From positions 1 to 52,204 of the forward strand of contig JAFGQW010000368.1 of assembly GCA_016935485.1 (NCBI GenBank): a DNA stretch of 52,204 nt, read 5' to 3'. Position numbers and translations under genes: made by a program. Origin of the DNA: Planctomycetota bacterium. Lineage in GTDB: Bacteria; Planctomycetota; JAFGQW01. This document shows positions 1-52,204 of this stretch, one piece after another. Under the pieces are notes generated by a model. The model did not search any database and had not been told where the DNA came from. It saw only the letters and a program-made list of their open reading frames with translations. Positions within the stretch are counted from its first letter, which is position 1. Every line of letters starts with the position of its first letter.

Positions 1-175
1 ACGCCCCGCGCGTGCACTTCACGCGCGCCACGCGCACTCGCACCGCTCGTCATCGTGCTCGTGCTCGTGCTCGCTCTTGTCTGCGAGAAAGGGGGTCAGA
101 CCCCGTTCCGAAGCGGAACGGCGTCAGACCCCAGTCGGCCTCCCCGCGACCGCGACCCGCACGCTCTCGCGCACC
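1..175. repeat. Composite intergenic repeat module, copy L1
   Basis: Non-coding stretch running up to the stop codon of the MFS gene. It holds a (GTGCTC)3 hexamer run at 55-72 and a full 41-nt copy of palindrome A at 92-132 (arms GGGGTCAGACCCCGTTCCG and CGGAACGGCGTCAGACCCC around AAG). The tail AGTCGGCCTC(C)CCGCG also follows the same palindrome in other copies. It begins outside the window, so its full length is unknown. The small ORFs called here are GC-driven and match nothing. Confidence 0.8.
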
Positions 176-178
176 CGT

Positions 179-1417
179 TCACCCCCCGGCGCTGCCCACC
201 CGGCTCTGCACCCAGTCCACGTGCCGCACCCAGCCCAGCCGCCCCAGCCCAGCCGCGCCCAGGACGAGCAAGCCCGCAATGAGAAACAGCACGCGCGCGC
301 CCACAAGGGCAGCCAGAGCGCCGCCCGCAGCGGCCCCGAAGGCGATCGCGAACTGCATCGCCGATTGCGTCAGCCCCATGGACGCGCCGCGCCCGAATTC
401 GTGCGTGAGCCGGGCCACCGCCGCGTAGGCGGCCGGCATCACGCCGGCGAGAAAGACGCCGTGCACCACGCGCATCACGATCAGCACGAGCGCCGAGCCG
501 GCCAGCACATAGGGCAGGAAGAGCACTCCCGCGAGCAGGGTGCACAGCACGAACGTGCGGCCCGGCCCATGGAAGTCGGCCCGCCGCCCCCACGGCGCCA
601 CGCACACGACGAGCGGCACCGCCACCGCCACGAACAGCAGCGCAGCCACCGTGCTCTGGTATTCCTCGGGGTAGCCGCCGACCTCGATTAGGTAGAGCGG
701 CAGCACCGGGAGGATCAGCGAGAGCCCGGCCTGGAACGTGAACAGCGATCCCAGGAAGGAGCGCATCTCGCTGCCCGCCAGCGTGCCGAGCAGATCACGG
801 GCCATGCCGTGCACAAGCCCCCGGTCGTCGCACGCCGGCTGCACCGCGTCGCGGTCCTCCCGCGCGAGCAGCGCAACCAGGACGAACGCGCTTGCAGCCA
901 GCCCGGCGGTGACCAGGAACACGGGCCGGTAGCCGACCGCGTCGCCGACGAGCCCGCCGAGCACCGGCCCGATCGCAAACCCGGTGAGGAGCCCGGTCTG
1001 GAGCACGCCCAGGGTCCGGCCCTGCCGCTCCACGGGCGTCGACACGCTCACGAGCGTGTTGCCGGCAGCCACGAATCCGGAGAAGACGCCCTGGAGCAGC
1101 CGGAGCAGCAGCATCTGCCAGGGCGCCACGACCACCGCCATGAGCCCCACGAACACGGTGATGGCCACGAGGCTCCGCAAGACCATGATCTTCCGGCCCA
1201 CGCGGTCGCTCAGCGCCCCCCAGATCGGCCCGAACACCGCCGCCATCAGCGGCGCGGCGCCCATGATCAGGCCGGCCCAGACGCCCCGCTCGGCCTCGCC
1301 GGCGACCCCCAGCTCCGTCATGTAGTAGGGAATGAACGGGATGAAGGCTGCCATGCCGACGGCCGTGGACAGGTGGGAGATGTAGATGGCGGTGAAGTTG
1401 CGGCGCGCCACGTTCAT
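179..1417 (-). CDS. MFS family efflux-type transporter
   Basis: Polytopic inner-membrane protein of 412 residues with about 12 hydrophobic segments, the usual size for the major facilitator superfamily. The loop after the second helix carries MFS motif A (GALSDRVGRKIMV), and the first half looks like the drug:H+ antiporter group (a glycine-rich helix near GLLTGFAIGPVLGGLVGD). These are proton-driven exporters or sugar permeases; the substrate cannot be read from sequence. The ORF track starts at an upstream TTG. I prefer the ATG giving MNVARRNFTAIY because hydrophobic sequence begins right after it, although no clear ribosome binding site precedes either start. The stop codon abuts repeat module L1. 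The gene stands alone, 207 nt downstream of another minus-strand gene. Confidence 0.88.
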   Translation of the reverse strand: MNVARRNFTAIYISHLSTAVGMAAFIPFIPYYMTELGVAGEAERGVWAGLIMGAAPLMAAVFGPIWGALSDRVGRKIMVLRSLVAITVFVGLMAVVVAPWQMLLLRLLQGVFSGFVAAGNTLVSVSTPVERQGRTLGVLQTGLLTGFAIGPVLGGLVGDAVGYRPVFLVTAGLAASAFVLVALLAREDRDAVQPACDDRGLVHGMARDLLGTLAGSEMRSFLGSLFTFQAGLSLILPVLPLYLIEVGGYPEEYQSTVAALLFVAVAVPLVVCVAPWGRRADFHGPGRTFVLCTLLAGVLFLPYVLAGSALVLIVMRVVHGVFLAGVMPAAYAAVARLTHEFGRGASMGLTQSAMQFAIAFGAAAGGALAALVGARVLFLIAGLLVLGAAGLGRLGWVRHVDWVQSRVGSAGG

Positions 1418-1565
1418 GGCGCAAACGTAGTCCGCCCGCGCGCCAGCGCCCAACGTCGAATCGGGGAAACCGCCAGGATCGGTGCAGTTGCCGCGCTTGC
1501 GTTACCCCCCGCAGCGCTTCTCGACCCCCCGGCTACCCGTCCGGCACCGCCGCGCTGGAAACGCA

Positions 1566-1597
1566 ATCGGGACCGGGCCTCGAAGCCCGGTCCCGAT
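1566..1597 (-). terminator. Perfect 13-bp hairpin, probable terminator
   Basis: ATCGGGACCGGGC and GCCCGGTCCCGAT form a perfect 13-bp stem with loop CTCGAA. It starts 28 nt past the stop codon of the minus-strand Spy/HEAT-like gene and lies before the next minus-strand gene (MFS). There is no long U-tract, so this is either a GC-rich intrinsic terminator or a 3'-end protecting structure. Confidence 0.6.
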
Positions 1598-1624
1598 GCT
1601 CCAGAGGAAACGGGCCGTGCGCCG

Positions 1625-2410
1625 CTACTTCCCGCCGCCCTCGCCCGCGCCGCCCTCGACCTTCTCCCCCCGGCGGATCGTGACGCCCATGGTGCCCCCC
1701 GGCCCCTCGAAGATCTGGACGTCGCCGCCCTCGCCGCCGAGCATGAACGGAATCCCGCCGAAACCGCCGGCGCCCCGGAGGTAGCGCATGGCGCCCTCGG
1801 TCTGCTTCTCGTCCAGAAACTCCTCCAGCTTGGGACGCGTCTCCTCCTCCATGAGCTTGCGCTCGTCCGCGAGGTCCTTCCAGGCCTCGCGGTCCGCAAA
1901 CCCACCGGCCTCCTTCATCTCGGCAAAGAGTTCTCTCACCTGCTTGTCGAAGTTCTTGAAGACCGGTTCGAGCTTCGCCATCTGCTCGAAGGTAAGGCTG
2001 AGCTCCATGGCAATGCGGTCGATGTCGCGCCCACCCATCGGAAGCGCCGCGAGGAACTCGGCGCCGCGTCCCGTCGCGCGCTTGGCCATCTGCTGGATGC
2101 GGTCCAGCGTGCGGGCGATGAACGCCTTGACGTGCGGGTCGACCTGCAGCTGGCTGGCCTCCTTCAGCGCCGGCACCGCCTGGCTGCCCATCGCCATCAG
2201 CGCCTCCCGGACCGCGAACCGGATGCGCGGGTCCTTGTTCGCCACCTGCCCCACCATCATCTGGATGAACTGCTGGGCGTTCGCCTCGCCCACCGCGAGC
2301 GCCGGCGGCGCCGCCGGCGGCGGCGCGACCGGCTCCACCTGAGCCAGCACCGCCGCACCCAGCAGGGCACCCAGAATCGCCGCCAGCCCGACCACCATCA
2401 CCCATCTCAT
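1625..2410 (-). CDS. Secreted helical protein with HEAT-like and Spy/LTXXQ-like segments
   Basis: A 261-residue exported protein. MRWVMVVGLAAILGALLGAA is a signal peptide. A proline/alanine linker follows, then a HEAT-like helical pair around residues 45-100 (VANKDPRIRFAVREALMAMG), and then a charged helical region whose LSLTFEQMAKLEPVF resembles the LTxxQ motif of Spy/CpxP periplasmic chaperones. The C-terminus is glycine-rich with GGTMGVTIRRG. The start was placed at the ATG preceded by GGGAGA rather than the longer ORF start, which would put 48 unlikely residues ahead of the signal peptide. It is divergent from the membrane-protein gene that follows. A periplasmic chaperone or metal-stress role is inference from the LTxxQ resemblance only. 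Confidence 0.75.
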   Translation of the reverse strand: MRWVMVVGLAAILGALLGAAVLAQVEPVAPPPAAPPALAVGEANAQQFIQMMVGQVANKDPRIRFAVREALMAMGSQAVPALKEASQLQVDPHVKAFIARTLDRIQQMAKRATGRGAEFLAALPMGGRDIDRIAMELSLTFEQMAKLEPVFKNFDKQVRELFAEMKEAGGFADREAWKDLADERKLMEEETRPKLEEFLDEKQTEGAMRYLRGAGGFGGIPFMLGGEGGDVQIFEGPGGTMGVTIRRGEKVEGGAGEGGGK

Positions 2411-2628
2411 GTGTGTCTCCCGAAACAGCACTCCCGGCCGGGTCACCTCGACCCGGGCAAATGAACCGACGGCTGCATTGTCAGCCACACGCGCCGCATT
2501 ACAATCCCGGCCGTGGCGGACCCGCGGACCGGGGCCCGCCGGAAAACCAAGCATACGCCCGCGCCCCGGAGCCGGCCACCCCCTGGTGGAGCCTTTTCGG
2601 CGCCGGGCGCCCGGACCCTGGAGGCAGG

Positions 2629-4332
2629 ATGCGGACGGCGCTCGTTTGCGGCAGCCTTCTCGCGGCGATGGCCGTTTTCGCCGCCTTCCCGCTGATCGCG
2701 CTCGACCTGCCGCTCCACCTCGCGATGGGCGAGCTCATCCTCGACCGCGGGGCGGTGCCGCCAACCAACGTGGTGCTCCATACCCAGGAGAACACCCCGT
2801 GCGTGAACGACAAGTGGCTCCACCAGGTGGCGGTCGCGCTGGTGCACCGGGCGGCCGGGACCGCCGGGCTGCACGGACTCCGCTGGGGCCTCGTGCTTGC
2901 CACCGTCCTCGCGACCTTCGCGCTCGCCCGTCGCCTGGCGCCGCCGGGGCCGGCCGCCGTGGCGGTCCTGTCCACGGCGCCGCTGCTGGTCCACCGGCTC
3001 GCGCTCCGCCCGGAGCTCTGGAGCGACCTGTTCACGGCGCTGTTTCTGCTCGTGCTGCTCGCGCCGCGGGCCGATCGGCCGGCGCGGCTCCTGGCGCTGG
3101 TGCCGTTCCAGGTGCTGTGGGCCAACCTGCACGTCTACTTCCTGCTGGGGCCGGCGCTCGCGCTCCTCATCGGCGCGACCCGGACCGGGGCGCGCCGGCG
3201 GTGGTCCCTCGCCCTCGGCGGGCTGCTCGCGCTCGCCTCGCTGCTGACTCCCGCCGGCCCGGCCGGCCTGCTGCAGCCGTTTCGCGTGGCGGCATCGCTG
3301 ACCGCGCTCGGCGAGGGCGCGATCAGCGAAGCCGCGGCGATCTGGTCGCCGTCCGTGCCGTGGGCCCTCCCGCGCGTCGGACTCGTGGCGGCCGCCGCCC
3401 TCGCGCTCGTCGGGCTCTTGCGGGCGCGCGGTCGACTGGCGCTGCCGATCTGGCTCGCCGCGCTGCCCCTGATCGCGCTGGGCACGGTCCTCCATCGCAA
3501 CCTGCCGCTGGCCGGGCTCGGAATCCTGCTGCTGCTTGCCGCCGCGCCGCCGCTCCGGGCCGCCTGGCTGGATGTTGCGCTCGTGCCGGCCGCGGCGGCC
3601 GCCGCGATCCTGCTCGTGGCCGCCGGACCGCTCGCCGATCCCGCGCTCGACGGCCGGAGCTTCGGCACCGGCTGGTCGGAGCGGATGTTCCCGTTCCGGG
3701 CTGCCCGCTTTCTCGCCGAGCAGCGCCCCGCCGGCGAGATCTTCAACGACATCGCGAGCGGCGGCTGCTACGTCTTCGTCGCCTTCCCGGAGCGCCGCGC
3801 CTTCATCGACGGAAACACGTCCGGCTATCCGCCCTCGTTCCTCGAGGAGTACCGCCGCGTGCTGGCCCTTGACATTCCGCACCGCGCCCTCATCCGGAAG
3901 TACCGCGTGACCCACTTCCTGCTGCGCCACGACGCGCCCGCGACCCGCTTTCTGGTGCCGGCGCTCTTCCGGGACGAGGGGCTCGTGCTGGCCTTCTACG
4001 ACCCGGCGGCGACCGTGTTCCTCGCGCGCGAGCTCGCGCCCGGCCTCGCCGACCGCCGCCGCGACTGGCTGCGCGACGTGCTGCCCCACGTCCGGGACGC
4101 GCTCTTCCCGGAGCGCGAGCAGGTGAAACCGCTTCTCCGGGAGGCCGCCGCCCTGGTCACGAGCCGACCCGAGGGCGTCGCCGATCTGGCGGGCCGGGCC
4201 TGTCTGCTCGATCCCTGGGAAGCGCACACGTTCCGCGTGTCGGCCATGGCCTACCGCCGGCAGGGGAAGCCCGATCTGGAGGGCCGCGCGTTGCGCGCCG
4301 CCGCGCTGCTGGAGGAACCGGCGCCGCGCTGA
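2629..4332 (+). CDS. Polytopic membrane protein, possible GT-C-type glycosyltransferase
   Basis: A 567-residue protein with a signal-anchor (MRTALVCGSLLAAMAVFAAF) and about ten further hydrophobic segments up to residue ~350, followed by a soluble domain and a short TPR-like tail (VADLAGRACLLDPWEAHTFR). The first extracytoplasmic loop has an acidic LDLPLHLAMGELILDRG and a downstream NDKWLHQ, the arrangement of GT-C-like membrane proteins that use lipid-linked sugars. It lacks the PMT signature, so catalysis is uncertain. The soluble part contains GEIFNDIASGGCYVF and FIDGNTSGYPPSFLEEY. The ATG was chosen because GGAGG lies just upstream and the hydrophobic N-terminus starts there; the track start 216 nt earlier overlaps the leader of the divergent gene. 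The 3' end faces rpsD at 13 nt. Confidence 0.75.
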   Translation: MRTALVCGSLLAAMAVFAAFPLIALDLPLHLAMGELILDRGAVPPTNVVLHTQENTPCVNDKWLHQVAVALVHRAAGTAGLHGLRWGLVLATVLATFALARRLAPPGPAAVAVLSTAPLLVHRLALRPELWSDLFTALFLLVLLAPRADRPARLLALVPFQVLWANLHVYFLLGPALALLIGATRTGARRRWSLALGGLLALASLLTPAGPAGLLQPFRVAASLTALGEGAISEAAAIWSPSVPWALPRVGLVAAAALALVGLLRARGRLALPIWLAALPLIALGTVLHRNLPLAGLGILLLLAAAPPLRAAWLDVALVPAAAAAAILLVAAGPLADPALDGRSFGTGWSERMFPFRAARFLAEQRPAGEIFNDIASGGCYVFVAFPERRAFIDGNTSGYPPSFLEEYRRVLALDIPHRALIRKYRVTHFLLRHDAPATRFLVPALFRDEGLVLAFYDPAATVFLARELAPGLADRRRDWLRDVLPHVRDALFPEREQVKPLLREAAALVTSRPEGVADLAGRACLLDPWEAHTFRVSAMAYRRQGKPDLEGRALRAAALLEEPAPR

Positions 4333-4345
4333 GCGAAGGGCGCGA

Positions 4346-4951
4346 TCAGCGCGCGAGGAACTCGATCATCTTGTTCATGTCCACGCGGAGCGAGCAGTCG
4401 TCGAAGCTCGGCAGGGCGAGCACCTTGATGGTGCGCTCGGCGTGGTTGACCTCGAGCCATCCCCGCGGGGTCGTCTCGCTCGTGCCGATCAGGTTCTCGT
4501 ACACGTTCCTGTTACGGGAGCGAACCTTGAGCTCGTCGCCGGCCTTGAGGATGATCGAGGGAACGTCGATCCGGCGGCCGTTCAGGTACCAGTGGCCGTG
4601 CGTGACGAACTGCCGCGCCTGGGCGCGCGTGCGGGCAAAGCCGGCCACGCGCACGATGTTGTCCACGCGGCGCTCGAGCAGGACCATCAGGTTCTCGCCG
4701 GTGTTGCCCTTGAGCTGGGCGGCCTTCTGGAAGAGGTTGCGGATCTGCCGGTCCGTCAGGCCGTAGAAGTAGCGGACCTTCTGCTTCTCGCGCAGCCCCT
4801 CGCCGTACTCGGACAGCTTGTGGCGTCCCTGGCCGTGCGCGCCGGGCGGGACGGGACGGCGGTTGAGCGCCTTGATCGCGCCCGAGTTCTCCAGGATGAG
4901 ATCGCCCAGCCGGCGATTGATGCGACCCTTGGGACCGATGTAGCGGCTCAT
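4346..4951 (-). CDS. rpsD: 30S ribosomal protein S4
   Basis: A 201-residue primary 16S rRNA-binding protein that organises the 5' domain of the small subunit. The N-terminus SRYIGPKGRINRRLGD and the S4 RNA-binding domain (LERRVDNIVRVAGFARTRAQ, then ARQFVTHGHWYLNGRRIDVP) are unmistakable, and the length is normal. The zinc-binding cysteines found in some S4 paralogues are absent, so this is the zinc-independent form. In many bacteria rpsD sits with rpsM, rpsK and rpoA; here it stands alone with its own leader of more than 100 nt. GAGGG precedes the ATG by 8 nt. Autoregulation by S4 binding to its leader is known elsewhere and possible here, but no S4 leader structure is evident by eye. Confidence 0.97.
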   Translation of the reverse strand: MSRYIGPKGRINRRLGDLILENSGAIKALNRRPVPPGAHGQGRHKLSEYGEGLREKQKVRYFYGLTDRQIRNLFQKAAQLKGNTGENLMVLLERRVDNIVRVAGFARTRAQARQFVTHGHWYLNGRRIDVPSIILKAGDELKVRSRNRNVYENLIGTSETTPRGWLEVNHAERTIKVLALPSFDDCSLRVDMNKMIEFLAR

Positions 4952-5062
4952 CTACGCCCTCGAATTGCTCGCAGAACGGAACAGGGAAAACCCTCGCGCA
5001 GGAACGACTCGGCCGGTGAGTCGCGCGCCCGAAGAGGCGAGCACCCCGGCCGCAGAGCTGAC

Positions 5063-5091
5063 AAGTTTGGCCCCTCCGCGCGGATTTTCAA
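5063..5091 (-). promoter_or_regulatory. Candidate promoter for rpsD
   Basis: Read on the minus strand, TTGAAA and AAACTT are separated by 17 nt, roughly 110 nt upstream of the rpsD start and just inside the terminator-like hairpin of the next operon. The -35 match is good, the -10 match is poor, and it falls in the least GC-rich stretch of this gap. This is a guess. Confidence 0.25.
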
Positions 5092-5128
5092 GTCCAATCC
5101 GCAGCCAGACCCGTCGTGCCGCCCGGAA

Positions 5129-5159
5129 CTGAAAAATGCCCCAGGGGCGTTTTTTTCAG
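5129..5159 (-). terminator. Rho-independent terminator overlapping a stop codon
   Basis: On the minus strand the DUF2891 stop TGA lies inside the left arm of an A-tract/T-tract hairpin with core CGCCCCTGGGGCA followed by TTTTT. The hairpin would also work on the plus strand, where the T-tract has seven residues. The same core recurs at 34532-34562. Confidence 0.75.
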
Positions 5160-6316
5160 GTACGGGGACGGGCGCCGGGCCGCCCGGCGTTGCTCAGCAG
5201 GTAGACGGCGAACGAGGCCAGCCAGTGCTCGCCCTCGTAGTGGCCGCTGAAGACGTAGCCGAGCCCGGCCTTCGCATGGCGCTCCACCGCAGCCTCCAGG
5301 ACCGCCCGGCGCGGATCGTCTTCCGCAAGCGCACCGGCGATGCCTCGCAGCGTCCACGCCCGGCTCAAGTTCAGCCCGGCGAGGTGGACGAGCCGCCCGT
5401 CGGTCACGTCGCTCACCACGGCGGGCTCGAGAAGGTGGCCCAGCTCGCCGTCCTCGAGGCCCGGGAAGAACCCCTCGAACCACCCCACGAAGGCCTCCGG
5501 CTCGAGCACGCGGCGCATCAGATCGGCCTCGTTCAGCCCGCTCGAGAAGAAGTCCTCGCCCGACGGCTCGTAGCGGGTCGGATAGTCGCGGTCGGCGCCG
5601 TAGAACTCGCGCGCGCGCTTCGCCACCGCCTCCGCCAGCTCGTGCTCGCCGACGGCGCGCGCGTAGTCGAGCGTGAGGGCCAGCGCGAACCCGCTGTCGG
5701 GGTGCACGCCCGTCCGAATCGGCCAGCTCAGCCGCGGCAGGTAGCCCTTCATCAGCCCGACCAGCTCGTCCTCGAGCGGCCGGAAGGCGGCCGCCCACTT
5801 CCGCCCCCGCGGATCGTCCCAGGTGCGGAGCTCCTCGGCCAGCTTGAGCGCCCAGGCCCAGCCGTAGGTGCGCTCGAAGGGGCGGTTGTGCTTCCGGCGG
5901 AAGTACGCGGCCTCCGCTGCCATCTTCTCGGGGGTGAAGCTCTCGGCGAGGCAGGCCTCGATCTCCTTCGCGACCGGCGCATCCGGGTAGAGCCGGACGA
6001 GACGCAGCAGCATCCAGTGGCCGTGCACCGAGGAGTGCCAGTCGAAGCAGCCGAAGAAAGCCGGGTGCATCTCGCGGGGGCTCTGCACCGACTCCTTGCC
6101 GACCATCACGTTGGAGGGCTTGTTGGGATACTCCTGGCGGATCCCCTTGAGGGCCAGCCGCGCGAAGGCCTCGACCTGCGCGTCCGTCAGGCGCTCGCCG
6201 GGCATGGGAAAGCCGGCCTCCTGGGCCGCCGCGGCCCTCGAGGTGCCGCATTCCACGCCCCAGACCGAGACCGGAAGAAACAGAACGAGCGCGAGCACCG
6301 CGGATCGAGTCAACAT
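5156..6316 (-). CDS. DUF2891 family secreted protein
   Basis: A 386-residue protein with a signal peptide (MLTRSAVLALVLFLPVSVWG) and a long helical domain that I recognise as DUF2891: HPAFFGCFDWHSSVHGHWML near the start, AYGWAW-type motif (TYGWAWALKLAEELRTW), later HPDSGFALALTLDYAR, HLAGLNLSRAWTLRGIA, and SGHYEGEHWLASFAVYLL near the end. The conserved His, Trp and Asp residues suggest an alpha/alpha-toroid enzyme fold, but no reaction is established for the family. The start is the ATG preceded by GGAGG at 6 nt; the track start runs back into repeat module L2. A terminator overlaps the stop. It is transcribed alone, divergent from the C25 peptidase gene. Confidence 0.85.
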   Translation of the reverse strand: MLTRSAVLALVLFLPVSVWGVECGTSRAAAAQEAGFPMPGERLTDAQVEAFARLALKGIRQEYPNKPSNVMVGKESVQSPREMHPAFFGCFDWHSSVHGHWMLLRLVRLYPDAPVAKEIEACLAESFTPEKMAAEAAYFRRKHNRPFERTYGWAWALKLAEELRTWDDPRGRKWAAAFRPLEDELVGLMKGYLPRLSWPIRTGVHPDSGFALALTLDYARAVGEHELAEAVAKRAREFYGADRDYPTRYEPSGEDFFSSGLNEADLMRRVLEPEAFVGWFEGFFPGLEDGELGHLLEPAVVSDVTDGRLVHLAGLNLSRAWTLRGIAGALAEDDPRRAVLEAAVERHAKAGLGYVFSGHYEGEHWLASFAVYLLSNAGRPGARPRT

Positions 6317-6512
6317 GGCGCCTCCGAAACGCAGCCGGCCCGAGGCCGAAACACCACTGCCGTTCCTGCAGAACGAGCATCTTACCATGCTCGACCCCGC
6401 GGGCGCACCCCGCGGACGCAGCCCGCCCGCGCCACCCGAGCGCGCGCTTTCCGCGCGCGTCACCCGCACCCGCACGTCTCTCCTCGTGCTCGTGCTCGTG
6501 CTCGCGGCCCCC

Positions 6513-6584
6513 TGCAACTTCTGGCGCCTGACCCCAGGAAATTGCGCCGTGCAAGTTCTTGGCGCCTGACCCCAGGAAGTTGCA
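6513..6584. repeat. Two tandem copies of palindrome B
   Basis: Each copy has the form TGCAACTTCTGG-CGCCTGACC-CCAGGAAGTTGCA, an inverted repeat with arms of about 12 bp and one bulge. The first copy ends ATTGC rather than GTTGCA and the second begins TGCAAGTTCTT, so both are slightly degenerate. Single copies occur at 10299-10332 and 11661-11694. Confidence 0.8.
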
Positions 6585-6624
6585 CGCGTGCTCGATGTCG
6601 TGCTCGCTCCTCTCTTCCCGAGCG

Positions 6625-6665
6625 GGGGTCAGACCCCGTTCCGAAGCGGAACGGCGTCAGACCCC
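6625..6665. repeat. Palindrome A, full copy
   Basis: A 41-nt imperfect palindrome with 19-nt arms (GGGGTCAGACCCCGTTCCG / CGGAACGGCGTCAGACCCC), two mismatched pairs and loop AAG. It is identical over its length to the copy at 92-132. Confidence 0.85.
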
Positions 6666-6785
6666 AGTCGGCCTCACCGCGCCCGTCACCCGCACGCGCA
6701 CCCCGCCCTGGTTGACCGCCACTGGCTGTGGTAGGAAGTTCACCCGTCGCGCAAACACCGCCCGATCCCCGGAGCCCGTCGATCC

Positions 6786-8369
6786 ATGCGTACTCCTCAC
6801 CCTGTGCTCCTCGCCGCCGTCGTCCTGCTCCTCGCCGCCGCAACGGCCCCGATCGCCGCCGGCGAGAGCGACATCCTGGTGCTCACCTCCGCCGAGCTCG
6901 AACCGGGGCTCGCCCGCTGGAAGAAGCACCGTGAGGCACAAGGCCATCGGGTCTCGGTGGCGCTCCTCGCACACGCCGTGGCTTCCGACGCAGCAAGGCG
7001 CACGCAGGAAACGCTGCTCGAGCGCATCCGCAAGGAACGCCCCCGCGTGGTGCTGATCGCCGGCAACGTCGCGCATGTGCCCGCCTTCGCGTTCACGTCA
7101 GCCAGGCTCGGCAAGACCTGCGAGTCCGACCAGCCCTGGGGTCTGCCGGATCCGGCAACCGGGATGCCGGCGCTCCAGGTCGGCCGCATTCCGGCCGCCG
7201 ACCCCCCCGCGCTCGAGGCAGCGCTCGCCAAGGTGATCCGCTACGAGACGACGTTCACCCCGGGCGAGGCGCGGAACACGATCCACTTCCTGGGCAGCCC
7301 CGCCGGCTTCGGCCCGGCCGTGGACGCGACGATCGAGGCCGTTGCCACGCGTCTGCTCGCGCGCGAGCTCGACCAGCACTACCACCTCGAGGTCCTGTAC
7401 GCCTCGCCCTCGAGCCCCTTCTTCCTGCCGCAAGCGGAGTTCCCCGCGCGCACCCGCGCCGCCTTCGAGGCCGGGCCGCTGCTGGTCGTCTTCGCCGGCC
7501 ACGGCAATGCGCGCAGCTTCGCGCACATCCGGCACCGCGGCATCTCGCGCTACTTCGGTGTGGAGGATACCGCCGGCCTCCGCTGCCGGAGCCATTCCCT
7601 TTTCTTCTCGATCACCTGCCTGACCGGCGACTTCGAGCACGCCGACCGGCCCGGCCTGTGCGCCCAGCTGATGCTCGAGCCCGGGGGGCCGGCCGCCACC
7701 TTCGGCTCCTCCGAGATCTCCGAGCCGCTCGCCAACCTCCTGATCGACCAGGCGCTCCTGGCGCAAGTCGCCAACGCCCGCCATCCCACGCTGGGCGACG
7801 CCCTCGCTGCGCTGCGCGCAGACTTCCAGGAACGGACCAGCTCGATCGGCAGCCTCGTGGACCGCTGGATGCAGGGCAAGACCGACGAGGCCGCGCTGAA
7901 GGAGCACCACCAGCACCTCTACAACCTCTTCGGCGATCCCGCCATGCGGCTTCGCTTCCCGCGCCAGAACCTCGAGCTCGCGGCGCGTCGCGAGGGCGCG
8001 GCGCTGGTCCTGGAGGGAACAAGCCCGACCGTCAGGGAAGGCACCGCACTGATTCGCTACGAAGTCGATCGCGGCAAGCTCATGGGCCGGCTCGAGCCCC
8101 ACGCGGACAAGCCGCCCGCCGAGGCCGCACGCATCCTCCGCAAGAACCACGAGATCGCCTCGAACAAGACGCTCTTCCGCCACGAGGTGCCCATCCGGAA
8201 CGGCACCTTCCGCCTCGCGCTCGACCATGCGGCGGCCACTCCCCGCCGGATCGCGGGCCGCCCCCAGTGGGAGTTCTTCTTTCGCGTCTACGCCTGGAAC
8301 GAGCACGAGGACGCGGTCGGTTCGCTCCGGTACGAACCTGCCGACGAACCGAAGCCCCCGGCGCAGTAA
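6786..8369 (+). CDS. Secreted C25 (gingipain-type) cysteine peptidase
   Basis: A 527-residue protein with a signal peptide (MRTPHPVLLAAVVLLLAAAT) followed directly by a caspase-like C25 peptidase domain: DILVLTSAELEPGLARWKKH at its start, RPRVVLIAGNVAHVPAF, LPALQVGRIPA-type strand, then the catalytic pair His239 in VFAGHGNARS and Cys278 in SITCLTGDFE. The domain ends near residue 380 (LYNLFGDPAMRLRFP), the usual end of the C25 fold. The last ~145 residues are a beta-rich domain like the Ig-like extension of gingipains. Unlike gingipains there is no long N-terminal propeptide and no obvious type IX secretion C-terminal domain. It is convergent with the next gene across a strong hairpin. Proteolysis of extracellular protein is likely; the P1 specificity is unknown. 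Confidence 0.85.
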   Translation: MRTPHPVLLAAVVLLLAAATAPIAAGESDILVLTSAELEPGLARWKKHREAQGHRVSVALLAHAVASDAARRTQETLLERIRKERPRVVLIAGNVAHVPAFAFTSARLGKTCESDQPWGLPDPATGMPALQVGRIPAADPPALEAALAKVIRYETTFTPGEARNTIHFLGSPAGFGPAVDATIEAVATRLLARELDQHYHLEVLYASPSSPFFLPQAEFPARTRAAFEAGPLLVVFAGHGNARSFAHIRHRGISRYFGVEDTAGLRCRSHSLFFSITCLTGDFEHADRPGLCAQLMLEPGGPAATFGSSEISEPLANLLIDQALLAQVANARHPTLGDALAALRADFQERTSSIGSLVDRWMQGKTDEAALKEHHQHLYNLFGDPAMRLRFPRQNLELAARREGAALVLEGTSPTVREGTALIRYEVDRGKLMGRLEPHADKPPAEAARILRKNHEIASNKTLFRHEVPIRNGTFRLALDHAAATPRRIAGRPQWEFFFRVYAWNEHEDAVGSLRYEPADEPKPPAQ

Positions 8370-8373
8370 CAGC

Positions 8374-8403
8374 GCGGCCCTTCCCGTGCTCGGGAAGGGC
8401 CGC
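8374..8403. terminator. Perfect 12-bp hairpin between convergent genes
   Basis: GCGGCCCTTCCC and its exact complement GGGAAGGGCCGC flank loop GTGCTC. It lies 5 nt after the C25 peptidase stop and 31 nt from the stop of the facing gene, so it can terminate both. There is no U-tract on either side. Confidence 0.7.
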
Positions 8404-8434
8404 CTGGGCTGGGCTCCGGCACCGGCGCAAGTCC

Positions 8435-9850
8435 TCAGGGGATGCGGAACACGTAGCTATCGGGCAGAAATGCGATGCCGTTCGGCGCCGCGGGGTCGAG
8501 CACCGCCATCGCGATCCACATGGGTTGGTCGATTGCCGGAAGCAGCGACAGGTCCAGGCTGCCGATCGCCTCGCCGCTCGCGTCCAGCTGCTGCGGGCCC
8601 GGGTCGAAGAACGGACGCAGATGCCCGAGCAGGGACGGGCCGGTGAACCGGTCCGGCACCAGGTGGATTCTCCGCCCGTCCGGGAGCGGCACAGCCGGCC
8701 GGTATCCCGAGAGGCTGATCGCCGCCACGTAGTACTTCCCCGGATGGTCCGGGCAGCTGAAGCGAAGCTGCCATCCCTTCGGCGCGATCTTCAGGGGCTG
8801 GATGTTGCGGCTGCGGTAGATGCACTGGGCGTAGGGGTACTTGTACGACGTCAGGCCCGAGTTGTGCAACGCGTGTGTCGGATCGCAGTTGACCGCCGTG
8901 ACCGGGTAGCCCGGGGACCCCGCGTCGATCTGGTAGATCGCCGGATCGTAGATGGTCGGATTCGTACTGGTGTAATACCCCGTCCCGATGATCCTCTTGG
9001 ATGGGGCAGTCTGCAGGTCGAAGTTGCTGCCGTAGGTGTAGATCGTGTAGCCGCCGGGGTAGCCGACGTTGTAGAGGGTGGTCCGTTTCGGATCGCCCTT
9101 CCGGAGCTGGTAGATCACGCGGCTGTACATGCCCACGATGTGCCCGCTGTCGCGGTCCTGCTCCATGTTGGTGTACAGGCCATACCAGCCGTAGTTCGCG
9201 GAGCCGCTGCCGCCGCCGAACGTGGTGAAGGTCCCGTTCTCGGCGACGTCCAACACGGCGTAGTAGTAGGTTGACCCGTTGTGCACGTTGAACAAGTAAT
9301 GCCCTGTGTCCATGTTCCTGCCGACGCCACTGTCCGTGCTGATCGTCGTTCCGAGCTTCGTGCTGTCGAGAATCGTCGTGAGTGTCGTCCCCGCGCTCGT
9401 GAGCTTCAGGAAGCTACGCGTGTACGAACTGCCCACCCGCTGATAGCAGGCGAACACGTAGTCGCCGTCCTGGTTGACGAGCAGGCGGCGCGGGCCGTAG
9501 AGCGCCATGGGGTCCCAGAGCACCGTGGTGATCGACTGCGTGGCGGGATCGACGCGGTAAATGCCGCTCTGCACGTACGGCGCGTACGTGCTGGAGGTCG
9601 TGCCGTACGGAGCGAACACGAGCCGCCGGTTGTCGACGTCCATCTGCACGTTGTAGCTCGTGTAGATCCGGTCGTTCGGCGTCAGGTGCGTCGCGCTCTG
9701 GTTCCGGGCGTCGAGCAGCCAGAAGCCGTTCCAGTAGGCCGTGCTCGTCGAGCCGTACCCGCCCGCGACGTACAGCGGTGCGTGGTACTGGGCCGACGCG
9801 ATCCCGGCGAGGAGGACCATCCCCGCGAGCAGGAGCATGCAGTTCTTCAT
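8435..9850 (-). CDS. Secreted propeller-like protein with shared C-terminal module
   Basis: A 471-residue exported protein. The signal peptide is MKNCMLLLAGMVLLAGIASAQ. Residues ~25-340 form repeated Tyr/Asp/Gly-rich beta segments (for example PLYVAGGYGSTSTAYWNGFW and GDYVFACYQRVGSSY) typical of a beta-propeller or YVTN-like fold. The last ~115 residues form a separate module, starting GWQLRFSCPDHPGKYYVAAI and ending AMAVLDPAAPNGIAFLPDS, related to the C-terminus of the 25.6-kb gene. The ATG is preceded by AGGAGGT. Base composition is visibly less GC-rich than its neighbours, with many TAC and AAC codons. No enzymatic motif was seen; a cell-surface or extracellular role is inferred. Confidence 0.75.
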   Translation of the reverse strand: MKNCMLLLAGMVLLAGIASAQYHAPLYVAGGYGSTSTAYWNGFWLLDARNQSATHLTPNDRIYTSYNVQMDVDNRRLVFAPYGTTSSTYAPYVQSGIYRVDPATQSITTVLWDPMALYGPRRLLVNQDGDYVFACYQRVGSSYTRSFLKLTSAGTTLTTILDSTKLGTTISTDSGVGRNMDTGHYLFNVHNGSTYYYAVLDVAENGTFTTFGGGSGSANYGWYGLYTNMEQDRDSGHIVGMYSRVIYQLRKGDPKRTTLYNVGYPGGYTIYTYGSNFDLQTAPSKRIIGTGYYTSTNPTIYDPAIYQIDAGSPGYPVTAVNCDPTHALHNSGLTSYKYPYAQCIYRSRNIQPLKIAPKGWQLRFSCPDHPGKYYVAAISLSGYRPAVPLPDGRRIHLVPDRFTGPSLLGHLRPFFDPGPQQLDASGEAIGSLDLSLLPAIDQPMWIAMAVLDPAAPNGIAFLPDSYVFRIP

Positions 9851-10199
9851 GCGACTGACCTCCTGGAGTTCCTGCACTGTGCCACCGACGGAACACGCCC
9901 CGCGCGCTCCTCGAGGTGCGCAAGCCGTACGAGACGTCCCAAGCATATCGCGGGATCGGCTCCGCGCCCACGGCGTTTCCCTCTTCCCGGCGCGCGGGAA
10001 GCCCTCGACAGAAGCGGAGCCAGCGGTCTAACTCGTTGGGCCAGCACGACCTGCGTATTCCCCGTCAACCCGCCGGAGAGCCGAGCTGCAGGTCCCGCGG
10101 GAGGCCGATCCTCCCCGCATCCTCCGCACGTTGAGCCACTCGCCCGCCTCTCCGCGCCGCGGCCGGAGAACGCGTGCTCCACGGCCGGTCGCGGCTGCA

Positions 10200-10560
10200 C
10201 CCCTGCGCGCGCCATCCGCGCGCGACACGCTCGCCCGCACGCGCACGTCTCGTCTCGTGCTCTGCTCGTGCTGACTTCGCCTACGCAGCCGCGGCCGCTG
10301 CAACTTCTGGCGCCTGACCCCAGAGAGCTGCACGCACCCGAACACAGGGTCAGACCCCGTTCCGAAGCGGAACGGCGTCAGACCCCAGCCGTCACCCCGC
10401 GCGCGACACGCTCGCCCGCACGCGCACGTCTCTTCTCGTGCTCGTGCTCGTGCTCGTGCTCGACTTCTTCCTCCTCCTCCTCTTCTTCTCTTCTTCGTGT
10501 TCTTCGTCTTCTCTTCATGTGCTTCGTGCTTAACACCCCCGCGCCGACCCCGTCACCCCC
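10200..10560. repeat. Composite intergenic repeat module, copy L3
   Basis: This is the main content of the 811-nt gap between the divergent propeller and HAD genes. It contains GCGCGCGCCATCCGCGCGCG, palindrome B at 10299-10332, palindrome A at 10346-10386 (first G changed to A), a (GTGCTC)4 run at 10438-10461, a pyrimidine-rich TTC/CTC tract, and the TTCGTG...GTTAACACC unit followed by CGCGCCGACCCCGTCA. The part before 10200 shows no recognisable gene. Confidence 0.85.
10346..10386. repeat. Palindrome A copy
   Basis: Same 41-nt palindrome as at 92-132 and 6625-6665, except that the outermost G is A (AGGGTCAGACCCC). It is followed by AGCCGTCACCCCGCG rather than AGTCGGCCTC. Confidence 0.8.
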
Positions 10561-10661
10561 CCGGTTCCTCCGCGACTTCCCCCCTTGCCCCTGGCGCCAC
10601 CTCCGGCTAAACGGAAGTTCCCCGCCCCGGGGGAACCTGGCCCGGTCGTGAGCCGCGCTCC

Positions 10662-11411
10662 ATGATCATCGAGAACATCAGGACGATCCTCTTCGACGCG
10701 GGCTTCACCCTCATCCGCATCTCGCCCTCCCTGGGCGAAGTCTACGCCCGCGTGGCCGCGCAGCTCGGCGCGCCGTTTTCTGCGGAGCGCTTCCAGGAAG
10801 TGGGCATCCGGGTCTGGAACCGGGAGCGCTCGCCGCTTCACGCCCCGTCGCTGGAAAGCTCCGACGCGATCGAGCGCCGCTTCTGGTGGGACTACAACCG
10901 GATCATCGTCCGCGAGCTCGAACGCGAGGGTCTTCGCGTCGATTTCGAGCCGTGGTTCGAGACCCTCTTCGAGATCTTCGGCCAGCCAGAGACCTGGGCG
11001 CCGCTCGACGGGGCCGCCCGCACGCTCGGAGAACTCAACCGGCGCGGCTACAGGCTCGGCGTCGTGAGCAACTGGGACTCGCGCCTCCAGCGCGTCCTGG
11101 ACGGGCTTGACCTCACGCGCCACTTTCGGATGGTGCTCACGAGCGCCCAGGCCGGCTACCGGAAGCCGAGCCCGCGGATCTTCGCGCAGGCGCTCGGCCG
11201 GATGGATGCGTCGGCCGCGGAGAGCCTCCACGTGGGCGACTCCGAGGAGGACGACGTGGGTGGCGCGCTGGCCGCGGGACTCCAGGCCATCCGGCTCAAG
11301 CCCGGCCGCCGCCTTGCCGGACGCGCCGTCACGTCCGCCGCCTCTCACGTGATCGGCGCCCTGCCCGAACTGCTGGACCTCCTCGGGGCGCCGGGCTCGC
11401 GCACCCGCTGA
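10662..11411 (+). CDS. HAD-superfamily hydrolase (HDHD3/YjjG-like)
   Basis: A 249-residue soluble phosphatase-type protein. Motif I is LFDAGFTLIRI (nucleophile Asp), motif II VVSNWDSRL, motif III lysine in AGYRKPSPRIF, motif IV GDSEEDDVGGA. An alpha-helical C1 cap lies between motifs I and II, as in HDHD3 and YjjG. The second Asp of the usual DxDxT is replaced (DAGFT), which also occurs in this subgroup (DAVGT) and implies weaker or altered phosphatase chemistry. Substrate unknown. The gene lies between two repeat modules and its final codons (GSRTR) run into the L4 module. Galactokinase converges on it; a link to sugar phosphates is only a guess. Confidence 0.85.
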   Translation: MIIENIRTILFDAGFTLIRISPSLGEVYARVAAQLGAPFSAERFQEVGIRVWNRERSPLHAPSLESSDAIERRFWWDYNRIIVRELEREGLRVDFEPWFETLFEIFGQPETWAPLDGAARTLGELNRRGYRLGVVSNWDSRLQRVLDGLDLTRHFRMVLTSAQAGYRKPSPRIFAQALGRMDASAAESLHVGDSEEDDVGGALAAGLQAIRLKPGRRLAGRAVTSAASHVIGALPELLDLLGAPGSRTR

Positions 11412-11840
11412 CCCGCACCCGCACGCGCACGCATCACCGGGAGCGGGGTCAGACCCCAGTCGGCCTCCCCGCGGGCGCAGCTCGCCCGGGCCACCCGAGC
11501 GCGCGCCTTTCGCGCGCGTCACCCGCACCCCGCGGGCGCAATCCGCCCGCGCCACGCAGCGCGCGCCCTCCGCGCGCGTCACCCGCACCCGCACGCGCAC
11601 GTCTCTTCTCGTGCTCGTGCTCGTGCTCGTGCTCGTCTTCGCCTACGCAGCCGCGGCCGCTGCAACTTCTGGCGCCTGACCCCAGAGAGTTGCACGCGCA
11701 CGCTCACGCGCCACGCTCACGCACACCCGCCCCGTCGTGCTCGTGCTCGTGCTCGTCTTCTTCTCTCTTCCTCTTCTTCGTGTTCTTCGTCTTCCCTTCG
11801 TGTGCTTCGTGTTTAACACCACCGCGCTGACCCCGTCAGC
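11412..11840. repeat. Composite intergenic repeat module, copy L4
   Basis: It fills the 401-nt gap between convergent HAD and galK genes and overlaps the end of galK. In order: a collapsed palindrome A (11445-11457), AGTCGGCCTCCCCGCG, two GCGCGC palindromic segments, (GTGCTC)4 at 11611-11634, palindrome B (11661-11694), (GTGCTC)3 at 11737-11754, then the TTCGTGTTCTTCGTCTTC unit ending GTTTAACACCACCGCGC. The 61 nt at 11637-11697 match 10275-10335 with one mismatch. Confidence 0.88.
11445..11457. repeat. Collapsed palindrome A (deletion derivative)
   Basis: Only GGGGTCAGACCCC remains, followed at once by AGTCGGCCTCCCCGCG, which follows the second arm in full copies. This is what deletion between the two GTCAGACCCC direct repeats inside the palindrome would leave. 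Confidence 0.7.
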
Positions 11841-13021
11841 TCCCCCACCGACGCGCCCGCCCCCGCCACCACCTCCAGGAACGTCGCTTCGCGGCCGCGC
11901 GCCGCCCGGTAGCCCGCGGCCACCTGCTCCCGGAACCGCTCCACGGCATCGCGCTCGAGCAGCGTCACCGTAGCCCCGCCGAACCCGCCCCCCGTGATGC
12001 GCGATCCGAACACGCCGTCGACCCCGCACGCCAGCTCCACCAGCGTGTCGATCTCGGCGCAGCTCACCTCGTAGTCGTCGCGAAGGCTCTCGTGCGACTC
12101 CCGGAGCAGCCGGCCCAGCCACGCCGCGTCCCCGGCCTCGAGCGCCGACACCGCGGCAAGAACGCGCACGTTCTCCCGCACTACGTGGCGCGCTCGCCGG
12201 TACAGCACCGGCTCGAGCTCGGAGCGCACCCCCTCGAGCAGGCCCTCGTCCACCGAGCGGAGCGCGCGAAGCCCCGGCAGCTCGAGCGCCCCGAGTGCTC
12301 GCAGCGCCGCCTCGCACTGCGCCACGCGCTCGTTGTAGGCCGTGGCGGCGAGCTCGTGCTTCACCCCGCTCCACGTGAGCAGCAGCACGGCGCCGACCGG
12401 CGGCCCGGGCACCGGCCGGAAACTCCCGTCGGCGCAGTCGATCAGGATCGGCCCCTCCGGGCGGCCGTGGAGCGCCACGACGAAGTCCATCGGGCCGGAA
12501 CGTACCCCGGCATAGCGGTGCTCCGCCAGCCGCGCCGCGTGGGCGAGCTCCGCCGGTTCCAGCGCGAGCCCGCCCGCGTCGGCAAGCGCGAGCCCCCACG
12601 CCACGAGCAGGGCCGCCGACGAGCTCAGGCCAGCGCCGGTCGGCACCTCGCCCTGAACCACCGCGTCGATACCGCGGAGCTCGTGGCCAACCCCGCGCAG
12701 AACCGCCGCGAGCCCGTGCAGGTAGCGGCTCCAGTGGCCGGGGGGCCCTGCCGGACCGACCTTCAGATCAAGCGCGACCTCCTCGCCGAGGTCGAGCGAG
12801 ACGGCCCGCGCCAGCGCGCTCTCCGACGCGCGAAACGCGATCCAGATGTCGCGGTCCAGCGCGATCGGCAGCACGTAGCCGAGCTGATAGTCGGTGTGCT
12901 CGCCGATCAGGTTCACGCGCCCGGGAGCCCGCGCGAACCGGAGCGGCCCGGGACCGAATCGCTCGGCGTGGACGCGGCGAAGGCGGGCAGCACGCGCCTG
13001 GCGTGCCTCGCGATCGGTCAT
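11813..13021 (-). CDS. galK: Galactokinase
   Basis: A 402-residue GHMP-family kinase that phosphorylates galactose at C1 in the Leloir pathway. The galactokinase signature GRVNLIGEHTDY is near residue 30, the GHMP ATP-binding motif PTGAGLSSSAAL near 120, and the third motif RITGGGFGGATV near 345. The length is normal. The start is the ATG with GAGGTGAG about 10 nt upstream; the track ORF extends 113 codons too far. The last codons and the TAA stop come from repeat module L4 (GCGCGGTGGTGTTTAACAC), so the last ~8 residues (TGSARWC) are repeat-derived. No galT or galE is in the window. The beta-helix gene lies 95 nt upstream on the same strand. Confidence 0.93.
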   Translation of the reverse strand: MTDREARQARAARLRRVHAERFGPGPLRFARAPGRVNLIGEHTDYQLGYVLPIALDRDIWIAFRASESALARAVSLDLGEEVALDLKVGPAGPPGHWSRYLHGLAAVLRGVGHELRGIDAVVQGEVPTGAGLSSSAALLVAWGLALADAGGLALEPAELAHAARLAEHRYAGVRSGPMDFVVALHGRPEGPILIDCADGSFRPVPGPPVGAVLLLTWSGVKHELAATAYNERVAQCEAALRALGALELPGLRALRSVDEGLLEGVRSELEPVLYRRARHVVRENVRVLAAVSALEAGDAAWLGRLLRESHESLRDDYEVSCAEIDTLVELACGVDGVFGSRITGGGFGGATVTLLERDAVERFREQVAAGYRAARGREATFLEVVAGAGASVGELTGSARWC

Positions 13022-13116
13022 GGGTGGAAGCTCACCTCGAGTGGAAGCGGAGATCCGGCATTCCGAGCGAGCACGAGCACGAGATAACAGCCCGCAAGGT
13101 GCCGGCGCGACGCGGA

Positions 13117-14628
13117 TCAGAAGAACGTCAGGTCCAGCCGGTTGGTGGCGTTCCCGACCGGCTGGCCGCCGACCACGAGGGCGACCACGCCCTGCACGTG
13201 AACGGTGACCCCGATCAGCGCCGCCACGCTCGGAAGCGCGAGCGGCACCTTCCCCGGGACGGCGCCGCTCCCGAGCAGCCCGAACGGCACCCCGACCAGC
13301 ATGTAGCCGTACGGGTCCAGGAACACCGACCCCGTCCAGGGGCTGTAGAGCAGCACCCATGCCGCGCCGGCCGGCCCGGTCACGTCGAAGGTGACCTTCG
13401 TGCCCAGCTGCGGCGGCCCCGAGATCGCCAGCTGCCCCACGCCGAATTCGTCCGCCCCGATGTCGAGCGTGGCGCCGTTGCCGGCGAGCCCGTCCAGGTT
13501 GCCGTCCAGCCGGCGCGAATCGCCGTCGTAGTCCTGGAGCGCGAGCGTGCCGAGCGCGGCCTGGGAGCCGGCGTCGATGCAGGGCGAGCGGAAGGTGAGG
13601 TGGTAGTCCTGCGTGCCCCCGAAGAGCGGGTCCAGCGCGATGCTGTTCGGCCCCGGCGTCAGCCCGTTGTAGTCCCCGCCCGTGTTATTCCAGACGTTGT
13701 TGAAGTCGCTCGGCGGCGCGGTCCCGGTCACCGTGATGCCGCCGCCGGTGGCCCCGGTGTTGCCGACGACGATGTTGTTGAAGATCGCGCCGGCGGCCGT
13801 GCCGGCGTACTCGATGCCGCCCCCGTAGCGATAGCTGCCCGGATTGCAGATGTTGCTCACGATGGTGTTGTTGACGATGTTCGCTGCACCATTCGTGTAC
13901 ACCCGGATGCCGCCGCCGTAGTTCCACGTGCCCGCCTGGCAGAGGTTGCCGGCGATCACGTTCGAGACGACGTTCGACGGCGTCGAGCTCCCGACGAAGA
14001 TCCCCCCGCCGTAGCCGCGACTGCCCGCCTGGTTCTCGTTCTCGAGAATCTGATTGGCGATGATGTCGGGCGCGGCGCCGCTGTCGACGTAGATGCCGGC
14101 GCCGTAGTTCCAGGAGCCGTTCCTCAGGATGTTCTTCGAGATGAGGTTGCGCTCGATGAGCGGCCGCGAGCTCCCGGTCAGGTAGAAGCCACCGCCGTAG
14201 TTCCAGCTCGTCCCGTCGCCGACGTTTCCCGTGATGTGGTTGTGGCGGATCGTCGGCGACGAGGAACTCAAGTGGATGCCGCAGCCGTAGTTGCGCGACG
14301 TGTTCATGAAGCCGCCGGTCACGGTGAAGCCCTCCAGCACCGTGGCGCGGGTCAGCCCGGACCCGAAGGAGATCACCCGGCCGTTCTGGTTCCCGTCGAT
14401 CGTGGTCTGGGCCCAGCCGCACGCGCCGACCAGCCGGATGCCGTCAGTCGAGGGCCAGGTGAGGTTCTCCTTGTAGGTGCCGGGAGCGACCAGGATGACG
14501 TCGCCGGAACCGGCGGCGTTGAGCGCCTGCTGGATGGTGGGATAGGTGCCGGGCACGTAGAGGACCGCGGCCGCGGCCGGCACGACCAGGACGGCAAGTA
14601 GGACTGGAACGATCGACAGTCTGCGCAT
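13117..14628 (-). CDS. Secreted right-handed beta-helix protein
   Basis: A 503-residue exported protein: signal peptide MRRLSIVPVLLAVLVVPAAA, then VPGTYPTIQQALNAAGSGD, the usual opening of pectate-lyase-like parallel beta-helices. About ten coils follow with repeated NYGGG(I/F) turns (residues ~120-290), typical of PbH1 repeats. The helix ends near GADEFGVGQ, and a C-terminal ~95-residue beta module follows (PPQLGTKVTFDVTGPAGAAW ... GVTVHVQGVV). The ATG has GGAGGAG at 6 nt. Such proteins bind or cleave polysaccharide or are surface fibres; no catalytic site was identified. Asn-rich coils make codon use differ from neighbours. Confidence 0.85.
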   Translation of the reverse strand: MRRLSIVPVLLAVLVVPAAAAVLYVPGTYPTIQQALNAAGSGDVILVAPGTYKENLTWPSTDGIRLVGACGWAQTTIDGNQNGRVISFGSGLTRATVLEGFTVTGGFMNTSRNYGCGIHLSSSSPTIRHNHITGNVGDGTSWNYGGGFYLTGSSRPLIERNLISKNILRNGSWNYGAGIYVDSGAAPDIIANQILENENQAGSRGYGGGIFVGSSTPSNVVSNVIAGNLCQAGTWNYGGGIRVYTNGAANIVNNTIVSNICNPGSYRYGGGIEYAGTAAGAIFNNIVVGNTGATGGGITVTGTAPPSDFNNVWNNTGGDYNGLTPGPNSIALDPLFGGTQDYHLTFRSPCIDAGSQAALGTLALQDYDGDSRRLDGNLDGLAGNGATLDIGADEFGVGQLAISGPPQLGTKVTFDVTGPAGAAWVLLYSPWTGSVFLDPYGYMLVGVPFGLLGSGAVPGKVPLALPSVAALIGVTVHVQGVVALVVGGQPVGNATNRLDLTFF

Positions 14629-14751
14629 GGCAATCTCCTCCGTCAACGCACTCTCGGGTGAGCCGAACGCGACCATCATAGCCGATTTCGCGCCGGACGG
14701 GACCGGGCTCCGCCGGAATTGCGCCCCGGCAGCCTTTGGGCCCGGCCGTGC

Positions 14752-16353
14752 TCACTCCCCGGACACCGGCGGGGAGGCCCCGCGGCGGACCGCGCGCCCC
14801 GGCAGGCCGACGATCCCGCTGAGCCCGAACGCCGGCGCGAGCCAGAACGTCGCCGCAACGAATCCCAGACTGAGGCCGAGCACCAGGGCCAGCGCGCCGG
14901 CGAACGTCGCCTCCGGCTGCACCCAGCGACTGAGCCCCGCGCGGAGCAGCGCCGCCGCCGCCCCCAGCAGCACACTCAGCCCGCCTGCCCGAACCAGCGC
15001 CCCCACCACGCCTGCCGCGCCGCGATTGGACGTGCGCCAGCACCACAGTCCGTAGATCATCGCCGCCTGGAGCCACATCGCCACCGAGGCGCCGAGCGCG
15101 ACGCCGACCACCCCCCACCAGCGCGTGAACGCCGCGTAGAGAGGCAGCGCCAGCAGCACGCCGGCGGTGCTCACCAGCGCGGGCACGAGCGTGTTGCGCG
15201 TGGCGAACCAGCCGCGGACCACGATCGCCGCGGCGGCCCAGGCTGGCGCGCCGAGCAGGAAACCCCGGAGCGCGGCCGCCGTCGCCGTGGCATCGTCGAG
15301 CGTGAAGCTCCCGCGCCCGTAGACCAGCCACACCACCTCCGGCGCGAGCACCCCGAGCAGCACGGCGCCGGCCACGACCGGAACCCCGAACCGCACGAGC
15401 GTCGCGTCGAGCAGGGCATTGAGCCGGTCCAGCCGCCCCTCCGCGGCCTGGCGCGCCAGAAACGGATACGAGGCCGTGCCCGCCGCCTGGCCGAACGCGG
15501 CCACGAGCACCAGCATCAGGCGGAGCGCGTAATCCAGACAGGCGATCGCGCCCGGGCTGACCTGGCTGCCGAAGAACTTGAAGAAGAACTCGGTCGAGAA
15601 CGTCATCGTGAGCCCAAGAGCGAGCGGCAACGTGAGCAGGACGTACTCGCGGAGATCCGGATGGCGGAGGCGGAAGCACGGCCGGAAGCGAAAGCCGCAG
15701 CTCCGCGCCCCCCAGGCCTGCAGCACCAGGTTGCCGCCGAGCGCGCCCGCGAGCACGCCCCACGAGAAGCCCGCCATGCCCAGCCGCGGCCCGAGCACCA
15801 CGCCGCCCGCGATGATGCCGGCGTTGTACACGAGCGGCGCGAGCGCCGGCAGCAGGAAGCGCCCGCGCGCCATCTGCACGGCGAGCAGCACGCCGCCCGG
15901 AATGAAGAAGGCCTGCGCCGGGAGCACGATGCGGGTCAGCCGGACGCTCTCGCCCAGCACGGCCCCCTCCAGCCCGGGCGCCACGAGCGGCACGAGCCGG
16001 GGGGCGAGGATCCACTCCACCGCGACGAGCAGCAGCGCGAGCCCTCCGGAGACCATCAGCACCAGCGAGACGACGCGGTCGCCCTCCTCCGGGCGGCGCT
16101 CGGCGAGATGGCGCGCGTAGATGGGGATGAAGGTGACTGACAGGAAGCCCCCCGCGAGCACGTGGTTCAGGATGTCGGGCAGCAGGAACGCCGCCTTGTA
16201 GGCATCCACCGCGCCGCCGGCGCCGCCCGCCCAGGCGATCACCATCTCGCGCACCATGCCCATGACGCGGCTCAGCAGGACCGACCCCATCATCAGGATC
16301 GACGCCCACGCGAGCAGGCGCCCCGGCCGGGCCGTGTCGATCGCGTCCGTCAA
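14752..16353 (-). CDS. murJ: Lipid II flippase MurJ
   Basis: A 533-residue integral membrane protein of the MOP superfamily with about 14 hydrophobic segments. It moves lipid II across the inner membrane for peptidoglycan synthesis. Diagnostic segments are SRVMGMVREMVIAW near the start, KAAFLLPDILNHVLAGGFLS, VTFIPIYARHL, and FATRNTLVPALVS-like sequence late. The track starts at an upstream TTG inside GCGGGAGGC; I take that GGGAGG as the ribosome binding site and begin at the next TTG (LTDAIDTARPG), 7-8 nt downstream. The macro-domain gene is 51 nt upstream on the same strand and may be co-transcribed. Confidence 0.93.
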   Translation of the reverse strand: MTDAIDTARPGRLLAWASILMMGSVLLSRVMGMVREMVIAWAGGAGGAVDAYKAAFLLPDILNHVLAGGFLSVTFIPIYARHLAERRPEEGDRVVSLVLMVSGGLALLLVAVEWILAPRLVPLVAPGLEGAVLGESVRLTRIVLPAQAFFIPGGVLLAVQMARGRFLLPALAPLVYNAGIIAGGVVLGPRLGMAGFSWGVLAGALGGNLVLQAWGARSCGFRFRPCFRLRHPDLREYVLLTLPLALGLTMTFSTEFFFKFFGSQVSPGAIACLDYALRLMLVLVAAFGQAAGTASYPFLARQAAEGRLDRLNALLDATLVRFGVPVVAGAVLLGVLAPEVVWLVYGRGSFTLDDATATAAALRGFLLGAPAWAAAAIVVRGWFATRNTLVPALVSTAGVLLALPLYAAFTRWWGVVGVALGASVAMWLQAAMIYGLWCWRTSNRGAAGVVGALVRAGGLSVLLGAAAALLRAGLSRWVQPEATFAGALALVLGLSLGFVAATFWLAPAFGLSGIVGLPGRAVRRGASPPVSGE

Positions 16354-16404
16354 GCCGTTGCCTCCCGCGGGCAAGACCGCATGCCGCCCCCCTCCCGGGG
16401 CGAC

Positions 16405-16935
16405 CTACAGCCGCTCTGCCGCCTCCGCAAAGGCCCGGAACGTGGCCGTGTCGAAGAGCACGAAGGTCACGCGCTCGAGGACCCGGGCCTCGCGCGTCAG
16501 GTAGTCCCGCACCGTGGCGAGCGCCAGCGGTGCCGCCTGCGCCACCGGATAGCCGTAGACGCCCGTCGAGATGCTGGGCAGCGCGAGCGTCCGGCAGCCC
16601 GCCTCGTCAGCAAGCTCCAGCGTGCGCCGGTAGGCGCCGGCCAGCTGCTCCGCCTCGCCGCGATCGCCGCCGCGCCACCGCGGCCCGACGGCGTGGATCA
16701 CGTGGCGCGCGCGCAGGTTCCCCGCAGGTGTGATCACCGCGGACCCGGTCGGGCAGCCCTCGTAGCGCCTCAGATCCGCCATCAGCGTCGGGCCGGCCGC
16801 CCGGTGGATCGCCCCGTCCACCCCGCCGCCCCCCGCCAGCGCCGCGTTGGCTGCGTTGCCAATGGCGTCCGCTGCGAACGCCGTGATGTCACCCTGCGCC
16901 AGCGCCAGGACCCTGTCGCCCAGCTTCTTCTCCAT
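16405..16935 (-). CDS. Macro-domain protein (O-acetyl-ADP-ribose deacetylase type)
   Basis: A 176-residue single macro domain. Members bind ADP-ribose and many hydrolyse O-acetyl-ADP-ribose or remove ADP-ribose from proteins or nucleic acids. Visible motifs are [19 protein letters not shown], the phosphate loop [37 protein letters not shown] and the second loop [13 protein letters not shown]. This matches the YmdB/TTHA0132-like MacroD group with its Asn and Asp retained. GGGAGG precedes the ATG by 9 nt. It lies just upstream of murJ and is divergent from the kinase/STAS/Mla operon. No ADP-ribosyltransferase or DarT toxin is nearby, so a housekeeping role is likelier than antitoxin. Confidence 0.92.
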
Positions 16936-17110
16936 GGTTGTGCCTCCCGATCCCGCCCGCGCCCGCCGCCGCGCCCGCCGCCCATGGTAACCGGAGGCCG
17001 CCCTTTGCCGGCGCCGGATTTGCGGTTATGGTAGCGCATCCGGGCGGCGCCCGGGAGCGGCCGCAGGACGCGGGCGCCTGGCGCCGCGCGACGAAGCCAC
17101 GGCAACGTCC

Positions 17111-17527
17111 ATGAGGGTCTCGCTACCTCCGGTTCCCGAGTCGATCGAGCAGCTGCGCGCGCAGCTCGCGAGAGCCCTGGCCGGACTGGACCCGAAGGAG
17201 GCCCACGAGGTGATGCTCGCCGTCGGGGAAGCCGCCGCCAACTACGTCCGGCACGCCGAGCGGGCCGCGGCCGGCTGCCCGCTCGTCGTCGAGGTCGCGT
17301 TCGACGCGGTCCGGCTCACGGTGCGGATCCGGGACTTCTGCCGGCCCGACGAGGCGCAGTCGATCGCCCCGCGCCCCCTGGACCAGGTCCGCCCGGGCGG
17401 CCTCGGCACGCACTTCATTCGCGCGCTCATGGACTGCGTCGAGTACGAGCCCGGCTCGGCGGGCTTTCTGGACCTGGTGCTCCTGAAGACCCTGCGGTCC
17501 GCGCCTGGCGCCGTGTGTGAGCGGTGA
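17111..17527 (+). CDS. RsbW-like ATP-binding protein (anti-sigma kinase fold)
   Basis: A 138-residue GHKL/HATPase_c_2 protein of the RsbW/SpoIIAB type, which phosphorylates STAS proteins on serine and can bind sigma factors. The N-box EAAANYVRHA is intact near residue 42 and the G2 box GGLGTHFIRALMD near residue 98 is good. The G1 box reads RDFCRPDE, where DxGxP is usual, so the glycine is missing and ATP binding may be altered. It is the first gene of a run with a STAS protein 33 nt downstream and MlaE, MlaF and MlaD after that. No sigma factor is nearby, so its target is more likely the adjacent STAS protein. That is inference. Confidence 0.85.
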   Translation: MRVSLPPVPESIEQLRAQLARALAGLDPKEAHEVMLAVGEAAANYVRHAERAAAGCPLVVEVAFDAVRLTVRIRDFCRPDEAQSIAPRPLDQVRPGGLGTHFIRALMDCVEYEPGSAGFLDLVLLKTLRSAPGAVCER

Positions 17528-17560
17528 CCCGGCGCGGACCGGCCGCGCGAGGACTGGCGG

Positions 17561-17875
17561 ATGGCGCTCGAGTTGCACCGCGAGGAGACCCCCCGGTCGG
17601 TCCGGCTCCGCCTGAGCGGCGCCGTCGATCTGAACAGCACGCCTGCCCTGCTGAAGTCGCTCAAGGCGGCGCTGCGCACGGGCAAGCGCGAGGTGATCGT
17701 CGATCTCGAGCGGGTGAGCCACATGGACAGCTCCGGAGTGGCCGCCCTCATCGAGGGGGTGCGCGGCGCCCGCAAGAACGGCGTGGAGTTCCTGCTCGCC
17801 CGGGTGCCCGGCCCGGTGTTCGGCGTGCTGGATCTGGCGAAACTCCGGGGGTTCTTCCAGTACCGGGAGGAGTAG
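17561..17875 (+). CDS. STAS-domain protein, anti-anti-sigma-like or MlaB-like
   Basis: A 104-residue STAS domain: LRLSGAVDLNSTPALLKSL, then REVIVDLERVSHMDSSGVAALIEG with the phospho-acceptor serine of the MDSSG loop retained, then a final helix. Two readings are possible: partner of the upstream RsbW-like kinase, as in SpoIIAA/SpoIIAB, or MlaB, the STAS subunit of the MlaFEDB lipid transporter. Position favours both, because the kinase is 33 nt upstream and mlaE begins within a few bases of the stop. GGGAGGAG at the end of this gene is the ribosome binding site for mlaE. Confidence 0.88.
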   Translation: MALELHREETPRSVRLRLSGAVDLNSTPALLKSLKAALRTGKREVIVDLERVSHMDSSGVAALIEGVRGARKNGVEFLLARVPGPVFGVLDLAKLRGFFQYREE

Positions 17876-17879
17876 CGCT

Positions 17880-18713
17880 CTGAGCCGTTTCCTGAAGCAG
17901 ACGCTGGCGGGCCTCGGCCGCCCGCCCGTCGTCTTCCTGGAGCACGTGACCGGCCTGTGGCGGATGACCCGCACGGCGCTGTGGTGGGTGTTCGTCGCGC
18001 CGCTGCTCGTTCGCGCCGACACCCGGAGCCAGGGCGGCCGCTCGAGCCTGTACCGCCACGCCGTCCCGCTCATGGAGGCGATCGGGCTCAAGTCCTTCGG
18101 GATCGTGTTCCTTGTGGCGCTGCTGATCGGCGCGATCCTGGTGCTCCAGACCGCCGACGTCCTCAGGCAGTTCAACCAGGTCGACAAGGTGCCCGCGCTG
18201 GTGGCGCTCTCCATGACCAAGGAGCTCGGACCACTCATGACCGCCATCGTACTCACCGCCCGCGTCGGCGCCGCCTACACCGCCGGGCTGGGCACGATGC
18301 GCATCGCCGACGAGATCCTCGCGCTCGAGACCATGGCCATCAACCCGGTGGGCTTCCTGGTGGCGCCCCGGCTGCTCGCCGCCCTGGTCATGACGCCCTG
18401 CCTGGTGGTCTGGGCAGACATCATCGGCATGGGCGGCGGCTTCGTGGTGGCCTACACGACGTACGACATCGGCTGGCAGGCCTACCTCTCGAGCTCGCTC
18501 GAGATGATCCAGATGCGCGACGTGATCGCCGGCATCCTCAAGGCAGCGGTCTTCGGCGCGATCATCGGGCTGATCCCCTGCTACTTCGGCTTCATCGTCC
18601 GCGGCGGACCCGAGGGCGTGGGCCGAAACACGATGGTCAGCGTGGTGACCACGCTCGTGACCGTGATCTTCGCGAACTTCGTCTTCACCGGGATCCTGAC
18701 GCTCTACTTCTGA
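17880..18713 (+). CDS. mlaE: MlaE family lipid ABC transporter permease
   Basis: An integral membrane permease of the MlaE/TrgD1 family, about 277 residues from my start, with five or six membrane segments. Family core: LVALSMTKELGPLMTAIVLTARVGAAYTAGLGTMR, including the EP-loop-like glycines, then EILALETMAINPVGFLVAPRL. The track begins at a GTG (17946). The sequence upstream stays in frame and reads like the normal MlaE N-terminus (SRFLKQTLAGLGRPPVVF), and GGGAGGAG lies 8 nt before an in-frame CTG at 17880. I therefore prefer this rare CTG start, at low confidence. The stop overlaps the MlaF start as TGATG. It moves phospholipid between inner and outer membrane with MlaF and MlaD. Confidence 0.9.
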   Translation: MSRFLKQTLAGLGRPPVVFLEHVTGLWRMTRTALWWVFVAPLLVRADTRSQGGRSSLYRHAVPLMEAIGLKSFGIVFLVALLIGAILVLQTADVLRQFNQVDKVPALVALSMTKELGPLMTAIVLTARVGAAYTAGLGTMRIADEILALETMAINPVGFLVAPRLLAALVMTPCLVVWADIIGMGGGFVVAYTTYDIGWQAYLSSSLEMIQMRDVIAGILKAAVFGAIIGLIPCYFGFIVRGGPEGVGRNTMVSVVTTLVTVIFANFVFTGILTLYF

Positions 18714-19534
18714 TGGCCGCTTCGGATCGGGCAGCGATGGCCGAGCCCCTCCTCCTGCTGGACAACGTCGCCAAGCGCTTCGGTTCGCGCGAGGTGCTCC
18801 GCGGCGTGAGCTTCGAGGTGCGCCGGGGCGAGACCCTGTGCGTGCTGGGCCCGAGCGGCAGCGGCAAGAGTACGGTGCTCAAGATCGCGATCGGGGCCTT
18901 GCCGCCGACGGCGGGCCGCGTGGTCCTCGACGGGGCGGAGCTCACGGCCATGAGCGAGCGCGCGCGCAACCACGCCCGCTCCCGCTTCGGCGTCCTCTTC
19001 CAGGGCGCGGCGCTGCTGCAATCCCTGACCGTCGGCGAGAACGTCGCGCTGCCGCTGCGCCAGCACACCCGGCTGCCGCGCGCGGCGGTGGCAACCATCG
19101 TCAAGCTCAAGCTCGAGCAGGTGGGGCTGCGCGACGCCGAGCATCTCCTGCCCGCGGAGCTGTCGGGGGGCATGCAGAAGCGGGCCGGACTGGCCCGCGC
19201 GCTCGCGCTCGACCCCGACCTGGTCTTCTACGACGAGCCGAGCGCGGGGCTCGACCCAGTGGCCGTGTCCGCGATCGACGACCTGATGAACGCGCTGCGC
19301 GACCGGACGGGCATCACGTCGGTCGTGGTGACCCACGTGCTCGCGAGCGTCGAGCGCATCGCCGACCGCGTGGTCTTCCTCCACGAGGGCCGAATCCTCG
19401 CCGCCGGCTCGCTCGCCGAGATCCGGGACGCGCCGGACCCGATCGTCCAGCAGTTCCTGTCCGGCAGCATCGAGGGTCCGCTCACGGTCGGCCAGGCGCG
19501 CACGGAGTTCTACGCGGACCTTCTGAACCTCTGA
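18713..19534 (+). CDS. mlaF: MlaF family lipid ABC transporter ATPase
   Basis: A 273-residue ABC ATPase that powers MlaE. Walker A is GPSGSGKST, the Q-loop is in GVLFQGAALLQSLTV, the signature is ELSGGMQKRAGLARAL (LSGGMxKR is typical of MlaF/TtgA2), Walker B is DLVFYDEPSAGLDP, and the switch His is in VVVTHV. The ATG overlaps the mlaE stop (TGATG), implying translational coupling. An internal ATG eight codons later (MAEPLLLLDNV) is an alternative start. The MCE gene follows after 16 nt. Confidence 0.95.
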   Translation: MAASDRAAMAEPLLLLDNVAKRFGSREVLRGVSFEVRRGETLCVLGPSGSGKSTVLKIAIGALPPTAGRVVLDGAELTAMSERARNHARSRFGVLFQGAALLQSLTVGENVALPLRQHTRLPRAAVATIVKLKLEQVGLRDAEHLLPAELSGGMQKRAGLARALALDPDLVFYDEPSAGLDPVAVSAIDDLMNALRDRTGITSVVVTHVLASVERIADRVVFLHEGRILAAGSLAEIRDAPDPIVQQFLSGSIEGPLTVGQARTEFYADLLNL

Positions 19535-19550
19535 CCCGAGGACACCGACG

Positions 19551-20615
19551 ATGGACTATCGCACCACGGACATCCGGACCGGGCTGTTCATCGCCTTCTC
19601 GATCGCGGCCGCCACGGTGCTCGTCTTCCTGATGGGCGGCGTGCGCGGCGCGTTTCGCGATGCCCGCCAGGTGCGAGCGCTCTTCGATGACGTCCGCCTG
19701 CTCGAGCCCGAAGCGCCGGTGACCCTGGGCGGCTTTCGCGTCGGCGAGGTCACGCGGATCACGAGCATGGCGCGCGGCGCACGGGCAGGAACGTACGACT
19801 ACCGCGTCGAGGTGGTGCTCACCGTCGACCGCGATCTCGAGCTGCGCGCCGACGCCGCGGCCGTCGTCCGCACCGACGGGTTCCTCGGCCGCAAGTTCGT
19901 GGCCCTCTCGCCGGGTGTCGCGCCGGCGAAGCTCGCACCGGGGGCGGTGATCCGGGGACGCGCGGAGACCGATCTCAGTACGCTGATGGAACAGCTCGAG
20001 GAGCCCGTCGCTCGGCTGAACCAGATCTTGCTCGTGGTCGAGCAGATCGCGGGCAACGACCAGAACGTCGACAACGCGGAGGCGATCGTCGCCGGGACCC
20101 GGACGCTGCTCGAGCGGATCGACCGCACCACGCTGGCGCGTGCCGAGGGCCTGCTCGAGGAAGCGACCCGGGCGCTGGCGCGGATCGACGCGGTCGCCGG
20201 GGAGCTGGCCGCAGCGGTCGGGGCGACGCGCCAGAGCGTCGAACGCTCGCTCGAGGCCGCCGCGCGCTCAATGGAGGCGCTCGCGGGCAAGGCGGCGGCC
20301 GGCGTCGACGAGGCCGTCGCGTTCGTCAACGAGACGCGCACCGTGGTCGCCGCCCTCCAGAGCGACCTCGGCCGGCTGATGGCGGGCGCCGACCGCTTGC
20401 TGCTCGATAACAACCGCAACATCTACCTCGCCGTGCGCAACCTCCGCGACGCCACGGCCGAGCTCGACCGCGTCCTGCGCAAGGTGCGCGCCGACCCCTC
20501 GGTGCTGTTCTGGGGAGACGACGAGCCGCTGGAGCCCCGCACCTTGCCGGAGGATCTCGACGCGCGGCGCCGGGCGGGGCGGGCGCGCCGCTACGGAAAG
20601 GAGCCGGAACGGTGA
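19551..20615 (+). CDS. mlaD: MCE/MlaD family lipid-binding protein
   Basis: A 354-residue protein with one N-terminal membrane helix (GLFIAFSIAAATVLVFLMGG), then one MCE domain (residues ~40-130: VRALFDDVRLLEPEAPVTLG, then VGEVTRI, and FLGRKFVALSPG). A long alpha-helical, coiled-coil-like region (residues ~140-310) is rich in Ala, Glu, Leu and Arg. E. coli MlaD lacks this helical tail; longer MCE proteins such as LetB-like and Mce proteins use it to build tubes or needles across the periplasm. The C-terminus is charged. The stop overlaps the GTG start of the lipoprotein gene (GTGA). Confidence 0.92.
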   Translation: MDYRTTDIRTGLFIAFSIAAATVLVFLMGGVRGAFRDARQVRALFDDVRLLEPEAPVTLGGFRVGEVTRITSMARGARAGTYDYRVEVVLTVDRDLELRADAAAVVRTDGFLGRKFVALSPGVAPAKLAPGAVIRGRAETDLSTLMEQLEEPVARLNQILLVVEQIAGNDQNVDNAEAIVAGTRTLLERIDRTTLARAEGLLEEATRALARIDAVAGELAAAVGATRQSVERSLEAAARSMEALAGKAAAGVDEAVAFVNETRTVVAALQSDLGRLMAGADRLLLDNNRNIYLAVRNLRDATAELDRVLRKVRADPSVLFWGDDEPLEPRTLPEDLDARRRAGRARRYGKEPER

Positions 20616-21493
20616 ACCTGCCCGCTCGACGGAAACTGGCCGGCCGCGCGCTGGCCGCGGCGGCGCTCGCCGCGGGACTGGCCGGATGCCTCACGCGCTA
20701 TCACCCCGAGCCGGGTCCCTTCAACGTTGGCGTGGACCGGCTGGACCAGGGACGACACGCCGAGGCGGCGGCCGCCTTCGAGCGCGTCCTCGAGCTCCGT
20801 CCCGACGACTACCGCGCCCACTTCAACCTGGCGTGCGCCTACGAGGCGCTCGGCCGCCCCGAAGCGGCGCGCACCCACTACGAGGCGGTACTGAGGATCC
20901 AGCCCAGGAACGTGGCCGCCCGCCTCAACCTGGCCGCGCAGGCGCTGGAGGGCGGCGACCGCGAGCGCGCCGTCGCGCTGCTGGAAGAAGCGGGACGGGC
21001 GGATTCGAGCGACCCGCGCGGTCCCAGCAGCCTCGCGCAGCTCGCGCTCGACGGCGACGACCTGGAGGCGGCGGAGGCGGCCCTGAAGGAGGCGCTCGCA
21101 CGCGACCCCGGGCACGCGGACTCGCTGGTCCGGCTCGGTCGGATGCACGAGGCGAGGAACGACCCTGTAGCCGCCGCAGCGGCCTACGAGGCGGCGCTCC
21201 GGACCGATCCGGAGGACTTCCCCGCGCTCTGCCGGCTGGGCGCGCTGGCTCTCGGGCGGGACGATCCGGCGGCGGCGGCGCGCTACCTGGAGCGGGCCGC
21301 GCTGGTGCGGGGAGATCACCGGGCAGCCTGGGTCGACCTGTCCCGCGCGTATCTCGCGCTCGATCAGCTGGAGAACGCGTTGCTCGCCGCCTGGGAGGCC
21401 CGGAATCTGGCGGAAACTCCGGAGGACCGCGCTCAGGATCGCGACCGGCTGCGCGCGCTCTACCTTCGGCTGCTCGAGGCGCCCGGCGACTGA
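20612..21493 (+). CDS. TPR-repeat lipoprotein of the Mla operon
   Basis: A 293-residue protein with a lipoprotein signal (lipobox LAGC, Cys at residue 26) and about seven tetratricopeptide repeats, such as AEAAAAFERVLELRPDDYRA, spanning residues ~40-280. The GTG start overlaps the mlaD stop and has GGAAAGGAG upstream. TPR lipoproteins scaffold envelope complexes. Its place where many operons have an ABC-type lipoprotein (MlaA or PqiC analogue) suggests an outer-membrane partner for the MCE protein, but no MlaA or PqiC sequence is present. The convergent DUF2203 gene ends 61 nt further on. Confidence 0.88.
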   Translation: MNLPARRKLAGRALAAAALAAGLAGCLTRYHPEPGPFNVGVDRLDQGRHAEAAAAFERVLELRPDDYRAHFNLACAYEALGRPEAARTHYEAVLRIQPRNVAARLNLAAQALEGGDRERAVALLEEAGRADSSDPRGPSSLAQLALDGDDLEAAEAALKEALARDPGHADSLVRLGRMHEARNDPVAAAAAYEAALRTDPEDFPALCRLGALALGRDDPAAAARYLERAALVRGDHRAAWVDLSRAYLALDQLENALLAAWEARNLAETPEDRAQDRDRLRALYLRLLEAPGD

Positions 21494-21554
21494 GCGGGCG
21501 TCGCGGCGACCCGGTCCCGGCACGGCCGCGCCCGGGCTTGCCGGAGCCGCGGGC

Positions 21555-21953
21555 TCAGAAGTCGATGCGCCGTCGCCCGGCGAATCCCTCCCGCAGCCCG
21601 TGCCAGTGAGTGACGTCGAGCTCGTCGCGGCGCCAGCAGAGGAACACCATCTCGCCGTGGCGCCAGGCGTAGAAGTCCACCAGGCCGATCTCGGGGTCCT
21701 TGACGGTGGCGCCGAGCTCGTTCACCTGCCGCACGGCGTCGCGCCACTCGGCGTCCAGGTCCTCGAGCTCCGCGCGCAGGCGGCGCACGCGGGGCGAGCG
21801 ACCCCCGGCCTCGAGCTGGCGAAGCTCGTGGTGGCGCGCCTTGATCTCGCGCGTCGCCTCGATGAGCCGATCCACCGCCCGGCGAACCTCGGGCAGACGG
21901 CGGCGCACCTCCGCGACGTCCAGAATGTCGGTGATGACGTTCAGCCGGTCCAT
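21555..21953 (-). CDS. DUF2203 family protein
   Basis: A 132-residue cytosolic protein. Residues ~10-75 form two long charged helices (coiled coil). The C-terminal part carries the DUF2203 signature: VKDPEIGLVDFYAWRHGEMV, then FLCWRRDE and HWHGLREGFAGRRRI. The family is widespread but has no known function. It is alone on its strand between a convergent lipoprotein gene and a divergent PAP2 gene. The length is normal. Confidence 0.88.
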   Translation of the reverse strand: MDRLNVITDILDVAEVRRRLPEVRRAVDRLIEATREIKARHHELRQLEAGGRSPRVRRLRAELEDLDAEWRDAVRQVNELGATVKDPEIGLVDFYAWRHGEMVFLCWRRDELDVTHWHGLREGFAGRRRIDF

Positions 21954-22151
21954 GCTCCGAGCTCGCCTGGCGCCTCCTCCGCGGACGTTTCGATCGCTGC
22001 GCTCCTCTTAGCGCATGCGGCCGGGCCGTCAACCACGCCGGCGACGTCCCGCGCCGGGGCCGGAGGCGCCGCGGCGCGACCGGCCGGGCGGCGGCCGCGC
22101 CGGGCCGCGAGGGCTGGCAGGCCTGCGGCAGGCACGGTAAGATTCGCGCCC

Positions 22152-23054
22152 ATGACACCGCCCGACTTCGCTCCTGTGCCCGTTCCGCGCTACCGTCCGG
22201 TCGACGTGCTCACGCTCCTCTACACGGCGCTCGTGTTTCTCGCCCTCGCCATCCAGGGCTCCCACCTCGAGGACCGCACGGAGTTCATGGCCGTCTTCCT
22301 CGGCGCATTCCTGCTCGTCAGGATCGCCGTGCCCGTGGCGCGCCGTTCCCGCCGGCCGCTGCTCCGCTTCCTCGCCGAGGTCTACCCGCTGGTGCTGCTC
22401 ACGTTCTTCTACGTCTACTCCAACCGGATGAACACGCTCGTCTTCCCGCAGAGCTTCGATGCGTTCTTCCGTGAGCTCGACCGGCGGATGTTCGGCGGGG
22501 AGCCGAGCTTCTGGCTGGCCCACACCTTCGGCTCGCCGCTCGTCCACGAGATCGTGCACGCGCTCTACGCGACCTACTACATCCAGATCCCCGCCGTCGC
22601 CCTGGTCTACTACTTCACGCGCCGCGCGCACGGACAGTACCAGCGCATGATCTTCACGCTGTGCCTCACCTTCTACGCGTCCTACCTGGTGTTCGTCGCC
22701 CTGCCGGTGCACGGGCCGCATTCGCTCCGCGGCGACGACTACGCGGGCGGCTGGCTGTTCGTGCCCATGATGGACTTCATCTACCGCACGGCCGAGACCG
22801 ACGGCGGCGCGTTTCCGAGCTCGCACGTGGCCGTCTCGCTGGTGTGCCTCCTCTTCTCGTGGCGCCATTCGCGCGGACTGTTCGCCGCCGGGCTGGTGTC
22901 CTTCCTCGGCATCACGCTCGCCACCGTCTATTGCCGCTACCACTATGCCGTCGACTCCCTGGCCGGCATCGCGTGGGGCGTGCTGGGATACGCCGCGGGC
23001 GTGTCCCTCTTCGACCGGCTGCCGGCCGCCTGGCGCGGGACCGACACCGCGTAA
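22152..23054 (+). CDS. PAP2-superfamily membrane phosphatase/transferase
   Basis: A 300-residue polytopic protein with about six membrane segments. PAP2 motif 2 is GGAFPSSHVAVSL (PSSH) and motif 3 is CRYHYAVDSLAG (catalytic His and Asp). The first motif, KX6RP, is not seen, which is usual for the PAP2_3 branch related to inositol-phosphorylceramide synthases (AUR1-like). Likely substrates are lipid phosphates or phospholipid head groups in the membrane. The start is the ATG right before the hydrophobic region (MTPPDFAPVPVPRYRPVDV); the track ORF runs 184 codons further upstream into antisense DUF2203 sequence. Confidence 0.88.
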   Translation: MTPPDFAPVPVPRYRPVDVLTLLYTALVFLALAIQGSHLEDRTEFMAVFLGAFLLVRIAVPVARRSRRPLLRFLAEVYPLVLLTFFYVYSNRMNTLVFPQSFDAFFRELDRRMFGGEPSFWLAHTFGSPLVHEIVHALYATYYIQIPAVALVYYFTRRAHGQYQRMIFTLCLTFYASYLVFVALPVHGPHSLRGDDYAGGWLFVPMMDFIYRTAETDGGAFPSSHVAVSLVCLLFSWRHSRGLFAAGLVSFLGITLATVYCRYHYAVDSLAGIAWGVLGYAAGVSLFDRLPAAWRGTDTA

Positions 23055-23140
23055 GGGCCCGGCCGGCCCTCCCCGCACGCCCGGAAATCGGGTAGAATCC
23101 CTCCTGGCCGCACCACCCCAACCCGGACGGGTGACGCCCC

Positions 23141-25081
23141 ATGCGCTGTGTTCCGATCCTCGCCGCGCTCCTGTTCGCGACCGCCGGCTGCCACAACCAC
23201 AGCCGGCACTCGAGCCACGCGACGGAAGTCCGCTTCTTCCACGCCGCAAACGACCTCGGCAAGCTCCACTTCGTGATCGACGGCTACCTCCGCGCCACGC
23301 TGCACCGCTACGAGATGTCGGAGTACGTCCGCATGGGGTCCGGCTGGCGCTACCTCGAGGTCTGGGACGACGTGCAGCGGGTCTTCTGGGCCCGCGTGCA
23401 CATCGAGGACGGCGACGAGCAGACGTTCAACCTCGTGGGAAGCTCCGGCGGCAACCGCCTCGAGGCCGTCCAGGTGCTCGACCCCGACGGCCAGTCCCCG
23501 CCCGAAACCACGCGCATCTCCTTCTTCAACGCCTCGCCCGACAGCCCGGCGCTCGACCTGGAGATCGAGGGCCAGCCCGCCTTCTCCGCGGCACGCTACA
23601 TCGGCAGCCATCCCGTGCCCGGCTGGGTGACCGTCGACAGCGGGCTCGTCCGGTTCACGCTGCGCGAGACCGGCGGCCGGCGGCGCTTCGGGCCCTTCGC
23701 GCTGCCGGCCGCCTCCCGCCGCGATATGACCGTAGCCGTCACCAATCTGGACGCGGTGATGGAGCTCAGGATCTGGGACGACATCGACGCGCGCGCGGTC
23801 GTGCCGCAGAGCCGCCTGAGACTCCTCAACGCGTCGCCGGAGCTGGGGCCGCTGGAGCTTCGGATCGGCGGCGAGCCGCTGGCGAACCCGGTGCCCTTCC
23901 GCGCCGCTTCCCCCTACGCCCTCCTGCCCGCCGGCGAGCACGCCGTGGAGATCCGCACCGCCCACGCCACGCCCGTCGCCGGCCGCATCACGCTCGAGGC
24001 GGCCACCGACTACACGGCCATGGTCACGGGGACGCCGGCCGCCGCCGTCGCGGTGATGCACGTCGACGGACCGTTCGTCGCCGAGCGGGGCACGTTCGTG
24101 CTCGACGTGTTCCATCTCGGTCGTGACGCCGGTCCGATCGACCTCCGGGTGAACGGCATGCTCCCGGCCGCGCTGCGCGCCCTCCCGTTCCTCAGCTCCG
24201 ATCCGCCGCCGGCGCCGCCGCCCGCTCTCCTCGTGGACCTCGCTGCGCCGGCCGCCCGGGTCGACGTGTTCGAGGCCTTCGAGGCCGGCGGGTCGACCCG
24301 CCTCGACCGCACCGACCTCGTGGCCGAGGAGGACGGGGTCTACAGCGTGGTGCTGCTCGGCAACCGCACCGCGCCGGGGCCGCTCGGCGCGGGCGACTGC
24401 GCCCCGCGGCTGCTCGTCTTCGACGAGATCGCGGACGGCCGCGCGCTGTCGCGCCTGCGTCCGGGCCACGCCTCGCCGGGCCGGGGACCACTCACGTTCA
24501 AGGTGGACGACGCCGCGGAAGCGAGCGCGCTCTCCCCGAGTCTCACCTACCTCGGGCAGACCGGGGCGCCCGGCGCCTACGTCCACCTGGCTCCGGGTTC
24601 TCGCACGCTGGTGGTAACGGCGAGCGGGGCAACGGCAACCGTCGCGGCCAGCCGGCTCGAAACGGGGTACGCGGCCGACGGCACCGTGTTCGTGCTGGAC
24701 GCGAGCGTCGCGAGCCCGACGCCGCGGCTCGCCGAGGTGCGGGATCCGGACGGGCCGTTCCCGCCCCCGCCCGGCCGCGCCCGGGTGCGGCTCCACCATG
24801 CGGCGCGCGGGCTCGCCCAGACCGCTCTGGATCTGCACGTGAGTATCGTGTCGGCCAATCCGCTCGCCCGCGACGTCTTCTACACCACCGCCTCCGCCTA
24901 CGCCGAAGTGCCCGCGGGCCCCGGCCAGACGCTGATCCTCACCCCCGCCGGACAGCCGGGGACCGTGCTGCTGGTGCTCTCGAACCTGGCCTTCCCGGCC
25001 GGCCGGGACTTCTCGCTCGCCGCGCTTGCGACGAACGGACCCGCCGACCTCACCGAGAGCGTCCTTCTCGCGGACAACTGA
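23141..25081 (+). CDS. DUF4397-repeat lipoprotein
   Basis: A 646-residue lipoprotein (lipobox FATAGC, Cys at residue 17) followed by a histidine-rich stretch (HNHSRHSSH). The body is a series of DUF4397-like Ig-fold domains, recognisable from VRFFHAANDLGKLHFVIDG, ISFFNASPDSPALDLEIEG, LRLLNASPELGPLELRIGG, LDVFHLGRDAGPIDLRVNG and VRLHHAARGLAQTALDLHV. That makes about five or six domains, an unusually high number. Such proteins are cell-surface or periplasmic with no known enzymatic role. The His-rich N-terminus could bind metal; this is speculation. The gene lies 86 nt downstream of the PAP2 gene. Confidence 0.88.
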   Translation: MRCVPILAALLFATAGCHNHSRHSSHATEVRFFHAANDLGKLHFVIDGYLRATLHRYEMSEYVRMGSGWRYLEVWDDVQRVFWARVHIEDGDEQTFNLVGSSGGNRLEAVQVLDPDGQSPPETTRISFFNASPDSPALDLEIEGQPAFSAARYIGSHPVPGWVTVDSGLVRFTLRETGGRRRFGPFALPAASRRDMTVAVTNLDAVMELRIWDDIDARAVVPQSRLRLLNASPELGPLELRIGGEPLANPVPFRAASPYALLPAGEHAVEIRTAHATPVAGRITLEAATDYTAMVTGTPAAAVAVMHVDGPFVAERGTFVLDVFHLGRDAGPIDLRVNGMLPAALRALPFLSSDPPPAPPPALLVDLAAPAARVDVFEAFEAGGSTRLDRTDLVAEEDGVYSVVLLGNRTAPGPLGAGDCAPRLLVFDEIADGRALSRLRPGHASPGRGPLTFKVDDAAEASALSPSLTYLGQTGAPGAYVHLAPGSRTLVVTASGATATVAASRLETGYAADGTVFVLDASVASPTPRLAEVRDPDGPFPPPPGRARVRLHHAARGLAQTALDLHVSIVSANPLARDVFYTTASAYAEVPAGPGQTLILTPAGQPGTVLLVLSNLAFPAGRDFSLAALATNGPADLTESVLLADN

Positions 25082-25124
25082 TCCCGCCTGCCACGTTTCG
25101 CAGAAGAAGAACCGCGGCAGCGGG

Positions 25125-25215
25125 TGGTTGAGCCTGCCCGCGCCACCCGCGCACCGGCACGGCGACGCGCACCCGCACTCTCGCTCCTCACTCCTCTTCC
25201 CTCTCTTCTTCTGTT
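25125..25215. repeat. Degenerate intergenic repeat module, possible copy L5
   Basis: CTGCCCGCGCCACCCGCGCACC, then CGCGCACCCGCACTCTCGCTCC and a TTCC/TCTTC pyrimidine tract, resembles the first part of modules L2-L4. It lacks palindromes A and B and the GTGCTC run. The rest of the 546-nt gap up to the next gene shows no recognisable gene. Its last 20 nt hold the ribosome binding site GGGGAGGA. Confidence 0.4.
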
Positions 25216-25627
25216 CGCCCGCAGCGTGGTCGGCACGTGCAGCCGCCCGCTCGGCGACCCGGTTGCGTTCGTCTCCGAAAGGACCACACCGTAGCGCGGG
25301 GCTCGCCCGCGAGACCGCGGGCGGTGCGAACACCATGCGCTCAGTCCAGGCGGGCCTGCTCCGGACCGCTGGCCGCGCGCGTCCACGACTTGCGGCACCT
25401 TGTACAACGGGCGCCACCGCATGGGCTTGCGGGTCTGTTCCCCGCCGTCCCGAGGAGTATCTGGCGCCTGCCGGGCGTCTTCGGTCTGCCGACGCGCCGG
25501 GCCGGGAGGTGGAGCTTCAGCGCACGCACGGCGGCGAAAGCAGATCCGAGATTCCCTTTCGGGATCCTGCCGACACGTGCTTAGATAGACTTCTCCGTGG
25601 TGGCCCCGCGCAAACGAGGGGAGGAAC

Positions 25628-26905
25628 ATGGTCCGCAATCGCCGGCCGCGGGCCGGAATCGCTGCTTGCTGTCTGCTGCTGCTGCTGCTGCCCGCCGTGG
25701 CGACCTCCCAGTGGCACGACCGCGGCTACGTCACCACCTCGGGCGACCGCGTCCACGTCATCGACCCCTCCGGCGGGGTCCGGTCCACCCTGCTCGCGCC
25801 CAGCCACGCGGACATCGCGGACCTCATCATGGACGCGGACAACTGCCAGGTGCTGCTTGTGCTGCGCGACCGGCAGCGCATCGTGCGCTTCGATCCCGTG
25901 ACGCTCGCCATCACCGGAACGCTCCACGAGGGCGCGCCGCTGTCCAGTCCGGTCGGGATCGCGATCGACCACAACGGCCACCACTACATCGCCGACGCCA
26001 CCCAGCAGGCCGTCTATCGCCTCACTCCGCGCGGGATCGAGAAGGTGCTGTCCAGCACGACGCACCTGGATTGGCCGGAAGGCGGCGTGCGCATCGATCC
26101 CGACACCGGGGACCTCCTCGTGCTGAACACGTCCGTCACCAGCGACCGCCTCTACCGCATCCTGCGCAACGGCAGCGGCATCGAGCCCGTCGGCGCGGGC
26201 TTCCAGGCCCGCTACGGGTTCGATGTGCACCTGCCTTCCTGGGACATCTTCGCCACGTCGTGCTGCCAGCCGTTCGTCTCCCCGATCCGCATCCTCCGGC
26301 TGGGCCAGAACGCGGCCGAGGACTTCTTCGTCCAGCCCCCCGGCCTCGACGGCGCCTACGCCGTCCGCTGCGACCGCTCGAGCGCCCGCGACCAGCGTCT
26401 CGTGGTGGCGCCCATGTTCGACCAGGCCGGCATCTGGTTCATCGACATGACCTCGCGGGCGGTGACCTCGCTCCAGCGCCTCGACCGGCCACAGCTCGCC
26501 CTGGAGTTCGTCCACGGCCGCAACGTCCAGCCCGTGGCCGCGGGCAGCGGACGGTGGGATATCCGGCTCAGCTTCCCGGGCGAGGCGCGCAACAGCTACT
26601 TCGTGCTGCTCAGCGTGAACGGCGTCCGGCCCGGCCTGCTGCTCGGCGATGGCCGCAAGATCCAGCTTGTGCTGGACGTCGTGGCCCGCGCGACGCTGAC
26701 GCTGGAGTTCTCGTCCATCTTCTGGAACAACCACGGCGTGCTCGACGGCGCGGGCGAGGCCGCCGCGCATCTCGACGTGAGGCCGCTCGGCCCGAACGTC
26801 CGCGGACTGCGGCTCTGGGCGCAGGCCCTGACCTTCCACCCCGCCGCGCCCCTCGGCATCCGCACGATCGCCGAGCCCGTCGTGCTCGTGGTGGAGGACT
26901 CCTGA
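25628..26905 (+). CDS. Secreted NHL/SMP-30-like propeller protein with shared C-terminal module
   Basis: A 425-residue exported protein. The signal peptide has a run of leucines (CCLLLLLLPAVATSQ). Residues ~30-310 are a beta-propeller, seen in DRVHVIDPSGGVRSTL, VGIAIDHNGHHYIADAT, VRIDPDTGDLLVLN and VVAPMFDQAGIWFIDM. The last ~115 residues (IRLSFPGEARNSYFVLLSVN to QALTFHPAAPLGIRTIAEP) form a module also present at the end of the 8.4-kb gene. GGGGAGGA precedes the ATG. The conserved Asp residues of gluconolactonase-type enzymes could not be assigned, so an enzymatic function is not claimed. Confidence 0.8.
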   Translation: MVRNRRPRAGIAACCLLLLLLPAVATSQWHDRGYVTTSGDRVHVIDPSGGVRSTLLAPSHADIADLIMDADNCQVLLVLRDRQRIVRFDPVTLAITGTLHEGAPLSSPVGIAIDHNGHHYIADATQQAVYRLTPRGIEKVLSSTTHLDWPEGGVRIDPDTGDLLVLNTSVTSDRLYRILRNGSGIEPVGAGFQARYGFDVHLPSWDIFATSCCQPFVSPIRILRLGQNAAEDFFVQPPGLDGAYAVRCDRSSARDQRLVVAPMFDQAGIWFIDMTSRAVTSLQRLDRPQLALEFVHGRNVQPVAAGSGRWDIRLSFPGEARNSYFVLLSVNGVRPGLLLGDGRKIQLVLDVVARATLTLEFSSIFWNNHGVLDGAGEAAAHLDVRPLGPNVRGLRLWAQALTFHPAAPLGIRTIAEPVVLVVEDS

Positions 26906-26988
26906 ACGGCGTTGACACGCGCCGCCGCGCGGGTGAAAGTGGCACCCGCGCCGAGGACCCTCGCCGCCAACCGAAGGCCGTCCAGCCC

Positions 26989-28029
26989 ATGAGCCAGCCG
27001 CCGTCTCGCCTCCTCCACGGACAGCGCATCTACCCGGTCAGCGCCGAGCGCATGGCGGCCGTCCAGGACGGCGCGGTCGACGTCATCGTCACCTCCCCGC
27101 CCTACAACCGCGGCAAGTGCTACTCCGGGGACGACCGCCGCGCGCACGACGACCGCCTCTCCGAGAGCGCCTACCTCGCCCTGCTCCGCCGCGTGTTCGC
27201 GGAATGCCGCCGCGTGCTCCGGGACGACGGGCTGTTCTTCCTCAACATCGGCGACGCGGCCGGCGACCAGGGCAAGTCCGAGCGGGTCGCCCAGACGGCC
27301 GTCCAGGCCGGATTCCGGCGCATCCAGACCGTCGCCTGGGTGAAGTCCCTGCTCGGCAAGGGGCACTACACGCCCTCGGGACGCGACCGGCGCCTGAACA
27401 ACTGCTGGGAGGCGGTCTTCCTGCTGGCCAAGACGGAGCGCTACCGTCTGGACCCCAAGGCCATCGGCATCCCGTACGCCGACAAGTCCAACATCGGCCG
27501 CTACGGCGAGACCGATCTGCGCGACGCGGGCAACGTGTGGCTCGTCACCTACTCCCGGACGACCGGCCACACCGTCAAGAAGGGCCACGACGCCCCCTTC
27601 CCGGTCGAGCTTCCCTACCGGTGCATCAAGCTCGTGCCGGGCGCCCGCCTCGTGCTCGACCCGTTCGGCGGCACCATGAGCACGCTCGCGGCCGCCCGGG
27701 CGCTCGGGCTGCGGGGCATCGGCTTCGAGCCCTTCCCGCGCTGGTCGGTCATCGAGGCGTGCCTCGCGGAGGGCGCGCGTTTCCGGCCGCCGCCCGTGCA
27801 GCTCATTCCCGAGCTGGAGCGCGGTGTCGCGGTCCTGCTCGAGCTGGTGCGCGAGCTCGGGGACGGCGGCACGATCGAGGAGGTGCTGGCGCGGCGGCGC
27901 ATGCGCCGGGACGACCGCGAACTGGTGCTCCGCCTGGCCGGCGCCGCGGCGCCGCCGCCCCCCGAAGCGCGCAGGCCGCGGCGCCGGCACACCGAGACAA
28001 CGCCGGCGCTCCCCTTCGAGGAGCACTGA
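26989..28029 (+). CDS. Orphan DNA methyltransferase (N4-C/N6-A type, beta order)
   Basis: A 346-residue site-specific DNA methyltransferase. The catalytic motif IV is VTSPPYNRGKCY near residue 37 and the AdoMet-binding motif I is LVLDPFGGTMSTLAAARALG near residue 222, so the motif order is catalytic first, as in beta-class enzymes. SPPY is more common in N4-cytosine enzymes but does not decide the base. The C-terminus has a charged tail with RRPRRRH. No endonuclease or specificity subunit is adjacent. The next sequence downstream is a transposase remnant, so either the restriction partner was lost or the enzyme is a solitary regulator. The start ATG has no strong ribosome binding site. Confidence 0.9.
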   Translation: MSQPPSRLLHGQRIYPVSAERMAAVQDGAVDVIVTSPPYNRGKCYSGDDRRAHDDRLSESAYLALLRRVFAECRRVLRDDGLFFLNIGDAAGDQGKSERVAQTAVQAGFRRIQTVAWVKSLLGKGHYTPSGRDRRLNNCWEAVFLLAKTERYRLDPKAIGIPYADKSNIGRYGETDLRDAGNVWLVTYSRTTGHTVKKGHDAPFPVELPYRCIKLVPGARLVLDPFGGTMSTLAAARALGLRGIGFEPFPRWSVIEACLAEGARFRPPPVQLIPELERGVAVLLELVRELGDGGTIEEVLARRRMRRDDRELVLRLAGAAAPPPPEARRPRRRHTETTPALPFEEH

Positions 28030-28037
28030 ACCGGCCG

Positions 28038-28345
28038 GTCGGCCTCTTCAAGAACGCGGACGCCAAGTGGGACCGCGAGGCGGTGTGCGGGTCAACGACC
28101 ACGACTTCCGCTCGGCCGCGGTTGGCATTGCGGTCTCCTGCGGCATCCACGACCTGCACGCCAACCGCGGCGCCCTCGGTGTCGGCCGCTCCCACGACAC
28201 GCCCAACTTCGCCGTCGATTGCCTTGAGCGGTGGTGGCGCTCCGAGGGCAAACCGCGCTGCCCCGGCGCCAACGAGCTCGCCATTCTCGCCGACGGCGGC
28301 GGCAGCACCAACTGCGCCACCGGCCGCGCCTGGAACCGCGTACCG
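28038..28345 (+). pseudogene. ISAzo13-family transposase remnant
   Basis: Two frames together read as the middle of an ISAzo13-type DDE transposase. GLFKNADAKWDREAV is in one frame and is followed, after an apparent one-base loss near 28083-28088, by VNDHDFRSAAVGIAVSCGIH, DLHANRGALGVGRSHDTPNF, AVDCLERWWRSEGKPRCPGA and NELAILADGGGSTN. These match the family's phrases on NFKNxGxxW, HDF, YDLxANxGxVxVGxDHDT, FAVxxIRRWW and LLITADGGGS. About 100 residues remain of roughly 400. Both the N- and C-terminal parts are missing and no terminal inverted repeats were found. It sits between the methyltransferase and the end of the secreted protein gene. Confidence 0.8.
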
Positions 28346-28358
28346 GTCCGTCCGGTGC

Positions 28359-29507
28359 CTACTGCAGCGTGAGCTCCTCGGGTTGAGAGGCCGCAAAGGC
28401 GGTGTTTCCCGGATCGATGGCCAGGGCGCCCACGCGCAGGCGAAGCCCGGACAGCACGGGACCGGGGTGGGCGATCCCGATTCCCGGCGCCACGGGGAAG
28501 TAAGTAACGCTGTGGGCGCAATAGACGCTTGCCGAGGACGTGGTCCCCACGTTGGCCGTAAGCAACCCGTTGACTCCGTTCACGACGGACCCGACCACGA
28601 GGGGGTCCAGCGCCACTGGCGCGATCACGCCGCCGGGAAAGGACGTGGTTCCGGGCTGGTATCCGACGGCGAGCACGTACGGCCACGGCCCCGGAGCGAA
28701 TGGGGAAGGCCGGGGCACCGCGATCCGCGCGGAGATCGCGCCCTTCCGGGGGAGGACCCGGCCGCCGGGGAAGTGGAGATCGACGATCGTGCCCGTGGAG
28801 AACTCGATGCCGTGGCGAACGGAAACCGGGCCGGGCGCACCCGGATCGATCCAGTCCGCCTGGACGGTGTACGGACCTGCCGCGAGACCAGCGAGCGGCA
28901 GCGAGACCCGCGCCACTCCGCCCGCCGGGACGGTGAGCGAGGGGAACGACGTGGAGGCCGCCGGGACCGATCCGCCGGGCGTGAAGATGCGCAGCGTCGG
29001 AGAGATGACGCGCGGTTGACTCGCCGTGTTCGCGAACTCCCATTCCGATCCACCGGCCGGGAAGGCGATGTGGTGACCGCCGGGGCCGTGAGGGATCGCC
29101 GTCGGATAGGCGTGAATATCCGGGAACCCCGCGCTCGCCGGGCCGACATCGATGCGCGCAGCGGCACCGCTGCCGTGAGGGCAAAGGAGCACGAAGCTTC
29201 CGGACGAGCCCGGGCCTGTCGCCGGAGCCGTGTAGGACAAACTCGCCTTTGCGCCGTTCGCAAGGCAAGACCCGACCGGCCCGCAGCCGACCAGGGCGGG
29301 GGCGATCAGTTCCCCGCCCGGCTGGAGCAGCGTCAGAACGTTGGTCACGGATACGTCGATGCAGATCGGTGTATTGTTGATCAGCACGACCGGGAACGGG
29401 ACCCCCGGAGTCACCGGGGTCGAGGGCACCTGGAGCGTGGTCTGCGAGTGGCCTCGCGAGGCCACGAGGGCGAGGAATGCGACTGCGAGCGTTGCACGAC
29501 GGTGCAT
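28359..29507 (-). CDS. Secreted beta-rich protein
   Basis: A 382-residue exported protein with signal peptide MHRRATLAVAFLALVASRGHSQ. The body is made of Ig-like or beta-sandwich segments (VPFPVVLINNTPICIDVSVT, GGVARVSLPLAGLAAGPYTV, GTIVDLHFPGG). The end, SGLRLRVGALAIDPGNTAF, resembles the closing motif of the shared C-terminal module in other secreted genes here. The pattern is that of an extracellular adhesion or surface-layer component; no enzyme motif was seen. The ATG is preceded by GGGAGGA at 5 nt. Its stop lies against the ISAzo13 remnant. Confidence 0.75.
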   Translation of the reverse strand: MHRRATLAVAFLALVASRGHSQTTLQVPSTPVTPGVPFPVVLINNTPICIDVSVTNVLTLLQPGGELIAPALVGCGPVGSCLANGAKASLSYTAPATGPGSSGSFVLLCPHGSGAAARIDVGPASAGFPDIHAYPTAIPHGPGGHHIAFPAGGSEWEFANTASQPRVISPTLRIFTPGGSVPAASTSFPSLTVPAGGVARVSLPLAGLAAGPYTVQADWIDPGAPGPVSVRHGIEFSTGTIVDLHFPGGRVLPRKGAISARIAVPRPSPFAPGPWPYVLAVGYQPGTTSFPGGVIAPVALDPLVVGSVVNGVNGLLTANVGTTSSASVYCAHSVTYFPVAPGIGIAHPGPVLSGLRLRVGALAIDPGNTAFAASQPEELTLQ

Positions 29508-30142
29508 GGGAATCCTCCCGAGCTGCGGTCCGTACGCGATGAATGGTGCCCCCGGTTCGCGCGGACGAGCTCAGTATAACCGCCTGTACCCCGAGGCGCG
29601 AACTTCTCCGCACGGCAAGAAGAAATCCGCCAGTCCATCCACCAAGGCAGCTTGCACGGCGCGCGGTGAACCTGCCCGCCACGCCGTCTCGGTTTCGAAC
29701 AACGCGCAGCGATGCGGGACATGCCCGTCCCGCCTCTCCCACGGTCACGGGCGCAAGCTGACAGCTGACGGCTGATCGCTGTGGGCCGCGGGCAGTGCCC
29801 GCGCTGTGGAATCATCGGCAGGAAGCTGTCGCCTCCGGCAAGAGGGCCGCTGGACGGTCGCGTCTCCCACGGAGCATCGGTGGAGACGTGCCGGTTCGCG
29901 GGCCGCGCAATTCGAGGGTGCCGGAGAGGAGCACAGCGGCCGACATTGCGTAGCCACGGAAGCCAACTCCCCGTCTGCAATGCGTTACGAGGGAGGCGCA
30001 GCTCCAGTCTTTTCGGCGGGTTTGGGCGGGAAGCCCACACAAGGCGGCTTCTGGCCCGTGGGGCAAGGCATCGGTTGCGGAAACCCGACCGCATGAACCC
30101 TCCGGCGACCGTGGCCAAGACGGGCGAAGCTACACCGGTCGC
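29508..30142. other. 635-nt gap without a recognisable gene
   Basis: This stretch is noticeably less GC-rich than the rest and has no codon pattern typical of the genome. It contains a short tandem of GCTGAC-type units near 29757-29784 (AGCTGACAGCTGACGGCTGA), a repeat type also present at 43021. Small ORFs on both strands have no family resemblance. Confidence 0.5.
29757..29784. repeat. Short GCTGAC tandem
   Basis: AAGCTGACAGCTGACGGCTGATCGCTG is four imperfect 7-nt units. A similar tandem, read as TCAGCGGTCAGCGGTCAGC, occurs at 43022-43040. Confidence 0.6.
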
Positions 30143-30766
30143 TTACCGGCCAGGAACGCTTCGGGCCGGGAGGCGAAACGCGGATTCTAGCCACGGCAGG
30201 GAGCGACGGAACTGCTTGACCATGGGGAAGACGTAAAGGAGCATCGCGGCCAGGGAAACGGTCGAGAACCACGCAGGGGATACACCGTGCACCACGATCA
30301 AGTGGACCGAGTCGTCGCCGATACGCCAGCCGGCCAGGTGGAGCAGCGGAAACGCGGTCCACGTGAGCGACCACATGGCGCAGGCGATGGACAGGCTGGT
30401 CCCGAACAGAAACGGCGCAAGACCGGCCCGGGCCAGGCGGGGCAGGAAAGGCAGGATGGCCACGCCGACGAGGTAATTGAACACGCCGCCTCCGGCCGTG
30501 ATGAGCATCTCGCCCACGCGGCCCGGCGTGCCGGCCCATACCGTCTCGGCCCTGCCCAGGAAGAAGAAGAACTCGACCGCCACCACCCGTCCCCCCGTGA
30601 GCCAGACCGCCAGGCAATGGCCGAACTCGTGGACGGCCCCGACCAGCACCACCACGAGAGCCGTGGTGGGCAGCGCCAGCAGCACGGTCTTGCGCAAGCG
30701 GCGGCCAAAACCCATGGTCCTGGTGGCCGCGGGCGCGCCCGGCGGGCCGCTCTCCGGCTGGATCAT
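30143..30766 (-). CDS. M50-type membrane metallopeptidase homologue
   Basis: A 207-residue polytopic protein with about five membrane segments. The zinc-site helix VVLVGAVHEFGHCLAVWLTG carries HExxH (HEFGH), as in site-2 proteases and the M50-like membrane proteins. The second metal ligand of M50 enzymes (N/DxxPG) was not found, so activity is uncertain; GEMLITAGGGVFNYLVGVAI occupies the usual place. The start is the ATG with GGAGGGAT upstream; the longer track ORF adds 82 arginine-rich residues. The C-terminal tail is cytoplasmic. Substrate unknown. Confidence 0.72.
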   Translation of the reverse strand: MIQPESGPPGAPAATRTMGFGRRLRKTVLLALPTTALVVVLVGAVHEFGHCLAVWLTGGRVVAVEFFFFLGRAETVWAGTPGRVGEMLITAGGGVFNYLVGVAILPFLPRLARAGLAPFLFGTSLSIACAMWSLTWTAFPLLHLAGWRIGDDSVHLIVVHGVSPAWFSTVSLAAMLLYVFPMVKQFRRSLPWLESAFRLPARSVPGR

Positions 30767-31245
30767 CCTGCATCCCTCCTGGTGCCCGGGTTCCCGCCCG
30801 GCACGACGCTCACGAGAAGAGCTTCTTCCGTGCCATGAAACAGCAGGAACGACGCCGCAGCGGCCGCGCGGGGCGCGGGGCTCATCCAGGACTTCGAGTG
30901 CCTGGCCCCCGCCGCCGCCCTGGTGGCCAACCTCGAAAAACCGGACTCCGTCGCCATCCTCTGCGGCACCCTCGACGCGCTCTGCCCGCCGCCTTCGCCG
31001 AGCTCGACGCACGCCGCCATGATGCCAAGGCCTCCGGCGGCCCCGTCGAGTCGCCCGCGGCCGACGCCCTCGGCCCCGTCATCGAGACGGCATCGCTTCC
31101 CGCGGCCGACAGCATCGTCCGATCAGACGACAGTGAACCGGCGTATCCGGGCCGCCGCAAGGAAGCCGCCTGCTCCGAGTCCGGCGGGTCCGTTTGCCGC
31201 CCAATCCAACCGAGTGCTGACGCCGTAGGCTCCTCGCGCGGACCC
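30767..31245. other. 479-nt gap with a possible decayed reading frame
   Basis: On the plus strand LIQDFECLAPAAALVANLEK continues as PDSVAILCGTLDAL and then, after a frame change near 30985, as AAFAELDARRHDAKASGG. The amino-acid composition looks coding and the frames are broken, suggesting the eroded remains of a gene, but I could not assign a family. The end of the gap is plain non-coding sequence before the NYN gene's stop. Confidence 0.35.
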
Positions 31246-32025
31246 TCAGCCCGGGTAGCCGACGGCGTGGCTCGCGGCGTCGACGACGAGGAACCCCCGT
31301 CGCTCGAGCTCGCGCATCACCGGCTCGGCCTGGCTCTTCTTCGTGCTCGGAAGCTGGCTCTCGACGTGCGCGAGCAGCGATTTCACGCGGCCCGGACGGC
31401 GCTCCGGGCTCATGCGCGCCAGGCGCTCCTTCACACGGTCGGCCAGCTCGGCCACCTCGGAACTCGGCTGGCCGCCGGCCTTCTTCTTCTTGCGTCGCCG
31501 GGTCTTCTTCGCCGCAGACGCCGCGGCCGCCGTGCTCGCCGCTGCGGGTGCGGCGGCGGACGCGGCGCTCGCTGCCCTCGCGACCGGCACCGCGGGCGCC
31601 GGCGCGACCGTGGTGCGCGCGCGCCGGCGGGGCCAGCTCGCCGCTTCGGGGTTCACCCGCACCGCGCTCCGGCCCTCCCGGCCGAGCTCGGCGATCAGCG
31701 GGTCGAAGCCGCGGTCGGCGCTGAAGATCGCGAACGCGACCGGTTCCTCGGTCCGCGCGTGGTGCATGCCCACGTGCAGCGCGAGGATGAAGTCGAGCGC
31801 GTTCTTGCCCACCGCGCCGGGCGAGACCCAGTGCACGGCGCGCCCCAGGCGCTGCATGCGCTGCACCAGGTCGAGCGGGATCTTCTTCTGCTGGCTGCCG
31901 ACGAAGATCCACACCCCCTCGAAGTCGTACTGCTCGATCAGCGGCAGACAGTCCGGCGCGTTCTCGTAATCCACGAAGATGCGGTAGCGCGCACCCGGAG
32001 TCTGCTTCTTCTTTCGCTTGCCCAT
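31246..32025 (-). CDS. NYN/PIN-like domain protein
   Basis: A 259-residue protein with a PIN-like (NYN/LabA-type) nuclease fold in the first half: RYRIFVDYENAPDCLPLIE, then KNALDFILALHVGMHH and FAIFSADRGFDPLIAELG, giving the acidic cluster Asp-Glu, Asp and Asp of the metal site. A long Ala-rich linker with KKTRRRKKKK follows, then a helical C-terminal domain (VKSLLAHVESQL ... VMRELERRGFLVVD) resembling a small winged helix. Such proteins are likely RNases or RNA-binding; this architecture is known in proteobacterial PIN-like proteins. The start is MGKRKKKQTPG, ahead of the domain; the track ORF has 60 extra Arg-rich residues. Confidence 0.82.
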   Translation of the reverse strand: MGKRKKKQTPGARYRIFVDYENAPDCLPLIEQYDFEGVWIFVGSQQKKIPLDLVQRMQRLGRAVHWVSPGAVGKNALDFILALHVGMHHARTEEPVAFAIFSADRGFDPLIAELGREGRSAVRVNPEAASWPRRRARTTVAPAPAVPVARAASAASAAAPAAASTAAAASAAKKTRRRKKKKAGGQPSSEVAELADRVKERLARMSPERRPGRVKSLLAHVESQLPSTKKSQAEPVMRELERRGFLVVDAASHAVGYPG

Positions 32026-32152
32026 GCCTCCATCCAATCTGTGCGGCCGGATCGCCCGCCGCCTGCCGATCCGGCCCGCATCCGAACTCTTATCGCCCCG
32101 CGACACGGCCAGCCTTGAACCCGGCACCCCGCCCGTCCGCACCGGCCGCCCC

Positions 32153-32791
32153 TCACGGCCGTGGCTCCGGACCGTCTGGCGGCGCCGCCGCGCGCTCGGG
32201 CGCATACGGGCGCCACGCCCGCGGCACGAGATCGACGAGGCTCGGCACGCGCGCCAGGTACTCCCGGTAGGGCGCGCCGAGCGCCGCCGCCAGGGTCCGC
32301 TCCTCCGCGACGCCGCGCACGAAGAAGAGCGCCGCCGCCAGGCCGACCAGCACCCAGGCGATCAACTGCGCGTTCACCAGGGCCATGCCGGTCAGCTCCA
32401 GCAGCAGCCCCTTGTGGAGGGGATGGCGGCAGAGCCGGTAGACGCCGCGGTCGACCACGCGGTGGTCCTTCTTCACCAGGATGAACTCGTCGAAGCACTC
32501 GCCGATTTGCGCGAGCGCCAGCCGACGGAGCGCCACGCCGGCGGCCATCAGCAGCATGCCGACGGCGGCGAGGACGCCCGGGGCCGCGCCGAGCAGCATG
32601 CGGCCCGCGGCCAGCACGAAGAGCGCCCCGTAGCAGAGAAACCAGAGGTAAACGCTCGCGTGGCCGGTGCGCCCGCCCACCCCGGCGGCAGCCGCCTCGC
32701 CCTTGAGGCGGCGAACCAGCTGGTGGCCGTGGCCGAGGAGAGCCAGCAGCACGAGGAGCGCAAGGATGACCAGGCGGAACACGATCGTCAT
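32153..32791 (-). CDS. Isoprenylcysteine/phospholipid methyltransferase-like membrane protein
   Basis: A 212-residue membrane protein with about five hydrophobic segments. The C-terminal half has the ICMT/PEMT signature: VDRGVYRLCRHPLHKGLLLE (RHPxY/H), LVGLAAALFFVRGVAEERTL (EE) and LGAPYREYLARVPSLVDLVP. Such enzymes transfer methyl from S-adenosylmethionine to isoprenylcysteine, phospholipid head groups or small lipophilic thiols. The N-terminus MTIVFRLVILALLVLLALLG is a membrane helix, and GAGAGGG precedes the ATG. The substrate cannot be named from sequence. It is in the same orientation as the NYN gene, 127 nt upstream of it. Confidence 0.85.
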   Translation of the reverse strand: MTIVFRLVILALLVLLALLGHGHQLVRRLKGEAAAAGVGGRTGHASVYLWFLCYGALFVLAAGRMLLGAAPGVLAAVGMLLMAAGVALRRLALAQIGECFDEFILVKKDHRVVDRGVYRLCRHPLHKGLLLELTGMALVNAQLIAWVLVGLAAALFFVRGVAEERTLAAALGAPYREYLARVPSLVDLVPRAWRPYAPERAAAPPDGPEPRP

Positions 32792-32967
32792 GAGCCCTCT
32801 CGCGGGCGGTCGACGTCCCGGGAACTGTAGCGCGCGAGCGAAAGCGTGTAAACGGTTGAATTGCGGCGCGCCCGGCACCAGGAGAGCGCCGGGGGCGGAC
32901 TCGTGCGCTCGACCACGGAGCCACGAGCACGCCGGTCCCGCCAACCGGATGCAGGGAAGGAAGCCGC

Positions 32968-34494
32968 ATGAAAGTCCAGACCCTCCTGAAGGAGCTCGGC
33001 CTGAAGAAGGACAACCCCGGGGTGTATGCTGCACGGTGGCTCGCGGGGCGCGGACGCGAGCCGCTCGCCTCGTGCTCGCCCCACGACGGCGCCGTGATCG
33101 CGCGCGTCCAGCGCGCTACGCTCGCCGACTACGACCGGGCGGCGGCGGCGGCCGTCGCGGCCTTCCCGCGCTGGCGCGACACGCCGGCGCCCCGGCGCGG
33201 CGAGGTGGTGCGCCAGATCGGCAACGTGCTCCGCGAGCACCAGGAAGCGCTCGGGCACCTCGTGTCCCTGGAGATGGGCAAGATCCTCGCGGAGGGCAGC
33301 GGCGAGGTGCAGGAGATGATCGACATCGCCGACTTCGCCGTCGGGCTGAGCCGCCAGCTCTACGGGCTCACCATGCCCTCCGAACGCCCCGGCCACCGCA
33401 TGTACGAGCAGTGGCACCCGCTGGGCCCCATCGGCATCATCACCGCGTTTAACTTCCCGGTCGCGGTCTGGTCCTGGAACGCGATGATCGCCGCGGTGTG
33501 CGGCGACACCATGGTGTGGAAGCCGGCCTCGACCACGCCGCTGTGCGCGCTCGCGGTGCAGAATCTGATCGCGCCGGTGCTCCGCGCCCACGGGCACCCC
33601 GGCGTCATGAACCTGGTGGTCGGGCCGGGCGCGATCGGCCAGGCCATGGGCGAGGACGAACGGCTGGGACTGGTGAGCTTCACCGGCTCCACGGAGGTCG
33701 GGCGCGGGGTTGCCCGCGCGGTCGCCTCCCGGCTGGGCCGCCACCTGCTCGAGCTCGGCGGCAACAACGCCGTGCTGGTCATGGACGACGCGGATCTCGA
33801 TCTCGCCATCCGCGCGGTGCTGTTCGGGGCGGTCGGCACGGCGGGGCAGCGCTGCACGTCCACGCGGCGGGTGCTGCTGCACCGGTCCATCGCCGCGGAG
33901 TTCACCCGGCGGCTCAAGCGCGCCTACGCGCAGGTCCGGATCGGCGATCCGCGCGCCGCCGGCACGCTCATGGGCCCGCTGGTGACGCCCGAGGCCGTGG
34001 CGGACTACGAGCAAGCGCTCGAGCGCATCCGGCGCGAGGGCGGGCGGATCCTCTGCGGCGGCAAGGTGCTCCGGAGCGGTGCCTACCGCAAGGGCAACTA
34101 CGTCCTGCCCACGCTGGTCGCGGCGCCCGACGACCTGCCGATCATGCAGGAGGAGGTGTTCGCGCCGATTCTCTACCTGGTCACGGTGAACGACCTCACC
34201 GAGGCGATCGCCGTCCAGAACGACGTGCCGCAGGGGCTCTCGAGCGCCATCTTCACCGGCCGGGTAGCCGACGCCGAGCGGTTCCTCTCGCACGGCGGCA
34301 GCGACTGCGGGATCGCCAACGTGAACATCGGAACCTCGGGGGCCGAGATCGGCGGCGCCTTCGGCGGCGAGAAGGACACCGGCGGCGGCCGCGAGGCGGG
34401 CTCCGACGCCTGGCGGAGCTACATGCGGCGCCAGACCTGCACGCTGAACTGGTCGGGCGAGCTGCCGCTCGCGCAGGGCATCCAGTTCGGGTAG
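32968..34494 (+). CDS. Aldehyde dehydrogenase, ALDH7 (antiquitin) type
   Basis: A 508-residue NAD-dependent aldehyde dehydrogenase. Catalytic Cys296 is in GTAGQRCTSTRR, general base Glu262 in LLELGGNNAV, the NAD site in FTGSTEVGRGVA, and PIGIITAFNFPVAVW is intact. The C-terminal NVNIGTSGAEIGGAFGGEKD and then GGGREAGSDAW are diagnostic of ALDH7, which oxidises alpha-aminoadipic semialdehyde (L-piperideine-6-carboxylate) in lysine breakdown (AmaB-like). No other lysine catabolism gene is in the window, so the pathway role is inferred. Start chosen at MKVQTLLKELGL, the family N-terminus. A U-tract terminator follows. Confidence 0.92.
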   Translation: MKVQTLLKELGLKKDNPGVYAARWLAGRGREPLASCSPHDGAVIARVQRATLADYDRAAAAAVAAFPRWRDTPAPRRGEVVRQIGNVLREHQEALGHLVSLEMGKILAEGSGEVQEMIDIADFAVGLSRQLYGLTMPSERPGHRMYEQWHPLGPIGIITAFNFPVAVWSWNAMIAAVCGDTMVWKPASTTPLCALAVQNLIAPVLRAHGHPGVMNLVVGPGAIGQAMGEDERLGLVSFTGSTEVGRGVARAVASRLGRHLLELGGNNAVLVMDDADLDLAIRAVLFGAVGTAGQRCTSTRRVLLHRSIAAEFTRRLKRAYAQVRIGDPRAAGTLMGPLVTPEAVADYEQALERIRREGGRILCGGKVLRSGAYRKGNYVLPTLVAAPDDLPIMQEEVFAPILYLVTVNDLTEAIAVQNDVPQGLSSAIFTGRVADAERFLSHGGSDCGIANVNIGTSGAEIGGAFGGEKDTGGGREAGSDAWRSYMRRQTCTLNWSGELPLAQGIQFG

Positions 34495-34531
34495 CGTCCC
34501 GCGCCCGGCGCGCAGCGGCACCCGGGCCGAA

Positions 34532-34562
34532 CTGAGAAGAACGCCCCTGGGCGTTTTTCTCG
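34532..34562 (+). terminator. Rho-independent terminator after the ALDH gene
   Basis: CTGAGAAGAACGCCC and GGGCGTTTTTCTCGG form a stem of about 13 bp with a TTTTT tract, 38 nt after the stop. Its core matches the terminator at 5129-5159 read on its minus strand. Confidence 0.85.
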
Positions 34563-34698
34563 GTTACGCGGGAGCGCGCGCGGGAGCGTGCTTGTTGTCC
34601 GCGCGCGGCCCCGATAGGCTATGGGCACGCCGGCGGCTTGCGGTCGCTCGCACCTCGGCCACCGACCTGGACAGACCTCGGAAGGGAAACGCGAAGGC

Positions 34699-35726
<1,028 letters not shown>

Positions 35727-35730
<4 letters not shown>

Positions 35731-37910
35731 ACGCCCCGACCCCCTGCCGGGCGGCCGCCGTCGCCCTGGCTGCACTGCTGATCGCGAGCGCCACCGTCGC
35801 CGTGCCGCAGTCCGTCGACCGGATCGCCTTCTGCCATCTCCACCAAGGCGAGAAGGTGGGCGTCTCCACGCTCGTGGCGCTGGACGGCGGCGCCGCCGTC
35901 GAGGAGCGGGTCGCGCTCGACCGCGAGCTGCCGTACCATCCCCTCGGCGTCTACACCGAGACGCGTTACGCCTTCGCCGGCGCCGCGCTGACGGCGTACC
36001 GCCTGATCAGCGTCGCGGCCGGACACTACCGCGAACACCGCGCCACGCTCGCCCGCGGCGCGGAGGGGCGCATCTTCGTGGAGCGCGTCCTGCCTGAAGA
36101 CCGGGGGATCGAATCGCGCGTGCGGATCCCGATCCCGAAGGACCGGCCGCTGCTCGTCTTCGATCTCAGCATGCTGACCCCTCTGGTCCGCTTCTGCCGG
36201 GCGGGCGGCTGGCGCGAGAACTTCGATCCGTTCCACCAGGTGAGCCCGCTCGCAGTGCTCGCCGAGGGGACCGCCGATCGGATCGAGGCCCAGGCCGCGT
36301 TCTGGCTGAAGCGGACCGAACGCGAGATCGTGGAGATCGAGCAGCGGCGGATCCACTGCACGCAGTTCGCGCTCCACATCGGCGAGCGCGACATCCTCGT
36401 GAGCGTGGCCGCGGATTCGGGCGACGTCGTGAAGATCGAGGAGCCCGCGCTGGGCTACGAGATCCACCGCACCTTCTCCGAGCCGTCGCCGCCCGCCCGC
36501 CGCGGGCTCTCGCCGGCGGAGGCGTTCGCGCAGTTGCGCCGGCTCGAGGCCGGGCACCTGACCGGCCTGGATCTCCGCGATCGCGCGGCGCTGGAGGCCG
36601 TCACCTACGGCGTGGACCTGCCTTACCGGAGCCCGGAGCCGCCCACGCGGCCCTGGCAGACGGTGGACGCCCGGATCGCCGGGGAGCGGCTGGCGGGCAC
36701 GATCAGGGTGGCGTGCGGCGAGGGCGAGCCGCCGGTCGTCCCCGGCGCGGCGCCCCCGGCAGCCGCGGCCGCCCCGCCGGCGCCGGAAATCCAGGCCGCC
36801 GCCGAGCGGCTGCGCGCCGGCGGCCGCGACGACGCCGCGTTCGCGGCCGCGGTGGTCCGGTTCGTCGCCCGGGATATCGGTCTGGTCTACAACATCGACG
36901 ACCCCGTGCGCGCGCTCGCGGGCGGCTTCGGCAACGTGCGCGCCAAGGTGGAGCTGGCCCGGGCGCTGCTCGGCGCGGGCGCGCTCCCGGCACGCGACGT
37001 CAGCGGACTGGTGTGCACGGGCCGCGCCTTCGTGTTTCATCGGTGGCTCGAGGTCCATCTCGCTGCGCGCGGCGGATGGCTCGCGATCGACCCCACCCTG
37101 GACGAGGTCGGACACCTGAGCCCGCTGCATCTGACCCTCGGCGCCTCCTGGAACCCGCCGCAGAAGGACGCGCCGTTTCGCGTCGCCGTCGAGCAGATCG
37201 CGTTTCGCAGCGCCGGCGAGGGCGCGCGGGACCTCGTGCGCTGGCCTGACGGCGAGCGGCGGGTGTGGGGCTTCTACAAGCGGCTGCCCGAGGGCGAGCC
37301 GAAGCTCTACGGGTATCTGGCGAGCCGACCGCGGCGCGAGGGCGAGGACCGCCTGCGGCTCGAGACCGATCTGATCCTCGACTACGGCCGGATCGGGCTC
37401 GAGGGCTACCTCAAGGGGGAAGCGACCGAGACGTTCGACACACGGGCTCGCCCGCACTGGTTCAGCTTCCAGACCTGGCTCGGCGGCAAGCGCCACACGC
37501 TGTCGGCGCGCATCCAGGGCCTGGAGGCGGTCGTCCAGGAGACCGGGCGCGACCTCGAGCGGGTCGCGCTCGAAGAGGGCTCGATCCTGGCTGCAAATTC
37601 CTTCTATAACCACTGGGCGCTGTTCTTCTCCACGCTCGACCCGGGCCGGACCCGGCACCTGACGATCCACGTGCTGGTTCCGGGCGCGCGCAGCGGCAGC
37701 CGGCTCTACCGCTACAGCCTGATCCGGCGGGACCGGGAGCCGGTGGCGGTGCCGGCCCTCGGTCTCGAGGCGGAGGCCTGGGTGTTCGACGTCCCCGAAC
37801 GGTCGCTCCGGTTCTGGGTGACCGATGCGCGGCTGCTGGTGCGCATCCTCGAGCAGGAGGCCGAGGTCGAGATCCGCCTGGAAGACGAGTCGCTGCGAGA
37901 GCGATTCTGA
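35727..37910 (+). CDS. Exported transglutaminase-like protein lacking the catalytic cysteine
   Basis: A 727-residue protein with a signal peptide (CRAAAVALAALLIASATVAV). Two similar beta-rich domains (residues ~30-230 and ~550-727) share phrases such as VERVLPEDRGIESRVRI and ERVALEEGSILAANSF. Between them, residues ~385-470 form a transglutaminase-like fold: GFGNVRAKVELARALL, RAFVFHRWLEVHLA (His438) and LAIDPTLDE (Asp455). The expected Cys is Val404, so it should not be catalytic. It overlaps the MoxR stop by ATGA, indicating a functional pair. MoxR operons often include a TgpA-like transglutaminase; this appears to be a degenerate, exported version. Confidence 0.82.
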
Positions 37911-38044
37911 GCGCCCAGGACAGCGCAAGCTCCGCCCGACCTACCTGACAATCTGGCACCGGCCGCGATCGAGCGGATTGGCGCAGTGGACATTTTGACA
38001 CAGGCCGCAGGGCGCCTTCGCACCGCCGCCGGTGGCAAGTCCCG

Positions 38045-38073
38045 CGGGGAAGCACGCCAGGGGCGTTTTCCCG
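38045..38073. terminator. Terminator-like hairpin upstream of the response regulator
   Basis: CGGGGAAGCACGCC and GGCGTTTTCCCG pair with a two-base bulge around AGG. It is 135 nt beyond the MoxR/transglutaminase operon and 150 nt before the response-regulator start. The core CCAGGGGCGTTTT is shared with the terminator at 5129. Confidence 0.5.
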
Positions 38074-38222
38074 GGCATCCGGCGTTGGCATCGGATTTGC
38101 TATCCCCGGCCTCCGCATCCACGATCGGGGCCATTCGCGGCATTGCCTCGAGGGTCCCGACGCGGGGGCTTCCGGTGGGCGCCGCCGGGCCCCGGGCCCC
38201 GCGGCGCGCGGGGATTGCGATC

Positions 38223-38612
38223 ATGGTCAACCTGGCCGATGTGGCCGATCCGACGGTGCTCGTGGCCGACGACGACCGCGGCTGCCGCCGGGCGGTCCGC
38301 GAGGCGCTCGAGACCGTGGGGATCCGGACCTACCCCGCCTCGAGCGGCCGGCGGGCCATCGCCGTCATCCGGCGGCGCCGCGTTCACGTCGGCATCTTCG
38401 ATCTCCACATGCCGGAGATGTCGGGACTCGACGCGATCCGCTTCCTGCGCCAGGAGCGGATCTACGTGCCCGTCATCGTCATGACCTCGGACCCCACCGG
38501 CGGTCTCGAGGAGCGCGCCCTGAGCGAGGGGGCGGTGTCGCTGCTGCTCAAGCCCATCGATCTCGGCGTCATCCGGGACGCGGTGCGGGTCGCATTCGAG
38601 AAGTACGTCTGA
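38223..38612 (+). CDS. Single-domain response regulator
   Basis: A 129-residue stand-alone receiver domain. Acidic residues are at VADDD (Asp16-18), the phospho-acceptor is Asp60 in VGIFDLHMPEMSG, the switch Thr88 is in VIVMTSD and Lys110 in LLLKPID. There is no output domain, so it signals through protein contacts, as CheY and Spo0F do. No histidine kinase is nearby. The ATG at MVNLADVADP is preferred over a longer ORF starting at a GTG before the hairpin. GroES follows 28 nt downstream with GGAAGGAA between, so the two are likely one transcript. Confidence 0.9.
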   Translation: MVNLADVADPTVLVADDDRGCRRAVREALETVGIRTYPASSGRRAIAVIRRRRVHVGIFDLHMPEMSGLDAIRFLRQERIYVPVIVMTSDPTGGLEERALSEGAVSLLLKPIDLGVIRDAVRVAFEKYV

Positions 38613-38640
38613 AGTCCACACGGGAAGGAAACCACGCGAC

Positions 38641-38934
38641 ATGGCAACGATCCATCCGATCGGCGACAAGATCCTGATCAAGCGGCTCGAGGCCCAAGAG
38701 GTCACCAAGGGCGGCATCGTCATCCCCGACACCGCCAAGGACAAGCCGGCCGAGGGCAGGGTGATCGCGGTCGGCAGCGGCCGGCTGCTGCCCAGCGGCA
38801 CGCGGATTCCGTTCCAGGTCAAGATGAAGGACCACGTGCTCTTCAGCTCCTACGCGGGCAGCGAGATCAAGATCGAAGGCGAGCCGCACATCGTCATGTC
38901 CGAGGACGAGATTCTCGCGGTGCTCGAGAACTAG
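38641..38934 (+). CDS. groES: Co-chaperonin GroES
   Basis: A 97-residue heptameric lid of the chaperonin. HPIGDKILIKRLEAQEVTKGGIVIPDTAKDKPAEGRVIAVG is the conserved N-terminal barrel with the mobile loop (KGGIVIP), and MSEDEILAVLEN the C-terminal strand. The length is normal. No groEL follows; the next gene is a DUF2330 protein. No CIRCE-like inverted repeat was seen upstream. It is probably co-transcribed with the response regulator. Planctomycetota often have extra groES or groEL copies, so this is likely one of several in the genome. Confidence 0.95.
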   Translation: MATIHPIGDKILIKRLEAQEVTKGGIVIPDTAKDKPAEGRVIAVGSGRLLPSGTRIPFQVKMKDHVLFSSYAGSEIKIEGEPHIVMSEDEILAVLEN

Positions 38935-39030
38935 CCGCGCCAGGCGGCGCGCCCGGAACTCCGGTTGGCAATCCGTCGATCCGCGGTATCCTTGCGGGAC
39001 GGTGGACTTGACCGCTGGAGGAACCGAGCC

Positions 39031-40170
39031 ATGCGTCACGAACCCCGGGCCGCCGCCCTCGTCCGACATGCTGTGCTGTTCGGGCTCTGGCTTGCCGCCG
39101 TGTGCCTCGCACCGCTCCCGGTGCGCGCCGACGGCAAGCTGGTCGCGCCCCGCGAATACCCCGGCTCCCTCGAGGAGAAGGCCCAGGAGGCGATCCTCGT
39201 CTTTCACGGCTCCGGCGAACCCGGCGGTGCGGTCGAGGACCTGATCCTGAAGATCACCGTCGCCGGACCGGACCGGGACACCGCGGCCCGCACCTTCGGC
39301 TGGGTCGTCCCCTTCCCGAACCCGCCCACGGCGGCGAAAGAAGACCCCCGGCTCTTCCGCGAGTGCTTCGACTACGTTCAGGCACGCTCGGCCGGGCTGG
39401 CCACGAAAGGCCCGCGCAAGGCCCTCGAGGGCAAGGAAGACCAAGGCGTCGAGGTCCTCTCCCGCAAGGTGGTCGGCACCTACGACGTCGCCGTGGTCCG
39501 CGAGCGCGCCGCGGGCGCGCTCAACGAGTGGCTCGAGCGCGAGGGCTTCCAGACCCTCGACGACGGCGAGGACGTGATCGCGTTCTACCGCAGGAAGGGC
39601 TACGTGTTCGCCTGCATCAAGGTGAGCGGCGCGGCGCTCGCGCAGGGCTCTCCGGTGGATCTCCACCCGCTGCGCTTCACCTTTGAGACCGGCGGGCGGG
39701 ACGGGATCTACTTCCCGCTGAAGATGACCGGCCTCCAGAGCACGCCCTTCGACGTGAACCTCCACGTGTTCTACCGCGCGTGGCTCAACGACAAGCTCAA
39801 CCGGTACGGCTACGTCCACCGGGGCTTTGCGCTCGAGTTCCGCGACTGGGACTCACCGTCCTGCAAACCCAACGCCGGCAAGTCGTGGTCCGCGCCGGAA
39901 GAGGACCCCTATCTCGCGCCGCTGGCCGCCCGGATCCCGACCCTCAAGGCGCTCTTCCAGAAGCTCCACCCCGGCGCGCGCTACTACCTCACGAACATCC
40001 AGGCCCGCCAGCTCAAGCCCGCCGACGTCCGCCACTGGGCCGACGACCTGTGGCTGTTCCCGTACTACACCGACCCCGATTTCGTGCCCTACGATGCCCG
40101 GCCCGGCGGTCCCGCCGCGGACGCGTGGCGAGACGACGAGTCCGCGCCCCGGCCGGAAGCGCCGGACTAG
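39031..40170 (+). CDS. DUF2330-like exported protein
   Basis: A 379-residue exported protein. The signal peptide is followed by ADGKLVAPREYPGSLEEKAQ, then EAILVFHGSGEPGG, TFGWVVPFPNPPTA, and later YDVAVVRERAAGALNEWLER and VIAFYRRKGYVFACIKVSG, all phrases of the DUF2330 family. The family is exported and common in Planctomycetota, Myxococcota and Actinobacteria; its function is unknown. The C-terminal part has YLTNIQARQLKPADVRHW. The ATG is preceded by GGAGGA at 6 nt. The glycan cluster begins 15 nt downstream, so it may be in the same transcript, but its role there is unclear. Confidence 0.82.
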   Translation: MRHEPRAAALVRHAVLFGLWLAAVCLAPLPVRADGKLVAPREYPGSLEEKAQEAILVFHGSGEPGGAVEDLILKITVAGPDRDTAARTFGWVVPFPNPPTAAKEDPRLFRECFDYVQARSAGLATKGPRKALEGKEDQGVEVLSRKVVGTYDVAVVRERAAGALNEWLEREGFQTLDDGEDVIAFYRRKGYVFACIKVSGAALAQGSPVDLHPLRFTFETGGRDGIYFPLKMTGLQSTPFDVNLHVFYRAWLNDKLNRYGYVHRGFALEFRDWDSPSCKPNAGKSWSAPEEDPYLAPLAARIPTLKALFQKLHPGARYYLTNIQARQLKPADVRHWADDLWLFPYYTDPDFVPYDARPGGPAADAWRDDESAPRPEAPD

Positions 40171-40185
40171 GGGAAAGACCGGGCC

Positions 40186-41088
40186 ATGACCGGACGGACA
40201 GACCGGGCCCAGACCCGCGCCGGGATCCGGCGGCTCAAGGCGCTCCTGCCGCACGGCCTCCTGGAACGGGGGCTCGGCCTGTACGTCGGTCACCGGCGAC
40301 GACGCGCGCGGCGTCCCCGCCGCATCGCAGGCATCCTCCAGACCCGCGACTACACCGACGCGTGCGCCGCCTTCGATTCGCTCGCCGCGCTGTGCGACGT
40401 GACCCTCGTCCTGGACGACAACTCTGCCACCCCGTTCCCGTTCCGGGACCGGTGCTCGGAGTACGTCGCGCTGCGAAATCGCGCCGGCTGGAACGCCTCT
40501 GCCAACCTGACCCTGCTGTTCTATCGCGCCTGCGTCCATGCCTGCGACTGGATCGTCACCCTCGAAGACGACCTCCTCTTGTCCCACCAGGCGCAGGACC
40601 GACAGACCGTGGCCGACCGGATCGCCCGGGCCGAGAGGAGGAAGCTCGACATCGTGTTCTTCCGCTGGCGGGATCTCTGGGACACGGAGGAACGCTACCG
40701 GACCGACGGCGTGTTCGCCTGCAAGACGTTCCCGTTTCTCCGCCGCAACTGGTTCTTCGACCACGCCGTCTCCGTGGTCCCTCCCGCGCACCGGCTCCAC
40801 GCGTCCGTCTATCCGGAGAACCGGATTCCCCGCTGGGAGATCGACGGGGAAGGCGTGGTCTATCATGCCGGCTGTCTCACGCGCGAGCTTCGGCAAGCCC
40901 GCGTCGACAAGTACCGCCGGGAAGATCCCGACCACCGATTCCAGGCGGACTACGCCTACATCCTCGACGAGACCGGCCTCGAGACGCGCGCCGTTCCCGG
41001 CGAAGATCTCGAGATCCTCCGGAGGAAGTTCCAGCGCGACCGGTTCACGGCCGCCCGGGGCCCGGCCCGCGACGCCGGCGCCGGGTGA
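40186..41088 (+). CDS. GT-A type glycosyltransferase (family 2-like)
   Basis: A 300-residue soluble protein with a nucleotide-sugar transferase fold. VTLVLDDNSATPFPFRD holds the family-2-like acidic pair, IVTLEDDLLLSH the DxD-type metal site (EDD), and HAVSVVPPAHRLHASVY and WEIDGEGVVYHAGCLTRELR follow. The N-terminus is basic (RRLKALLPHGLLERG). It has no membrane anchor and no close family name is certain. It opens the block followed by an asparagine-synthetase homologue, a nucleotidyltransferase and a GT2 gene, all on one strand, so surface polysaccharide or glycopeptide assembly is likely. GGGGAAAG precedes the ATG. Confidence 0.72.
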   Translation: MTGRTDRAQTRAGIRRLKALLPHGLLERGLGLYVGHRRRRARRPRRIAGILQTRDYTDACAAFDSLAALCDVTLVLDDNSATPFPFRDRCSEYVALRNRAGWNASANLTLLFYRACVHACDWIVTLEDDLLLSHQAQDRQTVADRIARAERRKLDIVFFRWRDLWDTEERYRTDGVFACKTFPFLRRNWFFDHAVSVVPPAHRLHASVYPENRIPRWEIDGEGVVYHAGCLTRELRQARVDKYRREDPDHRFQADYAYILDETGLETRAVPGEDLEILRRKFQRDRFTAARGPARDAGAG

Positions 41089-41160
41089 AGGCCGCGCGGT
41101 GACGGCCGCGCGCGCTCGCCGCGCGCCGCCGTTGCGGCAGGCAGCCAGCGAGACGGCCCC

Positions 41161-42993
41161 ATGGACACGCTCTTCGGCCTGATCGGCAACCGGCCGGTCG
41201 AAACGACCGCGGCGGACCGCGCGGTGGTCCGCGTGGCCGCCGCGCTGCCCATCGCCCGACCGGCCGTCTTTTCGTGCTCGGACGGTTTCGTGGCGGCCTC
41301 CCGCAAGAAGACTCACGCCTTCGCGCCGCGGCCCGCCCTCTTCCACGGCGCCGACGACGACGTGGTCGTCGCCTGCGTGGGGGACCTGCTCAACTTCGCG
41401 CCCCTGGCCGAGGAGTTGCGGCGGGACGACGGCAATCTCCCGCTTCCCGGGAGCGAGGCGGAGCTCGTCTACCGTCTGCACCGCCGGCTCGGGCTGGACG
41501 CACTCGCGCTCCTCGAGGGAAGCACGCAGGTCGCGATCTGGGAGCGCTCCCGGGCCCGCCTGACGCTGGTGGCGGACCGGCTGAACCTGCGCCCGTTCTT
41601 CTGCCACTTCGACGGCGCTTGCCTGGTGTTCGGCTCGCACCTCAAGACGCTTTTTGCCCACGGCCTCCTCGCCGCAGAGCTCGACACCGAAGGCCTCGAC
41701 GAGATGGCGACGTTCGGCGTGCCGCTCCCGCCCGACACGATGTTGCGGGGCGTCCAGACCGTGCACGGCGGCCACCTGCTGGTGCACGAGCGGGCGCCCC
41801 GGATCCGGGCGTATGTCCGGCGCGATTTCACGCCTTCCGACCAGCCCGACGCCGCGCTGATCGAGCAGTGCTTCGAGACCTTCCGGACGGCCGTCCTGGA
41901 GCGCCACGATCCCGGTCTTCAGCCCGGGGTGCTGCTGAGCGGCGGCATCGACTCGGGCAGCATCGTCGCCATCCTGCACCGGGATCGGAGCGCCCCGCGC
42001 CTCAGGACCTACTGCCTGATCGGCGCGCCGGACCGGATCGACCGCACGATGGCGCGGCGCCTGGCCCGGCGCTTTCGCACCGACCATCGCGAGCAGCTCG
42101 GCATGCCCGACCGCTGGGAGGACCTCCTGCCGGCGGCGGTCTGGTACCTGGAGGCCCCGGCGGCCGCCGGCGGCACCCTCGCGCAGCTCTGCCTGAGCCG
42201 GATGATCCACGCCGATACCGACGTCGTGTTCACCGGGGACGGCTGCGACCCGACGTGGGGCGTCTTCGGACCGTTCGGGGACCGGGAGCCCTCGCCCCCG
42301 GCGACCCGCCTGGCCGCGGATTACCGGCGCCTGCGCTCGCTCACCCGCACGATCCCCGTCGAGCAGCTCTTCCCGGCCTGCGCGGCGCAGCGCGAGCGCA
42401 CGCTCGCCAAGATCGCCGCCTGCTCGGCGAACACGGGCATCCTCTACAACGATCTGGCCAGCATCGACGGCGCGATCTTCTCCCAGGTGATGCTGTGCCG
42501 GACGATCGGCCGCCTCGCTCTCGACGCCGGCACGCCGCGGTTTCGCTTCCCCTTCTACGACAGCCGCCTGATGCGTCTGATCGACTCGCTGCCGCCCCGG
42601 CTCCGCATGGGCAGCCACCGGCCGTGGTGGGCGGCCTTCCGGCGCCGGCCGCTCACCAAGCGCGCCTTCCGTCTCGTCCTCCGGCGGCACCGGATCCTGC
42701 CGGCCGCGGCCCTGCGCCAGCCCAAGACCTGGTTGCGGGCCCCCATGGCGAGCGCGCTCCGCGGCCGTCTCCGTCCGCGGCTCGAGCGGGTGCTCACCGG
42801 CCCCGATCATCCATTGCGCGCCTACCTGGACCTCCCAGTCCTGAACCGGCTGCTCGACGAGCACCAGCGCGGGCGCACCAATCACGAGGCGCTGCTCACG
42901 TTCCTCTTGACGATGGGCCTGTGGCAGAAGATCTTCCTCGACACAAGCCCGCTCGAACGACCGCCGACGCAACTGGACGCCTGCTTGCCATGA
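41161..42993 (+). CDS. Asparagine-synthetase-like protein without glutaminase Cys
   Basis: A 610-residue protein with the two-domain plan of AsnB. The N-terminal Ntn-type glutaminase-like domain begins MDTLFGLIGN, where MCGIxG is normal, so the catalytic Cys2 is absent and glutamine hydrolysis should not occur. The ATP pyrophosphatase loop LLSGGIDSGS (residues 258-267) is good and the C-terminal synthetase domain (residues ~230-600) is complete, including TGDGCDPTWG and the late FRFPFYDSRLMR. Glutaminase-dead AsnB homologues are known to make amides or lactams from free amines (beta-lactam synthetase, lasso-peptide B enzymes). In a glycosyltransferase setting it may amidate a uronic acid or a peptide. 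That is inference. Confidence 0.85.
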   Translation: MDTLFGLIGNRPVETTAADRAVVRVAAALPIARPAVFSCSDGFVAASRKKTHAFAPRPALFHGADDDVVVACVGDLLNFAPLAEELRRDDGNLPLPGSEAELVYRLHRRLGLDALALLEGSTQVAIWERSRARLTLVADRLNLRPFFCHFDGACLVFGSHLKTLFAHGLLAAELDTEGLDEMATFGVPLPPDTMLRGVQTVHGGHLLVHERAPRIRAYVRRDFTPSDQPDAALIEQCFETFRTAVLERHDPGLQPGVLLSGGIDSGSIVAILHRDRSAPRLRTYCLIGAPDRIDRTMARRLARRFRTDHREQLGMPDRWEDLLPAAVWYLEAPAAAGGTLAQLCLSRMIHADTDVVFTGDGCDPTWGVFGPFGDREPSPPATRLAADYRRLRSLTRTIPVEQLFPACAAQRERTLAKIAACSANTGILYNDLASIDGAIFSQVMLCRTIGRLALDAGTPRFRFPFYDSRLMRLIDSLPPRLRMGSHRPWWAAFRRRPLTKRAFRLVLRRHRILPAAALRQPKTWLRAPMASALRGRLRPRLERVLTGPDHPLRAYLDLPVLNRLLDEHQRGRTNHEALLTFLLTMGLWQKIFLDTSPLERPPTQLDACLP

Positions 42994-43399
42994 CGCGGGC
43001 TTCGCCCGCAGCCCACCGCCATCAGCGGTCAGCGGTCAGCTTGCCCGGCGAAGAGGTCCGCGTACGAAGCCGGCCCGCGCAGTCCAACCGCCCGTCGTCC
43101 AGACCAGGGGCCGCTTGCGGGACAGGTTCGCCACCGGCCGTGCGACCGGCGCTCGCGATTCGACTTGCCGATCGCCGCACGCCGTGCGAAGAAGTTCGCG
43201 CTGCGCTTCTCGTCCGCGTCGAGTCGCGTTGTGGACGGACCGTAGCGCTCCTCGGATCCGCTCCGACCCTGAACCACCGTCCCGCGGCTGCTGGCCTGCA
43301 GCGTCCGGAATGCACCGCGCTCCTGGCGCCATCCGGCCCGCCGGTCATGGAGGCGCGCGAAAACCGCGGAGCTTCTCCGCGCACAGGGAGAACGTGCCG
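42994..43399. other. 406-nt gap before the nucleotidyltransferase
   Basis: No gene was recognised. It starts with a GCTGACC-type tandem read as ATCAGCGGTCAGCGGTCAGC and ends with a 7-bp hairpin (CGCGGAG-CTT-CTCCGCG, 43365-43381) just upstream of the GGGAG ribosome binding site. The hairpin could affect translation of the next gene. Confidence 0.4.
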
Positions 43400-44629
43400 A
43401 TGCGGTCCTCCCGCCTGCGGGCGGTGGCCAAACAGTCGCTCGCCTGGCTCGGATCCCGGCCCTGGTCGAGAGCGCTGGGGATGGCTCTCGTCCACCGGCT
43501 GAACCGGCGGACCTTCGCTCGGCTCCGGGCCACGCCCGGCGTCCACCAGGTCCTTGTCCGCGGCAGCTTCGCCCGGGGCGACTTCGTGCCGCTGGCGAGC
43601 GATGTCGACCTCGCCCTCGTTCTGAGCCCGGCGGGCCAGCGCTTCTTCGAACAGATCCTGGCCCTCCACCGCTCCCTGCGCCAGGTGCGCCGCCGCAACC
43701 CGAGCGTTCGCGACTGGTGGCACCACCTGATTCTCACCTCCGAGCTGCCGGTGGTGGAGACGTTCAGCGACCTCTACGCAGCGCACGAGTGGCGCGACGA
43801 GAACGGCCAGCCGACCGCCCCTCGCTCGGACTGGATCGACGCCGGGCTGCGTGCCGCGGCGGCCTGGTCCCAGCTCTGTCTCTGGTCGGGGTCCGCTTTC
43901 CACGGCTTCCTCCATCCACACGAGCGGGTCCACGACTTCGAGGCGGGCGTCCGGAAGACGCTGCGGTTCGCGGATCGCCTGGGCGTGAGGGTCGCGTTGC
44001 CGTCCCGGCCCGGGGCCGGACGCCGCGAGGTGCTCGTGGCTGTCTTCCGGGCGATCGAGCAAAGCGCCGAGCGGGTCCTCGTGGGTGCGGCGGCGGCCGG
44101 CGAGAATGCAGGCGCATCCCGCTCGCCTTCGGCCCCGCCGCCCGGGATCCTCCGGACCGAGCGCGCATGCTTCGTCCTCCTCGCCGGCGGGCTCGGCGAT
44201 GCGGAGCTGAGCGACCGCTTCGCCGATCTGGCGCGCCGCGAGCTGCCCGCGGCGGCGGTCACCTACGTGCTGCCCGCGCCGGCGATTGCCATCTGGCCGT
44301 TCCCCGCCGAACCGGTCCTCTCCGGCGCTCCGCCGCCGGCGATGCCCCTGCCGCTGGCCCGCGAGATCCACCTCTTCGAGGCGCTCTTCCTCCCGAGCGC
44401 GCTCCGCCTGGCGCTCTCCTTTGCCGATGCGAACGCGCGGCTCGGCCGCGTCGTCGCCGCGCTCGAGCGGGCGCTGCATCTCTACGGCGACGGCGCGCCG
44501 CCCGGACCGCCCCTCGGAAGCGACACCCGCGCGCTCTTCGACCACGGCTCGGCGCTCTGTGCGTCGCTCCAGGAAGCGCTGCTCGCGTTCGCCGCCGCCC
44601 GGAAAGCCGGGGGGAAGGCGCCCGCATGA
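43400..44629 (+). CDS. Nucleotidyltransferase-fold protein
   Basis: A 409-residue protein with a polymerase-beta-type nucleotidyltransferase core near the N-terminus: LVRGSFARGDFVPLASDVDL (GSxARGD with the DVD metal triad), then a helical substrate domain and an Ala/Pro-rich region after ~230. The family ranges from antibiotic nucleotidylation to enzymes that modify sugars and lipids. Here it sits between an AsnB homologue and a GT2 enzyme, so activation or modification of a glycan precursor fits best. A stand-alone toxin would be much shorter. The start is the ATG at MRSSRLRAVAKQ with GGGAG 8-10 nt upstream; the track ORF runs 95 codons further back. Its stop overlaps the next start (ATGA). 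Confidence 0.8.
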   Translation: MRSSRLRAVAKQSLAWLGSRPWSRALGMALVHRLNRRTFARLRATPGVHQVLVRGSFARGDFVPLASDVDLALVLSPAGQRFFEQILALHRSLRQVRRRNPSVRDWWHHLILTSELPVVETFSDLYAAHEWRDENGQPTAPRSDWIDAGLRAAAAWSQLCLWSGSAFHGFLHPHERVHDFEAGVRKTLRFADRLGVRVALPSRPGAGRREVLVAVFRAIEQSAERVLVGAAAAGENAGASRSPSAPPPGILRTERACFVLLAGGLGDAELSDRFADLARRELPAAAVTYVLPAPAIAIWPFPAEPVLSGAPPPAMPLPLAREIHLFEALFLPSALRLALSFADANARLGRVVAALERALHLYGDGAPPGPPLGSDTRALFDHGSALCASLQEALLAFAAARKAGGKAPA

Positions 44630-45579
44630 GCGCCGCGCACGACTACTCGCTCGTCGTGATGACCCGCAACCGCCCCGGCCCCCTCGCGCGCTGCCTCGAG
44701 TCGATCGCGCGGCTGCGCCGCGGTCCTTTGCGTCCCGAGGTCGTGGTGGTCGACGACGGCTCGGATCCCCCGGCCCGCGACGTGATCGAGCGCTTCCCGT
44801 CGCTCGAGGTCATCGCGGTCACTCAGCCCCATCGGGGCGTCGCCGCGGCCCGGAACGTCGGGCTCGCGCGCGCGCGCGGCACCTTCGTCGCCTTCATCGC
44901 CGACGACTACGTCCTGCCCGCGACCTACCTCGAGGACGTGGACGCGTTCTTCCGCGACCACCCGGACGCCGAGGTCATCACGCACCACATCGCGCCGCGG
45001 GGTCCGGCGCTGCTCCGTCCGGTCCAGCAGCTCTACCTCGATCTCGTGATCGGCCAGGAGGTGCCGCCCGGGGAGGCCGGGCCGGAAGTCGTCCGGAGCT
45101 TCACGCTGCCCGCCTCGCGGGCCGCTGTGTTCCGGCGGCGGGTCTTCGAGCGCGTGGGACTCTTCGACGAGCGTCTCCGCGTGGGCGAGGACGGCGAGCT
45201 CGCGCGGCGGCTGGCGCGCGCCGGAATCCCGGTCCACCTCTTCCTCCGCAAGCGCATCCTCCATCACGACGCGCGGACCTCGCTCGACTACTTCCGCCAG
45301 CGGATCCGCTACGGCCGGAGCTATGTCCGCGCGGGCCTCGCGGGCCCCGCGCTCCAGGACCTCTCCAGCCGCCGGTTCGCGGCCGCCATGCTCGGGCGGC
45401 TGAGGCGGCAGCTCCCGCGGTGGTGGGAGGTCTCCGGCCGCCTCGGTCTCCGGCCCCGCTTCCTCGCGCTCGCGCCGTTCCTGCTGCTGTTCCTCGCCCT
45501 GTTCTACTTCGGCGCGTTGCTGGAGTTCCGCGCGGCCCACCGCGTCCGGGAAGCGGGGAGGCGAGCGAACGGCACATGA
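44626..45579 (+). CDS. Glycosyltransferase family 2 protein with C-terminal membrane helix
   Basis: A 317-residue GT2 enzyme. SLVVMTRNRPGPLARCLESI, EVVVVDDGSDPPARDVIERF, GVAAARNVGLARARGTFVAF and IADDYVLPATYLE supply the nucleotide-sugar site and the DDY variant of DxD, and VGLFDERLRVGEDGELARRL the ED motif near the acceptor. It ends with a hydrophobic segment (APFLLLFLALFYFGALLEFR) that anchors it to the inner membrane. It is translated by overlap with the nucleotidyltransferase (ATGA). The likely role is polymerisation or decoration of a surface glycan on a lipid carrier. No Wzx, Wzy or ABC exporter is in the window. Confidence 0.9.
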   Translation: MSAAHDYSLVVMTRNRPGPLARCLESIARLRRGPLRPEVVVVDDGSDPPARDVIERFPSLEVIAVTQPHRGVAAARNVGLARARGTFVAFIADDYVLPATYLEDVDAFFRDHPDAEVITHHIAPRGPALLRPVQQLYLDLVIGQEVPPGEAGPEVVRSFTLPASRAAVFRRRVFERVGLFDERLRVGEDGELARRLARAGIPVHLFLRKRILHHDARTSLDYFRQRIRYGRSYVRAGLAGPALQDLSSRRFAAAMLGRLRRQLPRWWEVSGRLGLRPRFLALAPFLLLFLALFYFGALLEFRAAHRVREAGRRANGT

Positions 45580-45744
45580 GTTCCCCTTCCCCCCGCTTCC
45601 GGCGGGCGCGCCGCCGTACTCGTGGGCGGGCGTGACACAGCACGCGCGCACCCGGCCCGCGCCCTCGAGCAGGCTCTCGCGGCGGAGCGACCGGCGCGCC
45701 GCTGACGACGCCCGCGCTTGCTCCGGTGCGACCACCATGCTCTC

Positions 45745-47523
45745 ATGGCCCCCATGACCGTGCTGCACCCCCTGGATCTCGCCGTCATCGCCATCTACCT
45801 CGTGGGGATCCTCGCCCTGGGCATGGCCTTCCGACGTCGCGCCAGCCGCGATGCGACCAGCTACTTCCTCGCGCGGCGCTCGCTGCCGTGGTGGATCCTC
45901 GGCACCAGCATGGCGGCGACCACCTTCGCCGCCGACACGCCGCTAGCGGTCACGGGCTTCGTGCGGGACCACGGCATCTGGTTCAACTGGTTCGGCTGGC
46001 ACTACGTCCTGGGCCAGACGCTGGCGGTCTTTCTCTTCAGCCGCTTCTGGCGCCGCGCCGGGGTGCTCACCGACAATGAGCTGATCGAGCTGCGCTACGC
46101 CGGCAAGCCCGCGGCCGGACTGCGTGCGTTCAAGGCCTTCTACTTCGCCATCCTCTACAACTTCATCGTCCTGGGCTGGGTCCTCAAGGGCATGGCGACC
46201 GTCGCGGAGACGATCCTCGGGGTCGACCCCACGCTCGCGGTGCTGGCCGGCGCAAGCCTGGCGCTGGCGTACGCGCTGCTGGCCGGCTTCTGGGGCGTCG
46301 CGGTAACGGACGTCCTGCAGTTCCTGCTGGCGATGGCCGGCTCGATCCTCCTCGCCGTGATCGCCATCACCCGCATCGGGGGCATCACGGAGCTCAAGAC
46401 CCGGCTGCTGGAGTCCCCGCTCTCCACTGCCGATACGCTCGCCGTCGTTCCCGGCGGGGGCCTCGGCCTCGAGGACAACTTCTTTCGCTTCCTGGTCTTC
46501 GTCACGGTGATGTGGTGGGCGACGCACAACGCCGACGGCGGCGGCTACCTGATCCAGCGCATGGCCGCCGCCCGCAACGAGCGCGACGCCCGCGCGGCGA
46601 CGCTCTGGTACGTGATCGCGGTCAATGCCGTGCGCTACTGGCCGTGGATCCTGGCGGCGCTCGCGTCGCTGGTGCTGCTGCCGGCGTCGGCCGTGGGCGA
46701 GAACTCCGAGGCGGCCTATCCCCTTCTCATCCGCGAGCTGCTGGGACCGGGGCTGGTGGGGCTGATGCTGGTGAGCTTCCTGGCGGCCTTCATGTCCACC
46801 ATCGACACGCACTTGAACTGGGGCGCGAGCTACCTGACGAGCGACATCTATCTCCGCTTCCTGCGCCCGCAGGCCACTGCGCGCGAAACGGTCATCGTCG
46901 CCAAGTGCTGCGTGGCGGCCATGATGGTGATGGCCGCGGTGGTGGCTCACTTCCTGACCAACATCGCCACGGCGTGGCTCTTCGTCTGGGCGATGGGCGC
47001 GGGCATCGGACCGGTGCTCATCCTGCGCTGGTTCTGGTGGCGGATCAACGCCTGGAGCGAGATCGCCGCCCTCGGCTCGAGCGTGCTGATCGCGCTGGGC
47101 TTCGAGGTCGCCAGCGCCGCGCAGGCAGGCGCCGCGTACCGCCTGTTCTCGACGCCGCTCAACATCAGCGGCCTGGTCCTTGCGACCCACCACAAAGCCC
47201 TGGTCCTGGTGCCGGTGAGCGTGCTCGTCTGGCTCGCCGTGACCCTGGCGACCCGCCCCGTGCCGCCGGCCCAGCTTGCCGCGTTCTTCCGGCGGGTGCG
47301 TCCCGGCGGCGCGTGGCGACCCGTGGCGCACCGGTGCGCGGATGTCGTTCCGGACGGTCTGAACCGACACACGGTGCTGGCCTGGCTGGGCGGAGTCGCG
47401 CTGGTCTACGGCCTGCTGTTCGGCCTGGGCAAGCTGCTTCTGGGCGAAGCAGGGCCGGCCGCCCTGCTCTTCGTGCTGGCGATCGCAGGCATGGTGCCGG
47501 TCGTGAGGGAGCTCAGGAGGTGA
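45745..47523 (+). CDS. Sodium:solute symporter (SSS) family protein
   Basis: A 592-residue polytopic protein of the SSS family (LeuT fold, about 13 or more membrane segments), which imports sugars, amino acids, nucleosides, carboxylates or ions with Na+. Family features are YFLARRSLPWWILGTSMAAT near the start, TLAVFLFSRFWRRAGVLTDNELIELRYAG, VLQFLLAMAGSILL, and SFLAAFMSTIDTHLNWGASY, the SSS sodium-site helix. The start is the ATG at MAPMTVLHP; the track begins 9 codons earlier at a TTG. The cytoplasmic loop near 540 is charged. Substrate unknown. Confidence 0.9.
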   Translation: MAPMTVLHPLDLAVIAIYLVGILALGMAFRRRASRDATSYFLARRSLPWWILGTSMAATTFAADTPLAVTGFVRDHGIWFNWFGWHYVLGQTLAVFLFSRFWRRAGVLTDNELIELRYAGKPAAGLRAFKAFYFAILYNFIVLGWVLKGMATVAETILGVDPTLAVLAGASLALAYALLAGFWGVAVTDVLQFLLAMAGSILLAVIAITRIGGITELKTRLLESPLSTADTLAVVPGGGLGLEDNFFRFLVFVTVMWWATHNADGGGYLIQRMAAARNERDARAATLWYVIAVNAVRYWPWILAALASLVLLPASAVGENSEAAYPLLIRELLGPGLVGLMLVSFLAAFMSTIDTHLNWGASYLTSDIYLRFLRPQATARETVIVAKCCVAAMMVMAAVVAHFLTNIATAWLFVWAMGAGIGPVLILRWFWWRINAWSEIAALGSSVLIALGFEVASAAQAGAAYRLFSTPLNISGLVLATHHKALVLVPVSVLVWLAVTLATRPVPPAQLAAFFRRVRPGGAWRPVAHRCADVVPDGLNRHTVLAWLGGVALVYGLLFGLGKLLLGEAGPAALLFVLAIAGMVPVVRELRR

Positions 47524-47546
47524 GATCCCGGGCTGCGCACCAGCAA

Positions 47547-47565
47547 GGTCCGGTGCCCCCGGACC
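47547..47565 (+). terminator. Hairpin after the SSS symporter gene
   Basis: GGTCCGG and CCGGACC form a perfect 7-bp stem with loop TGCCC, 23 nt past the stop. There is no U-tract. The 243-nt gap to the DtxR-FeoA gene then continues without other obvious features. Confidence 0.45.
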
Positions 47566-47766
47566 GCGTCCGAGCAGCTCCCGACACCGCCATGCCGCCC
47601 GTTCCGAGGCGACGCCGGCACCAATGCTGCCGTCACAAGTCGCTACACAGTCAGAGGTTATCGCCCGCATTGAAACCTCCGACCCATCCGGCGGACAATT
47701 CCCGCGCGCCTCTCGAGCGGTCAAGACCCCCCGGAGGCGGCCTGTTCTTCACGCCCGAGGTCCGTC

Positions 47767-48807
47767 ATGGCTGAGCACCCCGTCCTCCTGCTGCTCGGCG
47801 CAGCGCTGTCCGTGGCGCTCGCGCTGCTGTTCTTCCGGCCGCGCCAGGGGCTGGTATTCCGCTGGATCCGGCTCAGCCGCAGCGGCCGGCAGGTCCTGAT
47901 GGAGGATGCCCTGAAGCACCTCCACGACTGCGAGTACGTGGGCCGCACCGCCACGCTCCACAGCCTGTCGGGCGCGCTCGAAACCTCGGGCCACCGGGCC
48001 GCAGACCTCGCCGCCCACCTCGAGGCCGGCGGGCTCGTCCACACCTCCGACCGCGGGCTGGAGCTCACCTCCGAAGGGCGCCGCTACGCGCTCAAGGTGA
48101 TCCGCACGCATCGGCTCTGGGAGCGGTTTCTCGCGGACCGCACCGGGCTCAGCGAGAAGGACTGGCATCGAGAGGCCGATCTGCGCGAGCACCGTCTGGG
48201 CCCCGCCGAGGTGGCGCGCCTGGCCCGGCGCCTGGGCGACCCCCGGTTCGATCCCCACGGCGACCCGATCCCGACCTCCCGCGGCGAGATCCCGCCGCGG
48301 CGCGGCCGGCCGCTGCCGGCACTGGCCGCCGGCACGGCCGCGGTCATCGTGCACGTGGAGGACGAACCCGAGGCCGTCTACGCCCAGATTCTCGCCCAGG
48401 GCCTGCACGCCGGCACCCGGATCCGGATTCTCGACGCCTCGGCCGAGCGCATCCGGCTGGAGTCCGACGGCGAGGAGCAGGTGCTCGCGCCGGTCGTCGC
48501 CGCCAACGTGTGGGCAACCCCGCTTCCGGAAGACACCGAGTTCACCGGGCCCCACGAGCGGTTGTCCGCGCTCAAGACCGGCGAAGCCGCCACGATCGTC
48601 GGCCTGGCGCGCGCGTGCCGCGGGCTCGAGCGCCGCCGCCTGCTCGACCTCGGCATCCGCCGCGGCGCCGCGGTGACGGCCGAGCTCCGGGCGCCCGGCG
48701 GGAACCCGACCGCCTACCGCGTCTGCGGGGCGATGCTCGCGCTCCGGCGCGAGCAGGCCGAGCAGATCCAGATCACCCGGAGCCCCGGCGGAGCCAAGAC
48801 CTCATGA
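47767..48807 (+). CDS. Membrane-anchored DtxR-family regulator fused to FeoA domains
   Basis: A 346-residue fusion. An N-terminal membrane helix (LLLLGAALSVALALLFF) comes first, then a DtxR-type winged helix (residues ~42-108, from MEDALKHLHDCEYVGRTATL to YALKVIRTHRLWER), a metal-binding/dimerisation domain (~109-170, HREADLREHRL and DPHGDPIPT), an SH3/FeoA-like domain (~182-255) and a second FeoA-like domain (~264-338, LLDLGIRRGAAVTAELRAPG). DtxR of Corynebacterium binds iron through Cys102 in EACRWEH; here the same place is Asp138 (EADLREH). The gene overlaps feoB by ATGA. It probably regulates feoB transcription or transport, but how a tethered regulator reaches DNA is unknown. GAGG precedes the ATG. 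Confidence 0.85.
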   Translation: MAEHPVLLLLGAALSVALALLFFRPRQGLVFRWIRLSRSGRQVLMEDALKHLHDCEYVGRTATLHSLSGALETSGHRAADLAAHLEAGGLVHTSDRGLELTSEGRRYALKVIRTHRLWERFLADRTGLSEKDWHREADLREHRLGPAEVARLARRLGDPRFDPHGDPIPTSRGEIPPRRGRPLPALAAGTAAVIVHVEDEPEAVYAQILAQGLHAGTRIRILDASAERIRLESDGEEQVLAPVVAANVWATPLPEDTEFTGPHERLSALKTGEAATIVGLARACRGLERRRLLDLGIRRGAAVTAELRAPGGNPTAYRVCGAMLALRREQAEQIQITRSPGGAKTS

Positions 48808-51044
48808 CCGCGCCCAGGCGCGCCTGCGCCGCTTGCCCGGCCCGCGCCGCCCCGCCACGGGGCGCGCCCGGCGTGGACCCGGACCGCGCCGACCACGTCG
48901 TGGCGCTCGCCGGCAATCCGAACACCGGCAAGAGCACCGTGTTCAACGCGCTCACCGGCCTGCGCCAGCACACCGGAAACTGGCCCGGAAAGACCGTCAC
49001 CCGCGCCGAGGGCGCGTTCGTTCACGGGACCAGCAGCTTCAAGCTGGTCGATCTGCCCGGCACGTACTCGCTGCTCGCCGCCAGTCCCGACGAGGAGGTC
49101 GCGCGGGACTTTCTCCTCTTCGGGCGGCCCGACGTGACCGTCATCGTGGTGGACGCCACCCGGCTCGAGCGCAACCTCAATCTCGTCCTCCAGGTCCTCG
49201 AGATCACCGACCGCGCCGTGGTGTGTCTGAACCTCGTCGACGAGGCGGCCCGCCGCGGCCTCGCGGTCGACCCCGAGCAGCTCGCGGCGCGGCTCGGCGT
49301 GCCGGTCGTCCCCACCGCCGCGCGGTACCGCCGCGGCATCGACCGGCTGATCGAGACCATCGCCGGCGTCGCCTCCCGGGAGATCCCGTGCGCCCCGCAC
49401 CGGCTCGGCCGGCAGTCCGCCGCGCTCGACGAGGCGGTCGACACGCTCCGGGCCGACGTCGAGCAGACGTTTCCCGGTCTGCCCAACGCGCGCTGGGTCG
49501 CGCTGAGGCTGCTGGACGGCGACGCCCGGATGACGGAAGCGGTGCGCACCGGCGAGCTCGCCGCGCTGGCGGAGCCGCCGTCCCCGAGCGCCGGCCCGCC
49601 GGCCGCGCTGCCGCTCGCGCGCCCCCCCGGTGACGCCGACGTGCTGGAAGCGGCATCGGCGCTCCGCTGGGAGCTCGGCCCCGATTTTCACGAGCGGCTC
49701 GTGGAAGCCCTGTTCACGGAGGCCGCCGCCATTGCGCGTCCGGTGGTCCGCGAGGACCCGCGTGGTCCGCGCGACGGCCTGGACCGCAAGCTCGACCGCT
49801 GGCTCACCGGCCGCACGACGGGATTGCCGATCATGGTCGGCCTGCTTGCCGTCGTGCTCTGGCTGACGATCGAGGGCGCCAACGTCCCCTCGGCGGCGCT
49901 GAGCGCGCTGCTGCTCGACACGATCCACCCGCTGCTCCGGGAGGGCGGCGCCGCCGCGGGGCTTCCCGCCTGGCTCGGCGGTCTGCTGTTCGACGGCATG
50001 TATCTCGCCACGGCCTGGGTGGTGAGTGTGATGCTGCCGCCCATGGCGATCTTCTTCCCGCTGTTCACGCTGCTCGAGGATTTCGGCTACCTGCCGCGCG
50101 TCGCGTTCAATCTCGACCGCATGTTCCAGCGCGTGGGCGGCCACGGCAAGCAGGCGCTCAGCATGTGCATGGGGCTCGGCTGCAACGCCGCCGGCGTGAT
50201 CGCGACGCGGATCATCGACAGCCCGCGGGAACGGCTCATCGCGATCCTCACCAACAACTTCGCGCTCTGCAACGGGCGCTGGCCGACCCAGATCCTGATC
50301 GCGACCATCTTCATCGGCGCGCTCGTGCCCTCCTACCTGGCAGGCCCGGCCGCCGCGGCCGCGGTGGTGCTCGTAGCGCTGGCGGGCATGGGGCTCACCT
50401 TCCTGGTGTCCTGGGGACTGTCACGCACCGTGCTCCGCGGCGAGGCGTCGGCGTTCTACCTGGAGCTCCCTCCCTACCGCCCGCCGCGCCTCCTCCAGAC
50501 GCTCTACACCTCGCTCATCGACCGGACCGTGTTCGTGCTGTGGCGGGCGGTCGTCTTCGCGCTGCCGGCCGGCGCTGTCATCTGGCTGATCGGCAACGTC
50601 TCCCTCGGCGGCGAGGCGATCGCCGCCCATCTCATTCACGGTTTCGATCCGATCGGCCTGTTGATCGGGCTCAACGGCGTGATCCTGCTCGCCTACGTGG
50701 TGGCGATTCCCGCCAACGAGATCGTCATCCCGACGGTGCTGATGCTGACGGTGGTGGCGGCGGGGCTGCCGGGCGTCGGCCAGGAGGCGGGCGTCATGTT
50801 CGAGCTGGAATCGGCGGCCGATACCGGCGCACTGCTCCGGGCGAGCGGCTGGACCGTGCTCACCGCGGTGAACCTGATGCTCTTCAGCCTGGTTCACAAT
50901 CCGTGCTCGACCACGCTCTACACCATCTACAAGGAAACGCGCAGCGCCCGCTGGACCGCCGTCGCCGCTCTGCTCCCGCTCGCCCTCGGCGTGGCGCTCT
51001 GCTTTACCGTGGCGCAGGTCTGGCGGATCTTCGCCGGCAGCTGA
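48804..51044 (+). CDS. feoB: Ferrous iron transporter FeoB
   Basis: A 746-residue inner-membrane iron(II) transporter with an N-terminal GTPase: G1 GNPNTGKST (from residue 37), G3 DLPGTYSL, G4 NLVDEA, then a guanine-dissociation-inhibitor-like helical region to ~330 and about ten membrane segments with the two Gate motifs (CMGLGCNAAGV, and FALCNGRWPTQI preceded by TNN). A short Cys-rich leader (RRACAACPAR) precedes the G domain. The start overlaps the upstream DtxR-FeoA stop (ATGA), so FeoA-like domains are supplied by that gene. No separate feoA or feoC is present. Repeat module L6 begins just after the stop. Confidence 0.95.
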   Translation: MTAPRRACAACPARAAPPRGAPGVDPDRADHVVALAGNPNTGKSTVFNALTGLRQHTGNWPGKTVTRAEGAFVHGTSSFKLVDLPGTYSLLAASPDEEVARDFLLFGRPDVTVIVVDATRLERNLNLVLQVLEITDRAVVCLNLVDEAARRGLAVDPEQLAARLGVPVVPTAARYRRGIDRLIETIAGVASREIPCAPHRLGRQSAALDEAVDTLRADVEQTFPGLPNARWVALRLLDGDARMTEAVRTGELAALAEPPSPSAGPPAALPLARPPGDADVLEAASALRWELGPDFHERLVEALFTEAAAIARPVVREDPRGPRDGLDRKLDRWLTGRTTGLPIMVGLLAVVLWLTIEGANVPSAALSALLLDTIHPLLREGGAAAGLPAWLGGLLFDGMYLATAWVVSVMLPPMAIFFPLFTLLEDFGYLPRVAFNLDRMFQRVGGHGKQALSMCMGLGCNAAGVIATRIIDSPRERLIAILTNNFALCNGRWPTQILIATIFIGALVPSYLAGPAAAAAVVLVALAGMGLTFLVSWGLSRTVLRGEASAFYLELPPYRPPRLLQTLYTSLIDRTVFVLWRAVVFALPAGAVIWLIGNVSLGGEAIAAHLIHGFDPIGLLIGLNGVILLAYVVAIPANEIVIPTVLMLTVVAAGLPGVGQEAGVMFELESAADTGALLRASGWTVLTAVNLMLFSLVHNPCSTTLYTIYKETRSARWTAVAALLPLALGVALCFTVAQVWRIFAGS

Positions 51045-51215
51045 CGGCGGGCCGGGGCGGGGTGGTCGCGGATGCGGGCGGTGACGGGGTCGGCGCGGTG
51101 GTGTTCAACACGAAGGACACGAAGGCAAGACGAAGAACACGAAGAAGAGGAAAAGGGAAGAAGAGGAAGAAGTCGGGGACGAGTACGAGGATGACGACGA
51201 AGAGGAGCGACGACC

Positions 51216-51440
51216 GGGGTCTGACCCCGGGCCCGGGTGCGGGTGCGGGTGCGGGTCGCGCGCGCGAAACGCGCGCGCTCGGGTGGCGCGGGCGGACGGC
51301 GCCCGCGGTGACGACCGGGGTCTGACGCCGTTCCGCTCCGGAACGGGGTCTGACCCCGGGCCCGGGTGCGGGTGCGGGTGCGGGTCGCGCGCGCGGAATG
51401 CGCGCGCTCGGGTGGCGCGGGCGGACGGCGCCCGCGGGGC
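51216..51440. repeat. Tandem ~129-nt duplication inside module L6
   Basis: GGGGTCTGACCCC followed by GGGCCCGGGTGCGGGTGCGG occurs at 51216 and again at 51345. About 92 nt after each copy match almost base for base (GAAACGC versus GGAATGC is the clearest change). The full palindrome A at 51317-51357 bridges the two. Confidence 0.8.
51317..51357. repeat. Palindrome A, full copy, reversed
   Basis: The reverse complement of the 41-nt palindrome at 6625, except that the centre reads CTC rather than CTT. It is followed by GGGCCCGGG. Confidence 0.8.
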
Positions 51441-51478
51441 GCCCGCGGAACGTCGCCTTGCCAATGGCCCGGGCGATT

Positions 51479-51493
51479 GGCTAACTGTTAGCC
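51479..51493. promoter_or_regulatory. Small inverted repeat upstream of topA
   Basis: GGCTAA-CTG-TTAGCC is a perfect 6-bp inverted repeat, less GC-rich than its surroundings, 91 nt before the topA start. It could be an operator or part of a promoter. It does not match the DtxR consensus in orientation. Confidence 0.3.
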
Positions 51494-51584
51494 CTCCCCG
51501 CCGCGAGTGCCCGGACGCCAGACGTTCCGGCCCGAGCCGGGGCGAAGGCATGCCCGGGCGGGCCGGCAACAAGGAGGCGGCGTC

Positions 51585-52204
51585 ATGCCCAAGCGACTCG
51601 TGATCGTCGAGTCTCCCACCAAGGCGCGCACCCTGCGCCGTTTCCTCGGCCAGGACTACCTCGTCGAATCCAGCCTCGGCCACATCCGCGACCTGCCCGC
51701 GAGCGCCGCCGAGATTCCCGAGGCCCTGCGCAAGGAACCGTGGGCCCGGCTCGGCGTCAACGTCGACGATGCCTTCACCCCCATCTACATCGTCCAGCCC
51801 GACAAGAAGAAGATCATCCGCGAGCTCCAGACCCGGCTCAAGCAGGCCGACGAGCTCCTGCTCGCCACCGACGAGGACCGCGAGGGCGAGGCGATCAGCT
51901 GGCACCTCGTCGAGGTGCTGCGCCCCAGGGTGCCGCTGCGGCGCATGGTCTTTCACGAGATCACGCGCGAGGCGATCCTGGCCGCGCTGGACACCACCCG
52001 CGCGGTGGACGAGCATCTGGTGGAGGCCTATCGAGCCCGGCGCATCGTCGACCGGCTCTACGGCTACGAGGTCTCGCCGGTGCTGTGGCGGAAGATCGCG
52101 CCGCGGCTGTCGGCCGGCCGCGTGCAGAGCGTCGCGATCCGCATCATCGTCGAGCGCGAGCTGGAGCGGATGCGCTTCCGGTCCGCCCGCTACTGGGACC
52201 TCGC
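51585..52204 (+). CDS. topA: DNA topoisomerase I, 5' part, cut by the window end
   Basis: The first ~206 residues of a type IA topoisomerase, which relaxes negative supercoils. The Toprim opening [18 protein letters not shown], the second acidic motif [15 protein letters not shown], and the start of the core domain ([35 protein letters not shown]) are clear. The catalytic tyrosine lies beyond the window. AAGGAGG precedes the ATG by 7 nt. It stands alone after repeat module L6. Confidence 0.96.

Follow-up and report, generated by a model that had tools for sequence, protein, structure and literature searches.

A REPIN-like repeat family with full and short copies, and its probable link to a Y1 transposase, in an uncultured Planctomycetota genome

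Palindrome A and its surroundings in the window

The window, which is the whole stretch of 52,204 nucleotides analysed here, is contig C46 of a 4.89-Mb assembly of 405 contigs. Its intergenic regions, adjacent to genes for an MFS protein, a C25 peptidase, a HAD hydrolase, a GHMP kinase, and FeoB, harbor a 41-nt palindrome, palindrome A (full copy or doublet), and short copies that are represented by a single 13-nt core, GGGGTCAGACCCC. A preliminary description of the sequence had listed full copies at positions 92, 6625, 10346, and 51317 and short copies at 11445 and 51216; these positions were all confirmed, and the six copies (four full, two short) are intergenic without exception. They are given below together with the related features.

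92-132, + strand: full doublet (palindrome A), downstream of the MFS gene (179-1453, - strand)
6513-6545, - strand: sister palindrome with the tag GGGGTCAG as in palindrome A, the core GGGGTCAGGCGCC, and TTGCA arms
6550-6583, - strand: sister palindrome of the GGGGTCAGGCGCC type
6625-6665, + strand: full doublet, flanked by an ORF bounded at 6554 and the peptidase C25 gene starting at 6786
10299-10331, - strand: sister palindrome of the GGGGTCAGGCGCC type
10346-10386, + strand: full doublet with A instead of G as first base, upstream of the HAD hydrolase gene (10662-11411, + strand)
11445-11457, + strand: single core located between the HAD gene and the GHMP kinase gene and followed by AGTCGGCCTCCCCGCG, the right flank of the doublets; interpreted as a collapsed doublet
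11661-11693, - strand: sister palindrome of the GGGGTCAGGCGCC type
51212-51308, no strand assigned: unit 1 of a tandem duplication (129 bp, family D6), containing a single core; identity to unit 2, 97%
51216-51228, - strand: single core followed on its right by GGTCGTC; interpreted as the collapsed counterpart of the full doublet at 51317-51357
51317-51357, - strand: inverted full doublet in which the loop reads GGAGC rather than GAAGC, downstream of feoB (end at 51044)
51341-51437, no strand assigned: unit 2 of the tandem duplication (family D6), in which the full doublet has its left core

As described before, each full copy contains two direct repeats GTCAGACCCC, and the flank AGTCGGCCTCCCCGCG downstream of the core at 11445 is shared with the copy at 92. 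The direct repeats are 28 bp apart. The core is nearly palindromic, and the two REPs of palindrome A consequently also form 10-bp direct repeats, which distinguishes them from the REPINs of Pseudomonas fluorescens SBW25. The short copy at 51216 and the left core of the full copy, located at 51345, belong to the two units of the 129-bp tandem duplication, whose sequences have 97% identity across 97 bp. Matches to the 13-mer with two mismatches or fewer number 24 in the 52-kb window compared with 3.0 +/- 1.8 in shuffled sequences.

Palindrome A shares with REPs and REPINs that it is an imperfect palindrome with two inverted units around a spacer, that it forms a hairpin, and that it is short, present in high copy number, and, for the six copies of the window, extragenic. 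Folding of the 41-mer as single-stranded DNA gives a single hairpin that is interrupted by two mismatches, A/A and C/C, both of which are fixed; the latter is caused by a nearly fixed C of the right-hand core. The folding energy is -16.7 kcal/mol compared with -6.4 kcal/mol in shuffles (z = -5.6). Two stem pairs vary on both sides (GTGCCG/CGGCAC and GTTGCG/CGCAAC), a result reached in 6 of 500 shuffles, and the pairing of the co-varying positions is lost when the partners are slid against each other.

The sister core GGGGTCAGGCGCC occurs 94 times in the genome, including the four copies of the window, and also forms a tandem array of five cores with an exact spacing of 40 bp (G000, C196:21285-21457). 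The intergenic regions at 6393-6700, 10216-10562, 11417-11864, and 51056-51447 are mosaics of further repeats, pieces of which are common between the loci; their components include GCGGGCGC...GCCCGC and GCGCGCGC..CGCGCG hairpins, CACCCGCACCCGCAC runs, TCGTGC runs, and TTCTTC-rich stretches.

Copy classes in the genome and the 28-bp difference

The 13-mer is present in 147 exact copies in the assembly, and a reversed control pattern in none; these counts refer to a draft whose contigs often terminate in the repeats concerned. The 146 cores that were collected with their flanks and classified fall into 41 tight doublets (41-43 nt), 13 longer-spacer doublets (53-75 nt), and 92 single cores. Among the 92 single cores, 25 carry the right flank of the doublets, [AG]GTCG, 28 have TTGC arms, many of these being located within 46-bp tandem units, and 10 have palindromic arms of at least 5 bases. 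The remaining 29 form an 'other' class, which includes cores truncated at contig ends, second cores of doublets, and cores whose partner has decayed or is out of range. The earlier designation of single copies as collapsed doublets is appropriate for the 25 with the right flank of the doublets and not for the singles as one class (67/92 are of other types), and the term is therefore restricted here to these 25. Doublets were also found with right flanks other than AGTCG.

If short copies are formed by collapse, they should retain the GGGG of the left core and the downstream flank of the right core. The two cores of a doublet can be told apart by their third base, the left one having GGGG and the right one GGCG. 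Cores with GGCG, of which there are 55 in the genome, are almost all paired; those flanked by [AG]GTCG have an upstream partner in 32 of 34 cases, whereas GGGG cores with this flank stand alone in 23 of 24 (32/2 vs 1/23; Fisher p = 8e-13; three exceptions in 58). A full copy on C380 and a short copy on C116 can be aligned over about 90 bp to the left and 65 bp to the right with small differences, the gap comprising exactly 28 bp with its breakpoints inside the direct repeat. In the tandem duplication of the window, the similarity of the 97-bp units at 51345 and 51216 (97%) extends to the left core, and both copies have GGTCGTC on the right. For short copies with the doublets' right flank, the origin by deletion between the two GTCAGACCCC repeats that had been suggested before, with a loss of 28 bp, is strongly supported by the GGCG/GGGG split and the exact 28-bp pairs.

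The direction from full to short is, by parsimony, the simpler reading. When copies were compared by the similarity of their flanks, mixed full/short nearest neighbors were observed 27 times vs 25.6 +/- 4.1 times in permutations (50 copies). Flank similarity does not predict the state of a copy, as would be expected from repeated events; gene conversion between intergenic blocks could also have this effect. In many doublets, the similarity extends past the 41 nt into the flanks, and some copies may therefore have been carried along within larger intergenic blocks.

Another full/short pair, located at contig ends (C105 and C133), is identical over 25 bp to the left and 20 bp to the right. It was considered as one locus in two forms and rejected as such, since the outer flanks diverge and the loci are thus distinct. 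As a separate observation, the L117/L060 alignment contains, downstream of the core, a tandem run of CTTCCTCC / CTCACTCC that is long in the C380 block and much shorter in that of C116.

The Y1 transposase gene on C277 and the distribution of the repeat

Two Y1_Tnp genes are present in the assembly, on C277 and C87. The product of the C277 gene has 285 aa and contains the motifs NHYH, FQ, and YVVLNP; across ten relatives, neither the HUH histidines nor the tyrosine varies. In profile searches, the protein and its relatives matched the E. coli TnpArep structure 4er8 (2.9e-5) and, in the C-terminal part, the DnaA C-terminal domain (2.5e-8). Both Y1 proteins score below the 80-bit cut-off of the NCBIfam model NF047646 for REP-associated tyrosine transposases (77.6 and 64.7). 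By its motifs (NHYH, FQ, and Y...LNP), its length, and its DnaA-like C-terminal domain, the C277 protein can be assigned to TnpA-Y1 subclass 2.1 as described in the literature (PMC6006769), where this subclass is equated with TIRYT and FQ or W[EQ] are given as motif options. In the survey cited, the subclass is the second-largest group of Y1 transposases, and no REP-like sequences were found beside its genes (PMC6006769), unlike the C277 gene, which is flanked by the core of a large doublet family.

Downstream of the C277 gene, three GGGGTCTGACCCC cores follow at a spacing of 46 bp, the first of which contains the TGA stop codon of the transposase gene (L033:7164-7176), and upstream there are GGGGTCAGGCGCC-type copies with GGGGTCAG. 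The gene thus has the core and 46-bp units at its flanks, as is characteristic of REP and REPIN systems; the 41-nt doublet itself is not adjacent to it. The gene is moreover enclosed by a 36-nt inverted repeat, TTGCAGACCCG...GATGGGGTCAG, which ends in GGGGTCAG. This tag fits the motif GGGGWSAS of the terminal inverted repeats (TIR) of TIRYT genes, which are likewise flanked by inverted repeats (PMC3733652), and the corresponding GGGG[AT][CG]A[CG] of subclass 2.1 (PMC6006769). In those relatives within the phylum for which both flanks are available, the gene is mostly surrounded by inverted repeats with GGGGTCA followed by G, C, or A, which is close to GGGGWSAS (PMC3733652); a minority have related repeats or none that are clear. 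The TIRYT motif is accordingly found in the inverted repeats flanking the C277 gene as well as those of many phylum relatives.

In further genomes, picked because they are rich in the 13-mer, Y1_Tnp matches in G052 (L185), G178 (L180), and G004 (L188) have the 13-mer on both sides, with different arms, which suggests that the tag is conserved and the arms change fast. In G002, which has eight cores, no Y1_Tnp match was found. Of 294 phylum genomes, 262 lack the core and a few contain it in abundance; the 13-mer is lacking in the one genome of the same family, and the full palindrome was not detected in 58 other phylum genomes with up to three mismatches. A scan of GTDB r220 with the full palindrome gave one match, on a Gemmatimonadaceae contig, in a set from which near relatives may be missing, and no paper containing the 13-mer was found in the published literature.

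The second Y1 transposase (C87, L034:8087-9106) has a LacI-like C-terminal helix-turn-helix, which scores below the Pfam cut-off, and the palindrome at the flanks of its gene is an unrelated one, built around AAAACGCCCC[AT]GGG followed by CAGTTAC, which agrees with each transposase having its own repeat type.

Known repeat systems and competing explanations

Palindrome A resembles the REPINs of SBW25 (PMC3116915) in its many intergenic copies, in the pair of inverted REPs separated by a spacer that varies in sequence, in the occurrence of singlets beside doublets, in compensatory stem changes, and in the association with a Y1 transposase. It differs from them in its tag GGGGTCAG and in the subclass of the transposase, and the GT[AG]G foot of canonical REPs is absent from the 41-mer and its variants. 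The repeat families of TIRYT genes comprise single, dimeric, and grouped copies, some of them self-complementary (PMC3733652); they are described there as 'moderately abundant', and the copy number found here (147 for the core and 94 for the sister core) appears to be higher. A third type, the CGTC-tagged REPs (PMC3733652), was set aside: CGTC is present in palindrome A, but within the stem and in the right-hand core only, missing from the left core and not unpaired at the stem end, and CGTC REPs are reported without a transposase.

REPINs, the formation of singlets by deletion inside doublets (PMC3116915), and the TIR families of TIRYT genes have been published before. The authors of the SBW25 study already named deletion between two REPs as a source of singlets, citing own cases as unpublished, and the collapse of doublets described here accords with what is known of REP repeats. 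New are the size of the family in one uncultured lineage, the link of a large doublet-and-singlet family to a subclass 2.1 gene by core and tag in one genome, and the almost invariable G/C distinction of the two cores, which exposes the breakpoints and provides a clean marker for how single REPs derive from doublets.

We favor, with a probability of roughly 0.78, the view that palindrome A is a REPIN-like repeat with the C277 transposase as its probable mobilizer and that the right-flanked short copies are doublets that lost 28 bp by pairing of the GTCAGACCCC repeats. The repeat would be a non-autonomous element of two inverted, GGGGTCAG-tagged palindromes with a spacer that is either short or about 35-40 nt long, spread through intergenic regions. 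The C277 protein, a Y1 (HUH) transposase, probably mobilizes the family, a proposal based on the common core and tag. The hairpin between the GTCAGACCCC repeats would form in single-stranded DNA during replication, the most likely setting for the loss, and pairing of the two repeats would remove exactly 28 bp, leaving a short copy with the right flank.

Slippage rather than the transposase is thus considered the likely source of the short form. Cleavage by the transposase at one identical site in each of the two GTCAGACCCC repeats, with removal of the 28-nt single-stranded hairpin and resealing as in IS200/IS605-like elements, would make the short copy an excision scar; this is unlikely, even though the C277 gene retains the HUH and tyrosine motifs, the breakpoints are very regular, and REP doublets of SBW25 are excised asymmetrically with part of one REP left behind (PMC3116915). 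The same product is obtained without any enzyme if 10-bp direct repeats on either side of a hairpin simply anneal, and the SBW25 excisions, as described, do not take place between two direct copies. Moreover, the core and sister repeats also occur in tandem 46-bp and 40-bp arrays of variable copy number, where repeat-to-repeat pairing is apparently at work anyway. The more far-reaching version, in which a subclass 2.1 transposase both spreads the GGGGTCAG doublet and excises precisely within GTCAGACCCC, the singles being a record of these excisions, is rather improbable.

Gene conversion might shuffle full and short cores among intergenic blocks, in which case common flanks would not indicate a change in place. 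The mosaic nature of the intergenic regions and the patchy flank similarity agree with such a process, which would account for the spread of both states but not for the first origin of the exact 28-bp difference, and we likewise assign it a low likelihood. The reverse order, in which the short form is the older one and the doublet was formed when 28 nt were inserted next to a single core, either repeatedly or once with subsequent spread, draws on the excess of single cores over doublets and on the fact that the sequence as such gives no direction. It requires, however, that many blocks received an identical insertion at one and the same position, the state being independent of flank similarity, and doublets with right flanks other than AGTCG and with longer spacers are expected if the doublet is the spreading unit; we regard it as very doubtful. 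A role of the palindromes as ordinary terminators of transcription or as structured RNAs, without a tie to transposition, is hardly credible: they are intergenic hairpins, some near stop codons, but the window copies are not followed by a T-run, Rfam gave no match above the gathering score in the window, the core is missing from most phylum genomes and abundant in few, and it adjoins Y1 transposase genes in four genomes.
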